Shown here: positions 1-64,000 of the stretch, piece after piece | How positions within the stretch are numbered: position 1 is the first letter of the stretch | Layout: every line of letters begins with the position of its first letter | Source: an uncultured Bacteroidota bacterium | Lineage (GTDB): Bacteria; Bacteroidota; Bacteroidia; Flavobacteriales; Flavobacteriaceae | NCBI GenBank assembly: GCA_902511755.1 | Contig: CABXGL010000004.1 | Span: forward strand, 1-64,000 | Direction: 5' to 3' | DNA length: 64,000 nt | Notes under the pieces: model-generated | Databases searched by the model: none | Told to the model about the DNA's origin: nothing | What the model saw: only the letters and a program-made list of their open reading frames with translations | Translations under genes and position numbers: made by a program

Positions 1-1
1 T

Positions 2-475
2 ATTGGAAATAGAGCATGGGTTGCAAGTGGAGGAATTAATAGTAGAATATATTACAGTGATGATTTTGGAAAAAGTTGGAGTATAATAGAAACTCCTATT
101 ATTAAAGGAGAATCAACAAAAGGTATTTATAGTATTGATTTTTATGACAAGAAGAATGGTTTTGCCATTGGTGGAGATTATACAAAACCTTTGGAGAATA
201 TCTCAAATAAGATTATTACAAATGATGGCGGAAAGACTTGGAAAACAGTTGCTGAAAATCAAGATCCAGGATATAGAAGTTGTGTTCAGTATTTTCCAAA
301 TAGCAAAGGTAAATCCTTAGTTGCTGTAGGTTATAATGGAATAGACATTTCAAATGATAAAGGACATACATGGAAACATTTAAGCGATGAAAGCTTCTAT
401 ACAATAAGGTTTTTAAATGAATGTACTGCCTATGCTGCAGGAAAAGGTAAAATATCAAAACTTCACTTCAAATAG
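2..475 (+). CDS. C-terminal part of a YCF48/BNR-type beta-propeller protein (5' end outside window)
   Basis: The frame is open from base 2 to the stop at 475. Repeated 'YYSDDFGKSWS', 'ITNDGGKTWKT' and 'DISNDKGHTWKHL' motifs are Asp-box/BNR repeats. Confidence 0.75.
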   Translation: MGNRAWVASGGINSRIYYSDDFGKSWSIIETPIIKGESTKGIYSIDFYDKKNGFAIGGDYTKPLENISNKIITNDGGKTWKTVAENQDPGYRSCVQYFPNSKGKSLVAVGYNGIDISNDKGHTWKHLSDESFYTIRFLNECTAYAAGKGKISKLHFK

Positions 476-514
476 TTTTTATATTTATTTTGATTTAAAT
501 TAAGTGTTATTTTT

Positions 515-1483
515 TTATTTTAATAATGTTTTTTTCATAAAATCTTTACTAAAATTATATGATTTTACTCTAGCTTCTGGATTACCTCCAAAATCAGCAC
601 CTCTAGAAACACACATCATAAATCCAATTTTTTGTAAAAAGGGATTTGACATTGGAATGTTTAGATAATTCATCAAAACATTGCCTTTTTCGTCAAGTCT
701 AAAAATACATTCACTAAAGTTATAAGCGTTTTCACTTCTTATTACTGGACCTTTTTTGTCAAATGAATGATATGAATCTTTATATATTGTGAGATCAATA
801 TTTGTTTTAGGTTTTAATTTATTAATAAAATCCTTACAAGGTGATGAAGGTGTCCAATTATCTAATTCACCAATCAATATATGAATAGGTGAATTAGTAA
901 ATTCTGTATTATCAGGATCAATAAAGCAAGGTGGATAAAATGCAAGATGAGAGGCAAAAGTTAGTTCTTTATTAATTGCATTTTTAAGTGGAAGCCAACC
1001 AGTAAATAAGGTGACACCACCTCCTAAGCTCCATCCAGTTATTGAAACCTTGTCCTTATCAATATTTGGATGTTCTGATAATACTTCAAAAGCCCTATAG
1101 GCATCAAGTATCATTGCAGCCATAGTTATTTCAGTTTGAGTTCCAACAGTGGAAGTAATATTTCTACTTTTAAAACTGTTTAACTCAAAAGTTGCAATAC
1201 CCATTTCTTGATACATTTTCAGGTATTCATGATGATGCTCTGACCATCCAAGACTTCCAGCAACTCCAATGACTAATGGGTATTTTTTGTTTTTAGAAAT
1301 TGAATCTTTTGGAATGACAAGTTTGCCAAATACTTTTTGTTTTTCTTGATTTTCTAAATCTGTTATTACATCGTTGAATGAGTATGGATTTGCACTATCA
1401 AATTGAATAGTTTCAATTTTTATTTGTCCATATACAATGAAAGTAAATAGAAAAAAAGAAATTAATAGAAATAGCTTTTTCAA
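515..1483 (-). CDS. Secreted dienelactone hydrolase-like alpha/beta hydrolase
   Basis: Signal peptide; nucleophile elbow 'GWSLGGG'; 'YKDSYHSFD' catalytic His region. Confidence 0.75.
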   Translation of the reverse strand: MKKLFLLISFFLFTFIVYGQIKIETIQFDSANPYSFNDVITDLENQEKQKVFGKLVIPKDSISKNKKYPLVIGVAGSLGWSEHHHEYLKMYQEMGIATFELNSFKSRNITSTVGTQTEITMAAMILDAYRAFEVLSEHPNIDKDKVSITGWSLGGGVTLFTGWLPLKNAINKELTFASHLAFYPPCFIDPDNTEFTNSPIHILIGELDNWTPSSPCKDFINKLKPKTNIDLTIYKDSYHSFDKKGPVIRSENAYNFSECIFRLDEKGNVLMNYLNIPMSNPFLQKIGFMMCVSRGADFGGNPEARVKSYNFSKDFMKKTLLK

Positions 1484-1521
1484 TATATTTTAGTAAAAAA
1501 ATAATTTATTCTTTTTTAATG

Positions 1522-2049
1522 TTATTCAACTGGTGGAGGTGGAGGAAAACCCGTTTCTCTTTTTGCTGAACTCCACCATATAAGTTTATTATCATCTATT
1601 TGGTACCATTCTTCGTATACGGCTCCATCAGCACCGGTAAATCTTGCATTTACCCATTCACCATTAGTGTTTGTTTGCTTTGGATCGTCAGATGCACTTG
1701 GTTTTACCGAAAACGCAAAATTAGTTGTCCATCCCCATTCTTCTTCTTTTTCTAATGACGATTGATAGCTACTTTCAATTTTTGCTACAAATGAATCACC
1801 ATTATTAGAAACTGTTCCATCGTCATGATAAAAAGTTCCATTACCTATATGAGCTTTTAAAGTTTCATAATCTCTCGATGCCCAGGCCGCATCAATTTTT
1901 TTAAATACTTCTACGGTTTCTTGACTTCCCATCATAATAGTCTGATCTGAACCATCAATAAAACCATTTGTAGGCACATCACAGGGTTTTGTATCAGCAC
2001 ATGAAATAAATAGCCCAATTAGGCTAAATAATAAAATATAATTTTTCAT
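1522..2049 (-). CDS. SnoaL/NTF2-like lipoprotein
   Basis: Lipobox 'LIGLFISCAD'; NTF2-like text 'FKKIDAAWASRDYETLKAHIGNGTFYHDDG'. Confidence 0.6.
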   Translation of the reverse strand: MKNYILLFSLIGLFISCADTKPCDVPTNGFIDGSDQTIMMGSQETVEVFKKIDAAWASRDYETLKAHIGNGTFYHDDGTVSNNGDSFVAKIESSYQSSLEKEEEWGWTTNFAFSVKPSASDDPKQTNTNGEWVNARFTGADGAVYEEWYQIDDNKLIWWSSAKRETGFPPPPPVE

Positions 2050-2132
2050 AATATAGTTTTTTAATTAGCTCTCAAGATAGTGAAATAATAGATAGAAAAA
2101 ACTATAGGAATACTTAATAGTTAATCTGTTTT

Positions 2133-2984
2133 TTATGGATCTATTAATTCAAATTTGATATTATTATCCATGTGTTTTTGAGATAGTTTATTTATTGATT
2201 TTTTAGATAGTTGAAGTATTCTTGGATATCCACCACATGTTTGAGAATCTCTCATAAGAATTATTATTTTTCCAGATGGAGTTAGTTGGACTGTTCCTTG
2301 CATAACTAATGAAGTAATTATGGAATCAAGTTGATTATCAAATGACTCATTTAATTGATATGCCATTCTATTATTATTATTTGAAATTGTAAATTTTTTC
2401 TTTAATAAAACTTGCTTTTGTTTTATTGTTAATTTATTAAATTCGGGTCCCTTGAAAACTTCAATTGTATTGTTTTTAAAATGTTTCAAATAATTAACAT
2501 TAATTTTAGTTCTTTTAGTCTTTGTTTTTACTGATTTTTTAATTTTTAAACTCTCACCCCTTATTATTCTATTTGATTTAGTAATATTAGAATGCATGCT
2601 TCTACTATTCATGATTTTTTCTGATAAGAAACCTCCAGAAACACCTATATAAGAACGTAATCCATATTTCAATTTCCCGAATTTCAAAACATCACCTTGA
2701 TTCATTTGATATACTCGATTTACATCAATAGAATTATCATTTATTGATGGGCTAATATCTGCTCCTGTAATACATATTTTAGTTTCCTCCAAGAATTTTA
2801 AAACAGGTCCTGTCATCGTTATTTCCATTACGGCATCATTATCATTGTTTCCTAATAATTTATTTGATAGAATTGATGAAAGTTGATCCATTGATCCAGA
2901 TATAGGAACTCCATAATTTTCATATCCAAACCTTCCAAGATCTTGTATTGTCGTATAAAGTCCTGATTTAACAATTTCAATCAT
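2133..2984 (-). CDS. pxpC: 5-oxoprolinase subunit C (biotin-dependent carboxyltransferase/KipA family)
   Basis: N-terminus 'MIEIVKSGLYTTIQDLGRFGYENYGVPISGSMD' is typical of PxpC; adjacent to pxpB and pxpA. Confidence 0.88.
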   Translation of the reverse strand: MIEIVKSGLYTTIQDLGRFGYENYGVPISGSMDQLSSILSNKLLGNNDNDAVMEITMTGPVLKFLEETKICITGADISPSINDNSIDVNRVYQMNQGDVLKFGKLKYGLRSYIGVSGGFLSEKIMNSRSMHSNITKSNRIIRGESLKIKKSVKTKTKRTKINVNYLKHFKNNTIEVFKGPEFNKLTIKQKQVLLKKKFTISNNNNRMAYQLNESFDNQLDSIITSLVMQGTVQLTPSGKIIILMRDSQTCGGYPRILQLSKKSINKLSQKHMDNNIKFELIDP

Positions 2985-3714
2985 TTATTCTAGTTTTTAT
3001 AGGTTTATAAATATTAGATTCAACTTGTATCTTGATTAATTCATGTTCTTTTAATGATATTGGATTGAATTTTATTTTATCTCCTGGCTTAATAAAGCAT
3101 GGAGAGGTCTTATTTATATTAAATAAATTAATTGGTGAGTTTCCAATAATATACCACCCTCCAGGACTATTGTTTGGGTATATTCCAGTTTGTGATCCTC
3201 CAATTCCTATAGCACCCTTAGGAACATTTAAAATTGGTTTTGCTTTACGTGGATGATGTATTTTTTTATCTAATCCTCCTAAATATAAAAATCCGGGAAG
3301 AAAGCCTATGTTATAAACTCTATAATCTTTAGAATTATGTAAAGAAATAATTTCTTCTTTTTTTATAGAAAGGCTTTTTTCTAAATAAGCTAAATCATGT
3401 CCAGGATCAATGTCATAACATACAGGTATTTCCCATTTATTAAAAACTTGTTTTTGCTTTGATCCAATTTTTATATAAATATTGTTTAATTCAGAGATTT
3501 TAGCTTTAGAATTTATAATTTCTCTATATGTAATTAGGAGAGAATTATAGGAGTTTTTTAAATAAATATTTTTGTTTAGATATTTTTTTTCAATTTCTGA
3601 TTTAAATAATAAAATGTTTTCTAAAATAGATTCATTGATTTTCGAAGGCCATTCAACTAAAACAGAGCTTTCTCCAAATCTTTTATATTTTAAATTATAC
3701 GATTTCAATTCCAA
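2977..3714 (-). CDS. pxpB: 5-oxoprolinase subunit B (KipI family)
   Basis: 'IPVCYDIDPGHDLAYLEKSLS' and 'YNIGFLPGFLYLGGLDKKIHHPRKAKPILNVPKGAIGIGGSQTGIYPNNSPGGWYIIG' are PxpB motifs. Confidence 0.92.
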   Translation of the reverse strand: MELKSYNLKYKRFGESSVLVEWPSKINESILENILLFKSEIEKKYLNKNIYLKNSYNSLLITYREIINSKAKISELNNIYIKIGSKQKQVFNKWEIPVCYDIDPGHDLAYLEKSLSIKKEEIISLHNSKDYRVYNIGFLPGFLYLGGLDKKIHHPRKAKPILNVPKGAIGIGGSQTGIYPNNSPGGWYIIGNSPINLFNINKTSPCFIKPGDKIKFNPISLKEHELIKIQVESNIYKPIKTRIND

Positions 3715-4426
3715 GATTATTTAATTTTAAATGTAACTCTTCAAGTAATTCAATAGCATTTGGATTGTCACCATGAATACATAGGGTGTCAAACTCAACA
3801 CTTCTTTCTTTCTTGTCAATACTTATAATTTTATTATTAATAATATTATAAACATGTTTAAACATTTCATTAGAATTTTCTATTAATGCATTAGAATTAT
3901 CTCTAGAAACTAAAGTTAAGTTAGAGTTATAGTTTCTATCTATAAATAATTCATTACATATTATAATTCCTTCTTCTTTTGCCATTTTAGAAATAAGAGA
4001 TGAATAGGGGACATATAATTTTGTTTTCATCTCTTTTGTTATATCAATTATAATTCTTGCAGTTTCTTTATCATTTGATGCAAAATTATAAAGTGCTCCA
4101 TGGGCTTTTATATGATTTAATTCAACATTTTCTTGAATTAATATAGATCTTAAAGATTGTATTTGATTTTTTAATGATTTTACTAGTTTATCCTTACTAA
4201 TATTCATTATTTTTCTACCAAAATTTTTCTTGTCAGGAAAAGATGGATGAGCACCAATTTTTAAATTATTCTTTTTAGCTAATCTTACAATTGACAACAT
4301 AGTCTCTAAATCACCAGAATGTCCTCCACAAGCAATATTACATGAAGAAATTAATGGAAAAAGCAGATCTTCATTACCGATACCTTCACCTACATCTGCA
4401 TTTATATCAATTTTAAGATTTTTCAT
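3695..4426 (-). CDS. pxpA: 5-oxoprolinase subunit A (LamB/YcsF family)
   Basis: 'KIDINADVGEGIGNEDLLFPLISSCNIACGGHSGD' and 'HIKAHGALYN' are LamB/YcsF motifs. Confidence 0.93.
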   Translation of the reverse strand: MKNLKIDINADVGEGIGNEDLLFPLISSCNIACGGHSGDLETMLSIVRLAKKNNLKIGAHPSFPDKKNFGRKIMNISKDKLVKSLKNQIQSLRSILIQENVELNHIKAHGALYNFASNDKETARIIIDITKEMKTKLYVPYSSLISKMAKEEGIIICNELFIDRNYNSNLTLVSRDNSNALIENSNEMFKHVYNIINNKIISIDKKERSVEFDTLCIHGDNPNAIELLEELHLKLNNLGIEIV

Positions 4427-5650
4427 TTATAATAATTCAAAAACTTTTAGAATACTTTTTAATCCAAGAAAAATTGTAATAACTAGAATTAGTAATCCAA
4501 TAAAATTCTGCCATTTAGAATTTTTATATTTTCCTAGAATAGAATCTTTATTTACAATCCATATTAAAAAACCAGCAATTACAGGTAATAATATTCCGTT
4601 AGCCACTTGTGCAAATTTTATTATCTCTATGGATTTATATCCTGAAGATGAAGATATAACTCCAGCCAATAAAATAAAGATCCAAACGCTTCTAAACTTT
4701 AATCCTTTCATATTCAATGACCATCCTAAACATCCAGCAGCTACAAAAGATGCTGCTAGGGGAGCGGTTATTGCACTTGTTATCCCAGCTGAAAATAATC
4801 CAATAGCTAAGATATATTTAGAATAAATACCATAAAGTGGTTCAATTCCCTTAGCTAAATCAGCAGCATTGTTAATATTATCAATATTTAATGAAGCACT
4901 AGAAATAATAATACACATAGATACTATTCCTCCAAGTACAATAGAAACTATCGTGTCATTTCTAGCAAATTTTAAATCACTTTTATTCTTCCATCTTTCT
5001 TTAACTAATGAAGCATGAAGAAAAAGATTGTATGGAACTACAGTTGTACCAATTAATCCAATAATTATTAAAATACTTCCTTCTGGGAATTTAGGTACAA
5101 ATAAACCATTAAATAAATCAGTTATATCTGGTTTAGTTATAATAGCAGTTATAATGAACGATAAACTCATTATTATTACTAAAAAAATCAGGGATCTTTC
5201 AAGAATTTTATAATTTCCTATGTACAGCAAAGAAAATGCTATTAATCCTAAAATAATGCTATAAAAATTGATATTCATATTTAGAATAGTCAAACCTTTT
5301 TCTCCAAAGACAGCTTCTAATCCTAATACGCCCCCACTAATATTTCCTGCTTCATAGGCTGCATTTCCTATTACTATAGCAGATAGTATCAATGTTATTA
5401 CAATATTTCTAAAACCAGGGTTTTTAATTTCTTCTCTAATAACTTGAGAAAGTCCTTTATTTGATATTATACCAAGACGGGCAGACATCTCTTGAAGAAC
5501 TATTGTAGCAATTATTGATAAAACTAAAGTCCATAAAAGAGAAAAACCAAAATCAAGTCCAGCTATACTACATAAAGTGACTGTACCTGGACCAATAAAT
5601 GCTGCAGCTATTAACGGTCCTGGGCCAATATTTTTAAACCATTTTTTCAT
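4427..5650 (-). CDS. Nramp/SLC11-related membrane transporter, non-canonical (no DPGN or MPH motif)
   Basis: Nramp-like fold text: 'IGPGPLIAAAFIGPGTVTLCSIAGLDFGFSLLW' (TM1) and 'IGTTVVPYNLFLHASLVKERW' (TM6); many hydrophobic helices; abuts pxpA. Confidence 0.85.
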   Translation of the reverse strand: MKKWFKNIGPGPLIAAAFIGPGTVTLCSIAGLDFGFSLLWTLVLSIIATIVLQEMSARLGIISNKGLSQVIREEIKNPGFRNIVITLILSAIVIGNAAYEAGNISGGVLGLEAVFGEKGLTILNMNINFYSIILGLIAFSLLYIGNYKILERSLIFLVIIMSLSFIITAIITKPDITDLFNGLFVPKFPEGSILIIIGLIGTTVVPYNLFLHASLVKERWKNKSDLKFARNDTIVSIVLGGIVSMCIIISSASLNIDNINNAADLAKGIEPLYGIYSKYILAIGLFSAGITSAITAPLAASFVAAGCLGWSLNMKGLKFRSVWIFILLAGVISSSSGYKSIEIIKFAQVANGILLPVIAGFLIWIVNKDSILGKYKNSKWQNFIGLLILVITIFLGLKSILKVFELL

Positions 5651-5658
5651 TGATTTTT

Positions 5659-6759
5659 TTATTTTTTTAATGAAATTATTGGAGCTTCATAATTCAAATC
5701 AAGCAATCTAAAATAATTGTTACCTAAAACAATATTTCTAAATGCTTTATCATTTAAATATTTGTTTATTTCACTAGTTACCATTAGATCTGTTTTATAC
5801 GAATCAAAATTTTTGTTAGCTGAAGCGACGAAATCTGTACCTGGTAATATTTTTTCGGAATAGTTATTGAAAAAATTAACATATAAATCACGATATTTTT
5901 TAAAATAATTATCTTCCAGAACCCGCCAAGTAATGTCTAGCATTAAGTTAGGGTATTTATTTAATAGCCTTTTCATGATTTTTATGTGTTCGTTAGGATT
6001 CATATTAGACAATTCCTTAGATAAACCCATATGAGCCCATACAATTTTGTTATTTGGATATAATTTTAATACTTCTTCCATTAGAAATAAATATTTAGTA
6101 TTAGATTGATTATTTCCTAAATCTGAATGGATATTTATAGGTATTTTTCTTTCATTTAATTCACCCATAAAATCTTTCCATTTAGATATGTCTTCTAATA
6201 TAGCTGGTTCATGAAAATTATTTAAAAGTGCTTGTTTTATTAGATTAACTTCTCCCATCCAATTAAAAATATTAGGGTATTCATCGTCTAAAATTTTCAT
6301 TTTTTGTAAAATGTCGCCAGGATTTGCTAAATCTGGGAATGTCATAGAGATAGTTAAATGAATATCTTTTGGTTTTGATTTAATAAAATTTTCAGCATTA
6401 ATGATGTCGTTTTTTATAGTAGGAAGGACAGGAATTCCCGGGCAGTCTAAATAATATGTACAATCTGAGTCAATTGGTACTCTTTGACCAATACCATAAA
6501 CATTAACAAACCTTACATTTGTTTTTCTGAAATAATCAACTAAATCAGAGAATGGAATAGCCTCTCCACCAAATGGCATAAAATGAACATGCGAATCAAT
6601 AATTGGAGTAAAGTTTTCAACGTTTCTGTCAAAGGGAATTTGGTCCCTACCTTTTTCAAAAGAGTTTAAATCTCTATTTAATTTATTAGAATTATTAATA
6701 GAGAATGAAAAAATAATTAAACTTGCTATGCTAAGAAAAATAAGAATGTTTTTTTTCAT
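5659..6759 (-). CDS. Exported amidohydrolase-superfamily (TIM-barrel) hydrolase
   Basis: Signal peptide; metal-ligand motif 'IIDSHVHF'; 'INIHSDLG', 'VWAHMGLS', 'LPGTDF'; co-directional with the pxp genes. Confidence 0.72.
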   Translation of the reverse strand: MKKNILIFLSIASLIIFSFSINNSNKLNRDLNSFEKGRDQIPFDRNVENFTPIIDSHVHFMPFGGEAIPFSDLVDYFRKTNVRFVNVYGIGQRVPIDSDCTYYLDCPGIPVLPTIKNDIINAENFIKSKPKDIHLTISMTFPDLANPGDILQKMKILDDEYPNIFNWMGEVNLIKQALLNNFHEPAILEDISKWKDFMGELNERKIPINIHSDLGNNQSNTKYLFLMEEVLKLYPNNKIVWAHMGLSKELSNMNPNEHIKIMKRLLNKYPNLMLDITWRVLEDNYFKKYRDLYVNFFNNYSEKILPGTDFVASANKNFDSYKTDLMVTSEINKYLNDKAFRNIVLGNNYFRLLDLNYEAPIISLKK

Positions 6760-6807
6760 TTATTAAATAAAATTTAAATGCAATTTAATAACTTTAAGGA
6801 AGTATTT

Positions 6808-7434
6808 ATGATTTATTTAAAATTTAAAAAATATCTTTTATTATTATCCTTTATAATTCTTTTTTCATGTGGTGAAAGTGGAGGAGAAGACCCTGTTTCT
6901 GCTCTTAGATCTAATGTAATGATAGATAAAGGAATTTATAAAGTTTCTTATAATGAAAAATTTGAACAACCAAATTGGATAGAGTATACTGTTTCAAATC
7001 GTCCTAAAAATGTAGATAGAGGTAATAAAGATTTTTATTTAGAGGAGGGAGTAGTAACTTCTGATAATGCTGATTATTATAAAAATGAATGGGATAAAGG
7101 TCATTTAGCTCCAGCTGCAACATTTAGTGATAGTGAAGATAATCTCAATAAAACATTTTCATTTATAAATTGTGCAATGCAAATAGATAATTTAAATAGG
7201 GGTGAGTGGGCTCAATTAGAACAACAGGTAAGAGATTGGTCAGTAAATGGAAATGTGAAAGTTAAAATTGAATTAGTTTTTGCAGCGAATCATCAAATTA
7301 GAAGTACTGGGGTTCATGTGCCAACCGGATTTTGGAAAAATTTAACTTTTTCTAATGGAAATCAAACTTGTTATTATTTCCCTAATTCTTCTACCGATAA
7401 AAACTGGGATAAATATGAAGCCAATTGTAATTAA
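6808..7434 (+). CDS. DNA/RNA non-specific endonuclease, lipoprotein
   Basis: The ORF track starts at 6778, but the start at 6808 gives a clean lipoprotein signal 'MIYLKFKKYLLLLSFIILFSCGES'. Nuclease motif 'DKGHLAPAATF' with 'FINCAMQIDNLNRGEWAQLE'. Confidence 0.82.
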   Translation: MIYLKFKKYLLLLSFIILFSCGESGGEDPVSALRSNVMIDKGIYKVSYNEKFEQPNWIEYTVSNRPKNVDRGNKDFYLEEGVVTSDNADYYKNEWDKGHLAPAATFSDSEDNLNKTFSFINCAMQIDNLNRGEWAQLEQQVRDWSVNGNVKVKIELVFAANHQIRSTGVHVPTGFWKNLTFSNGNQTCYYFPNSSTDKNWDKYEANCN

Positions 7435-7439
7435 GATTG

Positions 7440-7664
7440 CTAGCTGATAATTAGTACTCCTGGATTACCATCCCATGAATCATCTACTTTGAAATTATGT
7501 TTTCTACACTGATCTCTAACTATGTTTTTCATTTTTTCACTTTTTCCCGTAATTATCCTAAGTGGAAAATTTCCTTTATTATAATGAAGAATAACTTTAT
7601 TCATTAAAACTTCTTCTACCTCATGATAAGTAAGGCCGTGTAAATCAATTTCTGTATTCTCCAT
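7440..7664 (-). CDS. Small Smr-domain protein
   Basis: 'IDLHGLTYHEVEEVL' and 'LRIITGKS' are Smr domain motifs. Confidence 0.82.
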   Translation of the reverse strand: MENTEIDLHGLTYHEVEEVLMNKVILHYNKGNFPLRIITGKSEKMKNIVRDQCRKHNFKVDDSWDGNPGVLIIS

Positions 7665-7721
7665 TTTACTAAAATTAATAAAATTCAGTTACTATCTTAT
7701 GATTTTAGTAATTTTGCATCA

Positions 7722-8492
7722 ATGAAAACAAAAAAAGAAATTGTAAAGGATTGGATTTCTAGATATACAGGAGTTGATTTAGAATCCTTTGGAGATTTTA
7801 TTTTACTCACAAATTTTCAAAAATATGTAGAAGAATTCGCAAAGCTTAATAAAGTAGAAATATCTGGTAAAGATAAAAATATGCCTTCTGCTACTTTTGA
7901 AAATATTACAATAATTAATTTTGGAATGGGAAGTCCAAATGCTGCTACAGTTATGGATTTATTATTTTCTATTAAACCAAAAGCTGTGCTTTTTCTAGGA
8001 AAATGTGGAGGATTAAAAAAGAGAATTAATATAGGAGATTTTATTTTACCAATTGGTGCTATAAGAGGTGAGGGTACTTCAAATGACTATTTTCCAATTG
8101 AAGTTCCTGCTATGCCATCATTTTCTTTACAAAGAGCTATTTCTTCTTCTTTAAAATATCAGAAGGTTGATTATTGGACAGGAACTGTTTTTACAACCAA
8201 TAGAAGGGTATGGGAATTTGATAATAAATTTAAGAATTATTTGAAAAAAGTTAGAGCTTATTCTATAGACATGGAAACAGCTACATTATTCACAGTAGGA
8301 TTTCACAATAGAATACCAATTGGAGCTTTGTTATTGGTTACAGATCAACCCATGATTCCAGATGGAGTTAAAACTCAAGCTCAAGATGACGTAAATGCAG
8401 AATTATTTGATAAAAAACATCTTATAATTGGAATTGAATCTCTAAAACAAATTATCAATCACGAAGATACAGTAAGACATTTAAAATTTTAG
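7722..8492 (+). CDS. amn: AMP nucleosidase
   Basis: 'NFGMGSPNAATVMDLL', 'FLGKCGGLKK', 'IDMETATLFTVGF', 'ALLLVTDQPM' are phosphorylase-superfamily/AMN motifs. Confidence 0.85.
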   Translation: MKTKKEIVKDWISRYTGVDLESFGDFILLTNFQKYVEEFAKLNKVEISGKDKNMPSATFENITIINFGMGSPNAATVMDLLFSIKPKAVLFLGKCGGLKKRINIGDFILPIGAIRGEGTSNDYFPIEVPAMPSFSLQRAISSSLKYQKVDYWTGTVFTTNRRVWEFDNKFKNYLKKVRAYSIDMETATLFTVGFHNRIPIGALLLVTDQPMIPDGVKTQAQDDVNAELFDKKHLIIGIESLKQIINHEDTVRHLKF

Positions 8493-8603
8493 ATTAGCAT
8501 TTTAAATTTAAAAATTTATCACTTTCTTTTCCAACTCATAAAATAGTAGTTTGATTATAAAATATGAAACAACTTAAATAATAAAAAAGTCTTTTAATCT
8601 TAA

Positions 8604-9020
8604 TTACCATTCTGCTTTTATTAATATAACAGTATGCATAAGTGTTGTGGCTAACTTACCATTATAGTTATATATTTCTCCTTTTATGGTAGCAATGTTT
8701 TTTCCTTTTTTAACAATTTCTGCTATAGTAATTACTTTCCCTTTGAATAAAGGTCTGTGATGAATACTATGAAGGTTAGTAGAGGTAGGATAGATAGCCC
8801 CTTGACTTTCATATATTATTAATAGACTTGTTATGTCATCTAACATAGAAGTCATCATACCACCTTGCACACTTCCATTTGGATTTAAAGTTTCTGTAGG
8901 AAATTCACCTTCTAATTTTAAATAACCTTCTCTATATTCGAGAAATTTAAACTTAAAAATTTTTCCAGTTCCACCTTTAGTTTTATGAAAATCTAAGATT
9001 TCATTAATTTTTTTTTCCAT
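8604..9020 (-). CDS. PaaI-family (hotdog fold) thioesterase
   Basis: 'NPNGSVQGGMMTSMLDDITSLLI' is a hotdog thioesterase motif. Confidence 0.75.
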   Translation of the reverse strand: MEKKINEILDFHKTKGGTGKIFKFKFLEYREGYLKLEGEFPTETLNPNGSVQGGMMTSMLDDITSLLIIYESQGAIYPTSTNLHSIHHRPLFKGKVITIAEIVKKGKNIATIKGEIYNYNGKLATTLMHTVILIKAEW

Positions 9021-9113
9021 AACAATTATATTTTTTAAATATATAAAATGTTCAAATCATTTTGTGCAAGAATCCTTAATTATGAATTATTTTTTTTTTT
9101 GTAAATTATAGCG

Positions 9114-9581
9114 ATGTCAGTTATAAGTTTTAGGGGTCCTTCAAAAAAAGAAACTAAGAAAACTATTCAAAATATTCTTGTAAAAGATTATATGAGTAGA
9201 GATGTTATAACTTTTCGTAAATCGGATTCTATTTATTATGTCATGCAGGAATTACTAAATAATAAAATTTCAGGTGCTCCAATAGTTAATAAATTTGGAA
9301 AGATAGTTGGCATTATATCAGAAACGGATATAATGAAAAACATAGTAGATAGTCAATATTATAATATGCCAATTTCAAAAACTACCGTTTCTAAGTATAT
9401 GAAAAAATCAGTAGATTGTATTTCACCAAATGAAACAATTTTTGGAGCTGCTTCTGAGTTTATGAAATTAAATAGAAAAAGATTTCCTGTAATGATTTCA
9501 GATAAAATTGTAGGAATTATTAGTAGGGTAGATATAATTTCTGCGGCTGTAAATATTCGAAGTCAAATGTGGGGAAATTAA
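9114..9581 (+). CDS. Twin CBS-domain protein
   Basis: 'VKDYMSRDVITFRKSDSIYYVMQELLNNKISGAPIVNKFGKIVGIISETDIM' and a second CBS repeat. Confidence 0.85.
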   Translation: MSVISFRGPSKKETKKTIQNILVKDYMSRDVITFRKSDSIYYVMQELLNNKISGAPIVNKFGKIVGIISETDIMKNIVDSQYYNMPISKTTVSKYMKKSVDCISPNETIFGAASEFMKLNRKRFPVMISDKIVGIISRVDIISAAVNIRSQMWGN

Positions 9582-9615
9582 TTTTACTAATAATAAACAT
9601 AATCCTTTTTTTAAA

Positions 9616-10605
9616 TTGAAATTAAATAGTTTAGTTTTTTTATTAATATCAATAAACATTTTATTTTCATGCTCTGTAGATGTAGAAGAATCCATTACCA
9701 ATCCCGTAACTGGAAATAAAAATTTACCATCAACTATAATATTAAAAGATGTTCCAGCTGGAACATTTAAAATGGGAGGAAATACTAAAGACAATGATGC
9801 TCCTGAAATAAGTGTTACAATGTCTGCATTTAAAATTTCTGAAAAAGAAATTACAAATAAGGAATATATAGATTTTTTAAATTCAGCTTACCTTGATTCT
9901 TGGATACAAGTTGTTGAAGAAGAGATGATGGATCCTTGTGGAAAATATTCAGAGTTTGTTATAAAAGGATTAGGTAATGCTCCAAATGCAGGTAAAATTT
10001 ACTTGCAATTAGGAGAGACAGGAGGATGTACTAGCAGTGGAGAAAAAGAACATATTGATAATAAGAGTTGGATTTCTTTTAATTTTTCAAACAAAAAATT
10101 TGAATTAATTGATTCAGAGAAAGGTAATTTACCAGTTAACTGGATTAAATGGTACGGTGCTTATGCATTTGCAAAGTATTACGGCGTAAGTTTACCTAGC
10201 GAATCTCAATGGGAATATGCCGCTAGAGGAGGGCAGCAACTAGAATATCCAACTGATGACGGAACTCTTTCTTCTTCTAAAGCTAACTATAATGGTGATA
10301 TTCCAGCTGTTTATAATCCAAATGGGTATTCACTTGAAGTTGGTTCTTATCCTTCAAATCCGTACGGATTATATGATATGGGTGGAAATGTATGGGAATG
10401 GTGTATAGATTATTATGCAAAAGATTATTATACTGAAAATTCAAAAGATCCTGTTAATGTAACTGCTAACTCTGATAATAAAAGGGTAAGAAGAGGTGGT
10501 TCATGGAATTACCATTCTGCAACACTATTGACTTATTCTAGGGCTGCTGATTTTGAAAATAGAGGTAATAATCATTTTGGGTTTAGAATTGTTAAGTCCA
10601 ATTAG
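9616..10605 (+). CDS. SUMF1/FGE-fold lipoprotein, probably not a functional formylglycine-generating enzyme
   Basis: TTG start; lipobox 'NILFSCSV'; 'VPAGTFKMGG', 'EITNKEYIDFLN', 'LPSESQWEYAARGG', 'YDMGGNVWEWC', 'RRGGSWNYHS'. Confidence 0.82.
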   Translation: MKLNSLVFLLISINILFSCSVDVEESITNPVTGNKNLPSTIILKDVPAGTFKMGGNTKDNDAPEISVTMSAFKISEKEITNKEYIDFLNSAYLDSWIQVVEEEMMDPCGKYSEFVIKGLGNAPNAGKIYLQLGETGGCTSSGEKEHIDNKSWISFNFSNKKFELIDSEKGNLPVNWIKWYGAYAFAKYYGVSLPSESQWEYAARGGQQLEYPTDDGTLSSSKANYNGDIPAVYNPNGYSLEVGSYPSNPYGLYDMGGNVWEWCIDYYAKDYYTENSKDPVNVTANSDNKRVRRGGSWNYHSATLLTYSRAADFENRGNNHFGFRIVKSN

Positions 10606-12392
10606 TCTTCTCTTTTTGCGTTAAAAGTGCCATTTGGCTGAACAAATGATATTTCAGTTACTTTTCCTTTTTTATTTACTTTAAACTTAACCTTGTAACC
10701 ATCTAATATTTTAAATGCAAAAACATGTTCTTCAATAGGATATAATTCATATTCTGGTTGACCAGGAACAAAAACATAAAGCACATCATCTTTTAAATAT
10801 GTTTTACAGCCTGAATCAGAATTAAATTTATAATTGCCAACATATTTTTCTAAATTTTCCTTTTTTAATTCAAGTTCTTTTAATTTTTTATCAAAAAATA
10901 TAGGATTCTCAATGGACTGTTCAAATTTTGATGTTAAGGTTATTATTTCACCTTGATCATTATTGTAAAATGTAATTAAAAAATTATCATAGGATGCTTC
11001 CATATCGACTTTACCTTCTTTTAATTCATAAGGTAAAAAGGTGTCATAATGATAATGACTTAGCCATAATTTTTTATACGGAGATTTTAAAAATAAAGAG
11101 TCATTTTTAGTTGTTATTTCTAAAGTTCCATACCCCAAGTTAGTGTAATCTCCAACATAATCTTTTATTGGGTGAGATGGCTTTGTTCCTTCCTTTTTAT
11201 TAGATACTCTGTTTTTCTCAACTTCCTTTTGATTCTTTTTAGCTTCTTTAATTTCATCTAATCCCTTTTTTATCCAATCTGTTTCATCTAATTCAAGTAT
11301 TCTATCATAAATAATATTTTGTACAATTGAAGGAATAATAGATCTATCTTGATTAGCTAAAACTACTATACCAATATTATCAGATGGCATCAAACTTGTG
11401 CTAGCTGAAAATCCATCAATATTTCCCCCATGTGAAACTCTATAATGACCTTTGTAAGATGAGATAATCCATCCAAAACCATAATTTGCTAGATGTAATC
11501 CAGGATTTTCATCAGACGGTAAATTTGGATTTGCTACATTTTGAGAACTAATAGCCTCTTCAATATAAGCTTGTGGTAAAATTTCCTTATCATTATATTT
11601 TCCATCATTTAACCAAGTTATAAGCCATTTAGACATATCATTTACACTACTATTGATACTTCCTGCAGGGCTCATGCCGGCAATTTTATAATAATCTGTT
11701 TTTTTATAATCTTCTAAATAGCCAATAGCTGCATTTTCTGCCTGTTCCATTTCTGCAATTGAAATATTAGAACGTTCCATTCCTAAAGGCTTGAAAATAG
11801 ATTCCTTAATATTTTCTTCCCAAGATTTATTAGTAATTCTCTCAGCTACAACACCTTGTAACATAAACATGAAATTGTTGTAAAAGAATTTGTTTCTTAT
11901 AGTTGTGACTGGCTCGTGGTATTTGATTCTTGAAACCAAACTATCTTTAGAGAAAGTAGGGAAGAAGTACCATGATAGATCATGTCTAGGAATACCAGTC
12001 TTATGAGACATCAAATCCCTTATTGTTATTAGTTCATTTAAATTAGAATTATTAAACCTTAATTCATCTATATAATCTATTGGGCTATCATCAAAATTAA
12101 GTTTGCCATCGTTTTTTAATAGACCTATTATAGATGACGTGAATGCTTTGGTGCATGAGCCAATAGCAAACAATGTGTTAGAATCTACCTTTATCTTATT
12201 CTCATAATCCCTATATCCAAATCCTTTTGAATATATAACTTGGTCATTTTCAACAACTGCTAAAGCAAATCCTGTTTGATTAAATGATTTTAAAGTTTTT
12301 TCAAGTACTTTGTCTATTCCTTCAAGTCTTTCATCAATCTGCCCAAAAGAAAGAAGTGGAATAAACAGTAATAGTAAGATTAGTTTTTTCAT
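10602..12392 (-). CDS. Secreted serine hydrolase (class C beta-lactamase/AmpH-like) with C-terminal domain
   Basis: Signal peptide; SxxK 'SCTK'; 'YNN' motif; 'HGGNIDGFSAS'; C-terminal DUF3471-like region. Confidence 0.85.
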   Translation of the reverse strand: MKKLILLLLFIPLLSFGQIDERLEGIDKVLEKTLKSFNQTGFALAVVENDQVIYSKGFGYRDYENKIKVDSNTLFAIGSCTKAFTSSIIGLLKNDGKLNFDDSPIDYIDELRFNNSNLNELITIRDLMSHKTGIPRHDLSWYFFPTFSKDSLVSRIKYHEPVTTIRNKFFYNNFMFMLQGVVAERITNKSWEENIKESIFKPLGMERSNISIAEMEQAENAAIGYLEDYKKTDYYKIAGMSPAGSINSSVNDMSKWLITWLNDGKYNDKEILPQAYIEEAISSQNVANPNLPSDENPGLHLANYGFGWIISSYKGHYRVSHGGNIDGFSASTSLMPSDNIGIVVLANQDRSIIPSIVQNIIYDRILELDETDWIKKGLDEIKEAKKNQKEVEKNRVSNKKEGTKPSHPIKDYVGDYTNLGYGTLEITTKNDSLFLKSPYKKLWLSHYHYDTFLPYELKEGKVDMEASYDNFLITFYNNDQGEIITLTSKFEQSIENPIFFDKKLKELELKKENLEKYVGNYKFNSDSGCKTYLKDDVLYVFVPGQPEYELYPIEEHVFAFKILDGYKVKFKVNKKGKVTEISFVQPNGTFNAKRED

Positions 12393-12441
12393 ATTTTAAA
12401 TTTAAGAATTATTTATCTTCTACTATTATTATTGATGTATA

Positions 12442-13731
12442 TTGCGAATCAATAACTTTAAATTGAAAGATCAGCAAATTAAAAAAGGTTCTCCTTTAAG
12501 TATAACTCTACTAATACTTTCAGGAGAATTAATTTTTTTATTACCATATGTTTTAGCTAGAATATTTAGACCTACATTTTTAGAAGTATTCAATTTAAAT
12601 AATCTTCAATTAGGAAGTTTGTTTTCAGTTTATGGAATTATAGCCTTATTGTCCTACGTTTATGGAGGTGTAATTTCAGATAAATTTCAACCTAAGAAGT
12701 TAATTGCATATTCTCTTTTTTTCACATCATTTGGAGGAATAGTTTTAGCTTCATATCCTTCTTATTTTGTAATGCAAATTTTGTATGGTTATTGGGGATT
12801 CACAACTGTATTTTTGTTTTGGGGAGCTATGATAAAAGCAACTCGTGTTTGGGGAGGAACAGATAATCAGGGTCAGGCATTTGGTTTTTTAGATGCTGGA
12901 AGAGGGTTAGTCGCTGCATCAATGGGAAGTTTAGGCGTTTTAATTTTTTCTGCGTTTTTGACTAATAATATAGAATTATCTAGCTTAATAGAACGTAAAG
13001 AAGCATTTAGATATGTCATTTTATTCTCATCATTTATGGTGTTTTTAACTGGATTTTTAGTTCTCTTTTTTATGGATTCAAATCAAAAAGATAAAAAAGA
13101 TTATGTTGTATCTACAAATTCGTTTTCCAATATTAAGACTGTATTAAAAATTGAATCAGTCTGGCTTATAATGATCATTATAATCTCTGCATATATAGGT
13201 TATAAGGTTACAGATATTTATTCTTTATATGCTTCTGATGTTATGCTTTTTGATCAGATAGAAGCTGCAAATGTTAGTTCGTTGCAATTATATCTTCGCC
13301 CATTAGTTTGTATACTAATTGCACTTTTAGCAGACAAATCCAGTTATATCTATTTTATAATAATTGGTTTTCTTACAATGTTAATTGGATCAACAATCTT
13401 CGCATTTGGAATCGTTCAGTTAAATATGAATTTTATTTTTTATTTGTCTTTAGTTGTTGTTGCTACTGGAACATATGCTATTCGTGCTTTATATTTTTCT
13501 ATTATGCAGGAAGGCCGTATTCCTTTAGTATTAACTGGAACAGCCGTAGGTTTAATTTCTGTTGTAGGATATACTCCTGATATATTTGCAACCCCAATTT
13601 TTGGTTATTTTTTAGATAAGTATCCTGGAATTCTTGGTCATCAATATGTATTCACAATTTTAGCTATTTTTTCAATTTTAGGTTTATTGGCTTCCATAAA
13701 GTTTGCCAATCTATTTAAAAAAAATGAATAA
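12442..13731 (+). CDS. MFS transporter
   Basis: About 12 hydrophobic segments; MFS-like 'YGGVISDKFQPKK' loop; TTG start. Confidence 0.78.
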   Translation: MRINNFKLKDQQIKKGSPLSITLLILSGELIFLLPYVLARIFRPTFLEVFNLNNLQLGSLFSVYGIIALLSYVYGGVISDKFQPKKLIAYSLFFTSFGGIVLASYPSYFVMQILYGYWGFTTVFLFWGAMIKATRVWGGTDNQGQAFGFLDAGRGLVAASMGSLGVLIFSAFLTNNIELSSLIERKEAFRYVILFSSFMVFLTGFLVLFFMDSNQKDKKDYVVSTNSFSNIKTVLKIESVWLIMIIIISAYIGYKVTDIYSLYASDVMLFDQIEAANVSSLQLYLRPLVCILIALLADKSSYIYFIIIGFLTMLIGSTIFAFGIVQLNMNFIFYLSLVVVATGTYAIRALYFSIMQEGRIPLVLTGTAVGLISVVGYTPDIFATPIFGYFLDKYPGILGHQYVFTILAIFSILGLLASIKFANLFKKNE

Positions 13732-13732
13732 A

Positions 13733-15031
13733 TTAACTTCTCTTTTCTTTGAAGCCATATATAGAAATAAGTATAAAACAGAAGAGAGGTAACACAAAAG
13801 AAAAGTTAATTTCTGATACACCTAATATTTTTATATCATCTACCTTGTGACCTCCATAATCAATAATCATTCCCTGTAATTTTGGCATTATTGCTCCACC
13901 AACAATTGCCATAACTAAGCCAGCAGAACCTATTTTGCTTTCTTCCTCACTTAAACCTCCAAGCGCAATCCCATAAATCGTTGGAAACATCAAAGACATA
14001 AAAAAGGAAACTCCCACAAGAGAATAAAGTCCAAATAAGCCTTTAATAAAAATAGTTCCTATACAACATATAGCTGAAAATATTGCAAAAATCATTAGAA
14101 GTGTTCCTGAATTTACAAAACGTAATAAATAAGTTCCAATACCTCGACCAAGAGTAAATAGCAAAAATGCCACCATTTGGTAGTACCCTGCCGTAACGCT
14201 ATCCATTCCTATTCCTTCAGCATATTGGTATATATAGGTCCAGCACATAATTTGAGCACCTACATATAATATTTGTGCTAATACACCTGAAGTGTATGTG
14301 TTGTTTTTTGCGAGTTTTTTAAAAGCATGACTGATATGTGATTTAGATGATGTGTCCTTAAACTCTGGCATTTTACTTATGGAAAATAATACAAAAATGG
14401 CCAATATAACCAATCCCAAAATTACATATGGATCTCTAATGACTATCAAATCTGTGGTTCTAATTAAAACTTTAGAAGCTTCATCTAAAGCACTAAAATC
14501 AGTGATATCATCTGATTGTAATTTTTTCAATACAAATTGTTGCGCTACAAACAGACCTAAAATCAATCCAAGCGGATTAAAGGACTGAGCCAAATTTAAA
14601 CGTTGAGTGGCAGTTTCTTTAGCACCCATAGCTAAAGCATATGGATTCGCTGCAGTTTCCAAAAAAGCCAAACCAAAGGTCAGAATGTATAAACCTAAAC
14701 AAAAAAACCAAAATTGCTCTGTTATAGCTGCTGGGTAAAACAATAGTGCTCCAGTTGCATATAAAGCAAGTCCAATCAAAATACCCACTTTATAGGAATA
14801 TCTTCGCATAAACAATGCTGCAGGTAGTGCCATACAAAAATATCCTCCATAAAAAGCCATCTGTACCCAAGCTGCCTGCGAGTTGGATAATTCTAAAACC
14901 TTTTTAAATGACTGTACCATCGGGTCTGTCACAGCATTAGCAAAACCCCAAAGTGCAAATAAAGATGTAAGCAAAACAAATGGTATGATCATTTCTTTTG
15001 AAACTACAGGTACAGAATTTAATTTTTTCAT
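13733..15031 (-). CDS. fucP: FucP-type sugar (L-fucose):H+ symporter
   Basis: 'LFALWGFANAVTDPMVQSFKKVLELSNSQAAWVQMAFYGGYFCMALPAALFMRRYSYKVGILIGL' and 'LETAANPYALAMG' match the FucP family. Confidence 0.88.
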   Translation of the reverse strand: MKKLNSVPVVSKEMIIPFVLLTSLFALWGFANAVTDPMVQSFKKVLELSNSQAAWVQMAFYGGYFCMALPAALFMRRYSYKVGILIGLALYATGALLFYPAAITEQFWFFCLGLYILTFGLAFLETAANPYALAMGAKETATQRLNLAQSFNPLGLILGLFVAQQFVLKKLQSDDITDFSALDEASKVLIRTTDLIVIRDPYVILGLVILAIFVLFSISKMPEFKDTSSKSHISHAFKKLAKNNTYTSGVLAQILYVGAQIMCWTYIYQYAEGIGMDSVTAGYYQMVAFLLFTLGRGIGTYLLRFVNSGTLLMIFAIFSAICCIGTIFIKGLFGLYSLVGVSFFMSLMFPTIYGIALGGLSEEESKIGSAGLVMAIVGGAIMPKLQGMIIDYGGHKVDDIKILGVSEINFSFVLPLFCFILISIYGFKEKRS

Positions 15032-15100
15032 TAAATCATATTTAAAATTAAAGACATAAGTTATGGCAGATTAAAGTTTTTAATGAGAAATCTGTTTACA

Positions 15101-15430
15101 TTAAAGAGAAAATATTTTTTTCATTAATACCCACTTTTCTCCAGGTTTTGAAAATGGGAGATTTTTTTGGTATTTAGACATTAGCCTTTCCCACTTTTGA
15201 ACATAACTGTTTTTTTTATCCAATTGGTTTTTTCTATTAAAACTAAATTTTGAATTTGTTTCAATTGTCATAAATAAACGATTACCTGATCTATAAATTT
15301 CCATGTTATCAATCCCAGAATTTTTAATTGAATCTAAAATTTCGGGCCAAACAGATTTGTGATAATCTTCGTATTCTTTGATAAGATTTTGATTATTCTT
15401 TAAATCTAAAGCAAAACAATATTTCATCAA
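15101..15430 (-). CDS. RhaM/COG3254-type L-rhamnose/L-fucose mutarotase
   Basis: 'CFALDLKNNQNLIKEYEDYHKSVWPEILDSIKNSGIDNMEIYRSGNRLFMTIE' is the RhaM fold signature. Confidence 0.82.
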   Translation of the reverse strand: MMKYCFALDLKNNQNLIKEYEDYHKSVWPEILDSIKNSGIDNMEIYRSGNRLFMTIETNSKFSFNRKNQLDKKNSYVQKWERLMSKYQKNLPFSKPGEKWVLMKKIFSL

Positions 15431-16575
15431 AATGAATTTTTTCTTCTTATTTTTATTTTAAATGAATTTACTATAGGCTTAACACTAACCATTATTAAAT
15501 ATCCGCCTCCACCTGCACCAGATAACTTATAACCTACACATTGATCTTTATATTTATTAATAGTTTTTTTCAAATCATTATCTACCATATTTGGAAATAT
15601 ATTTATTTGAGATTTAAAAGAATTTAAAAATGCTTTTCCAAAACTTTCTACATCTTTATTCATTATAGCTTTCCAAGTTTCATCCGATGCTTTTGCTAAT
15701 TGACTAGCACCCTCTTTTGATATTTTTATATTATCTAAAACATTATAATCATTTTCTCTAGACCCTAGTGATATTAAAAATAAATGTTTTTCTAAAAATA
15801 ATAATATTGATTCATCATTTATTGAGTCAATGCTATTAGGCCAATATCCATTATTATAAAATAATTTATTAAGCCCTGGCAATAATATACCTAAAGCATC
15901 TTGTGATCCGGATATCTCTTTATTTCCTGGAGGATTTTCATAGCTAAATAATATTTTAGCTAATTTAATTGGATTTCCAATTGGTAATTCTGAATTCCAT
16001 AATTCAATTGCTTTATTTCTTGTACTACTTGCCATTCCACTTCTAATATTAAATTCTATTGTTGGTTCTATGGAAATTGTTAATACTGAACCAGAATTCA
16101 ATTGATTAATAAATGGTTGATCTAACCACCCACCAGCAAGATCAATTCTAAAAGGAATTGTTGTTTTTATTCTCAAATCTGTAGAAGTTCTAATAGGTAA
16201 TCCTATGGATGGAATTCTCTTAAAAATTTTATATTCAATACCCATATCATTACACAATTCTAATTTTGTAGAAGAATTGCCATCTTCATTTACAATAAAA
16301 ATGTCAGGTGAGATATCTATTAACTCTTCCTCAAAATCTATATTTCCATTTCCTTTATTAATACGACATTCTTTTACAAACTTTATAGATTCTAAAATAT
16401 ATTTTCTTTCCTTTTGAGTAATTACAGGATATCTCCCTTTTATTTCTTTAACTGTATTATCAGAACCAATGCAAACATATACATCACCAAATTGATTTGC
16501 CTTTTCTAGAAAAGCGACATGTCCACTATGTAACATATCAAAACAACCACTTACAAAAACTTTTTTTCTATTCAT
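15427..16575 (-). CDS. Fusion of a TagD/RfaE2-type nucleotidyltransferase and a GHMP-family sugar kinase
   Basis: N-terminus 'VFVSGCFDMLHSGHVAFLEKANQFGDVYVCIGSD' (HxGH) and 'IRTSTDLR'; C-terminus 'TIPFRIDLAGGWLDQPF' and 'YKLSGAGGGGYLIMV' (GHMP). Overlaps the mutarotase start by 4 nt. Confidence 0.82.
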   Translation of the reverse strand: MNRKKVFVSGCFDMLHSGHVAFLEKANQFGDVYVCIGSDNTVKEIKGRYPVITQKERKYILESIKFVKECRINKGNGNIDFEEELIDISPDIFIVNEDGNSSTKLELCNDMGIEYKIFKRIPSIGLPIRTSTDLRIKTTIPFRIDLAGGWLDQPFINQLNSGSVLTISIEPTIEFNIRSGMASSTRNKAIELWNSELPIGNPIKLAKILFSYENPPGNKEISGSQDALGILLPGLNKLFYNNGYWPNSIDSINDESILLFLEKHLFLISLGSRENDYNVLDNIKISKEGASQLAKASDETWKAIMNKDVESFGKAFLNSFKSQINIFPNMVDNDLKKTINKYKDQCVGYKLSGAGGGGYLIMVSVKPIVNSFKIKIRRKNSF

Positions 16576-16684
16576 TGTGTTTAGGTTGCAACTTAAGTAT
16601 TATTGTTTGTATTAGCATGAATTAGAGTTAGTATAACATTATTAACCCTTTTCCACAGCATTGTTAACTCCTAATTATTTCTTT

Positions 16685-16837
16685 TTATTTAGCTAATGAG
16701 ACAAACCTACCTTTTTTATCACGTCTTTTTTCAAGTTCTACAGTCTTTAAAAAATCTTTCTTGGTAAATCTTTTTCCGTTAACATATAAATGTTTTACTC
16801 CAGATGGGAATTCTATATCTAAAACATTTCTTTTCAT
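16685..16837 (-). CDS. Small basic protein, 50 aa (not in supplied ORF track)
   Basis: Hand translation: MKRNVLDIEFPSGVKHLYVNGKRFTKKDFLKTVELEKRRDKKGRFVSLAK*. Confidence 0.45.
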   Translation of the reverse strand: MKRNVLDIEFPSGVKHLYVNGKRFTKKDFLKTVELEKRRDKKGRFVSLAK

Positions 16838-16874
16838 GTGTTATAAATCGGACATTTAATATATGAATTATTTT

Positions 16875-16988
16875 TTAATCTCCTCCCCAGCTTTCTTGAA
16901 AAAAAATACCTACACCAAGTTCTGCCCATAAATACAAAACCATCAAAATTATTAATACTATAAATATTGCTTTATAGTTCCTAGACAT
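16875..16988 (-). CDS. Small single-TM protein, 37 aa, start overlapping the upstream stop codon
   Basis: Hand translation: MSRNYKAIFIVLIILMVLYLWAELGVGIFFQESWGGD*. Its start codon lies inside the last codons of the CMD gene (overlap ATGTCTAG). Confidence 0.5.
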   Translation of the reverse strand: MSRNYKAIFIVLIILMVLYLWAELGVGIFFQESWGGD

Positions 16989-17571
16989 GTTTACCTTTTA
17001 CCCATCCTGTTTTCTGTAAATATTTTTCAGCACTCTCTACAGCTCCTTCTTCAATAGAAGTTCCCATAGAATCATTCCATCGATTTAGATAACCAAACAA
17101 AGAAATTACACCTGTAATTTCTACAATTTCACCTTCATCCCAATGTTTCTTTAATTCTTTTATTATTGTTTTATTTACATTATTAGGAACTTGTGATGCA
17201 GCTAAGGAAAAATCTAATGCCGCACGTTCAGCATCATTAAAAGAATTATGTGTTCTATAATTCCAAATATTATCTAATTGTTCTTGTTTTGCTCCATAAC
17301 GTTCAGCTGCTCTAATCGCATGAGCTTGGCAATATCTGCAGCCAGTTGCATTACTTGAAACCCATGCAATCATACGTTTAAGAGTTGATGTTACCCGTCC
17401 TTTATTAGACATAACAGCTTTATTTAAATTAATAAAGGCTTTACTTATTTCTGGACGTATTTGCATGGTAAGGACAGAATTAGGACAAAACCCAAGTGTT
17501 TCATTAAAGAACTCAGCTAGTTTTTTAGTTTCAGAATCATAATCTGGTGTTAAAGGAGTAATTAATGGCAT
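16981..17571 (-). CDS. Carboxymuconolactone decarboxylase/AhpD-like peroxidase-related protein
   Basis: 'GCRYCQAHAIRAAERYGA' is an AhpD-like CxxC...H motif. Confidence 0.85.
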   Translation of the reverse strand: MPLITPLTPDYDSETKKLAEFFNETLGFCPNSVLTMQIRPEISKAFINLNKAVMSNKGRVTSTLKRMIAWVSSNATGCRYCQAHAIRAAERYGAKQEQLDNIWNYRTHNSFNDAERAALDFSLAASQVPNNVNKTIIKELKKHWDEGEIVEITGVISLFGYLNRWNDSMGTSIEEGAVESAEKYLQKTGWVKGKHV

Positions 17572-17715
17572 CTTATTTATTATAAATTACATTGTTTGAT
17601 TAAAATTAATTATTCCTTTTAAAAAATACTATTGAGATTTTTTATTTTAGAAATATAAGAAATATGTAAAAGCTAATAAAATGGTTATAGCATTGAATTT
17701 TTATTTGACATTCAT

Positions 17716-18783
17716 TTACCTAAAAATGAATCCGTTTTTCATTGGGTCATTTGGATCAATTACAAAAGTTTGCATTCCTGTGATGTAAGCAGTTCCTTCT
17801 ACTTGTGGAATAACAGCCTTAAAGGGCCCGTAATCTTGTTCAGAAATCACAGAACCTTTGAATACTGAACCGATAATACTTTCAATTGTCATGGTTTCTC
17901 CGTAGTCAATTTCTTTTCTTGCTTTATGAATGGCCATTCTACCCGAAATTCCAGAACCTGTTGGGCAGCGATCTACTTCTCCTTCAGCAAAAATACAGAC
18001 GTTTCTACTGTCAGTTCCAGAGGATTGTTTCTGATTATCTATAAAAATCGTTCCGTAATTAAAACTCAAATCTTTTTCGAAAGGATGTACAATTTCTTTG
18101 TCTGCTTTTATTACAGCATTTTTGATTTTCATTCCATTGTTAATTAAAGCTCTGTAGGAATCTGTGCTTAAATCAAAATCAAAATTGTTTTTAGCCATGT
18201 CTACATACGCATAAAAAGCACCTCCATAGGCCAAATCATAGGTCACTTTTCCTAATCCTTTAACTTTTACAGTTCTATCTAAACCAACAACAAAACTTGG
18301 GACACAATGAAAACGAACTCCTGTTACCTGTCCGTTTTTAACATTTACAAAAGAAGTGATTCTTCCGCAAGGCGCATCAATTTTAAGAACATTGTCTCCT
18401 TCTTTTATGTCAACCCAATTCATTTTAATGGCTAATGTAGAAATAGCAATAATTGCATGACCACACATTGTTGAGTATCCTCCGTTGTGTAAAAAGATAA
18501 TTCCAAAATCTCCCTGATCGTCATTTGGAGGTAATAAAATACATCCATACATATCTGCATGTCCACGAGGTTCAAACATCAATGTTGTTCGTAAATAATC
18601 AAAGTTTTCTTTGCAATTGAGTCTGTATTCTAAAACTGAATTTCCTTTTAATTCTGGAAACCCATCAATAATAACACGTAAAGGTTCTCCACCTGTATGC
18701 ATGTCTATAGTTTTGATCTGTAACCAATCTTTATTTGGTGTAAAATTATTTTTTGAAAGTATGTTTTGATATGTTTTACTCAT
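17716..18783 (-). CDS. Proline racemase-family enzyme, predicted trans-3-hydroxy-L-proline dehydratase
   Basis: First catalytic Cys present ('TMCGHAIIAIS'); second position is Thr ('DRCPTGSGISGRMA'), as in T3LHyp dehydratases. Confidence 0.85.
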   Translation of the reverse strand: MSKTYQNILSKNNFTPNKDWLQIKTIDMHTGGEPLRVIIDGFPELKGNSVLEYRLNCKENFDYLRTTLMFEPRGHADMYGCILLPPNDDQGDFGIIFLHNGGYSTMCGHAIIAISTLAIKMNWVDIKEGDNVLKIDAPCGRITSFVNVKNGQVTGVRFHCVPSFVVGLDRTVKVKGLGKVTYDLAYGGAFYAYVDMAKNNFDFDLSTDSYRALINNGMKIKNAVIKADKEIVHPFEKDLSFNYGTIFIDNQKQSSGTDSRNVCIFAEGEVDRCPTGSGISGRMAIHKARKEIDYGETMTIESIIGSVFKGSVISEQDYGPFKAVIPQVEGTAYITGMQTFVIDPNDPMKNGFIFR

Positions 18784-19735
18784 TTAAACATTTGTTATAA
18801 TAATAATTCGCAGCTGCTAAATCTTCCAAAGCATGACCAACAGATTTAAAAACTGTAATTTCTTCCTTATTAATTCTTCCTGTTTTTTCACTAGAACATA
18901 ATTGAAATAAATCAGCTTTAATATCTTCTTGTTTTAATGTTTTGTTTTTCAATGGAGTCACAATATCACCACTTTCTTTTAAGGCACCTTGAAAAGTATC
19001 GACATAAACAGATGCTTTTGAAATTGTTTCATCATCTGCTTCTCGCATGTCTGTTTTATAAGAACCAACCAAATCAATATGTTGTCCTATTTTTAAATAT
19101 TTCCCTAAAACAAGTGGTGTTTTTGATAACGTAGCGCAAGAAATAATGTCAACTTCCCCTATCTTTTCTTCTATGGTTTTTATAGCCATAATTTTAAAAT
19201 TTTCATTTTTTAATGCATCACAAATAGTTATTGCTTTTTTAAAATTTCGCCCCCAAACAAACACTTCTTTTATAGGACGAACAGCAGCATGTGCTTTGAT
19301 TAAATTTGTAGACAAGGCTCCAGTTCCAATCATTAATAGAGAGGATGCATCTTTTCTTGATAAATAGGAAGATGCCAAAGCAGAAGCAGCAGCAGTTCTT
19401 TTTACAGTTAAGCTTTTGGCTTCTATAATTCCTTTAATAAACCCTTTTAAGGCATCAAAATAAATATAAACTCCATGGATGGATGGTAAATCAAATTGTC
19501 CATTTTCTGGATTTACAGTTATAACCTTTACTCCAACATTTTTATTTGGAACCCAGGCAGGCATTAAAAACAAAGTAGAGTCGGCCTGTACTTTTGGATT
19601 TGGAAAATCGTGATGATGACGCATTGGAACGATAACTTCATCAGAAGAAAAACAGTGTTTTATTTCAGAAATCAATTCCAAGAAATTGGTGTTTTCCTCA
19701 ATAAATTCAGTGCTAATTTGTTTGATTTTATTCAT
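18776..19735 (-). CDS. Ornithine cyclodeaminase/mu-crystallin family; likely delta1-pyrroline-2-carboxylate reductase
   Basis: 'FLMPAWVPNKNVGVKVITVNPENGQFDLPSIHGVYIYFD' and 'LMIGTGALSTNLIKAHAAVRPIKEVFVWGR'; overlaps the T3LHyp dehydratase start. Confidence 0.83.
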   Translation of the reverse strand: MNKIKQISTEFIEENTNFLELISEIKHCFSSDEVIVPMRHHHDFPNPKVQADSTLFLMPAWVPNKNVGVKVITVNPENGQFDLPSIHGVYIYFDALKGFIKGIIEAKSLTVKRTAAASALASSYLSRKDASSLLMIGTGALSTNLIKAHAAVRPIKEVFVWGRNFKKAITICDALKNENFKIMAIKTIEEKIGEVDIISCATLSKTPLVLGKYLKIGQHIDLVGSYKTDMREADDETISKASVYVDTFQGALKESGDIVTPLKNKTLKQEDIKADLFQLCSSEKTGRINKEEITVFKSVGHALEDLAAANYYYNKCLNE

Positions 19736-19852
19736 AGGATAAAAATACGTAAAAGGCTTGATACATTAAGCTTTTGGCTTATTTGATAAAATTACATTTG
19801 AAGATTTATCAAAAAAGTTAAATTTATACATAATGGCTATATTTATGAAATA

Positions 19853-19927
19853 AAAAAACTTCTGCTTTTATCAGCATTTGTGTTTTTGAGTTGCCAGCCT
19901 AAAAAGAAAATAGAGTTAATTTTATGA
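19853..19927 (+). pseudogene. Degraded lipoprotein signal-peptide remnant/leader
   Basis: Reading 'KKLLLLSAFVFLSCQPKKKIELIL*' has a lipobox but no in-frame ATG; the nearby ATGAAA is out of frame and hits TAA. Its stop overlaps the next ATG (ATGA). Confidence 0.45.
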
Positions 19928-21516
19928 AGTTGAATAAACAAAATGTCCCGGGAATTTTTAATGATGTCATTGGACCAATCATGCGAGGACCGTCAAGCTC
20001 ACATACAGCGGCGGCATGGCGTGCTGCGAAAACTTCTATGGATATCTTAAATGAACCTCTTAAAAAAGCTATTATTGACTTTGATAAGGATGGTGCGTGG
20101 GCGTCTAACTATAGAGAGCAAGGCACATCGCTTGGAATAGAGGGAGGGTTGTTAGGTTTAGAAATGACTGATGACCGAATGAAAAACACAGAATTAGTTG
20201 CCAATGAGCTGGGTGTTTCAATACATTATGAAATAAATTCATTTAAAACAAATCATGTAAATACGTTTCGCTTATTGTTGGAAAGTATTAATGGAAAAAA
20301 TATTCAAGTAGTGGCTATATCAATAGGTGGAGGATCCTTTGAAATTCAAAATATTGATGGTTTTGAGGTTAAAATTTGCGGAGATTTTTACGAGGTATGT
20401 CTTTTTAATAGCTCAAAAGAAACGAGTTTAGAAAATTTTAAATCTATGTTTCCACAAAGCAAATCTATTGTCGAATCATTTAGCGGCGATAGACGGCTTA
20501 TAAATATGAAGTTCTCAAAAGAAGTTTCTGACAAAACAATTAAAAAATTGAATCATATAGTAAGCTTTGATAAATTAATTATTACAAAACCGGTATTACC
20601 AATTATTGCAGGTAACGAAACGGACCTGCCATTTACTTCGGTTTCATCACTTTTAGAATTTGCCGAAAAAGAAAATCTCGATTTGGGAGCACTTGGATTG
20701 ATTTACGAACAATGCCAGAGTGGATTAGAAGATTCTGCTGTCATTAATAGAATGAAGAAACTTGTTAGCATCATAGAGAATAGTATTAAAACAGGTTTAG
20801 AAGGAACGACCTATAAAGATCGAATTTTGCCACAACAATCCCATTTAATCAATAGTGCAAAAAAACGTAATAAAATTCTACAAAATTCTATTATTAATCA
20901 AATTATAGAAAATGTATCGGCAATAATGGAATCGAAAAGTGCTATGGAAGTTGTTGTTGCAAATCCAACGGCTGGTTCTTGTGGTGTTGTAGGGGGAGTA
21001 TTAAGAGCGGTAGCAGACGATATAAATGCGACTCAAGACGAATTGATTGAAGCGTATTTTGCCACGGGAATTATTGGGGTGTATTTTGCAATGGGACCAG
21101 GGTTCTCTGCTGAGGAACATGGTTGTCAAGTTGAATGTGGAGCATCAGCAGGAATGGCAGCTGCTGGCATAGTTCAATTATTTGGAGGAACAGCTAGACA
21201 GGCCGTTGATGCAGCCTCTATGGCAATTCAAAATATGATTGGATTGGTTTGTGACCCTATAGCAGATCGCGTAGAAGCACCTTGTTTAGGAAAAAATGTC
21301 AGTGCAGCTGTAAATGCGCTTTCATCAGCAACAATGTCTTGTGCTGGCTATAATGCTCTTATTCCTCTAAATGAGGTTATAGAAACTGTTTCTTCAGTTA
21401 GCAAACAAATGCCAAGTTGTGTTAAATGTACGGGAAAGGGTGGACTTGCTATGACAAAAACTGCTTGTGCTATAAAGAAGAAAATGACATCAAAAAAAAT
21501 CATAGTTACTCCCTAA
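19924..21516 (+). CDS. sdaA: Single-chain Fe-S L-serine ammonia-lyase (SdaAB-SdaAA type)
   Basis: 'FNDVIGPIMRGPSSSHTAAAWRAA', 'NPTAGSCGVVGGVLRA', 'GLVCDPIADRVEAPCLGKN', 'MPSCVKCTGKGGLAMTKTAC'. Confidence 0.9.
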   Translation: MKLNKQNVPGIFNDVIGPIMRGPSSSHTAAAWRAAKTSMDILNEPLKKAIIDFDKDGAWASNYREQGTSLGIEGGLLGLEMTDDRMKNTELVANELGVSIHYEINSFKTNHVNTFRLLLESINGKNIQVVAISIGGGSFEIQNIDGFEVKICGDFYEVCLFNSSKETSLENFKSMFPQSKSIVESFSGDRRLINMKFSKEVSDKTIKKLNHIVSFDKLIITKPVLPIIAGNETDLPFTSVSSLLEFAEKENLDLGALGLIYEQCQSGLEDSAVINRMKKLVSIIENSIKTGLEGTTYKDRILPQQSHLINSAKKRNKILQNSIINQIIENVSAIMESKSAMEVVVANPTAGSCGVVGGVLRAVADDINATQDELIEAYFATGIIGVYFAMGPGFSAEEHGCQVECGASAGMAAAGIVQLFGGTARQAVDAASMAIQNMIGLVCDPIADRVEAPCLGKNVSAAVNALSSATMSCAGYNALIPLNEVIETVSSVSKQMPSCVKCTGKGGLAMTKTACAIKKKMTSKKIIVTP

Positions 21517-21562
21517 ATCAAACATAGATTAATGAATTAATATTATTAGAACCCTCCGAATT

Positions 21563-22462
21563 ATGACTATAGCTATTTGGATTACCCTTATTATATTATC
21601 AATATTTTTTATATACTTTCTAAGCAAAGACGTTATTAAACACCGAAAAGTTTTGGAAAATGTTAGCGTTGTGAAAACAGCTTTAATCGGGTTTGTTGTT
21701 AATTTTTTTGATGTTCTTGGTATCGGTGCTTTTGCCCCACAAACGGCATTGTTGAAATTTACAAAACAAACAGAAGACAGGATTTTACCTGGCACATTGA
21801 ATGTATCAAACACAATTCCAGTTTTAATCCAAGCCTTGATTTTTATTCAAATTGTTGAAGTAGAACCCGTTACCCTGATATCCATGTTGTTATCAGCAGC
21901 AGTAGGTGCTATTCTTGGTGCTGGAATAGTTGCAAAGTTGTCTGTAAAAAAAATTCAGTTAACCATGGGATTTGCCTTACTAGTTACTGCTTTTTTTATG
22001 TTATCCGGACAAATGAATTGGATACAAAACGGAGGAGAAGCTATTGGCTTAAATGGAGGAAAATTAGCCTTAGCAATTGGAGCAAATTTCATTCTTGGTG
22101 CTTTTATGACTGTAGGAATTGGTTTGTACGCTCCTTGTATGGCTTTAGTCTATGCTTTAGGAATGTCCCCTTTGGTAGCTTTCCCAATCATGATGGGTTC
22201 CTGTGCTTTTTTAATGCCACCAGCATCAGCAAAATTCATTAAAGAAGGTGCTTATAACAGAAAAGCTTCAGTGTCTATGGCTATCCCTGGAATTATTGCT
22301 GTTTTAATTGCTGCATTTCTAGTAAAATCATTGCCGCTCAATACACTTAGATGGGTGGTAATTGTAGTTATAATTTACACTTCTTTAGTAATGTTAAAAT
22401 CAGGCTTAAATAGTAGAAATCAAGAAATCATTCCTCAAAGTAAAATGAAACATTACATTTAG
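21563..22462 (+). CDS. TSUP (TauE/SafE) family membrane transporter
   Basis: Repeated hydrophobic segments; 'GFVVNFFDVLGIGAFAPQTALLKF' and 'GANFILGAFMTVGIGLYAPCMALVYALGM' are TSUP repeats. Confidence 0.82.
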   Translation: MTIAIWITLIILSIFFIYFLSKDVIKHRKVLENVSVVKTALIGFVVNFFDVLGIGAFAPQTALLKFTKQTEDRILPGTLNVSNTIPVLIQALIFIQIVEVEPVTLISMLLSAAVGAILGAGIVAKLSVKKIQLTMGFALLVTAFFMLSGQMNWIQNGGEAIGLNGGKLALAIGANFILGAFMTVGIGLYAPCMALVYALGMSPLVAFPIMMGSCAFLMPPASAKFIKEGAYNRKASVSMAIPGIIAVLIAAFLVKSLPLNTLRWVVIVVIIYTSLVMLKSGLNSRNQEIIPQSKMKHYI

Positions 22463-22465
22463 TGA

Positions 22466-23020
22466 TTAATTATTATCAAAATAAAAAATCAATCCTAAGA
22501 TTCCTAGGATTAATGGAGAGAGAAGAATGATTTGACAAAAAAATGACCAAAAAATAAATTCAATCCATTGTAAAATTCCCATTTCAGTATGTTGTTCTTT
22601 TTTAGTGATTTCAATTAACCTATCAAGTTCCATTTTCATAAAATCAGATTTGCTTAATCCTAAATTAATTAACCCATGATTGTTAAGTGCTTTCTTAAAA
22701 CCTTTAAATACTGATTTCGGATATATCCATAAAGTAAGACCGAATGTTAAAAAAATGAAAGTATTAATTGGAAAATATTTCCAGAAACCTGTTCCTATTT
22801 CCCAACCAGAAATAAATGCTTCACCTTTCCAAGATGTATCGCAATTATTTAAAACGTGTTCAAGGTCATGAATATGAATAACATCTTTGCGAAATTTTGG
22901 GTTAGGCAAAGTGATGTTTATAAACCAAATTTTTACTTGAAAAGTGTCATAAGCAATTCCACCATTTTTAGCTATTCCATTTTTTAAATAGAATTCATTT
23001 AATACTTTTTCTAATTTCAA
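22466..23020 (-). CDS. Coq4-like domain protein with C-terminal membrane segments
   Basis: 'HDLEHVLNNCDTSWKGE' matches the Coq4 HDxxHx(11)E motif. Confidence 0.6.
   Translation of the reverse strand: MKLEKVLNEFYLKNGIAKNGGIAYDTFQVKIWFINITLPNPKFRKDVIHIHDLEHVLNNCDTSWKGEAFISGWEIGTGFWKYFPINTFIFLTFGLTLWIYPKSVFKGFKKALNNHGLINLGLSKSDFMKMELDRLIEITKKEQHTEMGILQWIEFIFWSFFCQIILLSPLILGILGLIFYFDNN
22491..22511 (-). terminator. Intrinsic terminator-like hairpin inside the 3' coding end of the Coq4-like gene
   Basis: AATCCTA-AGATTCC-TAGGATT (7-bp perfect stem, 7-nt loop); on the minus strand it is followed by GATTTTTTATTTT. Confidence 0.5.
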
Positions 23021-23116
23021 TAATTTATTTTTTTATTTCTATTCATTTTCATACTTCAAAAAAAATAAATTATTTAAAAAAAAAAAATGATTTGGATCAT
23101 ATAATTTTCTATTGTT

Positions 23117-23551
23117 TTATTTTTTAATTGCTATAGCATTATCTATTAAATAAACTCCACTAGTAACATCATCTCTTTTTAATCTAAGAATTCCAGTAAC
23201 AGTAACTAATTCATCCATCAAAAAATCGTCATAACCTGGTTTTAACCTTAATTCTATTGCTGATTCAGGACCACCAAACCCACAAAAAAAACATTCAGCA
23301 TAAGGGTTTTCTGATAAAATAAATATACCCTCATCTGGTGAAAGAGTTAGCATGTATCCCGTAATTCTAACTTCCTTATTGTCTAAAGATTCTACAGCTT
23401 CACCGAAGTGCGCAACTTTAACATATCCATATTGATCTTTACTATATTCAGATTCATAATAAACATACCTTAATTTTAACCAATCGATTTCAATTTGAGA
23501 AAATAGACTGTTTGAAATAAGAAGAATGATAATATAAAAGAATTTATTCAT
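23117..23551 (-). CDS. Small exported protein, possibly DUF3299-like
   Basis: Signal peptide; 'VRITGYMLTLSPDEGIFILSENPYAECFFCGFGGPESAIELRL'; overlaps the ABC permease gene. Confidence 0.6.
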   Translation of the reverse strand: MNKFFYIIILLISNSLFSQIEIDWLKLRYVYYESEYSKDQYGYVKVAHFGEAVESLDNKEVRITGYMLTLSPDEGIFILSENPYAECFFCGFGGPESAIELRLKPGYDDFLMDELVTVTGILRLKRDDVTSGVYLIDNAIAIKK

Positions 23552-24731
23552 CTGCTAGAATTTTTGATATATTCATTTTGTAAACTTGAATAGCTGGGAT
23601 TAAAGACGATATCAATCCAATTAAAAAAGATAAGCCTAAAAGCCAATATTCTTCATTTAAAATTTTAATTGAATCAAGGTTGTAATTTATACTTTCATCC
23701 ATTAATGAAGATACAAACATTACGCCAAATCTGCTAAATAATAATCCAATTGCAAAACCTGCAATTGTAAGAATTAGGCTTTCAAAAATTATCATTCTAG
23801 ATAGTTGAAATCTTGAGGCACCTAAAGTTCTTATCAAAGCCATTTCATATTTTCTATCATTCATAGAATTAAATAAATTTATAAAAAGACTAAATCCAGA
23901 AACAATTATAATTAAATAGGCTAGATAGGTTAAAGTTTCAATTCCGAATCCAAAAAGTTTAAATAATCTAGAAATTTCGTATGATGGAACCGCTGCTTGT
24001 AGATTTGTGTTTTCATTGATTTGTCTAGGAAATCGAATTATATTCATTGGGCTTTTGAATTTAATCAGCATAGCAGTTATTTCTTTATTTTCATCTTCAT
24101 ATTCCTCATCATCATGAGAACTATGTATATTCCAAACACTTTCAGGTGAGGTAATTATAAGCTGATCCATAACAGAATTTGATGACTCTAATAATCCTAC
24201 AACTTTAAAACTCTTATCAGAATGGGATTGGCCTGTTTCTCTTAGTCCATGTGAGGTGATCAAATTATCTCCTAGTTTAATGTTTAATTTTTCATATACT
24301 TTTGAGCCAACTAAAACTTCGTATGGATTGTCCCATTCTTTACCTTGCTTTATTACACCCTTGTATAATTCAATTAATTTTTTTTCAGCACCTACAATTC
24401 TATACCCTTTGTAATTATCACCATAAAGTAGTTTTATGCTTGAACCAACCATTTTATTATTACTAATTTCTTCTGCTTCTTCAAGAGAAATATTACCTGT
24501 TGGAGAGTCTATGTGATAAACAGATGAAAGTATTAGTTGAAGAGGACTTCCTTTTGCCCCTACAACCATATCAATTCCTCTCAAATTATTTTCCATTTGA
24601 TCTTTTATTAATGAATTTAATTGAAGCAGTAATGATATAATTCCAATACCTAGAGCTAATAAAGCTACAGTGATTAAAGAGCTTAGCGGTTTATTGAAAA
24701 TATTTTTTATGCTTAATTTAAATATATTCAC
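23544..24731 (-). CDS. FtsX/MacB-like ABC transporter permease
   Basis: N-terminal TM with MacB-like periplasmic domain; 'MALIRTLGASRFQLSRMIIFESLILTIAGFAIGLLFSRFG' FtsX domain. Confidence 0.87.
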   Translation of the reverse strand: MNIFKLSIKNIFNKPLSSLITVALLALGIGIISLLLQLNSLIKDQMENNLRGIDMVVGAKGSPLQLILSSVYHIDSPTGNISLEEAEEISNNKMVGSSIKLLYGDNYKGYRIVGAEKKLIELYKGVIKQGKEWDNPYEVLVGSKVYEKLNIKLGDNLITSHGLRETGQSHSDKSFKVVGLLESSNSVMDQLIITSPESVWNIHSSHDDEEYEDENKEITAMLIKFKSPMNIIRFPRQINENTNLQAAVPSYEISRLFKLFGFGIETLTYLAYLIIIVSGFSLFINLFNSMNDRKYEMALIRTLGASRFQLSRMIIFESLILTIAGFAIGLLFSRFGVMFVSSLMDESINYNLDSIKILNEEYWLLGLSFLIGLISSLIPAIQVYKMNISKILADE

Positions 24732-25351
24732 AATTCGATGGATTTTTTAAAATGTTTCTTTAATCTACTATCGTGAGTAATTACTATAAGTTGAGCTCCG
24801 AAATCTGTAGCTTGTTTTTTTAAAAGTTTAATTACATTGGAGCAATTATCATCATCTAAACTGGAGGTAGGTTCATCAGCCAAAATTAATTTAGGAGAAT
24901 TTACAATAGCTAAGGCTATTGAAACTCTTTGTTTTTCTCCTTGACTTAATTGATTTGTCTTTTTGTTTAACTTATCAAAAATGTTTAAGTTTTTTAGAAT
25001 ATTTTCAATTCTTTTATTGTCTTTTTTGTTTGCTATATATTGAGCAAGTTCTAAATTTTCTTTTACAGTTAATGAATTTACAAAATGTGGTTTTTGAAAT
25101 ACAATTCCTATATTATCTCTTCTAAATATATCAAGTTGAAATGAAGAAAGTTTAGTAAGTTCTTTTCCAAACAATTCGATTGATCCTGAATTCGACTTTA
25201 GCAGACCTGATAAAAGATGTAATAATGTAGTTTTTCCAATTCCAGAATTACCAATAATTAACAAATTCTCTCCACTTTCGAGATTTATATCATGAAATTT
25301 AAAGAAAACTTGATTGTCGTAATTAAACTTAATTTCCTTGGTTTTTATCAT
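24728..25351 (-). CDS. ABC transporter ATP-binding protein
   Basis: Walker A 'GNSGIGKTTLL', signature 'LSQGEKQRV', Walker B 'LILADEPT'; ATGA overlap with permease. Confidence 0.93.
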   Translation of the reverse strand: MIKTKEIKFNYDNQVFFKFHDINLESGENLLIIGNSGIGKTTLLHLLSGLLKSNSGSIELFGKELTKLSSFQLDIFRRDNIGIVFQKPHFVNSLTVKENLELAQYIANKKDNKRIENILKNLNIFDKLNKKTNQLSQGEKQRVSIALAIVNSPKLILADEPTSSLDDDNCSNVIKLLKKQATDFGAQLIVITHDSRLKKHFKKSIEL

Positions 25352-25558
25352 GAATTTATAAGGTTCTAATTAATAATAGTAATACTAACTTTTTAGAAAA
25401 TAAATATAATGATATTAAAAATACCTAATCCAAAAATAAATTATAATAACCACCTATAAAAGATCTGTACTATTCAATAAAGTATTCTTTCTATAAGGGG
25501 AATAAGATTAACAAGTTTTAGATAATTTATGTAACTTGTTGCAATTAATAATAATATT

Positions 25559-27181
25559 ATGAAAAAAATACTTTATATCACTTTTTTATCCTTTTTTGTT
25601 ACACTTACAGCTCAAAGACCAGGAGCTACTGAAAGGCCTGGTCCAAGATTTCAAACTCCTGTCGAGGATGCCAGTAAAGACATGGTCGTAGAAAACATTA
25701 TTGATGAAGTAAATAACAGCTCTCAACTTGCAAATTTAGCTCATGAATTATTTGATGTTATTGGCCCAAGACTTGTTGGAACTCCCCAAATGAAAAACGC
25801 TCATGATTGGGCTGTAAATAAATATACAGACTGGGGAATGAGATCATACAATCATCAATGGGGTGTATGGAGAGGATGGGAGAGAGGAATTACTCATATC
25901 GATATGCTTGAGCCTAGGCTAAGGACACTGAACGGAAGACAATTAGCATGGAGTCCATCTACATCCAAAAAAGGGATAACAGCTGACGTTACGAAAGTAC
26001 CAGAAATTAATAGCAAAGAAGACTTTGATCAATGGTTAAAAACAATAAAAGGCAAATTTGTTTTGGTTAGTCAAAACCAAATTACTGGAAGACCTGATTA
26101 TCAGTGGGAAGAATACGCGACTCCTGAATCTTTTGAAAAATTAAAGAAAGATAGATCTGCTCTGAATGAAAAATGGTTTGCTAATTTTAGAAAAACTGGA
26201 TATGGATATAGAGACATAAATAAAGCATTTGAGGAGGCAGGAGCTATTGGTTTGATATCAAGTTATTGGTCTCAAGCCTTTGGAGCAAACAAAGTTTTTA
26301 GTGCAAGAACAGAAAAAATTCCAAATGTTGATGTAAACCTTGAGGATTATACCATGCTATATAGAATGGTTGAAAACGGTATCACTCCTAAGGTGAAAAT
26401 TGTTGCAACTTCAAAAGAACATGGTGAGGTCCCTACTTGGAATACAATTGCAGAAATAAAAGGTGTTGAAAAGCCTGATGAGTATGTTATTTTATCTGCT
26501 CATTTTGATTCTTGGGATGGAGGTCAGGGGACAACTGATAATGGAACCGGGACAATAGTTATGATGGAAGCAATGAGAGTTTTAAAGAAGTTTTATCCTA
26601 ATCCAAAAAGGACAATAATGGTTGGACATTGGGGTAGTGAGGAGCAGGGATTAAATGGTTCTAGAGCTTTTGTGGAGGATTATCCAACAATCGTTGAAAA
26701 TGCTCAAGCTGTTTTTAATCAAGATAATGGTACAGGTAGGGTAGTTAACATTAGTGGTCAAGGATTCCTTCATTCTTACGAATATGTTTCTGATTGGCTT
26801 TCTGCAGTTCCGCGAAATGTTACAAAGCACATCAAAACAGATTTTCCAGGAACACCTGGTGGAGGAGGGTCAGATTATGCTTCTTTTGTTGCAGCCGGTG
26901 TACCAGCATTTAGTTTAAGCTCACTTGACTGGTCATATTTTAATTACACTTGGCATACGAACCTTGATACATATGATAAGATTATTTTTGATGACTTAAA
27001 AAACAATGTTATTTTGACAGCAATACTTGCATATAAGGCTAGTGAAGATGAAGAAAAAGCTTCAAGAGAAAGACGTGTTATGCCTAAAAGTGTTCTAAAT
27101 CCAAGATCTGGTAGAATGATGAGGGCAAGAGGTTGGCCAGCAATAAGAAAACCAAATAGAGACGGGACTACTGCGAAATAA
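25559..27181 (+). CDS. Secreted M28-family zinc aminopeptidase/carboxypeptidase Q-like
   Basis: Signal peptide; 'LSAHFDSWDGGQGTTDNGTGT', 'GHWGSEEQGLNGSRAF', 'GGGGSDYASF', 'WHTNLDTYDKI'. Confidence 0.87.
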   Translation: MKKILYITFLSFFVTLTAQRPGATERPGPRFQTPVEDASKDMVVENIIDEVNNSSQLANLAHELFDVIGPRLVGTPQMKNAHDWAVNKYTDWGMRSYNHQWGVWRGWERGITHIDMLEPRLRTLNGRQLAWSPSTSKKGITADVTKVPEINSKEDFDQWLKTIKGKFVLVSQNQITGRPDYQWEEYATPESFEKLKKDRSALNEKWFANFRKTGYGYRDINKAFEEAGAIGLISSYWSQAFGANKVFSARTEKIPNVDVNLEDYTMLYRMVENGITPKVKIVATSKEHGEVPTWNTIAEIKGVEKPDEYVILSAHFDSWDGGQGTTDNGTGTIVMMEAMRVLKKFYPNPKRTIMVGHWGSEEQGLNGSRAFVEDYPTIVENAQAVFNQDNGTGRVVNISGQGFLHSYEYVSDWLSAVPRNVTKHIKTDFPGTPGGGGSDYASFVAAGVPAFSLSSLDWSYFNYTWHTNLDTYDKIIFDDLKNNVILTAILAYKASEDEEKASRERRVMPKSVLNPRSGRMMRARGWPAIRKPNRDGTTAK

Positions 27182-27262
27182 TAGGGCTGTCTTTTTTATT
27201 TAAGTAAAAAGTGTAGTAGAGTAAAAAAATAAATGTTTTCCTAAATAGGTCAAGAAGTTTTT

Positions 27263-27391
27263 TCATTTCAAAAGTTTATTTATGTTATCTATTGTGGTTT
27301 GCAAAACTATTTTATGTACTGAATCTTTAGGATTTTGAATCTCAGTATTTAACCTTTCTAATAACTCTGCAATAGTGTTTTCTTTTTTCAT
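27263..27391 (-). CDS. Small protein, 42 aa (not in supplied ORF track)
   Basis: Hand translation: MKKENTIAELLERLNTEIQNPKDSVHKIVLQTTIDNINKLLK*; lies 34 nt downstream of mnmE on the same strand. Confidence 0.4.
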   Translation of the reverse strand: MKKENTIAELLERLNTEIQNPKDSVHKIVLQTTIDNINKLLK

Positions 27392-27425
27392 TACCTAAAT
27401 ATAAGAATTATTGATTTTCAAGTAT

Positions 27426-28799
27426 CTACTTGCCAATACAGAAGTTTGCGAAAATATTTCCTAATACATCATCATTTGTTATTTCTCCAGTTATTTCACC
27501 TAGATGTTCAATAGATCTTCTAATATCAACTGAAAGAAGATCTCCAGATATATTTTTCTTTAGACCATTATTAACCTCTTCAATTGCTTTTAAGGCTTCT
27601 TTTAAGGCTTCGTAGTGCCTTGAATTACTAATTATAACATCAGTGTAAGGATTTAGTATATCTACCTCATTAACTAGTCTTTTCTTTAGTATAGAAACAG
27701 ATTTGGGATCAGTAGCAGATATTTCAATTAATTCTTTATTGTTTAGTTCTTTTAACAGAGTTTGGTTATTATTTTGTAAATCAATTTTGTTTCTAATTAA
27801 TATTATTGATAAATCATCCCTTTCAAAAGTTTTTATACTAGATTTTATCTCATTAATATTTATGTCATTAACATCAAATAGATAGAGTAATATTTTAGCA
27901 CTACCAATTTTTTCTTTTGTTTTTTCAATTCCCTTTGATTCAATTATATCTTTTGTTTCTCTTAACCCAGCAGTATCAGTAAATCTAAACTTAATTCCAT
28001 CTATTATAATAGAATCTTCAATACTATCTCTTGTTGTACCAGGAATATCAGAAACTATAGCTTTATCTTCATTTAATAGTGTATTTAAAAGTGAAGATTT
28101 TCCAGCATTTGGTTTTCCAGCAATTGCAACTGAAATGCCATTTTTTAAAACATTTCCAGATTGAAAAGAATCAATAAGTTTTTTCAACTCAGATTGAATT
28201 TTTATTACAAGTTTTTTAAATTCTCCTCTTTCAGCAAATTCTACATCTTCTTCAGAGAAGTCTAGCTCTAATTCAATCATTGATGTAAAGTGTAATAATT
28301 CAGATCTTAATTTTTTTAAATCATTGCTGAATCCACTTTTCATTTGTTGCATAGCTAATTTATGTGAGCCTTCATTTTCAGAAGCAATTAAATCTGCGAC
28401 AGCTTCTGCTTGATTAAGATCCATTTTGCCATTTATAAATGCTCTTAAAGTGAATTCACCAGGATTAGCAACCCTAACGCCATGATCTATAAATAGATCT
28501 ATTATTTCTTGTTGAATATATGTAGAACCATGACAAGATATTTCAATTGTATCTTCACCAGTGTAGGAGTTAGGACCTTTAAATAAAGTGATTAATACTT
28601 CATCTAATTCATGTCCATTTTTTAAAATATGACCAAGATGAACCGTATGGGTTTTTTGTTTAGATAAAAGTTTTTTGTTTTTAGATTTGAACAATTTATC
28701 TGTAGTAATTATGGAATCTTTGCCCGAAATTCTAATTACAGAAATTGCACTAAGTCCATTAGGGGTGGCTAATGCTATTATTGTTTCTTTACTTATCAT
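27426..28799 (-). CDS. mnmE: tRNA modification GTPase MnmE
   Basis: 'AGKPNAGKSSLLN', 'DIPGTTRDS', 'DTAGLRET', C-terminal 'FCIGK'. Confidence 0.96.
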   Translation of the reverse strand: MISKETIIALATPNGLSAISVIRISGKDSIITTDKLFKSKNKKLLSKQKTHTVHLGHILKNGHELDEVLITLFKGPNSYTGEDTIEISCHGSTYIQQEIIDLFIDHGVRVANPGEFTLRAFINGKMDLNQAEAVADLIASENEGSHKLAMQQMKSGFSNDLKKLRSELLHFTSMIELELDFSEEDVEFAERGEFKKLVIKIQSELKKLIDSFQSGNVLKNGISVAIAGKPNAGKSSLLNTLLNEDKAIVSDIPGTTRDSIEDSIIIDGIKFRFTDTAGLRETKDIIESKGIEKTKEKIGSAKILLYLFDVNDININEIKSSIKTFERDDLSIILIRNKIDLQNNNQTLLKELNNKELIEISATDPKSVSILKKRLVNEVDILNPYTDVIISNSRHYEALKEALKAIEEVNNGLKKNISGDLLSVDIRRSIEHLGEITGEITNDDVLGNIFANFCIGK

Positions 28800-29923
28800 T
28801 AAATTTCTTTAGTAAAAGTGCACCTTTTTTTATGAAGAACACTTTCATAATTTTTCCAAAAAGCTTGGATAGATTTGTTTTCAATAAGCTCTGGATTAGT
28901 TTCCACTTCTTTTATTCCTCTTTTATTAAACATTGTTTGAAGATCATTAAACAAAATAGCTGTTACTCCTTTGTTTTGATAGTCAGGATGAACCCCAATT
29001 AGATATAGTGAAGCTTTACTATTAAATATTTGTGCTTTTAAAATTCTTAAAAACCCAAATGGAAATAGTTTTCCGTTAATTTTCTTAAGAGCTCTTGAAA
29101 AAGATGGCATAGTTATAGCAAAAGCAACGAGTTTTCCTTCTTGGTCAACAACACTTTTTATAAAATCAGGATGTATATATCTTAAATATTTATCCATATA
29201 GTGATCAATTTGATATTGCTGAATTGGAACAAATGTTTGTAGGGTATTATATGTTTTGTTTAATAAATCAAATATTTGATCAATATAGGGTATAATATCA
29301 TTAGTTTTTTTAAACTTTAATGGTTTTAGTTTATATCTTTTCATTATTAAATCTGAGAACTTTTTAACCTTTTCTGGCGCATCTTTTTTAGAATAAATTT
29401 GAATCTTATATTCAACCCATTCTGCAAGTTTTTCCATTTTTAGTTTTTCTAAATGATCTTTTTGATAAGAATTGTGATACCAAGTGATCATTGTATTAAG
29501 TTCATCAAAACCATGAGTAAGTAATCCTGCCTTATCCATATTTGAAAAACCAACAGGTCCTTCAATAAATGATAGATTTCTTTCTTTGCCAAATTCTATT
29601 ACAGCATTTAATAGTTTTTTTGATACGTCTAAATCATCAATAACATCATACCATCCAAAACGAACTTTATTTTTTTTCTGTTCTCTTACTTCTATCCAAT
29701 TGACAATTGCAGCAATTCTTCCAACTATTTCATTGTTTTTTATAGCAATAAAATATTCTGCTTCGGCATTTTTAAAAACAGGATTATTTTCCTTATCCAT
29801 CATCTCAAGCTCTTCATTGATAATAGGAGGAACCCAGTACTTAGAGTTTTTATATAGTTTAAAAGGAAAGTTTACAAAATCCTTATAGTCATCTATCGTA
29901 ATGGCCTTCTTAATTAAAATCAT
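28799..29923 (-). CDS. GNAT-family N-acetyltransferase
   Basis: 'ASLYLIGVHPDYQNKGVTAILFNDLQTMFNKRGIKEVETNPELIENKSIQAFWKNY'. Confidence 0.75.
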   Translation of the reverse strand: MILIKKAITIDDYKDFVNFPFKLYKNSKYWVPPIINEELEMMDKENNPVFKNAEAEYFIAIKNNEIVGRIAAIVNWIEVREQKKNKVRFGWYDVIDDLDVSKKLLNAVIEFGKERNLSFIEGPVGFSNMDKAGLLTHGFDELNTMITWYHNSYQKDHLEKLKMEKLAEWVEYKIQIYSKKDAPEKVKKFSDLIMKRYKLKPLKFKKTNDIIPYIDQIFDLLNKTYNTLQTFVPIQQYQIDHYMDKYLRYIHPDFIKSVVDQEGKLVAFAITMPSFSRALKKINGKLFPFGFLRILKAQIFNSKASLYLIGVHPDYQNKGVTAILFNDLQTMFNKRGIKEVETNPELIENKSIQAFWKNYESVLHKKRCTFTKEI

Positions 29924-31002
29924 TTCCTTTTTCTTTTACTTTTTCTTAATGATTTTTTTTCCTTTTTATTAGATTTCTTTTGATTTTTGGTTGATTGTTT
30001 TTGTGATTTTTTTTCATTTTTACGATTCTTTTTTAGAAGTTTTTTATCTTCTTTTTGATTCTTTTTTAATTCTTTATCAACCGGAGGAACGTCTCTATGC
30101 CAATCTAGTCTAGTTGAAAAACCAACATTTAAATATAATTTATTTGGAGTGTCTTTAAAGTTTGAGCCTATGCTAAAATCAAATTGATAATTTCTGTTAT
30201 AAAGATAAGCTAGCCCGGCTTTAATAAAATTATCAGAATAGATGTCATTCTTTATAAATTCATTCTCTAACATACTAGACCATATAGGATTTGTGAAATT
30301 ATGAGTTAGTGTAGTAATATTATTAATTGTAGTATTTTCATTTCCAATTCTATCATATATAAAGTTGTTCACCAAAACCCATTTTCCTACAAAATGGTGT
30401 TGAGTAATAATATTACCTTTTAAACTAACTATTTCTTCAGTCGTTTCATAACTAGTTCCTTTTTTTAAATGAGTGAAAGGATCATTGTAGAAATATCCTT
30501 CTTCTGGGACATAATTAGCACCAACATAAACGGATACAGCTGGGATTAAATCAATCCATCTTATTTTATTGTTCTTTTTCCAACTAAACAAATTTGTCCC
30601 ATGCCACTTTTGATTTTTATATGGGTCAAAAACTAAATATTTGAAACCAATACTTTGTTTATTTAAAAATTCAGTTTTGATTTCTTTTGAATTAGAATTA
30701 ATCATATTATTAACGCTTCTATTCTGATTATAAGAACCATTAATAATTAACTCTAATTTTTCCATTAATAAACCATATCTAATAGTATATATTAGTTCTA
30801 ATTCTTTTATATAGGAAAAATTTAAATTTTTATGACTTAAATCTGAAAAACTTCCTCCTAATTCAAATTGTAGAACATTTTTTCCTACGGAAAATGCTCC
30901 ATAAGAGGAACCAGGTCTATTAGAATTAATTACTTCAGTATATTGAGAATAAATAGAGGATATTGTAAAAATTGTTAAAAATAAACTTAGAGTAAATTTC
31001 AT
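29920..31002 (-). CDS. Outer-membrane 'phenol MetA'-like transporter with Lys-rich C-terminal tail
   Basis: Signal peptide; 'NRPGSSYGAFSVGKNVLQFELGGSF'; C-terminus 'KKNQKEDKKLLKKNRKNEKKSQKQSTKNQKKSNKKEKKSLRKSKRKRK'. Confidence 0.7.
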   Translation of the reverse strand: MKFTLSLFLTIFTISSIYSQYTEVINSNRPGSSYGAFSVGKNVLQFELGGSFSDLSHKNLNFSYIKELELIYTIRYGLLMEKLELIINGSYNQNRSVNNMINSNSKEIKTEFLNKQSIGFKYLVFDPYKNQKWHGTNLFSWKKNNKIRWIDLIPAVSVYVGANYVPEEGYFYNDPFTHLKKGTSYETTEEIVSLKGNIITQHHFVGKWVLVNNFIYDRIGNENTTINNITTLTHNFTNPIWSSMLENEFIKNDIYSDNFIKAGLAYLYNRNYQFDFSIGSNFKDTPNKLYLNVGFSTRLDWHRDVPPVDKELKKNQKEDKKLLKKNRKNEKKSQKQSTKNQKKSNKKEKKSLRKSKRKRK

Positions 31003-31070
31003 ATTCTGAAAAGATATAAAATTAAAAATTATTGAATTAGTGTTTTATCAATAAATTTTAAAATCAATAA

Positions 31071-31325
31071 TTGTATTTTTACCTAGTCAAACAATTGGAA
31101 ATGATTACAATTTTAAAAATAATTCTTTTTTTTATTTTACTCTCCTATACATTGAGACTCCTATCCCCATTTATTTTAAAGTTTTTTTTAAAAAGATTTC
31201 AAAATAAAATGAAAAAGGATTTTGAAAAGATGAATGATGCTAATTATAGTAACCAATCAAAGAAACCCAAATCTAATTCAAAAGATAAAGTAGGGGAGTA
31301 TGTAGATTTTGAAGAAATAGATTAA
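31071..31325 (+). CDS. DUF4834-like small membrane protein
   Basis: One TM segment followed by a charged tail ending 'VGEYVDFEEID'. Confidence 0.55.
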   Translation: MYFYLVKQLEMITILKIILFFILLSYTLRLLSPFILKFFLKRFQNKMKKDFEKMNDANYSNQSKKPKSNSKDKVGEYVDFEEID

Positions 31326-31326
31326 C

Positions 31327-33720
31327 ATGATAAGTCATTTAAAAAATATCCTTCCTCACATTGTTTGTGTTTTTATATTGGCAATTTTATCTATATCATA
31401 CTTTTATCCTGTTCTATTAAATAAGGGAATTGAACAATCTGATATATCACAGTTTATGGGTATGTCAAAACAAATAGTTGATCATAGAGAAAATTTTGAT
31501 GAAGAGCCTTATTGGTTGGACAATGCATTTTTAGGGATGCCTTCTTATCAAGTTAGTGCAAAATATCCATATGATTTATTGAGAATTATTGATCAATCTA
31601 TTCGTTTTCTTCCAAGACCTGCAGATTACTTGTTTCTGTATTTATTTTCTTTTTATTTATTAGTTATTTCATTAAAAATCAATTATAGATATGCTTTGTT
31701 TGGCTCTATTGCATTTGGTTTTTCAACATATTTGATAATTATATTAGGTGTTGGTCACAATACCAAGGCTTTAGCATTAGGATATTTACCACTAGTTATA
31801 ATGGGTGTGTTGATGATTTTAAGAAAAGATTATTTAAAAGGGTTTTTTATTACATCTTTAGCTCTAGGCCTTCAAATACATTCTAATCATTATCAAATGA
31901 CCTATTATACTTTATTTGTTATAATGATAATGTTTATAATATTTTTTATTGATTATTATAAAAAGAATGATTTAAAAACTTTCTTTTATTGTTTTTCCAC
32001 ATTTGCTTTAAGTTCATTTATCGCTCTTATGATGAATGCATCTGCATTACTTGCTACAAAAGAATATTCTGAATTTAGTACTCGAAGTAAAAGTGAGATA
32101 ACTATAAATCCTGATGGCACTCAAAAAGAATCTCAATCAGGTTTGTCAAAAGATTATATTACAGAATATAGTTATGGGATTTTAGAAAGTATTAATCTAT
32201 TTATTCCAAAATTTATGGGTGGAGCGAGTTCTGATAGAATTAACAATGATTCTAAACTAATGGATTTCATCAAAACTCTAGATCCAGAACAAGGACAACA
32301 GGTATATCAATATTCTAGACTTTATTGGGGCAATCAACCTATTGTTGCAGCACCAGCATATATTGGAGCTTCAATATTATTTATTTTCTTTCTTGGACTT
32401 TTCTTAGTTAAAAATGTAAATATGAGATGGCTATTACCATCAGTATTAATATCCCTGTTATTGTCTTGGGGCAAAAACTTTGATTTTTTAACCAATTTAA
32501 TGATCGATTACTTTCCTTTTTATGATAAATTTAGAGTAGTTTCTTCAATTCAAGTAATCCTCGAATTTTGTATACCGTTTGTTGCTGTTTTTGGAATTCA
32601 TAATTTTTTATCTGATAAAATAGAAACAAAAAAGAAATTAAAAGCTTTATTTAAATCTGCATTAATTTTTATTCCTTTTTCTCTATTAATTTACCTTTTT
32701 GGAATCAAATTATTTGATTTCAAATCAAATTTTGAAATATTTTCTAATTATCCCGATATATTAAACTTATTGATTGAAGACAGAAAGTCAATATTAAAGG
32801 CTGATAGTTTAAGGACTTTACTTTTAGTGATTTCCCTAGTTATTATACTTTTTGCTTATTTAAAAAATGTTTTAAATAAAAACTTAACCATATGTGGAAT
32901 TATTGTTCTTGTTGTTTTTGATCTATGGACTATTAATAAACAATATGTTAATGCAGATCAATTTGTAAATAAATCAAACATTGAAGTTCCATTTAAAATG
33001 ACAAGTGCTGACAAAGCAATTTTACAAGATAAATCAGATTATAGGGTTTTTGAACCTGATAGAGGATTTTCTAATGCTAGAACTTCTTTTTATCATAAAT
33101 CTATTGCAGGATATCATGCAGCAAAACCTAAGCGTATACAAGATCTATATGACTACTATATTCTAAAGAATAATTATGATGTTTTAAGTATGCTTAATGT
33201 GAAATATATAATAAAAGATGATCCCGATAATGCTATAGGTGTTACAAGAAATGCTAATAATTTTGGAAATGTATGGTTTGTTGATGATATAATTCATGTT
33301 AATAGTTCTGAAAAGGAATTACTTTCCCTTGGTGAAATTGATTTAAAAACTAAAGCTGTTACTCAAAATAATATTTTGAAAGAAAAATCATTTAAAAGAG
33401 ATAGTTTAAACAAAATTTCTCTTATTTCAAGAAATGCAAATAAATTAATATATAAATCAAATTCTGTTACTAATCAATTTGCCGTTTTTTCTGAAGCTTT
33501 TTATTATAAAGGATGGCAAGCCTACCTTGATGGTATTCCTGTTGAACATTATAAAGTAAATTACTTATTACGTGGAATTGAGATACCTAATGGAAAACAT
33601 GAAATTAAATTTGAATTTAAACCAATAGTTATACAAAGAGGTTCTATAATTTCTGTTTTTGCTTATTTAATTCTTATTCTTGTCTTAATAAAATTTATTA
33701 AAGAAAAGTATTATGTATAA
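31327..33720 (+). CDS. YfhO-family membrane protein
   Basis: Many TM helices; 'AVFSEAFYYKGWQAYLDGIPVEHYKVNYLLRGIEIPNGKHEIKFEFKP' C-terminal YfhO signature. Confidence 0.87.
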   Translation: MISHLKNILPHIVCVFILAILSISYFYPVLLNKGIEQSDISQFMGMSKQIVDHRENFDEEPYWLDNAFLGMPSYQVSAKYPYDLLRIIDQSIRFLPRPADYLFLYLFSFYLLVISLKINYRYALFGSIAFGFSTYLIIILGVGHNTKALALGYLPLVIMGVLMILRKDYLKGFFITSLALGLQIHSNHYQMTYYTLFVIMIMFIIFFIDYYKKNDLKTFFYCFSTFALSSFIALMMNASALLATKEYSEFSTRSKSEITINPDGTQKESQSGLSKDYITEYSYGILESINLFIPKFMGGASSDRINNDSKLMDFIKTLDPEQGQQVYQYSRLYWGNQPIVAAPAYIGASILFIFFLGLFLVKNVNMRWLLPSVLISLLLSWGKNFDFLTNLMIDYFPFYDKFRVVSSIQVILEFCIPFVAVFGIHNFLSDKIETKKKLKALFKSALIFIPFSLLIYLFGIKLFDFKSNFEIFSNYPDILNLLIEDRKSILKADSLRTLLLVISLVIILFAYLKNVLNKNLTICGIIVLVVFDLWTINKQYVNADQFVNKSNIEVPFKMTSADKAILQDKSDYRVFEPDRGFSNARTSFYHKSIAGYHAAKPKRIQDLYDYYILKNNYDVLSMLNVKYIIKDDPDNAIGVTRNANNFGNVWFVDDIIHVNSSEKELLSLGEIDLKTKAVTQNNILKEKSFKRDSLNKISLISRNANKLIYKSNSVTNQFAVFSEAFYYKGWQAYLDGIPVEHYKVNYLLRGIEIPNGKHEIKFEFKPIVIQRGSIISVFAYLILILVLIKFIKEKYYV

Positions 33721-34273
33721 AGTTTTTCCAAAAAAGAGATATGAAAACACTTTAAAAATGCTTAAAAGTGTATGCCCAGCTCCTTCTGTTGTTTTTGACT
33801 TAGGAGTTGTAAATCCTTTTTCTGAAATAATGAAAGAAAACAATTATAAAGTATATAATACTAAAGGAGAAGATTTAGATGAGAATCCAAATATTTTAAT
33901 TCCTAATGATGTAGATCTAGTTACTGGTTTTGAAATTCTTGAACATTTAGTTTCTCCTTACCCTTTATTAAAAAACATTAAGACTAAAAGAATATTATTA
34001 ACTGTTCCGATAAAAATGTGGTTTGCAAAAGCTTACAGAAGTAAAACAGATTCCTTTGATCGTCATTATCATGAGTTTGAACCATGGCAATTTGATTGGT
34101 TATTAGAAAAATCTGGATGGAAAATAATTAGAAAGGAGTTTTGGAAAAATCCATCAAATAAAATTGGGATAAGACCTTTATTAAGAAACTTCACAAATAG
34201 ATATTATGCAGTTTATGCAGAAAGATCAAAAACTGAATACACTAATTATTATAAAGGAGTCTTGAACCTTTAA
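33713..34273 (+). CDS. Methyltransferase-like protein
   Basis: 'VFDLGVV...', 'DVDLVTGFEILEHLVSPYPLL', 'ILLTVPIKMW', 'EFEPWQFDWLLEKSGWKI' resemble class I SAM methyltransferases. Confidence 0.68.
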   Translation: MYKVFPKKRYENTLKMLKSVCPAPSVVFDLGVVNPFSEIMKENNYKVYNTKGEDLDENPNILIPNDVDLVTGFEILEHLVSPYPLLKNIKTKRILLTVPIKMWFAKAYRSKTDSFDRHYHEFEPWQFDWLLEKSGWKIIRKEFWKNPSNKIGIRPLLRNFTNRYYAVYAERSKTEYTNYYKGVLNL

Positions 34274-34283
34274 TGAAATTGCT

Positions 34284-35465
34284 ATGAAAATAGGGATGAT
34301 TATTGACGCCAAATATCCTACAGATCCACGCGTGACTAATGAAGCAAATGCATTAATCAAATCTGGAAATGAAATTTTTTTATTTTGTTTATCATATAAC
34401 AAAAAATTTAAGAAAAGAGAGGTTATTAATGGAATAAATGTCTTTAGATTTTATTGTTCTTGGTTAACATATAAATTATCTGCTCTTGCCTATACATTTC
34501 CCTTTTATAAATGGATTATTTCCAATAAAATAAAAAGATTTATAAAAGAATCTAATATAGAAGTTTTGCATATTCATGATTTACAAATTGCTAGCTCTGT
34601 TTTTAATGCAAACAGATCCTTTAATTTAAATATCACTTTAGATTTACATGAGAATAGACCAGAAATAATGAAATCCTATAAACACGTAAATAGCTTTTTA
34701 GGAAAGATGTTAATTTATCCATCAAAATGGAAAAAAGCAGAGGAGAGGTACTGTAAAAGGTCTAATTTAGTAGTTGTAGTTACTGATTTAGCTAAAAAAG
34801 AATTAGTTGACAGAATCAAAATAGATGAAAGTAAAGTATTGGTCTTTTCAAATTCTGTATCTAAAAGTTTTTATTCTGATTTTAAATTAAATAATCAAAT
34901 CATTGAAAAATATTCTGATTCATTTGTTTTACTTTATTTAGGAAACACATCAAAAAGAAGAGGTTTGGAAACTGTTTTAAAATCTATTCCAAAAATAATT
35001 AAATCTATTTCAAATTTTAAATTAGTAATTGTTGGTTCAAGTTCTTTTGATAAAGAACTTATTAAAATAGTAGAAGAGTATAATATTTCCAAATTTGTTG
35101 ATTTTGAAGGCTGGAAATCAGAAGATTTGTTTCCTTCATATATTAAGGTAGCTGACCTAGGAATTTCTCCATTACATTCTAACTTACATCACGATACTAC
35201 TTATGCAAATAAACTTTTTCAATATATGTCTCTAGGATGTCCAATTTTGTGTAGTGATGTAAAAGCCCAGAAAGCACTTTTAGATGCTTATAATGTTGGT
35301 TTGTTATTTAGAGCAGAAGATTCATCAGATTTAACAGAAAAGCTTCTTAAATTATATTTAAATTTAAGTTTAAGAAATCAGATGAGTGAAAATTGTATTA
35401 ACGCTATTCAAAATCATTTAAATAATGATATTATTTCTAAAGATTTAGTTAAGTATTATGAGTAA
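34284..35465 (+). CDS. GT4-type glycosyltransferase
   Basis: 'LLYLGNTSKRRGLETVLKSIP', 'KLVIVGSSSFDKEL', 'KLFQYMSLGCPILCSD'. Confidence 0.87.
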   Translation: MKIGMIIDAKYPTDPRVTNEANALIKSGNEIFLFCLSYNKKFKKREVINGINVFRFYCSWLTYKLSALAYTFPFYKWIISNKIKRFIKESNIEVLHIHDLQIASSVFNANRSFNLNITLDLHENRPEIMKSYKHVNSFLGKMLIYPSKWKKAEERYCKRSNLVVVVTDLAKKELVDRIKIDESKVLVFSNSVSKSFYSDFKLNNQIIEKYSDSFVLLYLGNTSKRRGLETVLKSIPKIIKSISNFKLVIVGSSSFDKELIKIVEEYNISKFVDFEGWKSEDLFPSYIKVADLGISPLHSNLHHDTTYANKLFQYMSLGCPILCSDVKAQKALLDAYNVGLLFRAEDSSDLTEKLLKLYLNLSLRNQMSENCINAIQNHLNNDIISKDLVKYYE

Positions 35466-36711
35466 AACTAAATTGCTTATAATTTCATATTATTGGCCGC
35501 CATCTGGTGGGTCAGGTGTTCAACGCTGGTTAAATTTTTCCAACAACCTTGTTAAAAAAGGTTGGGAGATTACAATTTTTACTGCTAAAAATGCAAATTA
35601 TCCAATTATTGATAATGGACTTAACAGTATTGTAGATAAATCTATAAAGGTTTTTAGAATACCTATTTTTGAACCAACTCATTTTTTTAAAAAAAATAAT
35701 TCAGATCATATTAATTCATCTAGTTCTATTAAGAAATTTATTTTATGGATTAGAGCAAACATTTTTTTTCCTGATTCAAGAATGTTTTGGATTAAAAAGG
35801 TTACAAAAAAGGCATCTAATTACATAAAACAAAATGATATCAATTGTTTAATAACTACTGCACCTCCTTTTAGCACCCATATTATAGGGTTAAAAATTAA
35901 AAGAAATACTAACATAAAATGGATTTCTGACTTTAGAGATCCATGGTCAGATTTTTTTCAGTTTAAACTTCTTCCTATGACATCAAATCAAAGAATTAAA
36001 CATTCCAGTTTTGAAAATAAATGTTTAAGTTTTTCAGATGCAGTAATTACAACTTCCCCTTCTTTAACCAAAAGATATTTAGTAATTAATTCTAACTCAC
36101 ATACTATAACTAATGGTTTTAATTCGTTTAAAAAAAATATAGAAACAGAAAAGTTTTTAATAATGTATTCTGGGGTGATGAAATCAATTCAAAATCCAAA
36201 AAATCTCTGGAAAGTATTAAAAGAAATATGCATTGAAGATCAAGATTTTTCTAATGACTTAATGGTTAGATTTATAGGAGATTTTCATAATGAAATATCT
36301 GAAAATGATGATATAAAGCTAATTGAATCAAAAGTTAAATTTGAAAGGTATATAGAAAAATCAAAACTTGATATTGAAATGTCTAAGGCAAATGTTTTGG
36401 TTTTAGCTAGTGTTAATTTGAATGATGTAAATAATATTATTCCTGGGAAGTTGTTTTATTACTTTTCTTTTAAACGTCCAATTATTGCATTTTCTAATTT
36501 AAATAGTGATGTTTCTTATATTATAAGTAAATCTAAAACTGGTAAAGTATTTGATTTTATGAATCATGTTGATTTAAAAAATCATATTTTAGAACTTTAT
36601 TCAGACTATAGGTCAAAAACAAATAATTTTATTCCTTCGGGATTAGCATCTTATTCATATAAAAATTTATCTGAAAATATAGATGCATTACTAAAAAAAA
36701 CAATTAATTAA
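35458..36711 (+). CDS. Glycosyltransferase (GT4-like)
   Basis: 'ISYYWPPSGGSGVQRWLNFSNNLVKKGWEITIFTA', 'WISDFRDPWSDFF', 'PGKLFYYFSFKRPIIAF'. Confidence 0.86.
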   Translation: MSKTKLLIISYYWPPSGGSGVQRWLNFSNNLVKKGWEITIFTAKNANYPIIDNGLNSIVDKSIKVFRIPIFEPTHFFKKNNSDHINSSSSIKKFILWIRANIFFPDSRMFWIKKVTKKASNYIKQNDINCLITTAPPFSTHIIGLKIKRNTNIKWISDFRDPWSDFFQFKLLPMTSNQRIKHSSFENKCLSFSDAVITTSPSLTKRYLVINSNSHTITNGFNSFKKNIETEKFLIMYSGVMKSIQNPKNLWKVLKEICIEDQDFSNDLMVRFIGDFHNEISENDDIKLIESKVKFERYIEKSKLDIEMSKANVLVLASVNLNDVNNIIPGKLFYYFSFKRPIIAFSNLNSDVSYIISKSKTGKVFDFMNHVDLKNHILELYSDYRSKTNNFIPSGLASYSYKNLSENIDALLKKTIN

Positions 36712-38165
36712 TGGGGATAGTAATTAAGCAAACTTCTAGAAATATATTTACAATTTCTATTGCTTTGTTAATAGGAGCAGTCAATACCCTTTATTTCTAT
36801 CCAGAATTTTTAAAAGACAAGTATTATGGTCTTGTTGTATTCTTATTAGCTACATCAAATCTATTACAACCATTAATGTCACTTGGTGCACAGCATACAA
36901 TAATCAAATTTTATAGTTCATTTAAAGATAAAAAATCAAAAGATAGCTTTCTTTCAAGTATTATTTTTATTCCTTTAATTGTTATTATTCCAGTTACATT
37001 TTTAGTAATTCAGGTACATGATATTATAGGCAATTTTTTATCCATGCAAAACCCAATTATTGAATCTTATGTTTGGGTAATTTTTTTAGTTGCATTTGCA
37101 ACTTCATATTTTGAAGTTTTTTATGCATGGTCAAGAGTTCAGTTGAAATCTGTATTTGGAAATGCTTTAAAAGAAATTTATCCAAGAGTTTCTGTTTTAA
37201 TTCTACTCATTTTAGTTTCAATAAACCTAATAAATAAAGAAGATTTTGTATGGTGGCTGACTGGTTTGTATTATTTGAGACTCTTAATAATGATTGTTTA
37301 TTCATTTTCATTATATATTCCAAAATTTTCATTAACAATACCCGAAAATTTTAAAGAAATTATATCATATTCGATTTACATCCTATTAGCGGGTTCAGCT
37401 GCAAGTTTATTAATAGATATTGATAAATATATGATTCCACAAAAAGAAGCTATATCTCAAACTGCTTATTATGCTGTTGCTGTTTTTATAGCAACAGTTG
37501 TTGAAATTCCTGGTAGAGCAATGTTTCAAATATTAAATCCAATGGTTGCAAAAGCAATTAATAATAATGATTTTAAAGATCTTGATAGTTTATATAAAAA
37601 GAGTTCTACAAATCTTTTAATTATTTGTGGCTTTTTCTTTCTTCTAATAAACCTAAACATTGTTTCTTTTTATGATTTAATGAATAATCAATATTACTCT
37701 GATGCTATTTGGGTCGTTTTAATTATTTCTTGTGCTAAATTAGTTCAGATGAGCTTTGGATGTGGTCCAGCTATTTTAGCAACCTCAAGCTTCTACAAGA
37801 TTACATTGCCATTTTCAATATTTATGGCTGTTTCCGTATATCTTTTAAATGATTATTTAATTGATATTTATGGGATAAATGGCGCTGCTATTTCAACACT
37901 TATTGTTTTATTTGTTTTTACAATATTAAAAGTTATCTATATAAATCATAAATTAAAAATTCATCCTTATAATTATAATACAATTAAAATTATTGCACTT
38001 ATATTATTAATTTATTTAATATTTAATTATATAACTTTTAAATTTTCTCCAATACTGGATATTGCTTTAAAAAGTGTTATAATTTCAATTTCATATATAG
38101 GTTTAGTATATTTTTTACGCCTTTCTGAAACAATAAATAGAACGATTAATAGTATAATTAAATAA
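36711..38165 (+). CDS. Polysaccharide flippase (Wzx/MATE-like)
   Basis: About 12-14 TM segments; 'QPLMSLGAQHTIIKFYSSFKDK'; follows two glycosyltransferases. Confidence 0.82.
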   Translation: MGIVIKQTSRNIFTISIALLIGAVNTLYFYPEFLKDKYYGLVVFLLATSNLLQPLMSLGAQHTIIKFYSSFKDKKSKDSFLSSIIFIPLIVIIPVTFLVIQVHDIIGNFLSMQNPIIESYVWVIFLVAFATSYFEVFYAWSRVQLKSVFGNALKEIYPRVSVLILLILVSINLINKEDFVWWLTGLYYLRLLIMIVYSFSLYIPKFSLTIPENFKEIISYSIYILLAGSAASLLIDIDKYMIPQKEAISQTAYYAVAVFIATVVEIPGRAMFQILNPMVAKAINNNDFKDLDSLYKKSSTNLLIICGFFFLLINLNIVSFYDLMNNQYYSDAIWVVLIISCAKLVQMSFGCGPAILATSSFYKITLPFSIFMAVSVYLLNDYLIDIYGINGAAISTLIVLFVFTILKVIYINHKLKIHPYNYNTIKIIALILLIYLIFNYITFKFSPILDIALKSVIISISYIGLVYFLRLSETINRTINSIIK

Positions 38166-40920
38166 ACATTTTTTCCTTAAGAAAAGGAGAGATCTTTGAT
38201 TTATTTTCTTTTATTAGTTGTTCAGGGGATCCTTCAAAAATTACTTGTCCTCCTTTATTTCCGCCACCTAATCCTAGATCGATTATGTGATCTGCATTCT
38301 TTATTAGATCCACGTTGTGTTCAACAACTATAATTGAATGTCCATTATCTAATAGTGAATTAAAAGATTTTAAAAGTTTTTTAATATCATGAAAGTGTAA
38401 ACCTGTTGTAGGTTCATCAAAAATGAATAGGGTCTTATTTTTATTTTCACCTTTTAATAAAAATGTTGCTAATTTTATTCTTTGTGCCTCTCCGCCTGAA
38501 AGAGTAGAGGAGGCTTGACCAAGCTGAACATATCCCATTCCTACATCCTTTAAAGGTTTAATTTTTTTTACTATTCTACTTTGATTATATTTTGAAAAAA
38601 AATCAATACTTTGATCAACAGTCATTTTTAAAACATCATCAATGTTTTTTTCTTCAAATTTTACTCTTAATACCTCACTTTTAAATCTTTTACCTTTACA
38701 TATTTCACATGTAAGGTTTACATCAGCCATAAATTGCATTTCAATTTTAACTGTACCCTCGCCTTTACATGTTTCACATCTTCCTCCGTCAACATTAAAA
38801 GAGAAATGTTTAGCTTTATAATAATTAGCTTTTGAAAGTTTTTGAGATGCAAATAAATTTCTTATATCATCATATGCCTTTAAATATGTAACTGGATTAG
38901 ATCTTGAAGAAAGTCCAATGGGATTTTGATCAACATATTCTACTTCTTCAATTTTATTTAAATCACCATTTAATTCATCAAACTGACCAGGTTTTTCTTT
39001 AAATATTCCTTTGTCTTTTAATATAGCAGGGTACAATATTTTTTTTACTAGAGTTGTTTTTCCACTTCCTGATACACCTGTTACAGCTGTAAGATTGTTT
39101 AATGGAAAACCAACAGAAATATTTTTAAGATTATTTTCTCTAGCACCTTTTATATAGATTTTTCCAGATGAATATCTTCTTTTTATTGGAACCTTTATTC
39201 TTTCAATATTGTTTAAATATTTTGATGTTAGACTTTTAGATTTTAAAATTTCCTTTATTGTTCCTTGGGCAACAATCTTTCCTCCATTTGATCCTGCTTC
39301 AGGACCAATATCAATAATTTGATCGGCAGATTTCATTATATCTTCATCATGTTCTACAACTAAAACTGTATTTCCAATATCTTTTAATTTAATTAATATT
39401 TGAATAAGCTTTTTAGTGTCTTTTGGATGAAGCCCAATACTTGGTTCATCTAGCACATATAATGAACTTACCAACGAGCTGCCTAATGAATTTGCTAGAT
39501 TAATTCTTTGAGATTCTCCACCTGATAAAGTATTAGATCTCCTATTTAATGTTAGATAACTTAGCCCTACGTTACATATAAAATTTAATCTATTATTGAT
39601 TTCTTTTCTTATTCTTTTTGAAAGTTTTTTTTGATATTCAGAAAGTTTCAATTCATTCATAAAATCTAATAACTTATCAATTGGTAATTCTACTAGATCA
39701 ATTATTGATTTATTATTAATTTTTACAAACGAGGCCTCTTTTTTTAATCTTTTTCCATTACAAAGATTACACTTTGTTTTTCCTCTATATCTTGACAACA
39801 TCACCCTGTTTTGAATTTTATAACTTTTAGATTCTAATTTTTTGAAAAAAGAGTTTATACCTTTAAAATAACTGTTTCCGTTCCATAATGTATTTTTTTG
39901 ATTTTCAGTTAATTTAAAGTATGGTTTATGAATAGGAAAGTTAAAATATTGAGAATTTTTAATTAATTCATTTTTATATCTCCTCAATTTTTTACCTCTC
40001 CAAGGAGCTATAGCATCTTCATAAATAGATAGTCCATTATTAGGAATTACAAGTTCTTCATCAATACCTATAACATCTCCATAGCCTCCACATTGTGAAC
40101 ATGCACCAACTGGATTGTTGAAACTAAATAGATATTCATTTGGCTCTAAAAATTTAATACCATCTAACTCATACTTATTATTGAAAAAATATTTTTTATT
40201 AGTCGTTATGTTTTTAATGTATATTTCACCATTTCCTTCAAAAAACCCTAATTCAATAGAGTCAGACAATCTATTGATATAGTCTTTATCATCTTTATAA
40301 ATAGATCTATCGATTATTAAATGAAATTTTTTTGAAGTAATTCTTTTTATATCCTCAATTTTTTTAATATCTCCGTTTATTAAGATTCTTGCAAAACCTT
40401 GTTTTTTTAACATTTCAAGAATATTATTGCTATTCTCTTTTAAAGAAAGAATTAAAAATTTATCCTTTTCATTAAAATTTTTAATAGTTTTTAAAACAGT
40501 TTCAATATTATCCTTTTTAACTTCATTATTTGAAATAGGTGAATAGGTCATTCCAATTCTTGCAAATAATAATTTTAAATAATCATAAACTTCAGAACTT
40601 GTTCCAACAGTTGATCTAGGGTTTGAGTTGTTTACTTTTTGCTCAATTGCAATTGCAGGAGAAATTCCTATAATCTTATCTACTTTTGGTTTGTTAAGTT
40701 TCCCTAAAAATTGTCGTGCATAAGAAGATAAACTTTCGATGTACCTTCTTTGTCCTTCAGCATAAAGGGTGTCAAAAGCTAAACTAGACTTACCAGATCC
40801 AGAGAGACCAGTTAAAACAATTAACTTGTTTTTAGGTATATCTAAGTCTATGTTTTTAAGATTGTGCATTCTTGCACCTCTAATTTTAATAAAATCTTGA
40901 TCTAAATGGATGTTTTTCAA
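38158..40920 (-). CDS. uvrA: Excinuclease ABC subunit A
   Basis: Two ABC domains ('GLSGSGKSSLAFDTLYAEGQRRYIESLSSYARQFLG', 'GVSGSGKTTLV'), CxxC zinc motifs, 'LSGGESQRI'. Confidence 0.97.
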   Translation of the reverse strand: MKNIHLDQDFIKIRGARMHNLKNIDLDIPKNKLIVLTGLSGSGKSSLAFDTLYAEGQRRYIESLSSYARQFLGKLNKPKVDKIIGISPAIAIEQKVNNSNPRSTVGTSSEVYDYLKLLFARIGMTYSPISNNEVKKDNIETVLKTIKNFNEKDKFLILSLKENSNNILEMLKKQGFARILINGDIKKIEDIKRITSKKFHLIIDRSIYKDDKDYINRLSDSIELGFFEGNGEIYIKNITTNKKYFFNNKYELDGIKFLEPNEYLFSFNNPVGACSQCGGYGDVIGIDEELVIPNNGLSIYEDAIAPWRGKKLRRYKNELIKNSQYFNFPIHKPYFKLTENQKNTLWNGNSYFKGINSFFKKLESKSYKIQNRVMLSRYRGKTKCNLCNGKRLKKEASFVKINNKSIIDLVELPIDKLLDFMNELKLSEYQKKLSKRIRKEINNRLNFICNVGLSYLTLNRRSNTLSGGESQRINLANSLGSSLVSSLYVLDEPSIGLHPKDTKKLIQILIKLKDIGNTVLVVEHDEDIMKSADQIIDIGPEAGSNGGKIVAQGTIKEILKSKSLTSKYLNNIERIKVPIKRRYSSGKIYIKGARENNLKNISVGFPLNNLTAVTGVSGSGKTTLVKKILYPAILKDKGIFKEKPGQFDELNGDLNKIEEVEYVDQNPIGLSSRSNPVTYLKAYDDIRNLFASQKLSKANYYKAKHFSFNVDGGRCETCKGEGTVKIEMQFMADVNLTCEICKGKRFKSEVLRVKFEEKNIDDVLKMTVDQSIDFFSKYNQSRIVKKIKPLKDVGMGYVQLGQASSTLSGGEAQRIKLATFLLKGENKNKTLFIFDEPTTGLHFHDIKKLLKSFNSLLDNGHSIIVVEHNVDLIKNADHIIDLGLGGGNKGGQVIFEGSPEQLIKENKSKISPFLKEKMFI

Positions 40921-41010
40921 AATGACAAAAAATCAATCTATAAATATAGGTTTTAAATGATTTTTTTAACTACTAAACATTAAACAATTTAATATTTAAA
41001 ATGATTTTAC

Positions 41011-41018
41011 TAAATTTG
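41011..41018 (+). promoter_or_regulatory. Possible Bacteroidetes -7 element (TAAATTTG) upstream of the sigma-70 gene
   Basis: Exact TAnnTTTG match; no convincing -33 TTG at the right spacing. Confidence 0.3.
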
Positions 41019-41105
41019 AGTATAACATAAATAATCAGCCTATACCTGAAACCTACTTTTTTATATTGAAATAATAGAAATTAAATTTAATTTAAAATTT
41101 AGGTT

Positions 41106-41702
41106 ATGGTTAATTATGTAGATGATTCTGTCCTTCTTGACAGATTTAAATCCGGAAACAATAATTCTTTTCATTCACTTTTTTTAAGACATAAAAAAAG
41201 AATTTTTAATTATATAAACTCAAAAGTATTAGATGTGGATATCTCTAATGATATTTTACAAGAAACTTTTATTAAGGTCTTTAAAATTATAAGAAAAGGA
41301 TCTTACAATGAACAGGGTAAGTTTTTACCATGGATATTAAGAATTTCACATAATCTAGTAATGGATCATTTTAGATACAAGAAACGTTCTAAAATGATTT
41401 ATGAGAAAGACTTATACTATACTTTTTCAAATATTAAGTCATCAGATGATTCATTTAAAGAAAAAATAATTTCAGATAAAACATTATCTAAGACACTATC
41501 TAAAATGATAGATCAACTACCTGAAACACAAAAAGAAATTGTCAAATTAAGATTTTTTGAAAATTTGAGTTTTAAAGAAATAGCTGAGATGAATAATATA
41601 TCTATTAATACAGCTTTAGGAAGAGTTAGATATTCTCTTAATAATCTTAGAAAAACAATGGATAAGTCCTCTTTAAAAACTGAATTAATGGAATTAGTTT
41701 AG
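41106..41702 (+). CDS. ECF-type RNA polymerase sigma factor
   Basis: 'DISNDILQETFIKVFKII' (region 2) and 'LPETQKEIVKLRFFENLSFKEIAEMNNISINTALGRVRYSLNNLRK' (region 4). Confidence 0.93.
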   Translation: MVNYVDDSVLLDRFKSGNNNSFHSLFLRHKKRIFNYINSKVLDVDISNDILQETFIKVFKIIRKGSYNEQGKFLPWILRISHNLVMDHFRYKKRSKMIYEKDLYYTFSNIKSSDDSFKEKIISDKTLSKTLSKMIDQLPETQKEIVKLRFFENLSFKEIAEMNNISINTALGRVRYSLNNLRKTMDKSSLKTELMELV

Positions 41703-41704
41703 AA

Positions 41705-42352
41705 TTATATAGAGTTTTTTTTAATAAAAGATTTTCTTCCAATTTTTTGAGTAATTATATCAGTTTTAATATTCCATCCTCTAGCAGGAGAAAAATTTCT
41801 TCCATACCATATAATTTGTAAATGAAGTTTATTCCATAAATTTTTAGGAAAAATTCTTTTAGCATCCTTTTCAGTAGTTTTTACATTTTTCCCACTAGAC
41901 ATTCCCCATCGATACATCAATCTATGGATATGAGTATCTACTGGAAATGTAGGAATACCAAATGCCTGTGCCATAACAACACTTGCTGTTTTATGTCCAA
42001 CTGAAGGTAAGGCTTCAAGATCTTCAAAATTCTTAGGAACTTTTCCGTCATGTTTATCAATCAATATTTTAGATAATCCATAAATCCCCTTTGATTTCAT
42101 TGGAGATAAACCAACGGGTTTAATTATTTGTCTTATTTCATCAATAGATAATTTAATCATATCAAATGGATTATCAGCTTTTGAAAAAAGTAAGGGTGTT
42201 ATTTTGTTGACTCCAACATCAGTACTTTGTGCAGATAATAAGACAGCAATTAGAAGAGTATAAGGGTCTTTATGATCTAAAGGAATAGGAACCTCTGGAA
42301 ATAGAAGTTCTAGTGTTTCAATTATATAATTTACTCTATCTTTTTTATTCAT
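41705..42352 (-). CDS. nth: Endonuclease III
   Basis: 'LLSAQSTDVGVNKITPLLF', 'LPSVGHKTASVVMAQAFGIPTFPVDTHIHRLMYRWG'. Confidence 0.93.
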   Translation of the reverse strand: MNKKDRVNYIIETLELLFPEVPIPLDHKDPYTLLIAVLLSAQSTDVGVNKITPLLFSKADNPFDMIKLSIDEIRQIIKPVGLSPMKSKGIYGLSKILIDKHDGKVPKNFEDLEALPSVGHKTASVVMAQAFGIPTFPVDTHIHRLMYRWGMSSGKNVKTTEKDAKRIFPKNLWNKLHLQIIWYGRNFSPARGWNIKTDIITQKIGRKSFIKKNSI

Positions 42353-42387
42353 TTTAATTATTTAAATTTACTACAAAAATATATCAT

Positions 42388-42846
42388 ATGGCTTTATTAA
42401 AAGTGGGAGATAAAATTCCAAATTTTTCATGTTTTGATGACAAAGAAAATTTAATTACAAATAAAGATTTAATTGGTAAGAAAACAATAATTTTTTTCTA
42501 TCCAAGAGCTAACACACCTGGTTGTACTGCTCAGGCTTGTAACTTGTCAGAAAATTATTCTGAATTATCTAAAGTGGGTTTCACTATAATTGGAGTTAGT
42601 GCAGATAAAGTCAAATCTCAATCTTCTTTTTCAAGTAAGTTTGGAGGTTTCCCTTATCCATTGTTAGCAGATACTGAAAAAAAATTAATTAATGCTTTTG
42701 GGGTTTGGGGAATGAAAAAATTTATGGGAAAAGATTATGAAGGTATATTGAGAACTACATTTATAGTAGATGAAAATTTAATAATTACTAGAGTTATTGA
42801 AAAAGTAAAAACTAAAGACCATACAAAACAAATATTGGAGGAATAA
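42388..42846 (+). CDS. bcp: Thioredoxin-dependent peroxiredoxin (BCP family)
   Basis: 'IIFFYPRANTPGCTAQACNLSENY' and 'IIGVSADKVKSQSSF'. Confidence 0.93.
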   Translation: MALLKVGDKIPNFSCFDDKENLITNKDLIGKKTIIFFYPRANTPGCTAQACNLSENYSELSKVGFTIIGVSADKVKSQSSFSSKFGGFPYPLLADTEKKLINAFGVWGMKKFMGKDYEGILRTTFIVDENLIITRVIEKVKTKDHTKQILEE

Positions 42847-42849
42847 TTT

Positions 42850-44286
42850 TTACTTATATCCGAAAAGTTTTTTAGCTTTTATCTGATTAGTTACTTCTTT
42901 TGGTAACATTTTCTCCCATCCAGATTTCCCGTTTTTTATCTTTTTGAGAACTTTAAAAGAATAGATTTTAAGAAGATTTTCATCATATTTTTTAATGTCC
43001 ATTAAAATTTTATTGCTTTTAAAATATTTATATAGATTTTTCATTTTATTTGCTACCTGGATATTATTACTATTAATAATTATCTCATCCTTTGTTTTTA
43101 TTGGATATAAGAAAACTCTTAAGTTTTTGACAAATAATTTTCCAAATGCTTCTAATATGCCACCTCTAAGATTATCATAGTATTTTTCGTCAAATATTTC
43201 AATTAGATTATTAACACCCATAGTTAAAAAAACTTTATTTTGGGTATAATTAGAGAAATATTCAGCAAGTTTATAATATTCTTTGAAATTTGTTATCATA
43301 ACAGTATGTCCTAAGGCACATAATAATTTTGCTCTATCCATAAAATCTTCTTCATTTACATCACCATCTCCATTTGTAGATCTTAAATTAGACAAGGTGA
43401 TTTCAAATATATTTATTAGACTTTCTTCCTTAATATCTTTTTCTTTTGAAATTAGTTCTTTAGATTTTAAGTACATGTCTTCATTAACTAAAGTAACAGG
43501 CCTGAAACTTCCTCTAATTGCTAGAATATTTTTTTTCCATAAAACCCTAGCTGGTAAAATATTATTTCCATCAGGTCCAAACATGACTGCTTTTGTCATC
43601 CCATTTTTAACAAGTTCAAGACTCATTAACCTATTATCTACTTGATTAAACAGAGGGCCAGAAAAATTTATTGTATCAATTTCTATTGCAGAAGGATCAA
43701 TATGATCATATAAATATCTTAAAAGTTTTCTTGGTTCATTATGTTTGTAATAAGCTCCATAAATTAAATTAAGCCCCATAAGTCCTAATGCTTCTTGTTG
43801 AGCTTTAGCGTCAAAAGAATGAAATCTAACATGTATATGAACTTCACTATAAGGTTCTTTAGAATTGGTTTGAAATTTTATACCCATCCATCCATGACCT
43901 TTGTATTTTTTTGCAAAATCAATTGTAGCAACTGTATTTGCATAGGTGAAAAACATCTTATTTGGATGTTCTTTCCTGTTCATTCTATCTTCTAAAAGCT
44001 TTGTTTCATAGTCTAGCATTTTTTTAAGCCTAGATTCTGAAACATATCCATTATCTGTCTCATGACCATATATAGCATCACTAAATGCTTTATCATACGC
44101 ACTCATAGTTTTTGCTATTGTTCCTGAAGCTCCACCAGAACGAAAAAAGTGTCTAGCTACCTCTTGACCTGCACCTATTTCTGCGAAAGTACCGTAAATA
44201 TGTTCGTTGAGATTTATCCTTAAAGCTTTTGCTTTAACAGAAGGAACGTTTTCAAATGGTTGATCTCCTTTTAGGGAAACAGACAT
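42850..44286 (-). CDS. Conserved uncharacterised cytoplasmic protein
   Basis: Long ORF; no signal peptide and no plug/barrel features; 'IYGTFAEIGAGQEVARHFFRSGGASGTIAKTMSAYDKAFSDAIYG' N-terminal block. Confidence 0.75.
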   Translation of the reverse strand: MSVSLKGDQPFENVPSVKAKALRINLNEHIYGTFAEIGAGQEVARHFFRSGGASGTIAKTMSAYDKAFSDAIYGHETDNGYVSESRLKKMLDYETKLLEDRMNRKEHPNKMFFTYANTVATIDFAKKYKGHGWMGIKFQTNSKEPYSEVHIHVRFHSFDAKAQQEALGLMGLNLIYGAYYKHNEPRKLLRYLYDHIDPSAIEIDTINFSGPLFNQVDNRLMSLELVKNGMTKAVMFGPDGNNILPARVLWKKNILAIRGSFRPVTLVNEDMYLKSKELISKEKDIKEESLINIFEITLSNLRSTNGDGDVNEEDFMDRAKLLCALGHTVMITNFKEYYKLAEYFSNYTQNKVFLTMGVNNLIEIFDEKYYDNLRGGILEAFGKLFVKNLRVFLYPIKTKDEIIINSNNIQVANKMKNLYKYFKSNKILMDIKKYDENLLKIYSFKVLKKIKNGKSGWEKMLPKEVTNQIKAKKLFGYK

Positions 44287-44360
44287 CAGTGATACTATTA
44301 TGTAGCTAAGTTATAAGAATTTTGTCAAGTAAATGATATATTTATAATAAAAAGAATTAA

Positions 44361-45125
44361 TTGAAGGTAACTTTTTTAGGCACGGGTACATCTACAGGTA
44401 TTCCACTTATTGGGAGTAGTCACCCAGTATGTAAAAGCTCTAATAAGAAAGATAAAAGATTAAGATCTTCAATTTTAGTAGAATGGAATAAATCTTCATT
44501 TGTAATTGATACTGGACCAGATTTTAGACAACAAATGCTTAAATCAAATTGTCAACGAATTGATGGAGTGCTTTACACACATGAACATGCTGATCACACA
44601 TCAGGAATAGATGATTTAAGAGCTTTTTGTTTTAAACAAGGTGAAATACCATTTTTTGCTCATAAAAGAGTTATAAGTAATTTAAAAAATAGATTCAGTT
44701 ATATATTTGATAGAGAAAAAAAATATCCTAGTGCACCCTTATTAAAGCCTGTTGAAGTTATAGAAAATAAAAATTTTTTAATTTCTAATTTAAATATAAC
44801 TCCAATTAGTTATTTACATGCAGACTTACAAGTATATGGTTACAGATTTAATAATTTTGCCTATTTAACAGATTTAAAGACTATTGATGATAAAGAAATT
44901 AATAAATTAAAAGATCTTGATATATTAGTTTTAAACTGCATTAGAATAGAACCACATTATTCACATCTTAATTTAAATGAAGCTCTTAACCTAATTAAGT
45001 TAATAAAGCCAAAAATAACTTATCTAACTCATATTAGTTACCTTTTAGGTTTTCACAATGATGTTCAAGAAAAATTACCTGATTCTGTTTTCTTGTCTTA
45101 TGATGGACTAGAAATTAATTTATAG
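44361..45125 (+). CDS. MBL-fold metallohydrolase (PhnP-like)
   Basis: 'FLGTGTSTGIPLIG', 'VIDTGPDFRQQML', 'YTHEHADHTSGIDDLRAF'; TTG start. Confidence 0.9.
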   Translation: MKVTFLGTGTSTGIPLIGSSHPVCKSSNKKDKRLRSSILVEWNKSSFVIDTGPDFRQQMLKSNCQRIDGVLYTHEHADHTSGIDDLRAFCFKQGEIPFFAHKRVISNLKNRFSYIFDREKKYPSAPLLKPVEVIENKNFLISNLNITPISYLHADLQVYGYRFNNFAYLTDLKTIDDKEINKLKDLDILVLNCIRIEPHYSHLNLNEALNLIKLIKPKITYLTHISYLLGFHNDVQEKLPDSVFLSYDGLEINL

Positions 45126-45770
45126 CATTTTTTTATTTAACCAGGATAACATTGATTTGAAATTTTCTGGACATACTCCATGACCAACAGGATATGTTTC
45201 AAAATCATAAATTATATTGTTTTGGTTTAAAAAATTAAGTGATTCTTTAGCCTGGTTAAAAGGAAGTACTTCATCTTCTGTTCCATGAGAAATATAAAAA
45301 GATAAATCATTTAAATTATCTTTTGATAAAGTAATTATGTTTGGATCTATTCCTCCACTCATTGAAATAACATTTTTAATATTTTTTGGATAGGTTAGAG
45401 CAACTGCATTAATTAGTATAGAACCCTGACTAAATCCCAGTAGAGTAGTATTGGTTATGTCAGTGTTATATTTTATTGAACAACCTTTAACACATTTAAG
45501 TATTAGGTCTCTAGATTTTATAGCCATTTCAATATCATATGTTTTATTTCCTTTATTATCAAAATAAATATCATACCAAGCATAACCCATACCAGGAGTA
45601 TTTATTGGTCCTCTAATTGAAACAATAGTATATTCACTTGGAATTGCTCTTGAAAAGGAAAATAGGTCCTCTTCATTACTTCCAAATCCATGAACCATTA
45701 AAAGTAGGGGTGATCTCTTATCTTTAATGCTAGATTCTTTAATAATGTGTAAGAAAGGTAAATCAGTCAT
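45120..45770 (-). CDS. Phospholipase/carboxylesterase-like alpha/beta hydrolase
   Basis: 'LMVHGFGSNEEDLF', 'LLGFSQGSIL', 'ISHGTEDEVLPFNQA', 'YPVGHGV'. Confidence 0.87.
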   Translation of the reverse strand: MTDLPFLHIIKESSIKDKRSPLLLMVHGFGSNEEDLFSFSRAIPSEYTIVSIRGPINTPGMGYAWYDIYFDNKGNKTYDIEMAIKSRDLILKCVKGCSIKYNTDITNTTLLGFSQGSILINAVALTYPKNIKNVISMSGGIDPNIITLSKDNLNDLSFYISHGTEDEVLPFNQAKESLNFLNQNNIIYDFETYPVGHGVCPENFKSMLSWLNKKML

Positions 45771-47016
45771 TAATTAGAAACTTTTCTTTTGCAATTATCC
45801 CAATTGGTCTTCCTTTCATTTTAGTTCCCAGAAAAGCACTGTTTTTAGATTTAGATAATATATCTGATTTTGAAAAAACATACTGTTTGTCTATGGTAAA
45901 TAGAGACATATTTGAATTAGATCCTTCTTCAATCGTATAATCTTTAATTCCAAACCTAGACTTGCCAGATGTAAGAATTTTTATTGTTTTTTCTAAATTA
46001 AATATGTTTAATAGAGCTCCAAAAAATGATTCTAGACCAATAGTTCCATATTCAGCATTATCTATATCCATTTTTTTATTATCAATATCTATTGGCAAGT
46101 GATCGCTTGTTACCATATCGATAGTACCATCTTCTACACCTCTAATGAGAGCTTTTCTATCTAATTCAGTTCTTAAAGGTGGTAAAACTTTGTAACGTGT
46201 ATCAAAATTTTTTAATTTTTCTTCATTAAATATTAAATTATGAATTGCTACACTACATGAAATATCCAAACCCTTGTTTTTTGCTTGTCTAATAAGATCA
46301 ACAGAGCTTTTACATGATATAGTAGGAATATGAAGCTTTCCTCCAGTATATTCTAAAATTTTTATATCACGATTTAATTGGGTTTCTTCAGACAATGAGG
46401 GTATTCCTTTTATACCATATGAAGTACTAACTATTCCCTCATTAATTACTCCCCCCTTTGAGAGATATTTATCTTGTGCAAATGACATTAATAATCCATT
46501 AAAGGTTTGAGAGTATAAAAGTGCAGTTTTTAATAAGTTAGGATTTACAATTGACTTTTTAAAATCATAAAAACCAACTGCTCCACTTTCTTGCATATCT
46601 TTTAATTCAGCTAATTCTTGGGATTTACTTGATAAAGTAAAAGCTCCAATTGGGTGAATGTTTGTAATAAGTTGATTTGATTTTGATTTTATAAAAGATA
46701 TATCTGCTTGAGTATCTATAACAGGTTTAGTGTTAGGGTTAAGAAGAATATCAGTAAATCCACTTTTTCCAGCAATTATTCCACCATTATTAATTGTCTC
46801 TCTCTCTTCGTAGCCAGGTTCACCAAAAGAAACACTACTGTCAAACCATCCTTTAGAGACGTGTAAACCTTCTATACTAATTTCTTTAGATCCCTTTGAA
46901 GAAATAGATTTGTCAATTTTAGAAATTTTTCCTTTAGTAATTAAAATATCTTGCTTTCTACCGTGGTATTTACTCTCGGTATTTATAACTTTTGCAGATT
47001 TAAGAATAATAGACAT
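45763..47016 (-). CDS. pyrC: Dihydroorotase-family amidohydrolase
   Basis: 'VSKGWFDSSVSFGEPGYEERETINNGGIIAGKSGFTDILLNPNTKPVIDT', 'DMVTSDHLPIDID'. Confidence 0.88.
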   Translation of the reverse strand: MSIILKSAKVINTESKYHGRKQDILITKGKISKIDKSISSKGSKEISIEGLHVSKGWFDSSVSFGEPGYEERETINNGGIIAGKSGFTDILLNPNTKPVIDTQADISFIKSKSNQLITNIHPIGAFTLSSKSQELAELKDMQESGAVGFYDFKKSIVNPNLLKTALLYSQTFNGLLMSFAQDKYLSKGGVINEGIVSTSYGIKGIPSLSEETQLNRDIKILEYTGGKLHIPTISCKSSVDLIRQAKNKGLDISCSVAIHNLIFNEEKLKNFDTRYKVLPPLRTELDRKALIRGVEDGTIDMVTSDHLPIDIDNKKMDIDNAEYGTIGLESFFGALLNIFNLEKTIKILTSGKSRFGIKDYTIEEGSNSNMSLFTIDKQYVFSKSDILSKSKNSAFLGTKMKGRPIGIIAKEKFLIND

Positions 47017-47099
47017 GCAATCAAGTTATCCGTAAGAACATTGCTAAATAATGTTGGGCAAATATAAGGATTGATTTTGGAATTTGATTAAAAAAAAAA

Positions 47100-47873
47100 T
47101 TAAAAACCTTCAAAAATGCCTAATCCAAATAGTGCAAAATCATATTTTACTGGATCTTCAACATCTAGTTCTCTTAACTTGCTATCTAATTCTAAAACTG
47201 CTTTATGATCATTTTGTTTTCTTAATAGAAGACCTAACTTTCTAGCAACATTGCCGCTATGAATGTCTAATGGACAGGAAAGAATTGAAGGAGATATTTT
47301 TTTCCATATTCCAAAATCAACACCATTGTTATCTTTTCTAACCATCCATCTTAAAAACATATTCAATCTTTTACAAGCTGAACCTTTATATGGATCACTA
47401 ATATGTTTTGTTGTTCTTTTAGGAAAATTATTATTAAAAAATATTTTTTTAAAATTATTAATACTAGAATGCATATTTAATTCATTTCTTTTGAGACAAA
47501 AAACAGTTTCTAAATCGTCATAATTAGAATAAATTCTTTTTAATGTTTTTATAAAGTATCTAAAATCAATAGAATTAAATGTTCTATGAATTATATTAGT
47601 TTTTTCAATTTCTTTTTCTGAAGCATTTAAAACAAAATCATATGGTGAATTATCTAATATTTCCATCATTTTAAATGAATTTTTAATTATTGTTTTTCTT
47701 TGACCCCATGCAATTGTTGATGTTAAAAATGAAGAAATTTCAATGTCTTGTTTTTTTTTGAATTTATGAGGAACTTGAATAGGGTCAGAATCTATAAAAC
47801 TTTTTTGATTGTATTGAAAAGATTTTTCATCTAAAAAATCTTTTATTTCATAATTAGTTAACCCATTTACCAT
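47100..47873 (-). CDS. TIGR02757/DUF2400-family protein
   Basis: 'IAWGQRKTIIKNSFKMMEILDNSPYDFV', 'KRLNMFLRWMVRKD', 'CPLDIHSGNVARKLGLL'. Confidence 0.8.
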   Translation of the reverse strand: MVNGLTNYEIKDFLDEKSFQYNQKSFIDSDPIQVPHKFKKKQDIEISSFLTSTIAWGQRKTIIKNSFKMMEILDNSPYDFVLNASEKEIEKTNIIHRTFNSIDFRYFIKTLKRIYSNYDDLETVFCLKRNELNMHSSINNFKKIFFNNNFPKRTTKHISDPYKGSACKRLNMFLRWMVRKDNNGVDFGIWKKISPSILSCPLDIHSGNVARKLGLLLRKQNDHKAVLELDSKLRELDVEDPVKYDFALFGLGIFEGF

Positions 47874-48516
47874 CTACAAGATTAAGTTTTCTATCGGCCA
47901 TGTCAGCTAATTTTTTATTATGAGTAACAATTACAATTGTTAGATTTAATCTATCCCTAAGTTCAAAAAACAATTTGTGTAATTTGTTAGCAGAGATAGA
48001 ATCAAGATTTCCGCTTGGTTCGTCTGCAAATAAAATAGAAGGTTCATTTATTAGTGCTCTTGCTACCGCAACCCTTTGTTGTTCACCACCAGAGAGTTCT
48101 GAAGGTTTTTGATCTTTAATCTGAAGAATATCAAGCGATTCAAATAGTTTCTCAGCTTTCTTGTTAATTAAATCTGTTTTGTCACCTTTTATCATTCCAG
48201 GAATGCAAACATTTTCTATTGCAGTAAATTCAGGCAATAGTTCATGAAATTGAAATACAAAACCTATTTGTTTATTTCTGAATTTAGAAATATCATTTTC
48301 ATTGAGTTTTATGATTTCAGTTTCATTTAATAATAAATTATACTTGTCCAAATTATCAGCCTTATCTAAAGTGCTTAAAATGTAAAGTAAGGTGGTTTTG
48401 CCAGCTCCTGAGGGACCTACAATTGAAACTATTTCTCCTTTCTTAACATCAATACTTACATTGTCCAATACTTTTTTGTTATCAAATGTTTTAGTAATAT
48501 TTACTGCTGAAATCAT
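47854..48516 (-). CDS. lolD: LolD-like lipoprotein-release ABC transporter ATP-binding protein
   Basis: Walker A 'GPSGAGKTTLLYILSTLDKAD', 'FQFHELLPEFTAIENVCIPGMI', 'LSGGEQQRVAVARALI', 'LFADEPSGNLDS'. Confidence 0.9.
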   Translation of the reverse strand: MISAVNITKTFDNKKVLDNVSIDVKKGEIVSIVGPSGAGKTTLLYILSTLDKADNLDKYNLLLNETEIIKLNENDISKFRNKQIGFVFQFHELLPEFTAIENVCIPGMIKGDKTDLINKKAEKLFESLDILQIKDQKPSELSGGEQQRVAVARALINEPSILFADEPSGNLDSISANKLHKLFFELRDRLNLTIVIVTHNKKLADMADRKLNLVDGKWVN

Positions 48517-48529
48517 ATTTTTAAAGAGT

Positions 48530-50980
48530 TTAGCTTTTTTTCTTTTTAATTAAATTGAAATCTATGAAATAATTTATTCTCAAAGAAAGTTGATGGTTAA
48601 TAGGCTTATCAAATAAATCTTTAGTGCTTGTATAGTAAGAAACACCAGACATATTATCTTCATTAAATAGGTTGTTTCTATACAATAAAGTTGCTTTACT
48701 TCCAGGAGCAAATTCCCAATTGAAACCTAAATCAAAATTCCATAAGTTAAAATTAGTGTTTGGATCATAATCACTTATATTTTTATTGGAAAGTTCTCTT
48801 GTTCCATCTGATTTAAGTAAATAAAAGGAGTTAAGATAATCAGCAGTACTCCAAAATTGACGTAATTTTAAATTAATAGATTTGTAAGAGTCGAAGTTAT
48901 AATTAAGTGAGAAATTATTTTCAATAGCTTTTACATCTCTATTTCCAAAAAAAACTTCTTCTTTATCCTTAAAAACATGTCCAATATCATCATAGTTTAA
49001 AGATTTTTTTACTTTATAATCAAAATTCAATTTATTATTAGCTCTAATTCCAATTCCAACACCAAAATCATAATCTTTTTTGTTCTCATTAAAATCTTCA
49101 TTTAAACCGAATGAATGTCCAAAGTCAAAGGAATATTCAATTTTTTTTCTAGAATCTGAATTAAATTTCAATTCTAACTCATATTCAGCAGGATCAATTA
49201 TAAAAGTGTCTTTTTTTCTAGGTTCGTCATAATTATTATATTTTGTGGTATAATCAACATCAAACTCAATTTTATGCAACTCTAGTGTTGTAATATCAAC
49301 TCCTGACCTTATTCCTCTAGACTTAATGATTTTAGGATAAAATCTGCTTGTTTCCCCAAGATAAAGATAACCTTGAATTTTTTCGTAAATCTTTGAGGGT
49401 TTGAAGGTCATAAATCTAACCATTGCATAAAATCTTTGGTCATTTCTAGTTCTGTAAAAACCAAGATCATTTTGATAGTAATTTGCATCAACGCCTGCCC
49501 AACCTATAGCATATCTAAAATTACCAGTTAGATTACTTAACCTAAATGTCCCCCTAAATCCTTTTGTATCAGAGAAGGTTGGAGAATCGCTTTGATATAC
49601 AGTTCCGCTTACATTATATTTTCTGTTGTTATCAAATAAATCAAAAACAAATGCACTGTTATTGGAATTCTTAAAATTTCCAGATCTATTTACATTTGTA
49701 TTTAAAAAGGATAAAGTAGAGTATTCATTTAAAATTTGCTGACTAAATGATAAGATATTATAATTAGTTACAGGAGCGATCTTCTCGCTTCTTAATTCTC
49801 CAGAAGATTTATTGATAATTCTAGCATAAGCATTGTTTGTAATAGAATTTATAAACCCAATACTTAATCCTGAATTTGTAGTTCCACTAACTTTTATTGA
49901 ATTTAATAAATCAGGTTTAATATCATAATTGATTATTTCTTCATTGTTTTGTAAAATATCATTTTCTTTAAAATCAATTTCTTCACCAATTCTCCTACTG
50001 TAAAAGAAACTCCCGCTTCTAAAACTCATTCCATCAGCTTTTTTAAATAATGATGCACCTTCAGTAAAAAAAGCTCTATTTTCATCAAACTGTTGTTCAA
50101 ACGGACTAAGATTTAGCTCTTTGTCATCAAATGTTACTTGTCCAAAATCAGGGATAAGAGTTGCATCTAATGTAAAACTATTATTAATTCCATATTTCAA
50201 ATCCATTCCAGCAGAATACCCATTTAAAGGACTACTCCCTTTTTTAAAGTCTATAGAAGACTGTGCGTATGGATAAAAAAACAATCTTAGAGGAGGGGAT
50301 ATGTTTACAATATCAGAAGTTATCCCCATAGATTCACCATAATTTGCATTTTTTTGATCAACAAAATTCCAGGTATATACTTCACCAGATTCAATGATTT
50401 TTCTTCCAAAGTTTATTCCCCATTTTTGAATATTTTTTGATGGAAAACGTAGCGCACTATAGGGAATTCTCATTTCCATGCTCCAGCTTTTATTACCAAT
50501 AGATACTTTTGATTCAAAAACTGTATCAAAATCAAAATCATTATCTGACATTTCACCAGAAGTATATGAATCTCCTAAGGTTCCAGCACTTGTAACTATA
50601 AAGCTTTGTTCATTAATATTGTCGTCATAAGAATTGATAGATATAAAAAAACTCTCTGCATTTACTTCCCATATATCGTCTCTCTGGCTAAACTCAACTG
50701 GAATAGGATTTGGATTATTAAATTTTCCAGCTACATAAATTGCATTGTCATCATAACCAATATATACGAAATGTTCATATCCTTCCTTTTCAGAAGAACC
50801 ATTATTTGGCATCCATCTTTCAAATTTAGTAGCAGGGACTAATGTTTTCCAATTAGCATCATCTAAAATTCCATCAATTTTTGGAGGGGATTTAAATCTT
50901 TTTAATTCAATAATTTTTCTTTCTTGACCTAGATTTATAGATAAAAAAAATAAAGAAAATAAGGTGATAAAGTATTTCAT
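48530..50980 (-). CDS. DUF5916 outer-membrane protein with N-terminal CBM9-like domain
   Basis: 'PPKIDGILDDANWKTL', 'YDDNAIYVAGKF', 'YSALRFPSKNIQKWGINFGRKI', 'EQQFDENRAFFTEGASLF'. Confidence 0.83.
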   Translation of the reverse strand: MKYFITLFSLFFLSINLGQERKIIELKRFKSPPKIDGILDDANWKTLVPATKFERWMPNNGSSEKEGYEHFVYIGYDDNAIYVAGKFNNPNPIPVEFSQRDDIWEVNAESFFISINSYDDNINEQSFIVTSAGTLGDSYTSGEMSDNDFDFDTVFESKVSIGNKSWSMEMRIPYSALRFPSKNIQKWGINFGRKIIESGEVYTWNFVDQKNANYGESMGITSDIVNISPPLRLFFYPYAQSSIDFKKGSSPLNGYSAGMDLKYGINNSFTLDATLIPDFGQVTFDDKELNLSPFEQQFDENRAFFTEGASLFKKADGMSFRSGSFFYSRRIGEEIDFKENDILQNNEEIINYDIKPDLLNSIKVSGTTNSGLSIGFINSITNNAYARIINKSSGELRSEKIAPVTNYNILSFSQQILNEYSTLSFLNTNVNRSGNFKNSNNSAFVFDLFDNNRKYNVSGTVYQSDSPTFSDTKGFRGTFRLSNLTGNFRYAIGWAGVDANYYQNDLGFYRTRNDQRFYAMVRFMTFKPSKIYEKIQGYLYLGETSRFYPKIIKSRGIRSGVDITTLELHKIEFDVDYTTKYNNYDEPRKKDTFIIDPAEYELELKFNSDSRKKIEYSFDFGHSFGLNEDFNENKKDYDFGVGIGIRANNKLNFDYKVKKSLNYDDIGHVFKDKEEVFFGNRDVKAIENNFSLNYNFDSYKSINLKLRQFWSTADYLNSFYLLKSDGTRELSNKNISDYDPNTNFNLWNFDLGFNWEFAPGSKATLLYRNNLFNEDNMSGVSYYTSTKDLFDKPINHQLSLRINYFIDFNLIKKKKS

Positions 50981-51067
50981 CTAATTAACAGGTACTTATA
51001 AAATGTTAAGGCGAAATTAACTAATTTTAGACAACAATAATTAATGAAGGTTTATTTTATATAATTC

Positions 51068-51598
51068 ATGATTAAAAACATAATATTAGCTGGAGGCTGT
51101 TTTTGGTGTACTGAAGCAATTTTTAGAACAATTAAGGGCGTTAAAAACATATTTCCTGGTTACATTGGTGGCCATACTCAAAATCCAACATATAAAGATG
51201 TTTGTACAGGAGGCACTGGACATGCAGAAGCAATCAGTGTTGATTATGATTCTAAAATAATTTCTTTGGAAAATATTTTGATGATTTTTTTCTTAACTCA
51301 TGATCCAACCTCTTTGAATAGACAAGGAAATGATATTGGAACACAGTACAGATCATCAATATTTAATGATGACGAAAATGAAATCAAAATAATCTTAGAT
51401 TATATTAATGATTTAGAAAAATCTAATAAGTTGGGAAATAAAATTGTAACTACAATTGAAAAAAAGGACACTTTTTATATTGCCGAGAATTATCATCATG
51501 ATTATTATAGTCTAAATAAAAATGTACCCTATTGCTCCGCTATAATTTCACCAAAGGTTAAAAAATTAATGAATAGCAAAAGTTCCTTGCTTAAATAA
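51068..51598 (+). CDS. msrA: Peptide-methionine (S)-S-oxide reductase
   Basis: 'AGGCFWCTEAIFRTIKGV', 'GYIGGHTQNPTYKDVCTGGTGHAEAI', 'GNDIGTQYRSSIF'. Confidence 0.95.
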   Translation: MIKNIILAGGCFWCTEAIFRTIKGVKNIFPGYIGGHTQNPTYKDVCTGGTGHAEAISVDYDSKIISLENILMIFFLTHDPTSLNRQGNDIGTQYRSSIFNDDENEIKIILDYINDLEKSNKLGNKIVTTIEKKDTFYIAENYHHDYYSLNKNVPYCSAIISPKVKKLMNSKSSLLK

Positions 51599-51599
51599 A

Positions 51600-51953
51600 T
51601 TAATTTTTAAAAAATAGTCCAAACGATAAAAATCTAATTAATTTTTTAGTAAATAAAATAGACATCTTTAAAAAAAAATTAAAAACAAATTTGTCTTTTT
51701 TAAAAGTAATGATGCTTACTAAAACTCCAAAGATAAAACCGAAGAAAACTAGTAATACTTGATATGCTGGAAAAACGATTAATAATCTAATAGGCCAGTA
51801 AAACAACCCAGGTAAAGTGTCTAGATTTAAATATACAGTAATTGGGTCAGATATTTTTGTTGCAACTGATCCAGTAATTGCAAAAACAATAAAAACTATA
51901 GTTAATTGAAAAGAACCCTCTATTCCCCATTTTTTTTTTAATTTTTCTAACAT
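51600..51953 (-). CDS. Small membrane protein (DUF6787-like)
   Basis: 'KKWGIEGSFQLTIVFIVFAITGSVATKISDPI' and two further TM segments. Confidence 0.65.
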   Translation of the reverse strand: MLEKLKKKWGIEGSFQLTIVFIVFAITGSVATKISDPITVYLNLDTLPGLFYWPIRLLIVFPAYQVLLVFFGFIFGVLVSIITFKKDKFVFNFFLKMSILFTKKLIRFLSFGLFFKN

Positions 51954-51954
51954 T

Positions 51955-52908
51955 TTAATTTAAAATTTTAATGATTTGTTCTGCAAGCTCAAGTCCAATT
52001 CTATCCTGTGCTTCATTAGTTGCTGCTCCAATGTGAGGAGTTAAAGATATATTAGGATGCATTAGTAGCTTAATAGCAGGTTTTGGTTCATTTTCAAATG
52101 TATCCAATCCAGCAAATGATACTTTACCAGAATCAAGTGCTGAAAGAAGTTCTAATTCATTAATAACACCACCTCTAGCTGCATTTATAATTCCGACACC
52201 ATCTTTCATCAGATTAAATTCTTTTTTATTAATAATGTATTCTTTTTGAGCAGGAACATGAAGGCTTATAAAGTCAGATTTTTTTAATACATCCAAAAAA
52301 GAAGAAATTTTAATATTAAAATCAATAGTTTTCCCATTTCCAAAATCTAGTTTAATATCAGTCTTTTTTATTTTCTTATCACATGCTAACACTTTCATGC
52401 CAACCCCAAGAGCAATTTTAGCTGTTTCTTTACCTATTCTTCCAAAACCAATTATTCCTATTGTTTTTCCTCTAAGTTCAACTCCTTTAGCATATGCTTT
52501 CTTTAATAATTTAAAATTATTATCGCCTTCAAGTGGCATATTTCTATTAGATTCATGTAGAAATCTAACGCCGCTATATAAATGAGCAAATACAAGTTCT
52601 GCAACAGAAGAAGAGGAAGCAGCAGGAGTGTTTATTACATTTAGTCCTTTACTTCTTGCATATTCTACATCAATATTGTCCATTCCAACACCACCTCTTC
52701 CTATAATTTTTAGTGATGGACATTGATCAATTAAATCTTTTCTTATTGTTGTTGCACTTCTAACTAACAGAACTGCAATATTTTGTGAATTAATATGATT
52801 TATGAGTTGTTCTTGGGCAACTGTGGTTGTTGAGATATTAAAACCTTCCTTTTTTAATTTATAAATACCACTTTTTGAGATACCATCATTAGCTAATATA
52901 TTTACCAT
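51955..52908 (-). CDS. serA: D-3-phosphoglycerate dehydrogenase-type 2-hydroxyacid dehydrogenase
   Basis: 'KTIGIIGFGRIGKETAKIALGVGMKVLACD', 'LTPHIGAATNEAQDRIG'; adjacent to serC. Confidence 0.9.
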   Translation of the reverse strand: MVNILANDGISKSGIYKLKKEGFNISTTTVAQEQLINHINSQNIAVLLVRSATTIRKDLIDQCPSLKIIGRGGVGMDNIDVEYARSKGLNVINTPAASSSSVAELVFAHLYSGVRFLHESNRNMPLEGDNNFKLLKKAYAKGVELRGKTIGIIGFGRIGKETAKIALGVGMKVLACDKKIKKTDIKLDFGNGKTIDFNIKISSFLDVLKKSDFISLHVPAQKEYIINKKEFNLMKDGVGIINAARGGVINELELLSALDSGKVSFAGLDTFENEPKPAIKLLMHPNISLTPHIGAATNEAQDRIGLELAEQIIKILN

Positions 52909-52918
52909 TATAAATTCT

Positions 52919-53983
52919 TTAAACTTTATTCTTTAATTCTTTCATCACATCTACTAATATTTTTACAGATGAAATATCTAATGCATTATATATGGATGCT
53001 CTATATCCGCCAACAGATCTGTGACCATTAACTCCACTAATATCAGCATCCTTACACATTTTATCAAAAATCTCCTTATGAGCATCATCTTTAAGATTAA
53101 ATGTAACATTCATTAAACTTCTATCTTCAACAGCAGCAAAACCTTGAAACAAATTATTCGAGTCAATTTCATTATATATCAAATGAGCTTTTTTGTTATT
53201 GTTTGCTTCAATGGAATTTATTCCTCCGTTCTTTTTTATCCATTCAAGGGTTAGCATAGAAGTATATACTGCAAAAACAGGAGGAGTATTAAACATACTA
53301 TCCTTTTCAATATGAATTCTATAGTCAAGCATAGAAGGGATATTCCTATTAACTTTTCCTAGGATATCTTCTTTGATTATAACAAGAGTGGTTCCTGCTG
53401 GACCCATGTTTTTTTGTGCTCCAGCATAAATTAAAGAAAATTTTGAGAAATCAATATTTCTTGAAAAAATATCAGAACTCATGTCAGCTACTAATGGAAC
53501 ATTTGATTCTGGTATTGATTTGATTTGAGTTCCAAAAATTGTGTTGTTTGTAGTTATATGTAGATAATTAAGATTAGGATCAATAATATAATCTTTAGGA
53601 ATATAATTAAAGTTTCTATCCTTTGAAGATGCTAATTCAATAACTTCACCAAATAACTTTGCTTCTTTGATTGCCTTTGTTGACCAGGAACCAGTATTTA
53701 AATAACCTGCCTTTTGATCAAGCAGATTATATGCAGCCATTAAAAACTGAAGACTTGCTCCGCCCTGAAGAAACAAAGCCTTATATCCTTTGTTTTCAAG
53801 GTTCAATAATTCTAAAGCTAATGATCTAGCTTTAGTCATTATTTCAATAAAATCTTTACTTCTATGAGAAATTTCTATTAATGATAATCCTGAATTATTT
53901 AATTCTTTAACTGCTTCAGAAGCAATTCTTATTGCTTCATCTGGAAGGATACTTGGTCCAGCACTAAAATTATGTTTTTTCAT
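52919..53983 (-). CDS. serC: Phosphoserine aminotransferase
   Basis: 'HNFSAGPSILPDEAI', 'FLQGGASLQFLMAAYNLL', 'YAGAQKNMGPAGTTLVII', 'GHRSVGGYRASIYNA'. Confidence 0.95.
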   Translation of the reverse strand: MKKHNFSAGPSILPDEAIRIASEAVKELNNSGLSLIEISHRSKDFIEIMTKARSLALELLNLENKGYKALFLQGGASLQFLMAAYNLLDQKAGYLNTGSWSTKAIKEAKLFGEVIELASSKDRNFNYIPKDYIIDPNLNYLHITTNNTIFGTQIKSIPESNVPLVADMSSDIFSRNIDFSKFSLIYAGAQKNMGPAGTTLVIIKEDILGKVNRNIPSMLDYRIHIEKDSMFNTPPVFAVYTSMLTLEWIKKNGGINSIEANNNKKAHLIYNEIDSNNLFQGFAAVEDRSLMNVTFNLKDDAHKEIFDKMCKDADISGVNGHRSVGGYRASIYNALDISSVKILVDVMKELKNKV

Positions 53984-54048
53984 AATTAAAAGGTTTGCAA
54001 ATTAATCAAATGATTCATAAATAATGTTAAATTTTAAATAAGATATTA

Positions 54049-55095
54049 TCACATTTTCAACAAAAAATTTACTGTATCAATATTGTCGGCATAATCGTCA
54101 ATTTTTGGTTTTTGACTTGATCCAAATGGAATAGAATTAGAAAAGCTAGAATTACTAACTATACACTGTAAGGACTCAGAATTTCTATCAATATATTTTT
54201 TAATTTCTTTAATTGAATTATATGTTTCGTAAAATAAACATGATATTGGTGAACCTAGCTTCTTGTCCTTTTTTAAAATAAGAAAACCATTTTCAATAAA
54301 TTTTTCCTCACTCATTAAATAAACAGCTTTATTGTAGTCATAATTGTTAGCATATCTATTGTGTTTTATTATCTCTTTAAATTCAAATAATGATTCAAAA
54401 AGTAAATCAAAATTATAGTTCTTTGGAACAAATATCTTTGAAACATTTCTGCATCCCATTCCAAAATAATTAAAGATGTCGTTACCTAAATTAATTAGAT
54501 TTTCTTTACTTTCATTACCGTCTAAAACAGCTATTGAATGACGATTTTTTCTTAATAATTTAGGATACTTTTTAAAATAATATTCAAAATATTTGAATGA
54601 TGAATTGCTTCCAGTTGCAATAACCCCGTCAAAGTTTTTTAATGGCTTATTTGTAAATTCAATATTCTTCTTAAAACCAAGTGAAATAAATTCCAAAAAA
54701 TCAATTATTACGGGTAATAAAATTTTGTCATCTGAGGACATTTTTATTAAACATTTGTAGTTTAAAATTTTTGCGCATATAAAATCATGAAATCCAACTA
54801 AAGGAATGTTTCCTGCCATGATAATAGCAATAGTTTTATTTGAGTAATCTTTTAAATCATAATTATTTATCCATTTTGAAAGTTTTTTTGTTGTTAATTC
54901 TTTGCTCCAATTTTTAAAACAAAGCAAACAACTTTCTCTAGTAAACCATTGATTATATTGATTAGCTTCTTTAATTTTTTTATTAAAAATAATTGTCCAT
55001 TTTTTATATTTAGAGTTTTCTTTTTGAAAAGAAATATCATAAAAAAGTTCTCCTAGTTTATGAAATGCCTCAATTTTTTGATCTATTGTTGTCAC
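54049..55095 (-). CDS. LuxC-like acyl-CoA reductase
   Basis: 'IIMAGNIPLVGFHDFICAKILNYKCLIKMSSDD', 'ATGSNSSFKYFEYYFKKYPKLLRKNRHSIAVLDGNE', 'FNYFGMGCRNVSKIFVPKNY'. Confidence 0.83.
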   Translation of the reverse strand: MTTIDQKIEAFHKLGELFYDISFQKENSKYKKWTIIFNKKIKEANQYNQWFTRESCLLCFKNWSKELTTKKLSKWINNYDLKDYSNKTIAIIMAGNIPLVGFHDFICAKILNYKCLIKMSSDDKILLPVIIDFLEFISLGFKKNIEFTNKPLKNFDGVIATGSNSSFKYFEYYFKKYPKLLRKNRHSIAVLDGNESKENLINLGNDIFNYFGMGCRNVSKIFVPKNYNFDLLFESLFEFKEIIKHNRYANNYDYNKAVYLMSEEKFIENGFLILKKDKKLGSPISCLFYETYNSIKEIKKYIDRNSESLQCIVSNSSFSNSIPFGSSQKPKIDDYADNIDTVNFLLKM

Positions 55096-55099
55096 TAAA

Positions 55100-55130
55100 T
55101 TTGGTAACTATATTTATTGAATTATTTTTG
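55100..55130 (+). promoter_or_regulatory. Bacteroidetes-type promoter for the ferredoxin gene
   Basis: TTTG (55100-55103), 19 nt, TATTTTTG (55123-55130), which matches TTTG-N19-TAnnTTTG. Confidence 0.55.
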
Positions 55131-55163
55131 CATACAAATCTATAGAAAGATCTTGTAAGAACC

Positions 55164-55517
55164 ATGGCTATTAAAATTACAGATGAGTGTATAAATTGTG
55201 GTGCCTGTGAACCGGAATGTCCTAATACTGCAATATATGAGGCTTCCTACGAATGGAAATATTCTGATGGCACTAGTTTATCTGGTGATATCATATTGCC
55301 AAATGGAACATCTGCTAATGCTGATTTTGAACAGGAACCAATTTCAGATGAATTTTATTTTATTGCATCAAACAAGTGTACAGAGTGTGTTGGTTTTCAT
55401 GAAGAACCTCAATGTGCTGCGGTTTGTCCTGTAGATTGTTGTGTCCCTGATGAAAAAAATGAAGAAAGTGAAGAATTTCTTTTAGGAAAACAAAAATTTA
55501 TGCACCCTGAAGACTAA
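55164..55517 (+). CDS. 4Fe-4S dicluster ferredoxin
   Basis: '[18 protein letters not shown]' and '[22 protein letters not shown]'. Confidence 0.93.
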
Positions 55518-55520
55518 TAT

Positions 55521-56612
55521 ATGAAAGCTGGAATTGTTGGACTGCCTAATGTTGGAAAATCTACTTTATTTAATTGTTTGTCTAATGCTAAAGCTCAAAG
55601 CGCAAATTTCCCTTTTTGTACTATAGAACCCAACATAGGAATTATAAATGTCCCAGATTTAAGACTTCAAAAACTTGAACAGCTTGTTAATCCTGAAAAG
55701 GTAATTCCGGCAACCGTTGAAATAGTCGATATAGCTGGTTTAGTTAAAGGTGCAAGTAAGGGAGAAGGTTTAGGTAATCAATTTTTAGCTAATATTAGGG
55801 AGACTGATGCGATAATTCATGTTATAAGATGTTTTGACGATGATAATATTGTTCATGTAGAAGGTTCAGTTGATCCTGTAAGAGATAAAGAAATTATAGA
55901 TCTAGAATTACAGTTAAAGGATTTGGAAACAGCAGAAAAAAAACATGAAAAATTAAATAGACTTGTAAAAACAGGAAATAAAGAAGCTATTAAAGAATCT
56001 GTTGTATTGAATAAAATAATAGATCATTTGCGGAGCTTTAATCCTGTTAGAAGTTTAAATTTTTCAGATGATGAAAAAAAATTTGCTGATTCAATTCAAT
56101 TAATTACAAGTCAACCTATTCTATATGTCTGCAATGTAGATGAATCATCAGTAATAAATGGAAACAAATATGTCGATGATTTAAAAAATTCATTAAACGA
56201 TAAAAATGCTGAATTGATGATTCTAGCTATTGGTACTGAAGCAGATATTAATGAATTAGAAAGTTATGAGGATAGAAAAGCATTTTTGTTAGATATTGGT
56301 TTGTCTGAACCAGGATCATCTAAACTTATTAAAAAAGCCTATGATTTATTGAGTCTTCAAACTTACTTTACAGCTGGAATCAAGGAAGTTAGAGCTTGGA
56401 CAATTAAAAAAGGAATGACTGCTCCAAAAGCTGCTGGGGTTATACATTCTGATTTTGAAAAAGGTTTTATTAGAGCAGAAGTTATTTCATACGAAGATTA
56501 TATTCATTATGGAAATGAATCAAAAGCGAGAGAAGCAGGCAAATTAAATATTGAGGGTAAGGATTACATTTTAATGGATGGAGATATAATGCATTTTAGA
56601 TTTAATGTTTAA
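55521..56612 (+). CDS. ychF: Redox-regulated ATPase YchF (OLA1 family)
   Basis: 'GIVGLPNVGKSTLFNCLSNAKAQSANFPFCTIEPNIG', C-terminal 'VISYEDYIHYG'. Confidence 0.97.
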   Translation: MKAGIVGLPNVGKSTLFNCLSNAKAQSANFPFCTIEPNIGIINVPDLRLQKLEQLVNPEKVIPATVEIVDIAGLVKGASKGEGLGNQFLANIRETDAIIHVIRCFDDDNIVHVEGSVDPVRDKEIIDLELQLKDLETAEKKHEKLNRLVKTGNKEAIKESVVLNKIIDHLRSFNPVRSLNFSDDEKKFADSIQLITSQPILYVCNVDESSVINGNKYVDDLKNSLNDKNAELMILAIGTEADINELESYEDRKAFLLDIGLSEPGSSKLIKKAYDLLSLQTYFTAGIKEVRAWTIKKGMTAPKAAGVIHSDFEKGFIRAEVISYEDYIHYGNESKAREAGKLNIEGKDYILMDGDIMHFRFNV

Positions 56613-56714
56613 AAAAGATGTCAACAACCCTACATCTCTTATTGTTAATTAATTTATTAATACACCATTTTATTATTTTTATTGAAGTACTATCTTAGCC
56701 ATTTAACAGAGTAA

Positions 56715-58568
56715 ATGGTAATTTCATCTAATTATACTGAAGAAAATATAAGATCTCTTGACTGGAAAGAGCATATTAGAATGCGTCCAGGAATGTATAT
56801 TGGTAAATTAGGGGATGGGTCATCTCCTGATGATGGTATATATATTTTACTTAAAGAAGTTTTAGATAATTCTATTGATGAGTTTGTGATGGGTGCTGGA
56901 AAAACTATTGAAATTTCTATATCAGATTCTGGTGTTTCTGTAAGAGATTATGGAAGAGGAATACCTCTTGGGAAAGTTGTAGATGTTGTTTCAAAAATGA
57001 ATACAGGTGGAAAGTATGATACAAGAGCTTTTAAAAAATCGGTTGGTCTTAATGGAGTTGGGACAAAAGCAGTAAACGCACTTTCTTCTGTTTTTAAAGT
57101 AGAATCTTGTAGGGATGGCAAATTAAAGACTGTTACTTTTGAAATTGGAAACTTGCTTGAAGATGGACCTATTGAAGAATCTTCCAGACGAAAAGGAACA
57201 AAGGTTTATTTTAAACCCGATGGTTCTATTTTTAAACATTATAAATATAGAGCAGAGTATGTCTCAAAAATGCTTAAATATTATGTTTACCTAAATCCAG
57301 GATTAACTATTGTTTTTAATGGAGAAAAATATTTCTCTGATGATGGACTTAAAGATTTATTAGAAGATAATAATGATGTTGAAAAATTGTTATATCCAAT
57401 AATTCATTTAAAAGGAGATGATATAGAAATAGCTCTAACTCATAGTAGGATTCAGTATAGTGAAGAATACTATTCTTTTGTAAACGGTCAACACACCACT
57501 CAAGGAGGAACTCATCAATCTGCATTTAGAGAATCTTTAGTTAAAACAATTAGGGATTTTTATGGAAAGCAATATGATGCTTCAGATATAAGAAAATCTA
57601 TTATTGCTGCTATTAGTATTAAAGTAATGGAACCTATTTTTGAATCTCAAACTAAAACTAAATTAGGATCAACTGAAATGGGAGGGAAATTACCTACAGT
57701 AAGGTCTTATATCAATGATTTTGTTAGCAAATATTTAGATAATTATTTACACAAAAATCCTGAAATAGCAGAAAGAATTCAAAAAAAAATTATACAAGCT
57801 GAAAAAGAACGTAAGGAACTTTCAGGTATTAGAAAACTTGCAAGAGAACGTGCTAAAAAATCTAGTCTTCACAATAAGAAGCTTAGGGATTGTAGGGTTC
57901 ATTTAAATGATATGAATAAAGAAAATAGATTGGATTCAACTCTTTTTATTACTGAGGGTGATTCTGCAAGTGGATCCATAACAAAGTCGAGAGATGTAAA
58001 TACACAAGCTGTTTTTAGTTTAAGAGGAAAACCACTTAATTGTTATTCTATGACTAAGAAAGTGGTATATGAAAATGAAGAGTTTAATTTATTACAAGCC
58101 GCATTAAATATTGAAGAAAGTATTGAGTATTTACGATATAATAATATTGTAATTGCGACTGATGCTGATGTAGATGGAATGCATATTAGATTGTTGTTAA
58201 TTACTTTCTTTTTACAATTTTTTCCTGAACTTATAAAAGAAGGACATTTATTTATTCTTCAAACACCGCTTTTTAGAGTTAGAAATAAAAAAGAAACTAT
58301 TTATTGTTATTCAGAAAAAGAAAGGGTAGAAGCAATTAATAAACTAGGAAATAAACCAGAAATAACCAGATTTAAAGGTTTAGGTGAGATTTCACCAAAC
58401 GAGTTTAAGAATTTTATTGGAGAGACTATAAGATTGGATCCTGTTATGCTTGATGAAAATTTTAGTATTGAGGACTTGTTGTCTTTTTATATGGGAAAAA
58501 ACACACCTGATAGGCAGAAATTTATAATTGAAAATCTTAAAGTAGAACTTGACAGAATAGATTCATAA
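56715..58568 (+). CDS. parE: Type IIA topoisomerase B subunit (topoisomerase IV ParE-like)
   Basis: '[16 protein letters not shown]', '[10 protein letters not shown]', '[30 protein letters not shown]', '[13 protein letters not shown]'. Confidence 0.93.
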
Positions 58569-61196
58569 ATGGAGGAAGAATATTTAAATTCAGATAATTT
58601 AAATGAAGAAGAGTTAGGAGATTCATTAACCAGAGTATCCGGAATGTATAAGGACTGGTTTTTAGATTATGCTTCCTATGTTATTTTAGAACGTGCGGTA
58701 CCTTCAATCGAAGATGGTTTTAAACCTGTTCAAAGAAGGATTCTTCATTCAATGAAGGATTTAGATGATGGACGTTTTAATAAAGTAGCTAACATAGTTG
58801 GTCATACAATGCAATATCACCCTCATGGTGATGCAAGTATTGCTGATGCAATGGTTCAGATCGGTCAAAAAGAACTATTAATTGAAACTCAAGGTAATTG
58901 GGGAAATATATTAACTGGAGATAAGTCAGCTGCTTCTAGATACATTGAAGCTAGACTATCTAAATTCGCCTTAGAAGTAGTTTTTAGCCCTAAAATAACA
59001 AAATGGCAGTCTTCATACGATGGAAGAAGAAAGGAGCCGATTAACCTCCCCGTAAAGTTTCCTTTGTTGTTAGCACAAGGGGGAGAGGGGATAGCTGTTG
59101 GTTTGTCTACAAAGATTTTACCTCATAATTTTATAGAATTAATTGACGCCTCAATTAAATGTCTAAAAGGTAAAAAATTTACTCTCTTTCCAGATTTCCC
59201 TACTTCAGGAATAATGGATATAGCTTCCTATAATGATGGTCTTAGAGGAGGAAGAATTAAGGTGAGAGCTAGAATAAATCAATTAAATAAAAACACATTA
59301 GTAATTAGTCAAATTCCTTTTTCTACTACTACATCTTCTTTAATAGACTCAATTGTCAAGGCTAATGATAATGGAAAAATTAAAATAAAAAAAATTGAAG
59401 ATAATACCGCAAATAATGTTGAGATATTGGTTCATCTTCCTACAGGAATTTCTCCAGATAAAACAATTGATGGTTTATTTGCCTTTACTTCCTGTGAAAC
59501 ATCCATTTCTCCTTTAGGTTGTGTTATAGAAAACAATAAACCATTATTTGTTGGTGTTTCAGAAATTTTAATGAAATCAACAGAACACACTAGAGAATTA
59601 TTAAAACTTGAGTTAGAATATAAAAAAGAAGATTTTGAAAATCAATGGCATTATGCTTCTTTAGAAAGGATTTTTATTGAAAATAGAATCTATCGTGACA
59701 TTGAAGATATTGATACTTGGGAGGGTGTAATTAAAGCAATTTCAGATGGTTTACAACCATATATAAGTAAATTAAAAAGAGAGATTATAGAAGAAGATAT
59801 TATCAGATTAACAGAAATTAAAATTAAAAGAATTTCCAAATTTGATATTGATAAAGCTAAATTAAAAATTCAATCTATAGAGTCTGAATTAGAACAGATT
59901 AATTATGATTTAAATAACCTTACAGATTTTGCTATAAATTATTTTAAAAATTTGAAATCAGTTTATGGAAAGGATAAAAAGAGAAAGACTGAGATTAGAG
60001 TTTTTGCTGATGTTGATGCTAAAAAAGTTGTTGTTAAAAATTCAAAACTTTACGTAAATAGGGAAGAAGGCTTTATTGGGACTTCCATTAGAAAAGATGA
60101 ATTTGTAGAGGAATGTTCAGATATCGATGATGTAATTGCATTTACTCAAAGTGGTGAAATGATGGTTACTAAAGTTGATTCTAAAAAATTTATTGCAAAA
60201 AATATAGTGCATGTAGCTGTATTTAAAAAGAAAGATAATAGAACAGTTTACAACATGATATATAGAGATGGAAGAAAAGGAACCTCTTATATTAAAAGAT
60301 TTAGTGTAACTAGTATTACTCGAGATAAAATGTATGACTTAACAAGGGGAACAGAAGGGACTAAAATTCTTTACTTTTCAGCAAACCCTAATGGTGAAGC
60401 TGAAATTGTAAATGTTATTCTAAGACAATCTGGTTCAATTAAGAAATTAAAATGGGAATTGGATTTTGCTGACCTTGAAATAAAAGGCCGAAGTTCAAAG
60501 GGTAATATAGTTACAAAATACACTGTTAAGAGAATAGAATTTAAAGAGAAAGGTTTATCTACATTAAAACCAAGAAAGATTTGGTTTGATGAAACGATTC
60601 AAAGACTTAATGTTGACAATAGGGGAGAACTTTTAGGAGAATTTAAAGGAGATGACTTATTACTAATTGTACAACAAAAAGGTATATTAAAAACTCTTAA
60701 ACCTGACCTTAATATGCATTTCCCTGAAGATATGATTATTCTCGAGAAATGGATTGTTGAAAAGCCAATATCAGCAATCTATTTTGATGGAAATAAAGAA
60801 AGGTATTTTATTAAGCGTTTTCAAGCTGATAATAGAAAGGTAGAACAACAATTTATTCCTTCAGGCTCAAAAATTCAACTTGAGATGGTTTCCTCAGATT
60901 GGAAACCAGTTATAGAAACAACTTTTTCAAAGACATCTAAAGGTACAAGAGATAATTTAACTCAAAATATTGAAGAATTAATTAGTATTAAAGGAATTAA
61001 AGCACAAGGAAATCAGCTTTCCTCTCATAAGATCAAAAACATTAATTTATTAGATCCTATTCCTTATACTCCTCCAGAAAAAACACCTTTTATGGAACTT
61101 GAAGTGAATGATGAGGTTGATGTTCAGAAAGAAAATGTACCAAGTGAACAGAATTCAACAAACAATAAAGAGGGGCAAACAGAATTAGAATTTTAA
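58569..61196 (+). CDS. parC: Type IIA topoisomerase A subunit (topoisomerase IV ParC-like)
   Basis: 'YASYVILERAVPSIEDGFKPVQRRILHSMKD', 'HPHGDASIADAMVQIGQ', 'SAASRYIEARLS'. Confidence 0.93.
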   Translation: MEEEYLNSDNLNEEELGDSLTRVSGMYKDWFLDYASYVILERAVPSIEDGFKPVQRRILHSMKDLDDGRFNKVANIVGHTMQYHPHGDASIADAMVQIGQKELLIETQGNWGNILTGDKSAASRYIEARLSKFALEVVFSPKITKWQSSYDGRRKEPINLPVKFPLLLAQGGEGIAVGLSTKILPHNFIELIDASIKCLKGKKFTLFPDFPTSGIMDIASYNDGLRGGRIKVRARINQLNKNTLVISQIPFSTTTSSLIDSIVKANDNGKIKIKKIEDNTANNVEILVHLPTGISPDKTIDGLFAFTSCETSISPLGCVIENNKPLFVGVSEILMKSTEHTRELLKLELEYKKEDFENQWHYASLERIFIENRIYRDIEDIDTWEGVIKAISDGLQPYISKLKREIIEEDIIRLTEIKIKRISKFDIDKAKLKIQSIESELEQINYDLNNLTDFAINYFKNLKSVYGKDKKRKTEIRVFADVDAKKVVVKNSKLYVNREEGFIGTSIRKDEFVEECSDIDDVIAFTQSGEMMVTKVDSKKFIAKNIVHVAVFKKKDNRTVYNMIYRDGRKGTSYIKRFSVTSITRDKMYDLTRGTEGTKILYFSANPNGEAEIVNVILRQSGSIKKLKWELDFADLEIKGRSSKGNIVTKYTVKRIEFKEKGLSTLKPRKIWFDETIQRLNVDNRGELLGEFKGDDLLLIVQQKGILKTLKPDLNMHFPEDMIILEKWIVEKPISAIYFDGNKERYFIKRFQADNRKVEQQFIPSGSKIQLEMVSSDWKPVIETTFSKTSKGTRDNLTQNIEELISIKGIKAQGNQLSSHKIKNINLLDPIPYTPPEKTPFMELEVNDEVDVQKENVPSEQNSTNNKEGQTELEF

Positions 61197-61594
61197 TTGT
61201 CAAATTTATTTAATATTTGACCACTAATTTTTTTGGCTTTTCCTCTATTGCTGTTTTTAATATCTCCAACAAATGAATATTCAAAGATATATTCATCTTT
61301 AGAAGTACTGAGAATCTTCATTTGTATAGGTTTTTCCTCAGATAAATTTTTTGGATTGATGTTTTTTAAAACACATTCGCATTCAGAGACCCAATTTACT
61401 GATGAAGAGTCAATTTTATTATCAAAATAATCAACTTCAAGGTTATTAGTCCTTGTAAAGTATGTTTTTAAGGTATCTCCTTTAGAAGAAATAGTTTCAA
61501 ACTTAAAGGTTCCTGATTGGAAGTTCTTGCAGTTTCTTTCTTGGTTGTAGCAAGAAAAAAAGATAAGAACTACAATTAAATACTGTAGTTTCAT
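61193..61594 (-). CDS. Hypothetical lipoprotein
   Basis: Lipobox 'LIFFSCYN'; no other recognised motif. Confidence 0.6.
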   Translation of the reverse strand: MKLQYLIVVLIFFSCYNQERNCKNFQSGTFKFETISSKGDTLKTYFTRTNNLEVDYFDNKIDSSSVNWVSECECVLKNINPKNLSEEKPIQMKILSTSKDEYIFEYSFVGDIKNSNRGKAKKISGQILNKFDN

Positions 61595-61608
61595 AATTTA
61601 AAGATAAT

Positions 61609-61959
61609 TTAATTTTTAAAAATTTTATAACTTTTATCTTTATAAAAAAACACAATTTTATCTAATTCTGTCTCTGTTGACTCAATATTTTTAATTTCCT
61701 TAGAAATAGGAGTAGAGGAGTTTTTTTTATCGGTTGTTTCACTTGATTTTAAACTATTATCACCATTTATTAGCCAGTCTAATGAAATATCATCAAAAGT
61801 TTTAGAGATTTTAATAATAAAATCTAAACTTGGTTTATTTCTTTTGCTTAATACGTGAGAAACGCTTGATCTTTGTACACCAATCTTTTCAGCAAATTGT
61901 GATGCTGACAGATTTTTATTTTCTAGTATTTCTAACAGTCTATTTGTGAATTCTTCCAT
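61609..61959 (-). CDS. XRE-family HTH transcriptional regulator
   Basis: 'NLSASQFAEKIGVQRSSVSHVLSKRNKPSLDFIIKISKTFDDISLDWLI' is a classic HTH_3 domain. Confidence 0.9.
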   Translation of the reverse strand: MEEFTNRLLEILENKNLSASQFAEKIGVQRSSVSHVLSKRNKPSLDFIIKISKTFDDISLDWLINGDNSLKSSETTDKKNSSTPISKEIKNIESTETELDKIVFFYKDKSYKIFKN

Positions 61960-61962
61960 GTA

Positions 61963-61972
61963 TACAATTGTA
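61963..61972. promoter_or_regulatory. Candidate XRE operator, palindrome TACAATTGTA
   Basis: Perfect 10-bp palindrome 3 nt from the XRE start codon; repeated at 62142-62161. Confidence 0.5.
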
Positions 61973-62140
61973 AAAATAATAAATTAAAATAACTATATCA
62001 AGTAATATATACATAAATTTAATTAAAGTTTTACTTTAGATTAGATTTATAAAATGTTTAATAACAGTTACTTAAACACTGTATTTTAAAAATTGTTTAT
62101 AAATGTAAATTTTTATATCAAATTAGTATTAAAATATAAT

Positions 62141-62161
62141 TTACAATTGTTTACAATTGTA
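62141..62161. promoter_or_regulatory. Candidate tandem operator TTACAATTGTTTACAATTGTA
   Basis: Two TTACAATTGT units at exact 10-bp spacing, overlapping a plausible -33 region of the M14 peptidase gene. Confidence 0.55.
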
Positions 62162-62183
62162 ATTGATTGTATTACTAAATTTG
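62157..62183 (+). promoter_or_regulatory. Possible promoter of the M14 peptidase gene
   Basis: TTG (62157-62159), 16 nt, TAAATTTG (62176-62183, TAnnTTTG). The spacing is slightly short of consensus. Confidence 0.4.
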
Positions 62184-62200
62184 TTTAATTTTTGTTATAA

Positions 62201-63301
62201 ATGGAAATAAAATTTAATAAGTACTATGAATTTAGAACTAAGTCCTTATCCGGTAGATATATTACAAATGATTCTATTTCACAATTAACAGAGATATCCT
62301 CCTATTCTGAAATAGGTAAAAGCTGTAATAATTTACCCATATATTATCTTAAAATAGGCTCTGGTCCAATTAAAATATTGATTTGGTCTCAGATGCATGG
62401 TAATGAATCTACTTCTACAAAAGCACTTTTTGATACTATTTCATATTTTATAAATATTGAAAAAAAATATCTATCATATTTTACTCTTCATATAATTCCG
62501 ATTTTAAATCCTGATGGTTCTCTTCTTTATACCAGAGAAAATTTTAATAAAATTGACTTAAATAGAGATGCCTCTTTACTAAGTCAGAATGAAAGTATTG
62601 TTTTAAGAGACTTATATAATAAGATTGTTCCAGATTTTTGTTTCAATCTTCATGATCAAAGGAGCATATACTCAGTTGCAAATACCAATAAATCTTCTAT
62701 TTTATCTTTTCTATCTCCTGCGGCAGATCCAATGAAATCTGAAACAAATTCAAGAATTACAAGCATGAAAGTTATTTTATCTATCAATAACCAACTAAAT
62801 AAGCTTATAAAAGGCCATATATCGCGATATAAGGATGAATATAACCCAAACTGTGTTGGAGACACTTTTCAATCATTAGACACTCCCACACTGTTATTTG
62901 AGTCGGGTCACTTTGAGAATGATTATAATAGAGAAAATACGAGAAAATATATGTGTTTTGCTTTAATTACTGCAATAATCTCAATAACAACTAATGAATA
63001 TCAACAAATAGATTATAAGGAATATTATTCTATACCTGAAAATACGACTTGTTTATCTGATATTTTTCTAAGGAATGTTAAAATTAATAATGGTATTAAA
63101 GAATATAGAACAAATATTTCTATAATGTATAATGAAGTTCTTGATAAAATTAATAACACAATCAGGTTTGAACCATACATAGACAAAAAAGGTGAATTAA
63201 TAAATATGTTTGGTCATTATGAATTAGACTTTACTAATAATGATAAAACTTTTAGAAATGATGATGATATTCTTAATGATTTGTTATTAAATGTTAATTG
63301 A
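62201..63301 (+). CDS. M14-family zinc carboxypeptidase
   Basis: 'QMHGNESTSTKALFDTISYF' (HxxE), 'IPILNPDGSLLYTRENFNKIDLNRDA', 'FNLHDQRS', 'LLFESGHFEND'. Confidence 0.85.
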   Translation: MEIKFNKYYEFRTKSLSGRYITNDSISQLTEISSYSEIGKSCNNLPIYYLKIGSGPIKILIWSQMHGNESTSTKALFDTISYFINIEKKYLSYFTLHIIPILNPDGSLLYTRENFNKIDLNRDASLLSQNESIVLRDLYNKIVPDFCFNLHDQRSIYSVANTNKSSILSFLSPAADPMKSETNSRITSMKVILSINNQLNKLIKGHISRYKDEYNPNCVGDTFQSLDTPTLLFESGHFENDYNRENTRKYMCFALITAIISITTNEYQQIDYKEYYSIPENTTCLSDIFLRNVKINNGIKEYRTNISIMYNEVLDKINNTIRFEPYIDKKGELINMFGHYELDFTNNDKTFRNDDDILNDLLLNVN

Positions 63302-63386
63302 TTGCGAATAATTCAATGATTTCTCATTTTGTTTGAAGATAATTCAATATATTTATGTTCTCAAAAAATAATAAAGGTTTATAGAT

Positions 63387-63869
63387 ATGGGTAGATTTAT
63401 TAAACTTGATGAATTAGATCGTCAAATTTTAGATATTCTAATTGACAATACTAGAACTGCCTTTACTGATATAGCAAAAAAATTATTAATTTCAGCTGGT
63501 ACAGTGCATGTAAGAGTAAAAAAGATGGAAGATGCTGGAATTATTAAAGGTTCTTCACTAACTCTGGAATATAGAAAATTAGGTTATACATTTATTGCTT
63601 ATATCGGTCTCTTTTTAGAAACAACTCAGAAAACAAAATTTGTATTAGAACAACTACATTTAAATCCACATGTTACAGTTGCCCATATTACAACTGGAAA
63701 ATTTAATATTTTTTGTAAGATTAGAGCAAAAAGCACTGACCATGCTAAGGATATTATTTTTTCAATTGATGAAATTGATGGGGTATCACGTACTGAAACT
63801 ATGATTTCTTTAGAAGAAAGCATTAACGACAAGAAAAGATTAATGCATAAAATCTTCAATGAACTATAA
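63387..63869 (+). CDS. Lrp/AsnC-family transcriptional regulator
   Basis: 'LDELDRQILDILIDNTRTAFTDIAKKLLISAGTVHVRVKKMEDAGIIKGSSL'. Confidence 0.93.
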   Translation: MGRFIKLDELDRQILDILIDNTRTAFTDIAKKLLISAGTVHVRVKKMEDAGIIKGSSLTLEYRKLGYTFIAYIGLFLETTQKTKFVLEQLHLNPHVTVAHITTGKFNIFCKIRAKSTDHAKDIIFSIDEIDGVSRTETMISLEESINDKKRLMHKIFNEL

Positions 63870-63870
63870 A

Positions 63871-63898
63871 TCTTTTAACTAGAGTAGTAGTTAAAAGA
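63871..63898. terminator. Bidirectional terminator-like hairpin
   Basis: TCTTTTAACTA-GAGTAG-TAGTTAAAAGA, a perfect 11-bp inverted repeat between convergent genes. Confidence 0.55.
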
Positions 63899-64000
63899 CT
63901 GTATAATTAGGCTATTCTCAACTTTAATATCATACATTGGCTCAGCTATATCTTTAAGTAATATAAAGTTCACTTTTCCATGACTGTTTTTTTTATCATG
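63875..64000 (-). CDS. aroB: 3-dehydroquinate synthase, C-terminal fragment (gene continues beyond window)
   Basis: Hand translation: HDKKNSHGKVNFILLKDIAEPMYDIKVENSLIIQSFNYYSS*. 'HDKKN.HGKVNFILL' is typical of the AroB C-terminus. Confidence 0.75.
   Translation of the reverse strand, partial: HDKKNSHGKVNFILLKDIAEPMYDIKVENSLIIQSFNYYSS

Follow-up and report, generated by a model that had tools for sequence, protein, structure and literature searches.

The transporter encoded at positions 4427–5650 of the analysed stretch of DNA (64,000 nucleotides; hereafter the window) is, on sequence comparison, a member of one coherent and previously undescribed clade of Nramp-related proteins, here denoted W. 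We consider W to comprise LeuT-fold secondary carriers of the SLC11/Nramp superfamily whose former divalent-metal site now accommodates a small organic anion, and predict that they most likely import 5-oxoproline (probability approximately 0.78). The 5-oxoproline reading rests on the modelled fold and the motif positions within it, on loss of the metal ligands throughout the clade, and on linkage to two unrelated kinds of oxoprolinase.

The transporter gene and its operon

The transporter open reading frame (minus strand) is intact, has an ATG start, encodes 407 amino acids and matches the Pfam Nramp profile with E=4.7e-92. It occupies second place in an operon with the order amidohydrolase, transporter, pxpA, pxpB, pxpC, the members of which are as follows.

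5659..6759, minus strand: operon gene 1, Amidohydro_2 protein, apparently exported (Pfam Amidohydro_2, 4.5e-7)
4427..5650, minus strand: clade W Nramp-related transporter, predicted 5-oxoproline importer (open reading frame, Pfam Nramp, tree, model)
3695..4426, minus strand: pxpA, 5-oxoprolinase subunit A, LamB/YcsF (Pfam LamB_YcsF, 2.7e-74; NCBIfam PxpA above cut-off)
2977..3714, minus strand: pxpB, 5-oxoprolinase subunit B, TTG start as listed (Pfam CT_C_D, 3.7e-58; NCBIfam TIGR00370 above cut-off)
2133..2984, minus strand: pxpC, 5-oxoprolinase subunit C (Pfam CT_A_B, 6.9e-66; NCBIfam matches below cut-off)

The initial annotation described the transporter as fused into a 5-oxoprolinase operon. 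There is no fusion, the transporter gene merely adjoining pxpA, with its stop codon abutting the pxpA start (0 bases between); the operon context is nonetheless borne out by the open reading frames, Pfam and NCBIfam, with pxpA, pxpB and pxpC following directly and all three PxpABC subunits assigned to their families (PxpC by Pfam, its NCBIfam matches being below cut-off).

Modelled fold and substrate-site residues

The AlphaFold model of the transporter (pLDDT 92.1, pTM 0.91; 48-sequence alignment) shows a LeuT fold in which TM1 and TM6 are broken; this, together with the Nramp profile, places the protein within SLC11/Nramp at the level of fold. Foldseek returned EleNRMT as the best match (TM-score 0.85), with DraNramp also at about 0.85; the next matches after the Nramps were ApcT and other APC amino-acid carriers, at about 0.57–0.69. 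The modelled helices break at I19/G20 (TM1) and V204/V205 (TM6), precisely at the two motifs, 'AAFIGPGTVTLC' and 'TTVVPYNLFLH', which align without gaps to the canonical 'DPGN' and 'MPH'. The positions concerned are as follows.

5582..5593, minus strand: TM1 unwound motif G20-P21-G22-T23, replacing Nramp D-P-G-N (alignment, helix break in model)
5342..5353, minus strand: TM3 E100-A-G-N103, at D131/E134 of DraNramp (alignment)
5030..5047, minus strand: TM6 unwound motif T202-T203-V204-V205-P206-Y207, replacing A-T-V-M-P-H (alignment, helix break in model)
4598..4609, minus strand: TM10 Q348 to N351, the Gln being the retained Q378 equivalent and Asn351 common to YcsG and NRMT (alignment)

In DraNramp, Mn2+ is bound by D56, N59, M230 and the carbonyls of A53 and A227, with Q378 nearby, and a D56A variant has lost transport (PMC10185341). 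The TM1 Asp has been called universally conserved across SLC11 and its mutation in NRMT strongly impairs transport, whilst Met-to-Ala mutants still transport Mn (PMC8806188); loss of the Met alone would thus mean little, and the Asp matters most. Relative to Nramp numbering, the site replacements in W are D56>G, N59>T, M230>V, H232>Y and E134>N. The initial observation that DPGN reads GPGT and MPH reads VPY, with Asp, Asn and Met all replaced, is therefore confirmed by the gapless alignment, and the replacements are conserved clade-wide. The alignment and modelling that it suggested rule out that DPGN-equivalent residues lie elsewhere in the protein, the helix breaks coinciding with the motifs.

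The alignment of 61 W proteins contains no canonical metal site (DPGN in TM1, MPH in TM6); GPGT and VPY stand in its place in all members, with G20, P21, G22, V205 and Y207 each in 61/61, T202 in 60/61, and T23 as Thr in 58 and Ser in 3. N103 (TM3) and Q348 (TM10) are likewise invariant (61/61 each). The acidic/His proton path of canonical Nramps is also absent, since D56, E134 and H232 are all replaced, the latter two by invariant Asn and Tyr, and the D131 equivalent, E100, is Glu in 45 proteins and Gln in 16; E100 is the sole acidic residue among the site positions examined. Motif conservation in our 80-locus scan is partly built in, as the scan used those motifs, and we therefore recounted on 36 W-clade proteins collected without any motif-based search: G20, T/S23, V205, Y207 and N103 were each present in 36/36. 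S292 and T295 (TM8) are invariant in W but common in MntH too, and so offer no argument for a sodium site. The earlier suggestion that the protein is probably not a transition-metal carrier is supported by the change of TM1 Asp to Gly and TM3 Glu to Asn in 61/61 W proteins, and it holds up better than the basis originally given for it.

Extent and placement of clade W

In our trees W is distinct from MntH, NRMT and the YcsG type, with SH-aLRT support of 97 in one tree and 81/92 in the careful tree. It ranges over Bacteroidota, Gammaproteobacteria and haloarchaea, with single members in Streptomyces, a Clostridia MAG, SAR324 and a Planctomycetaceae MAG. YcsG-type proteins, which are ~20% identical to W, form their own 100% clade on a separate and very long branch. 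Support for grouping W with YcsG is weak (78/64); the sister relation of W to YcsG or MntH has supports of 66 and 78/64, with p-AU 0.46 for W+MntH. W and YcsG either share a common ancestor with an organic substrate or have converged; both ways, their shared residue signature surrounds the substrate site and eliminates the two acidic residues retained by metal carriers. Absence of DPGN and MPH is not new in itself, as a preprint has described 'Nramp-related proteins', a paraphyletic and diverse set without these motifs, of which EleNRMT is its characterised example (PMC12873925).

A W subclade ('VTY') has 'AAFVGPGTVLTC' and 'V[TA]YNLFLH' (L135:2011-4979, L136:1974-4970, L138:6215-9191); its W genes lie directly downstream of two 2-oxoacid:ferredoxin oxidoreductase subunit genes (KorA/KorB-like), and the 'VTY' genomes examined have a hydantoinase-B gene away from W. 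The genome of the window (G000:C5) also carries a second, very divergent Nramp-family paralogue (L002:1399-2610), present in most relatives, with 'IGVSHLVQSTRAG' in TM1 and 'GWMPAPLDIS' in TM6 and with the metal ligands absent as well. Another Nramp-related type, on its own long branch, has 'FGPGSLTINTK' in TM1 and 'QAGN' in TM3 (L022:1411-2661).

Genomic pairing with unrelated oxoprolinases

Both pxpA and pxpB lie directly downstream of the transporter in 17/17 relatives from the Pfam search, the window locus included. We surveyed 295 Bacteroidota genomes, each at least 90% complete; an oxoprolinase-type gene (PxpA or oxoprolinase/hydantoinase-B) occurs in 61/61 genomes with W compared with 39/234 without. 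W at ≥44% identity is present in 35 of the 295 genomes, and pxpA in 34 of those 35 compared with 22 of the 260 lacking such a W (Fisher 1.6e-28, the counts not being phylogenetically independent). In 30 of these genomes pxpA is immediately downstream on the same strand, with a gap of mostly 9–29 bp, and the lone genome without pxpA has, 0.6 kb from W, a gene for a 1253-aa protein of OPLAH architecture in which HyuA and HyuB are fused. W at 34–40% identity is present in a further 26 genomes, with Hydantoinase_B in 21 and pxpA in 5; 14 of the 22 hydantoinase-B genes in this group are ≤5 kb from W. The neighbourhood survey called for in the initial annotation hence finds that GPGT/VPY transporters co-occur with pxpA and with other oxoprolinases.

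In haloarchaea W is immediately upstream of hyuA-hyuB, and W overall neighbours three enzyme forms, namely PxpABC, split HyuAB (haloarchaea included) and fused OPLAH. PxpABC, which is a 5-oxoprolinase, is made up of LamB/YcsF and carboxyltransferase-like subunits and belongs to entirely different Pfam families from OPLAH/HyuAB. W proteins linked to HyuB-type genes are not monophyletic (p-AU 3e-27), indicating that the transporter stayed whilst the enzyme was exchanged more than once. That the common substrate of these unrelated enzymes is 5-oxoproline is the strongest argument for 5-oxoproline as the predicted substrate of W, and the pairing with two unrelated oxoprolinase kinds lends support to the earlier proposal that the protein may move this compound.

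Most gammaproteobacterial W genes stand alone with no oxoprolinase adjoining, and a search for a conserved neighbour of these stand-alone genes found none. Elsewhere in the genome, pxpA is present in 29 of 30 such cases and Hydantoinase_B in the remaining one; the base rate of pxpA in Gammaproteobacteria is 14/143, from an even draw of the class that included one W genome. Within the genus of the window, 10 of 22 genomes have W and exactly these 10 have pxpA, the genomes being MAGs in which absences are soft.

A DUF2891 gene (PF11199; solved as 8ieu/8iev) is often directly upstream of W in Flavobacteriaceae (L130:3841-4998, L017, L102, L110, L113, L115, L122, L123, L109, L121, L007, L015, L016, L019, L068, L142), with L068 having it after pxpC and L142 near OPLAH. 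The Amidohydro_2 gene of the window operon, kept in just two other loci found (L009 and L011, both of the same genus), occupies the slot that DUF2891 holds in other Flavobacteriaceae. In C. jejuni, DUF2891 occurs with DUF969/DUF979, and a mutant in the three genes is unable to use 5-oxoproline (PMC12795558). DUF2891 may be an unrecognised member of the 5-oxoproline pathway.

YcsG-type proteins and conflicting published roles

B. subtilis and C. glutamicum depend on YcsG/PxpT to grow on 5-oxoproline, and the authors of that work consider uptake likely (PMC13274462). The same protein, as MntG, has been reported, from cell Mn levels and growth, to be a Mn importer, in work that warned of polar effects in an earlier deletion (PMC10448178), and MumT of A. 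baumannii has been reported, on similar measurements, to be a Mn importer needed for urea use (PMC5050338). By sequence, the Acinetobacter MumT is of YcsG type and is located beside pxpA.

Six residues, G20, G95, G102, N103, Y207 and P340, are common to W and ten YcsG proteins at ≥90%, whereas MntH and NRMT differ at all six; the YcsG residues were read from Klebsiella, Lactobacillaceae, Acinetobacter, Deinococcus, Moraxella and alphaproteobacterial relatives. The resulting Gly/Asn/Tyr site signature is found in W and YcsG and is absent from metal carriers.

Both on plasmids and in Acinetobacter (mum), YcsG-type operons (L042, L127, L152, L153, L156) contain pxpA and a urea-amidolyase-like gene, with hydro-lyase and biotin carboxylase genes where annotated. 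The Acinetobacter 'Mn and urea metabolism' operon resembles a 5-oxoprolinase-type operon with further genes.

Proposed mechanism and alternative substrates

We infer that W would import 5-oxoproline (pyroglutamate), which PxpABC would then hydrolyse to glutamate with ATP. In APC amino-acid carriers, the unwound TM1 is rich in glycine (G-S/T-G motif) and the substrate carboxylate binds at the start of TM1b. By analogy, and with less certainty, the carboxylate of 5-oxoproline might be held at the N-terminal end of TM1b of W by the G22-T23 backbone and the Thr hydroxyl, with the lactam ring possibly contacted by N103, Y207, Q348 and N351; the D56>G and E134>N replacements may take away charges that would repel the carboxylate.

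Transport of another small organic substrate of the same enzymes or pathway (hydantoin or another lactam, glutamine/glutamate), or export of a product, is unlikely, although several observations would fit it. The HyuAB-type neighbours may be hydantoinases (NCBIfam gives related lactamases alone, below cut-off), and since such enzymes can act on hydantoins and other lactams, the common substrate might be a broader class of compound; the TM1 side of the site is uncharged and compatible with small carboxylates or amides in general. The 'VTY' subclade adjoins KorAB-like genes, and this location beside ferredoxin oxidoreductase genes, like the oxoprolinase-free gammaproteobacterial neighbourhoods, counts against the 5-oxoproline reading. 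Nonetheless, the simplest substrate that PxpABC, fused OPLAH and HyuAB have in common is 5-oxoproline, and growth on this compound depends on the YcsG clade (PMC13274462), which carries the same Gly/Asn/Tyr signature.

The main counter-evidence to import of 5-oxoproline is the published Mn roles of YcsG and MumT, by analogy with which W would be a Mn2+/Mg2+ importer supplying a metal cofactor to the neighbouring enzymes. The Nramp fold, the Mn and Mg carriers as closest solved structures, retention of the TM10 Gln, and the finding of no DPGN-type MntH among W-carrying relatives are all in keeping with this role, which we nevertheless regard as improbable. In 61/61 W proteins Gly replaces the obligatory Asp of TM1 and Asn the Glu of TM3, whereas NRMT retains both acids, and the acidic E100 is itself replaced by Gln in 16/61. 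Same-genus genomes without W likewise have no DPGN Nramp, so that W is not their shared Mn route, and the published Mn data are whole-cell measurements on the YcsG clade, not on W. Movement of ammonium or a monovalent cation that the 5-oxoprolinase reaction requires or gives off is very improbable: a protein that has lost its divalent site could take on this role, and ion balance could matter to enzymes that use ATP and yield glutamate, but the site has no conserved acidic residue and pairing with unrelated oxoprolinases favours a shared organic substrate over a cofactor ion.

Implications

If W does import 5-oxoproline, the database label 'divalent metal transporter' carried by its members in Bacteroidota, marine Gammaproteobacteria and haloarchaea would be wrong clade-wide, W-bearing organisms would acquire a predicted means of scavenging pyroglutamate, and SLC11 would represent one fold moving between metal cations and an organic anion. 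W is predicted to be a second, unstudied Nramp-related lineage importing 5-oxoproline. More tentatively, and at somewhat less than even odds, we suggest that at least two widespread Nramp-fold lineages, W and YcsG, carry 5-oxoproline in the site used by their relatives for Mn2+/Mg2+, that Gly/Asn/Tyr marks the switch, and that the Mn assignments of MntG and MumT reflect indirect effects. The contradiction over YcsG, as 5-oxoproline carrier or as Mn importer, is thereby made testable, and the site residues favour the 5-oxoproline carrier.

Comparison with known systems

Canonical MntH/DMT1 Nramps (clades A–C) have the same fold and the same TM1 and TM6 breaks as W, to which they are 20–29% identical in structural alignments, but possess DPGN, MPH and the proton-path Asp, Glu and His, all of which W lacks. 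APC carriers (ApcT, a CAT homologue, AdiC) have the LeuT fold in common with W, although kinship at the sequence level is absent. EleNRMT and other NRMT Mg2+ transporters are, as W, without the metal-site Met and Asn, and share the TM6 Thr and the TM10 Gln/Asn; however, they retain the TM1 Asp and TM3 Glu that are Gly and Asn in W, which forms a separate clade and does not belong to NRMT. DUF969/DUF979 and the TRAP proteins DctP6/DctP7, for which 5-oxoproline has been proposed or shown as ligand (PMC12795558; PMC13274462), have been described as DUF969/DUF979 and TRAP-type systems and not as Nramp-related proteins, which sets them apart from W.

The initial annotation pointed to ycsG, an Nramp-like gene located with the ycsF/kipI/kipA 5-oxoprolinase genes of B. 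subtilis. YcsG/PxpT/PxpG of B. subtilis, C. glutamicum and C. difficile resemble W in their Pfam Nramp fold and pxpA linkage, and YcsG, like W, has GPG in TM1, Gly at the D56 site, Asn at E134 and Tyr at H232; it differs in having Phe in place of Thr after GPG, and Gly in place of both V205 and Q348. The similar position with pxpA/B/C genes therefore stands, but the window transporter is a distant relative lying outside the YcsG sequence clade (~20% identity), and orthology to B. subtilis YcsG is ruled out by the 21% identity in structural alignment and the separate clade.
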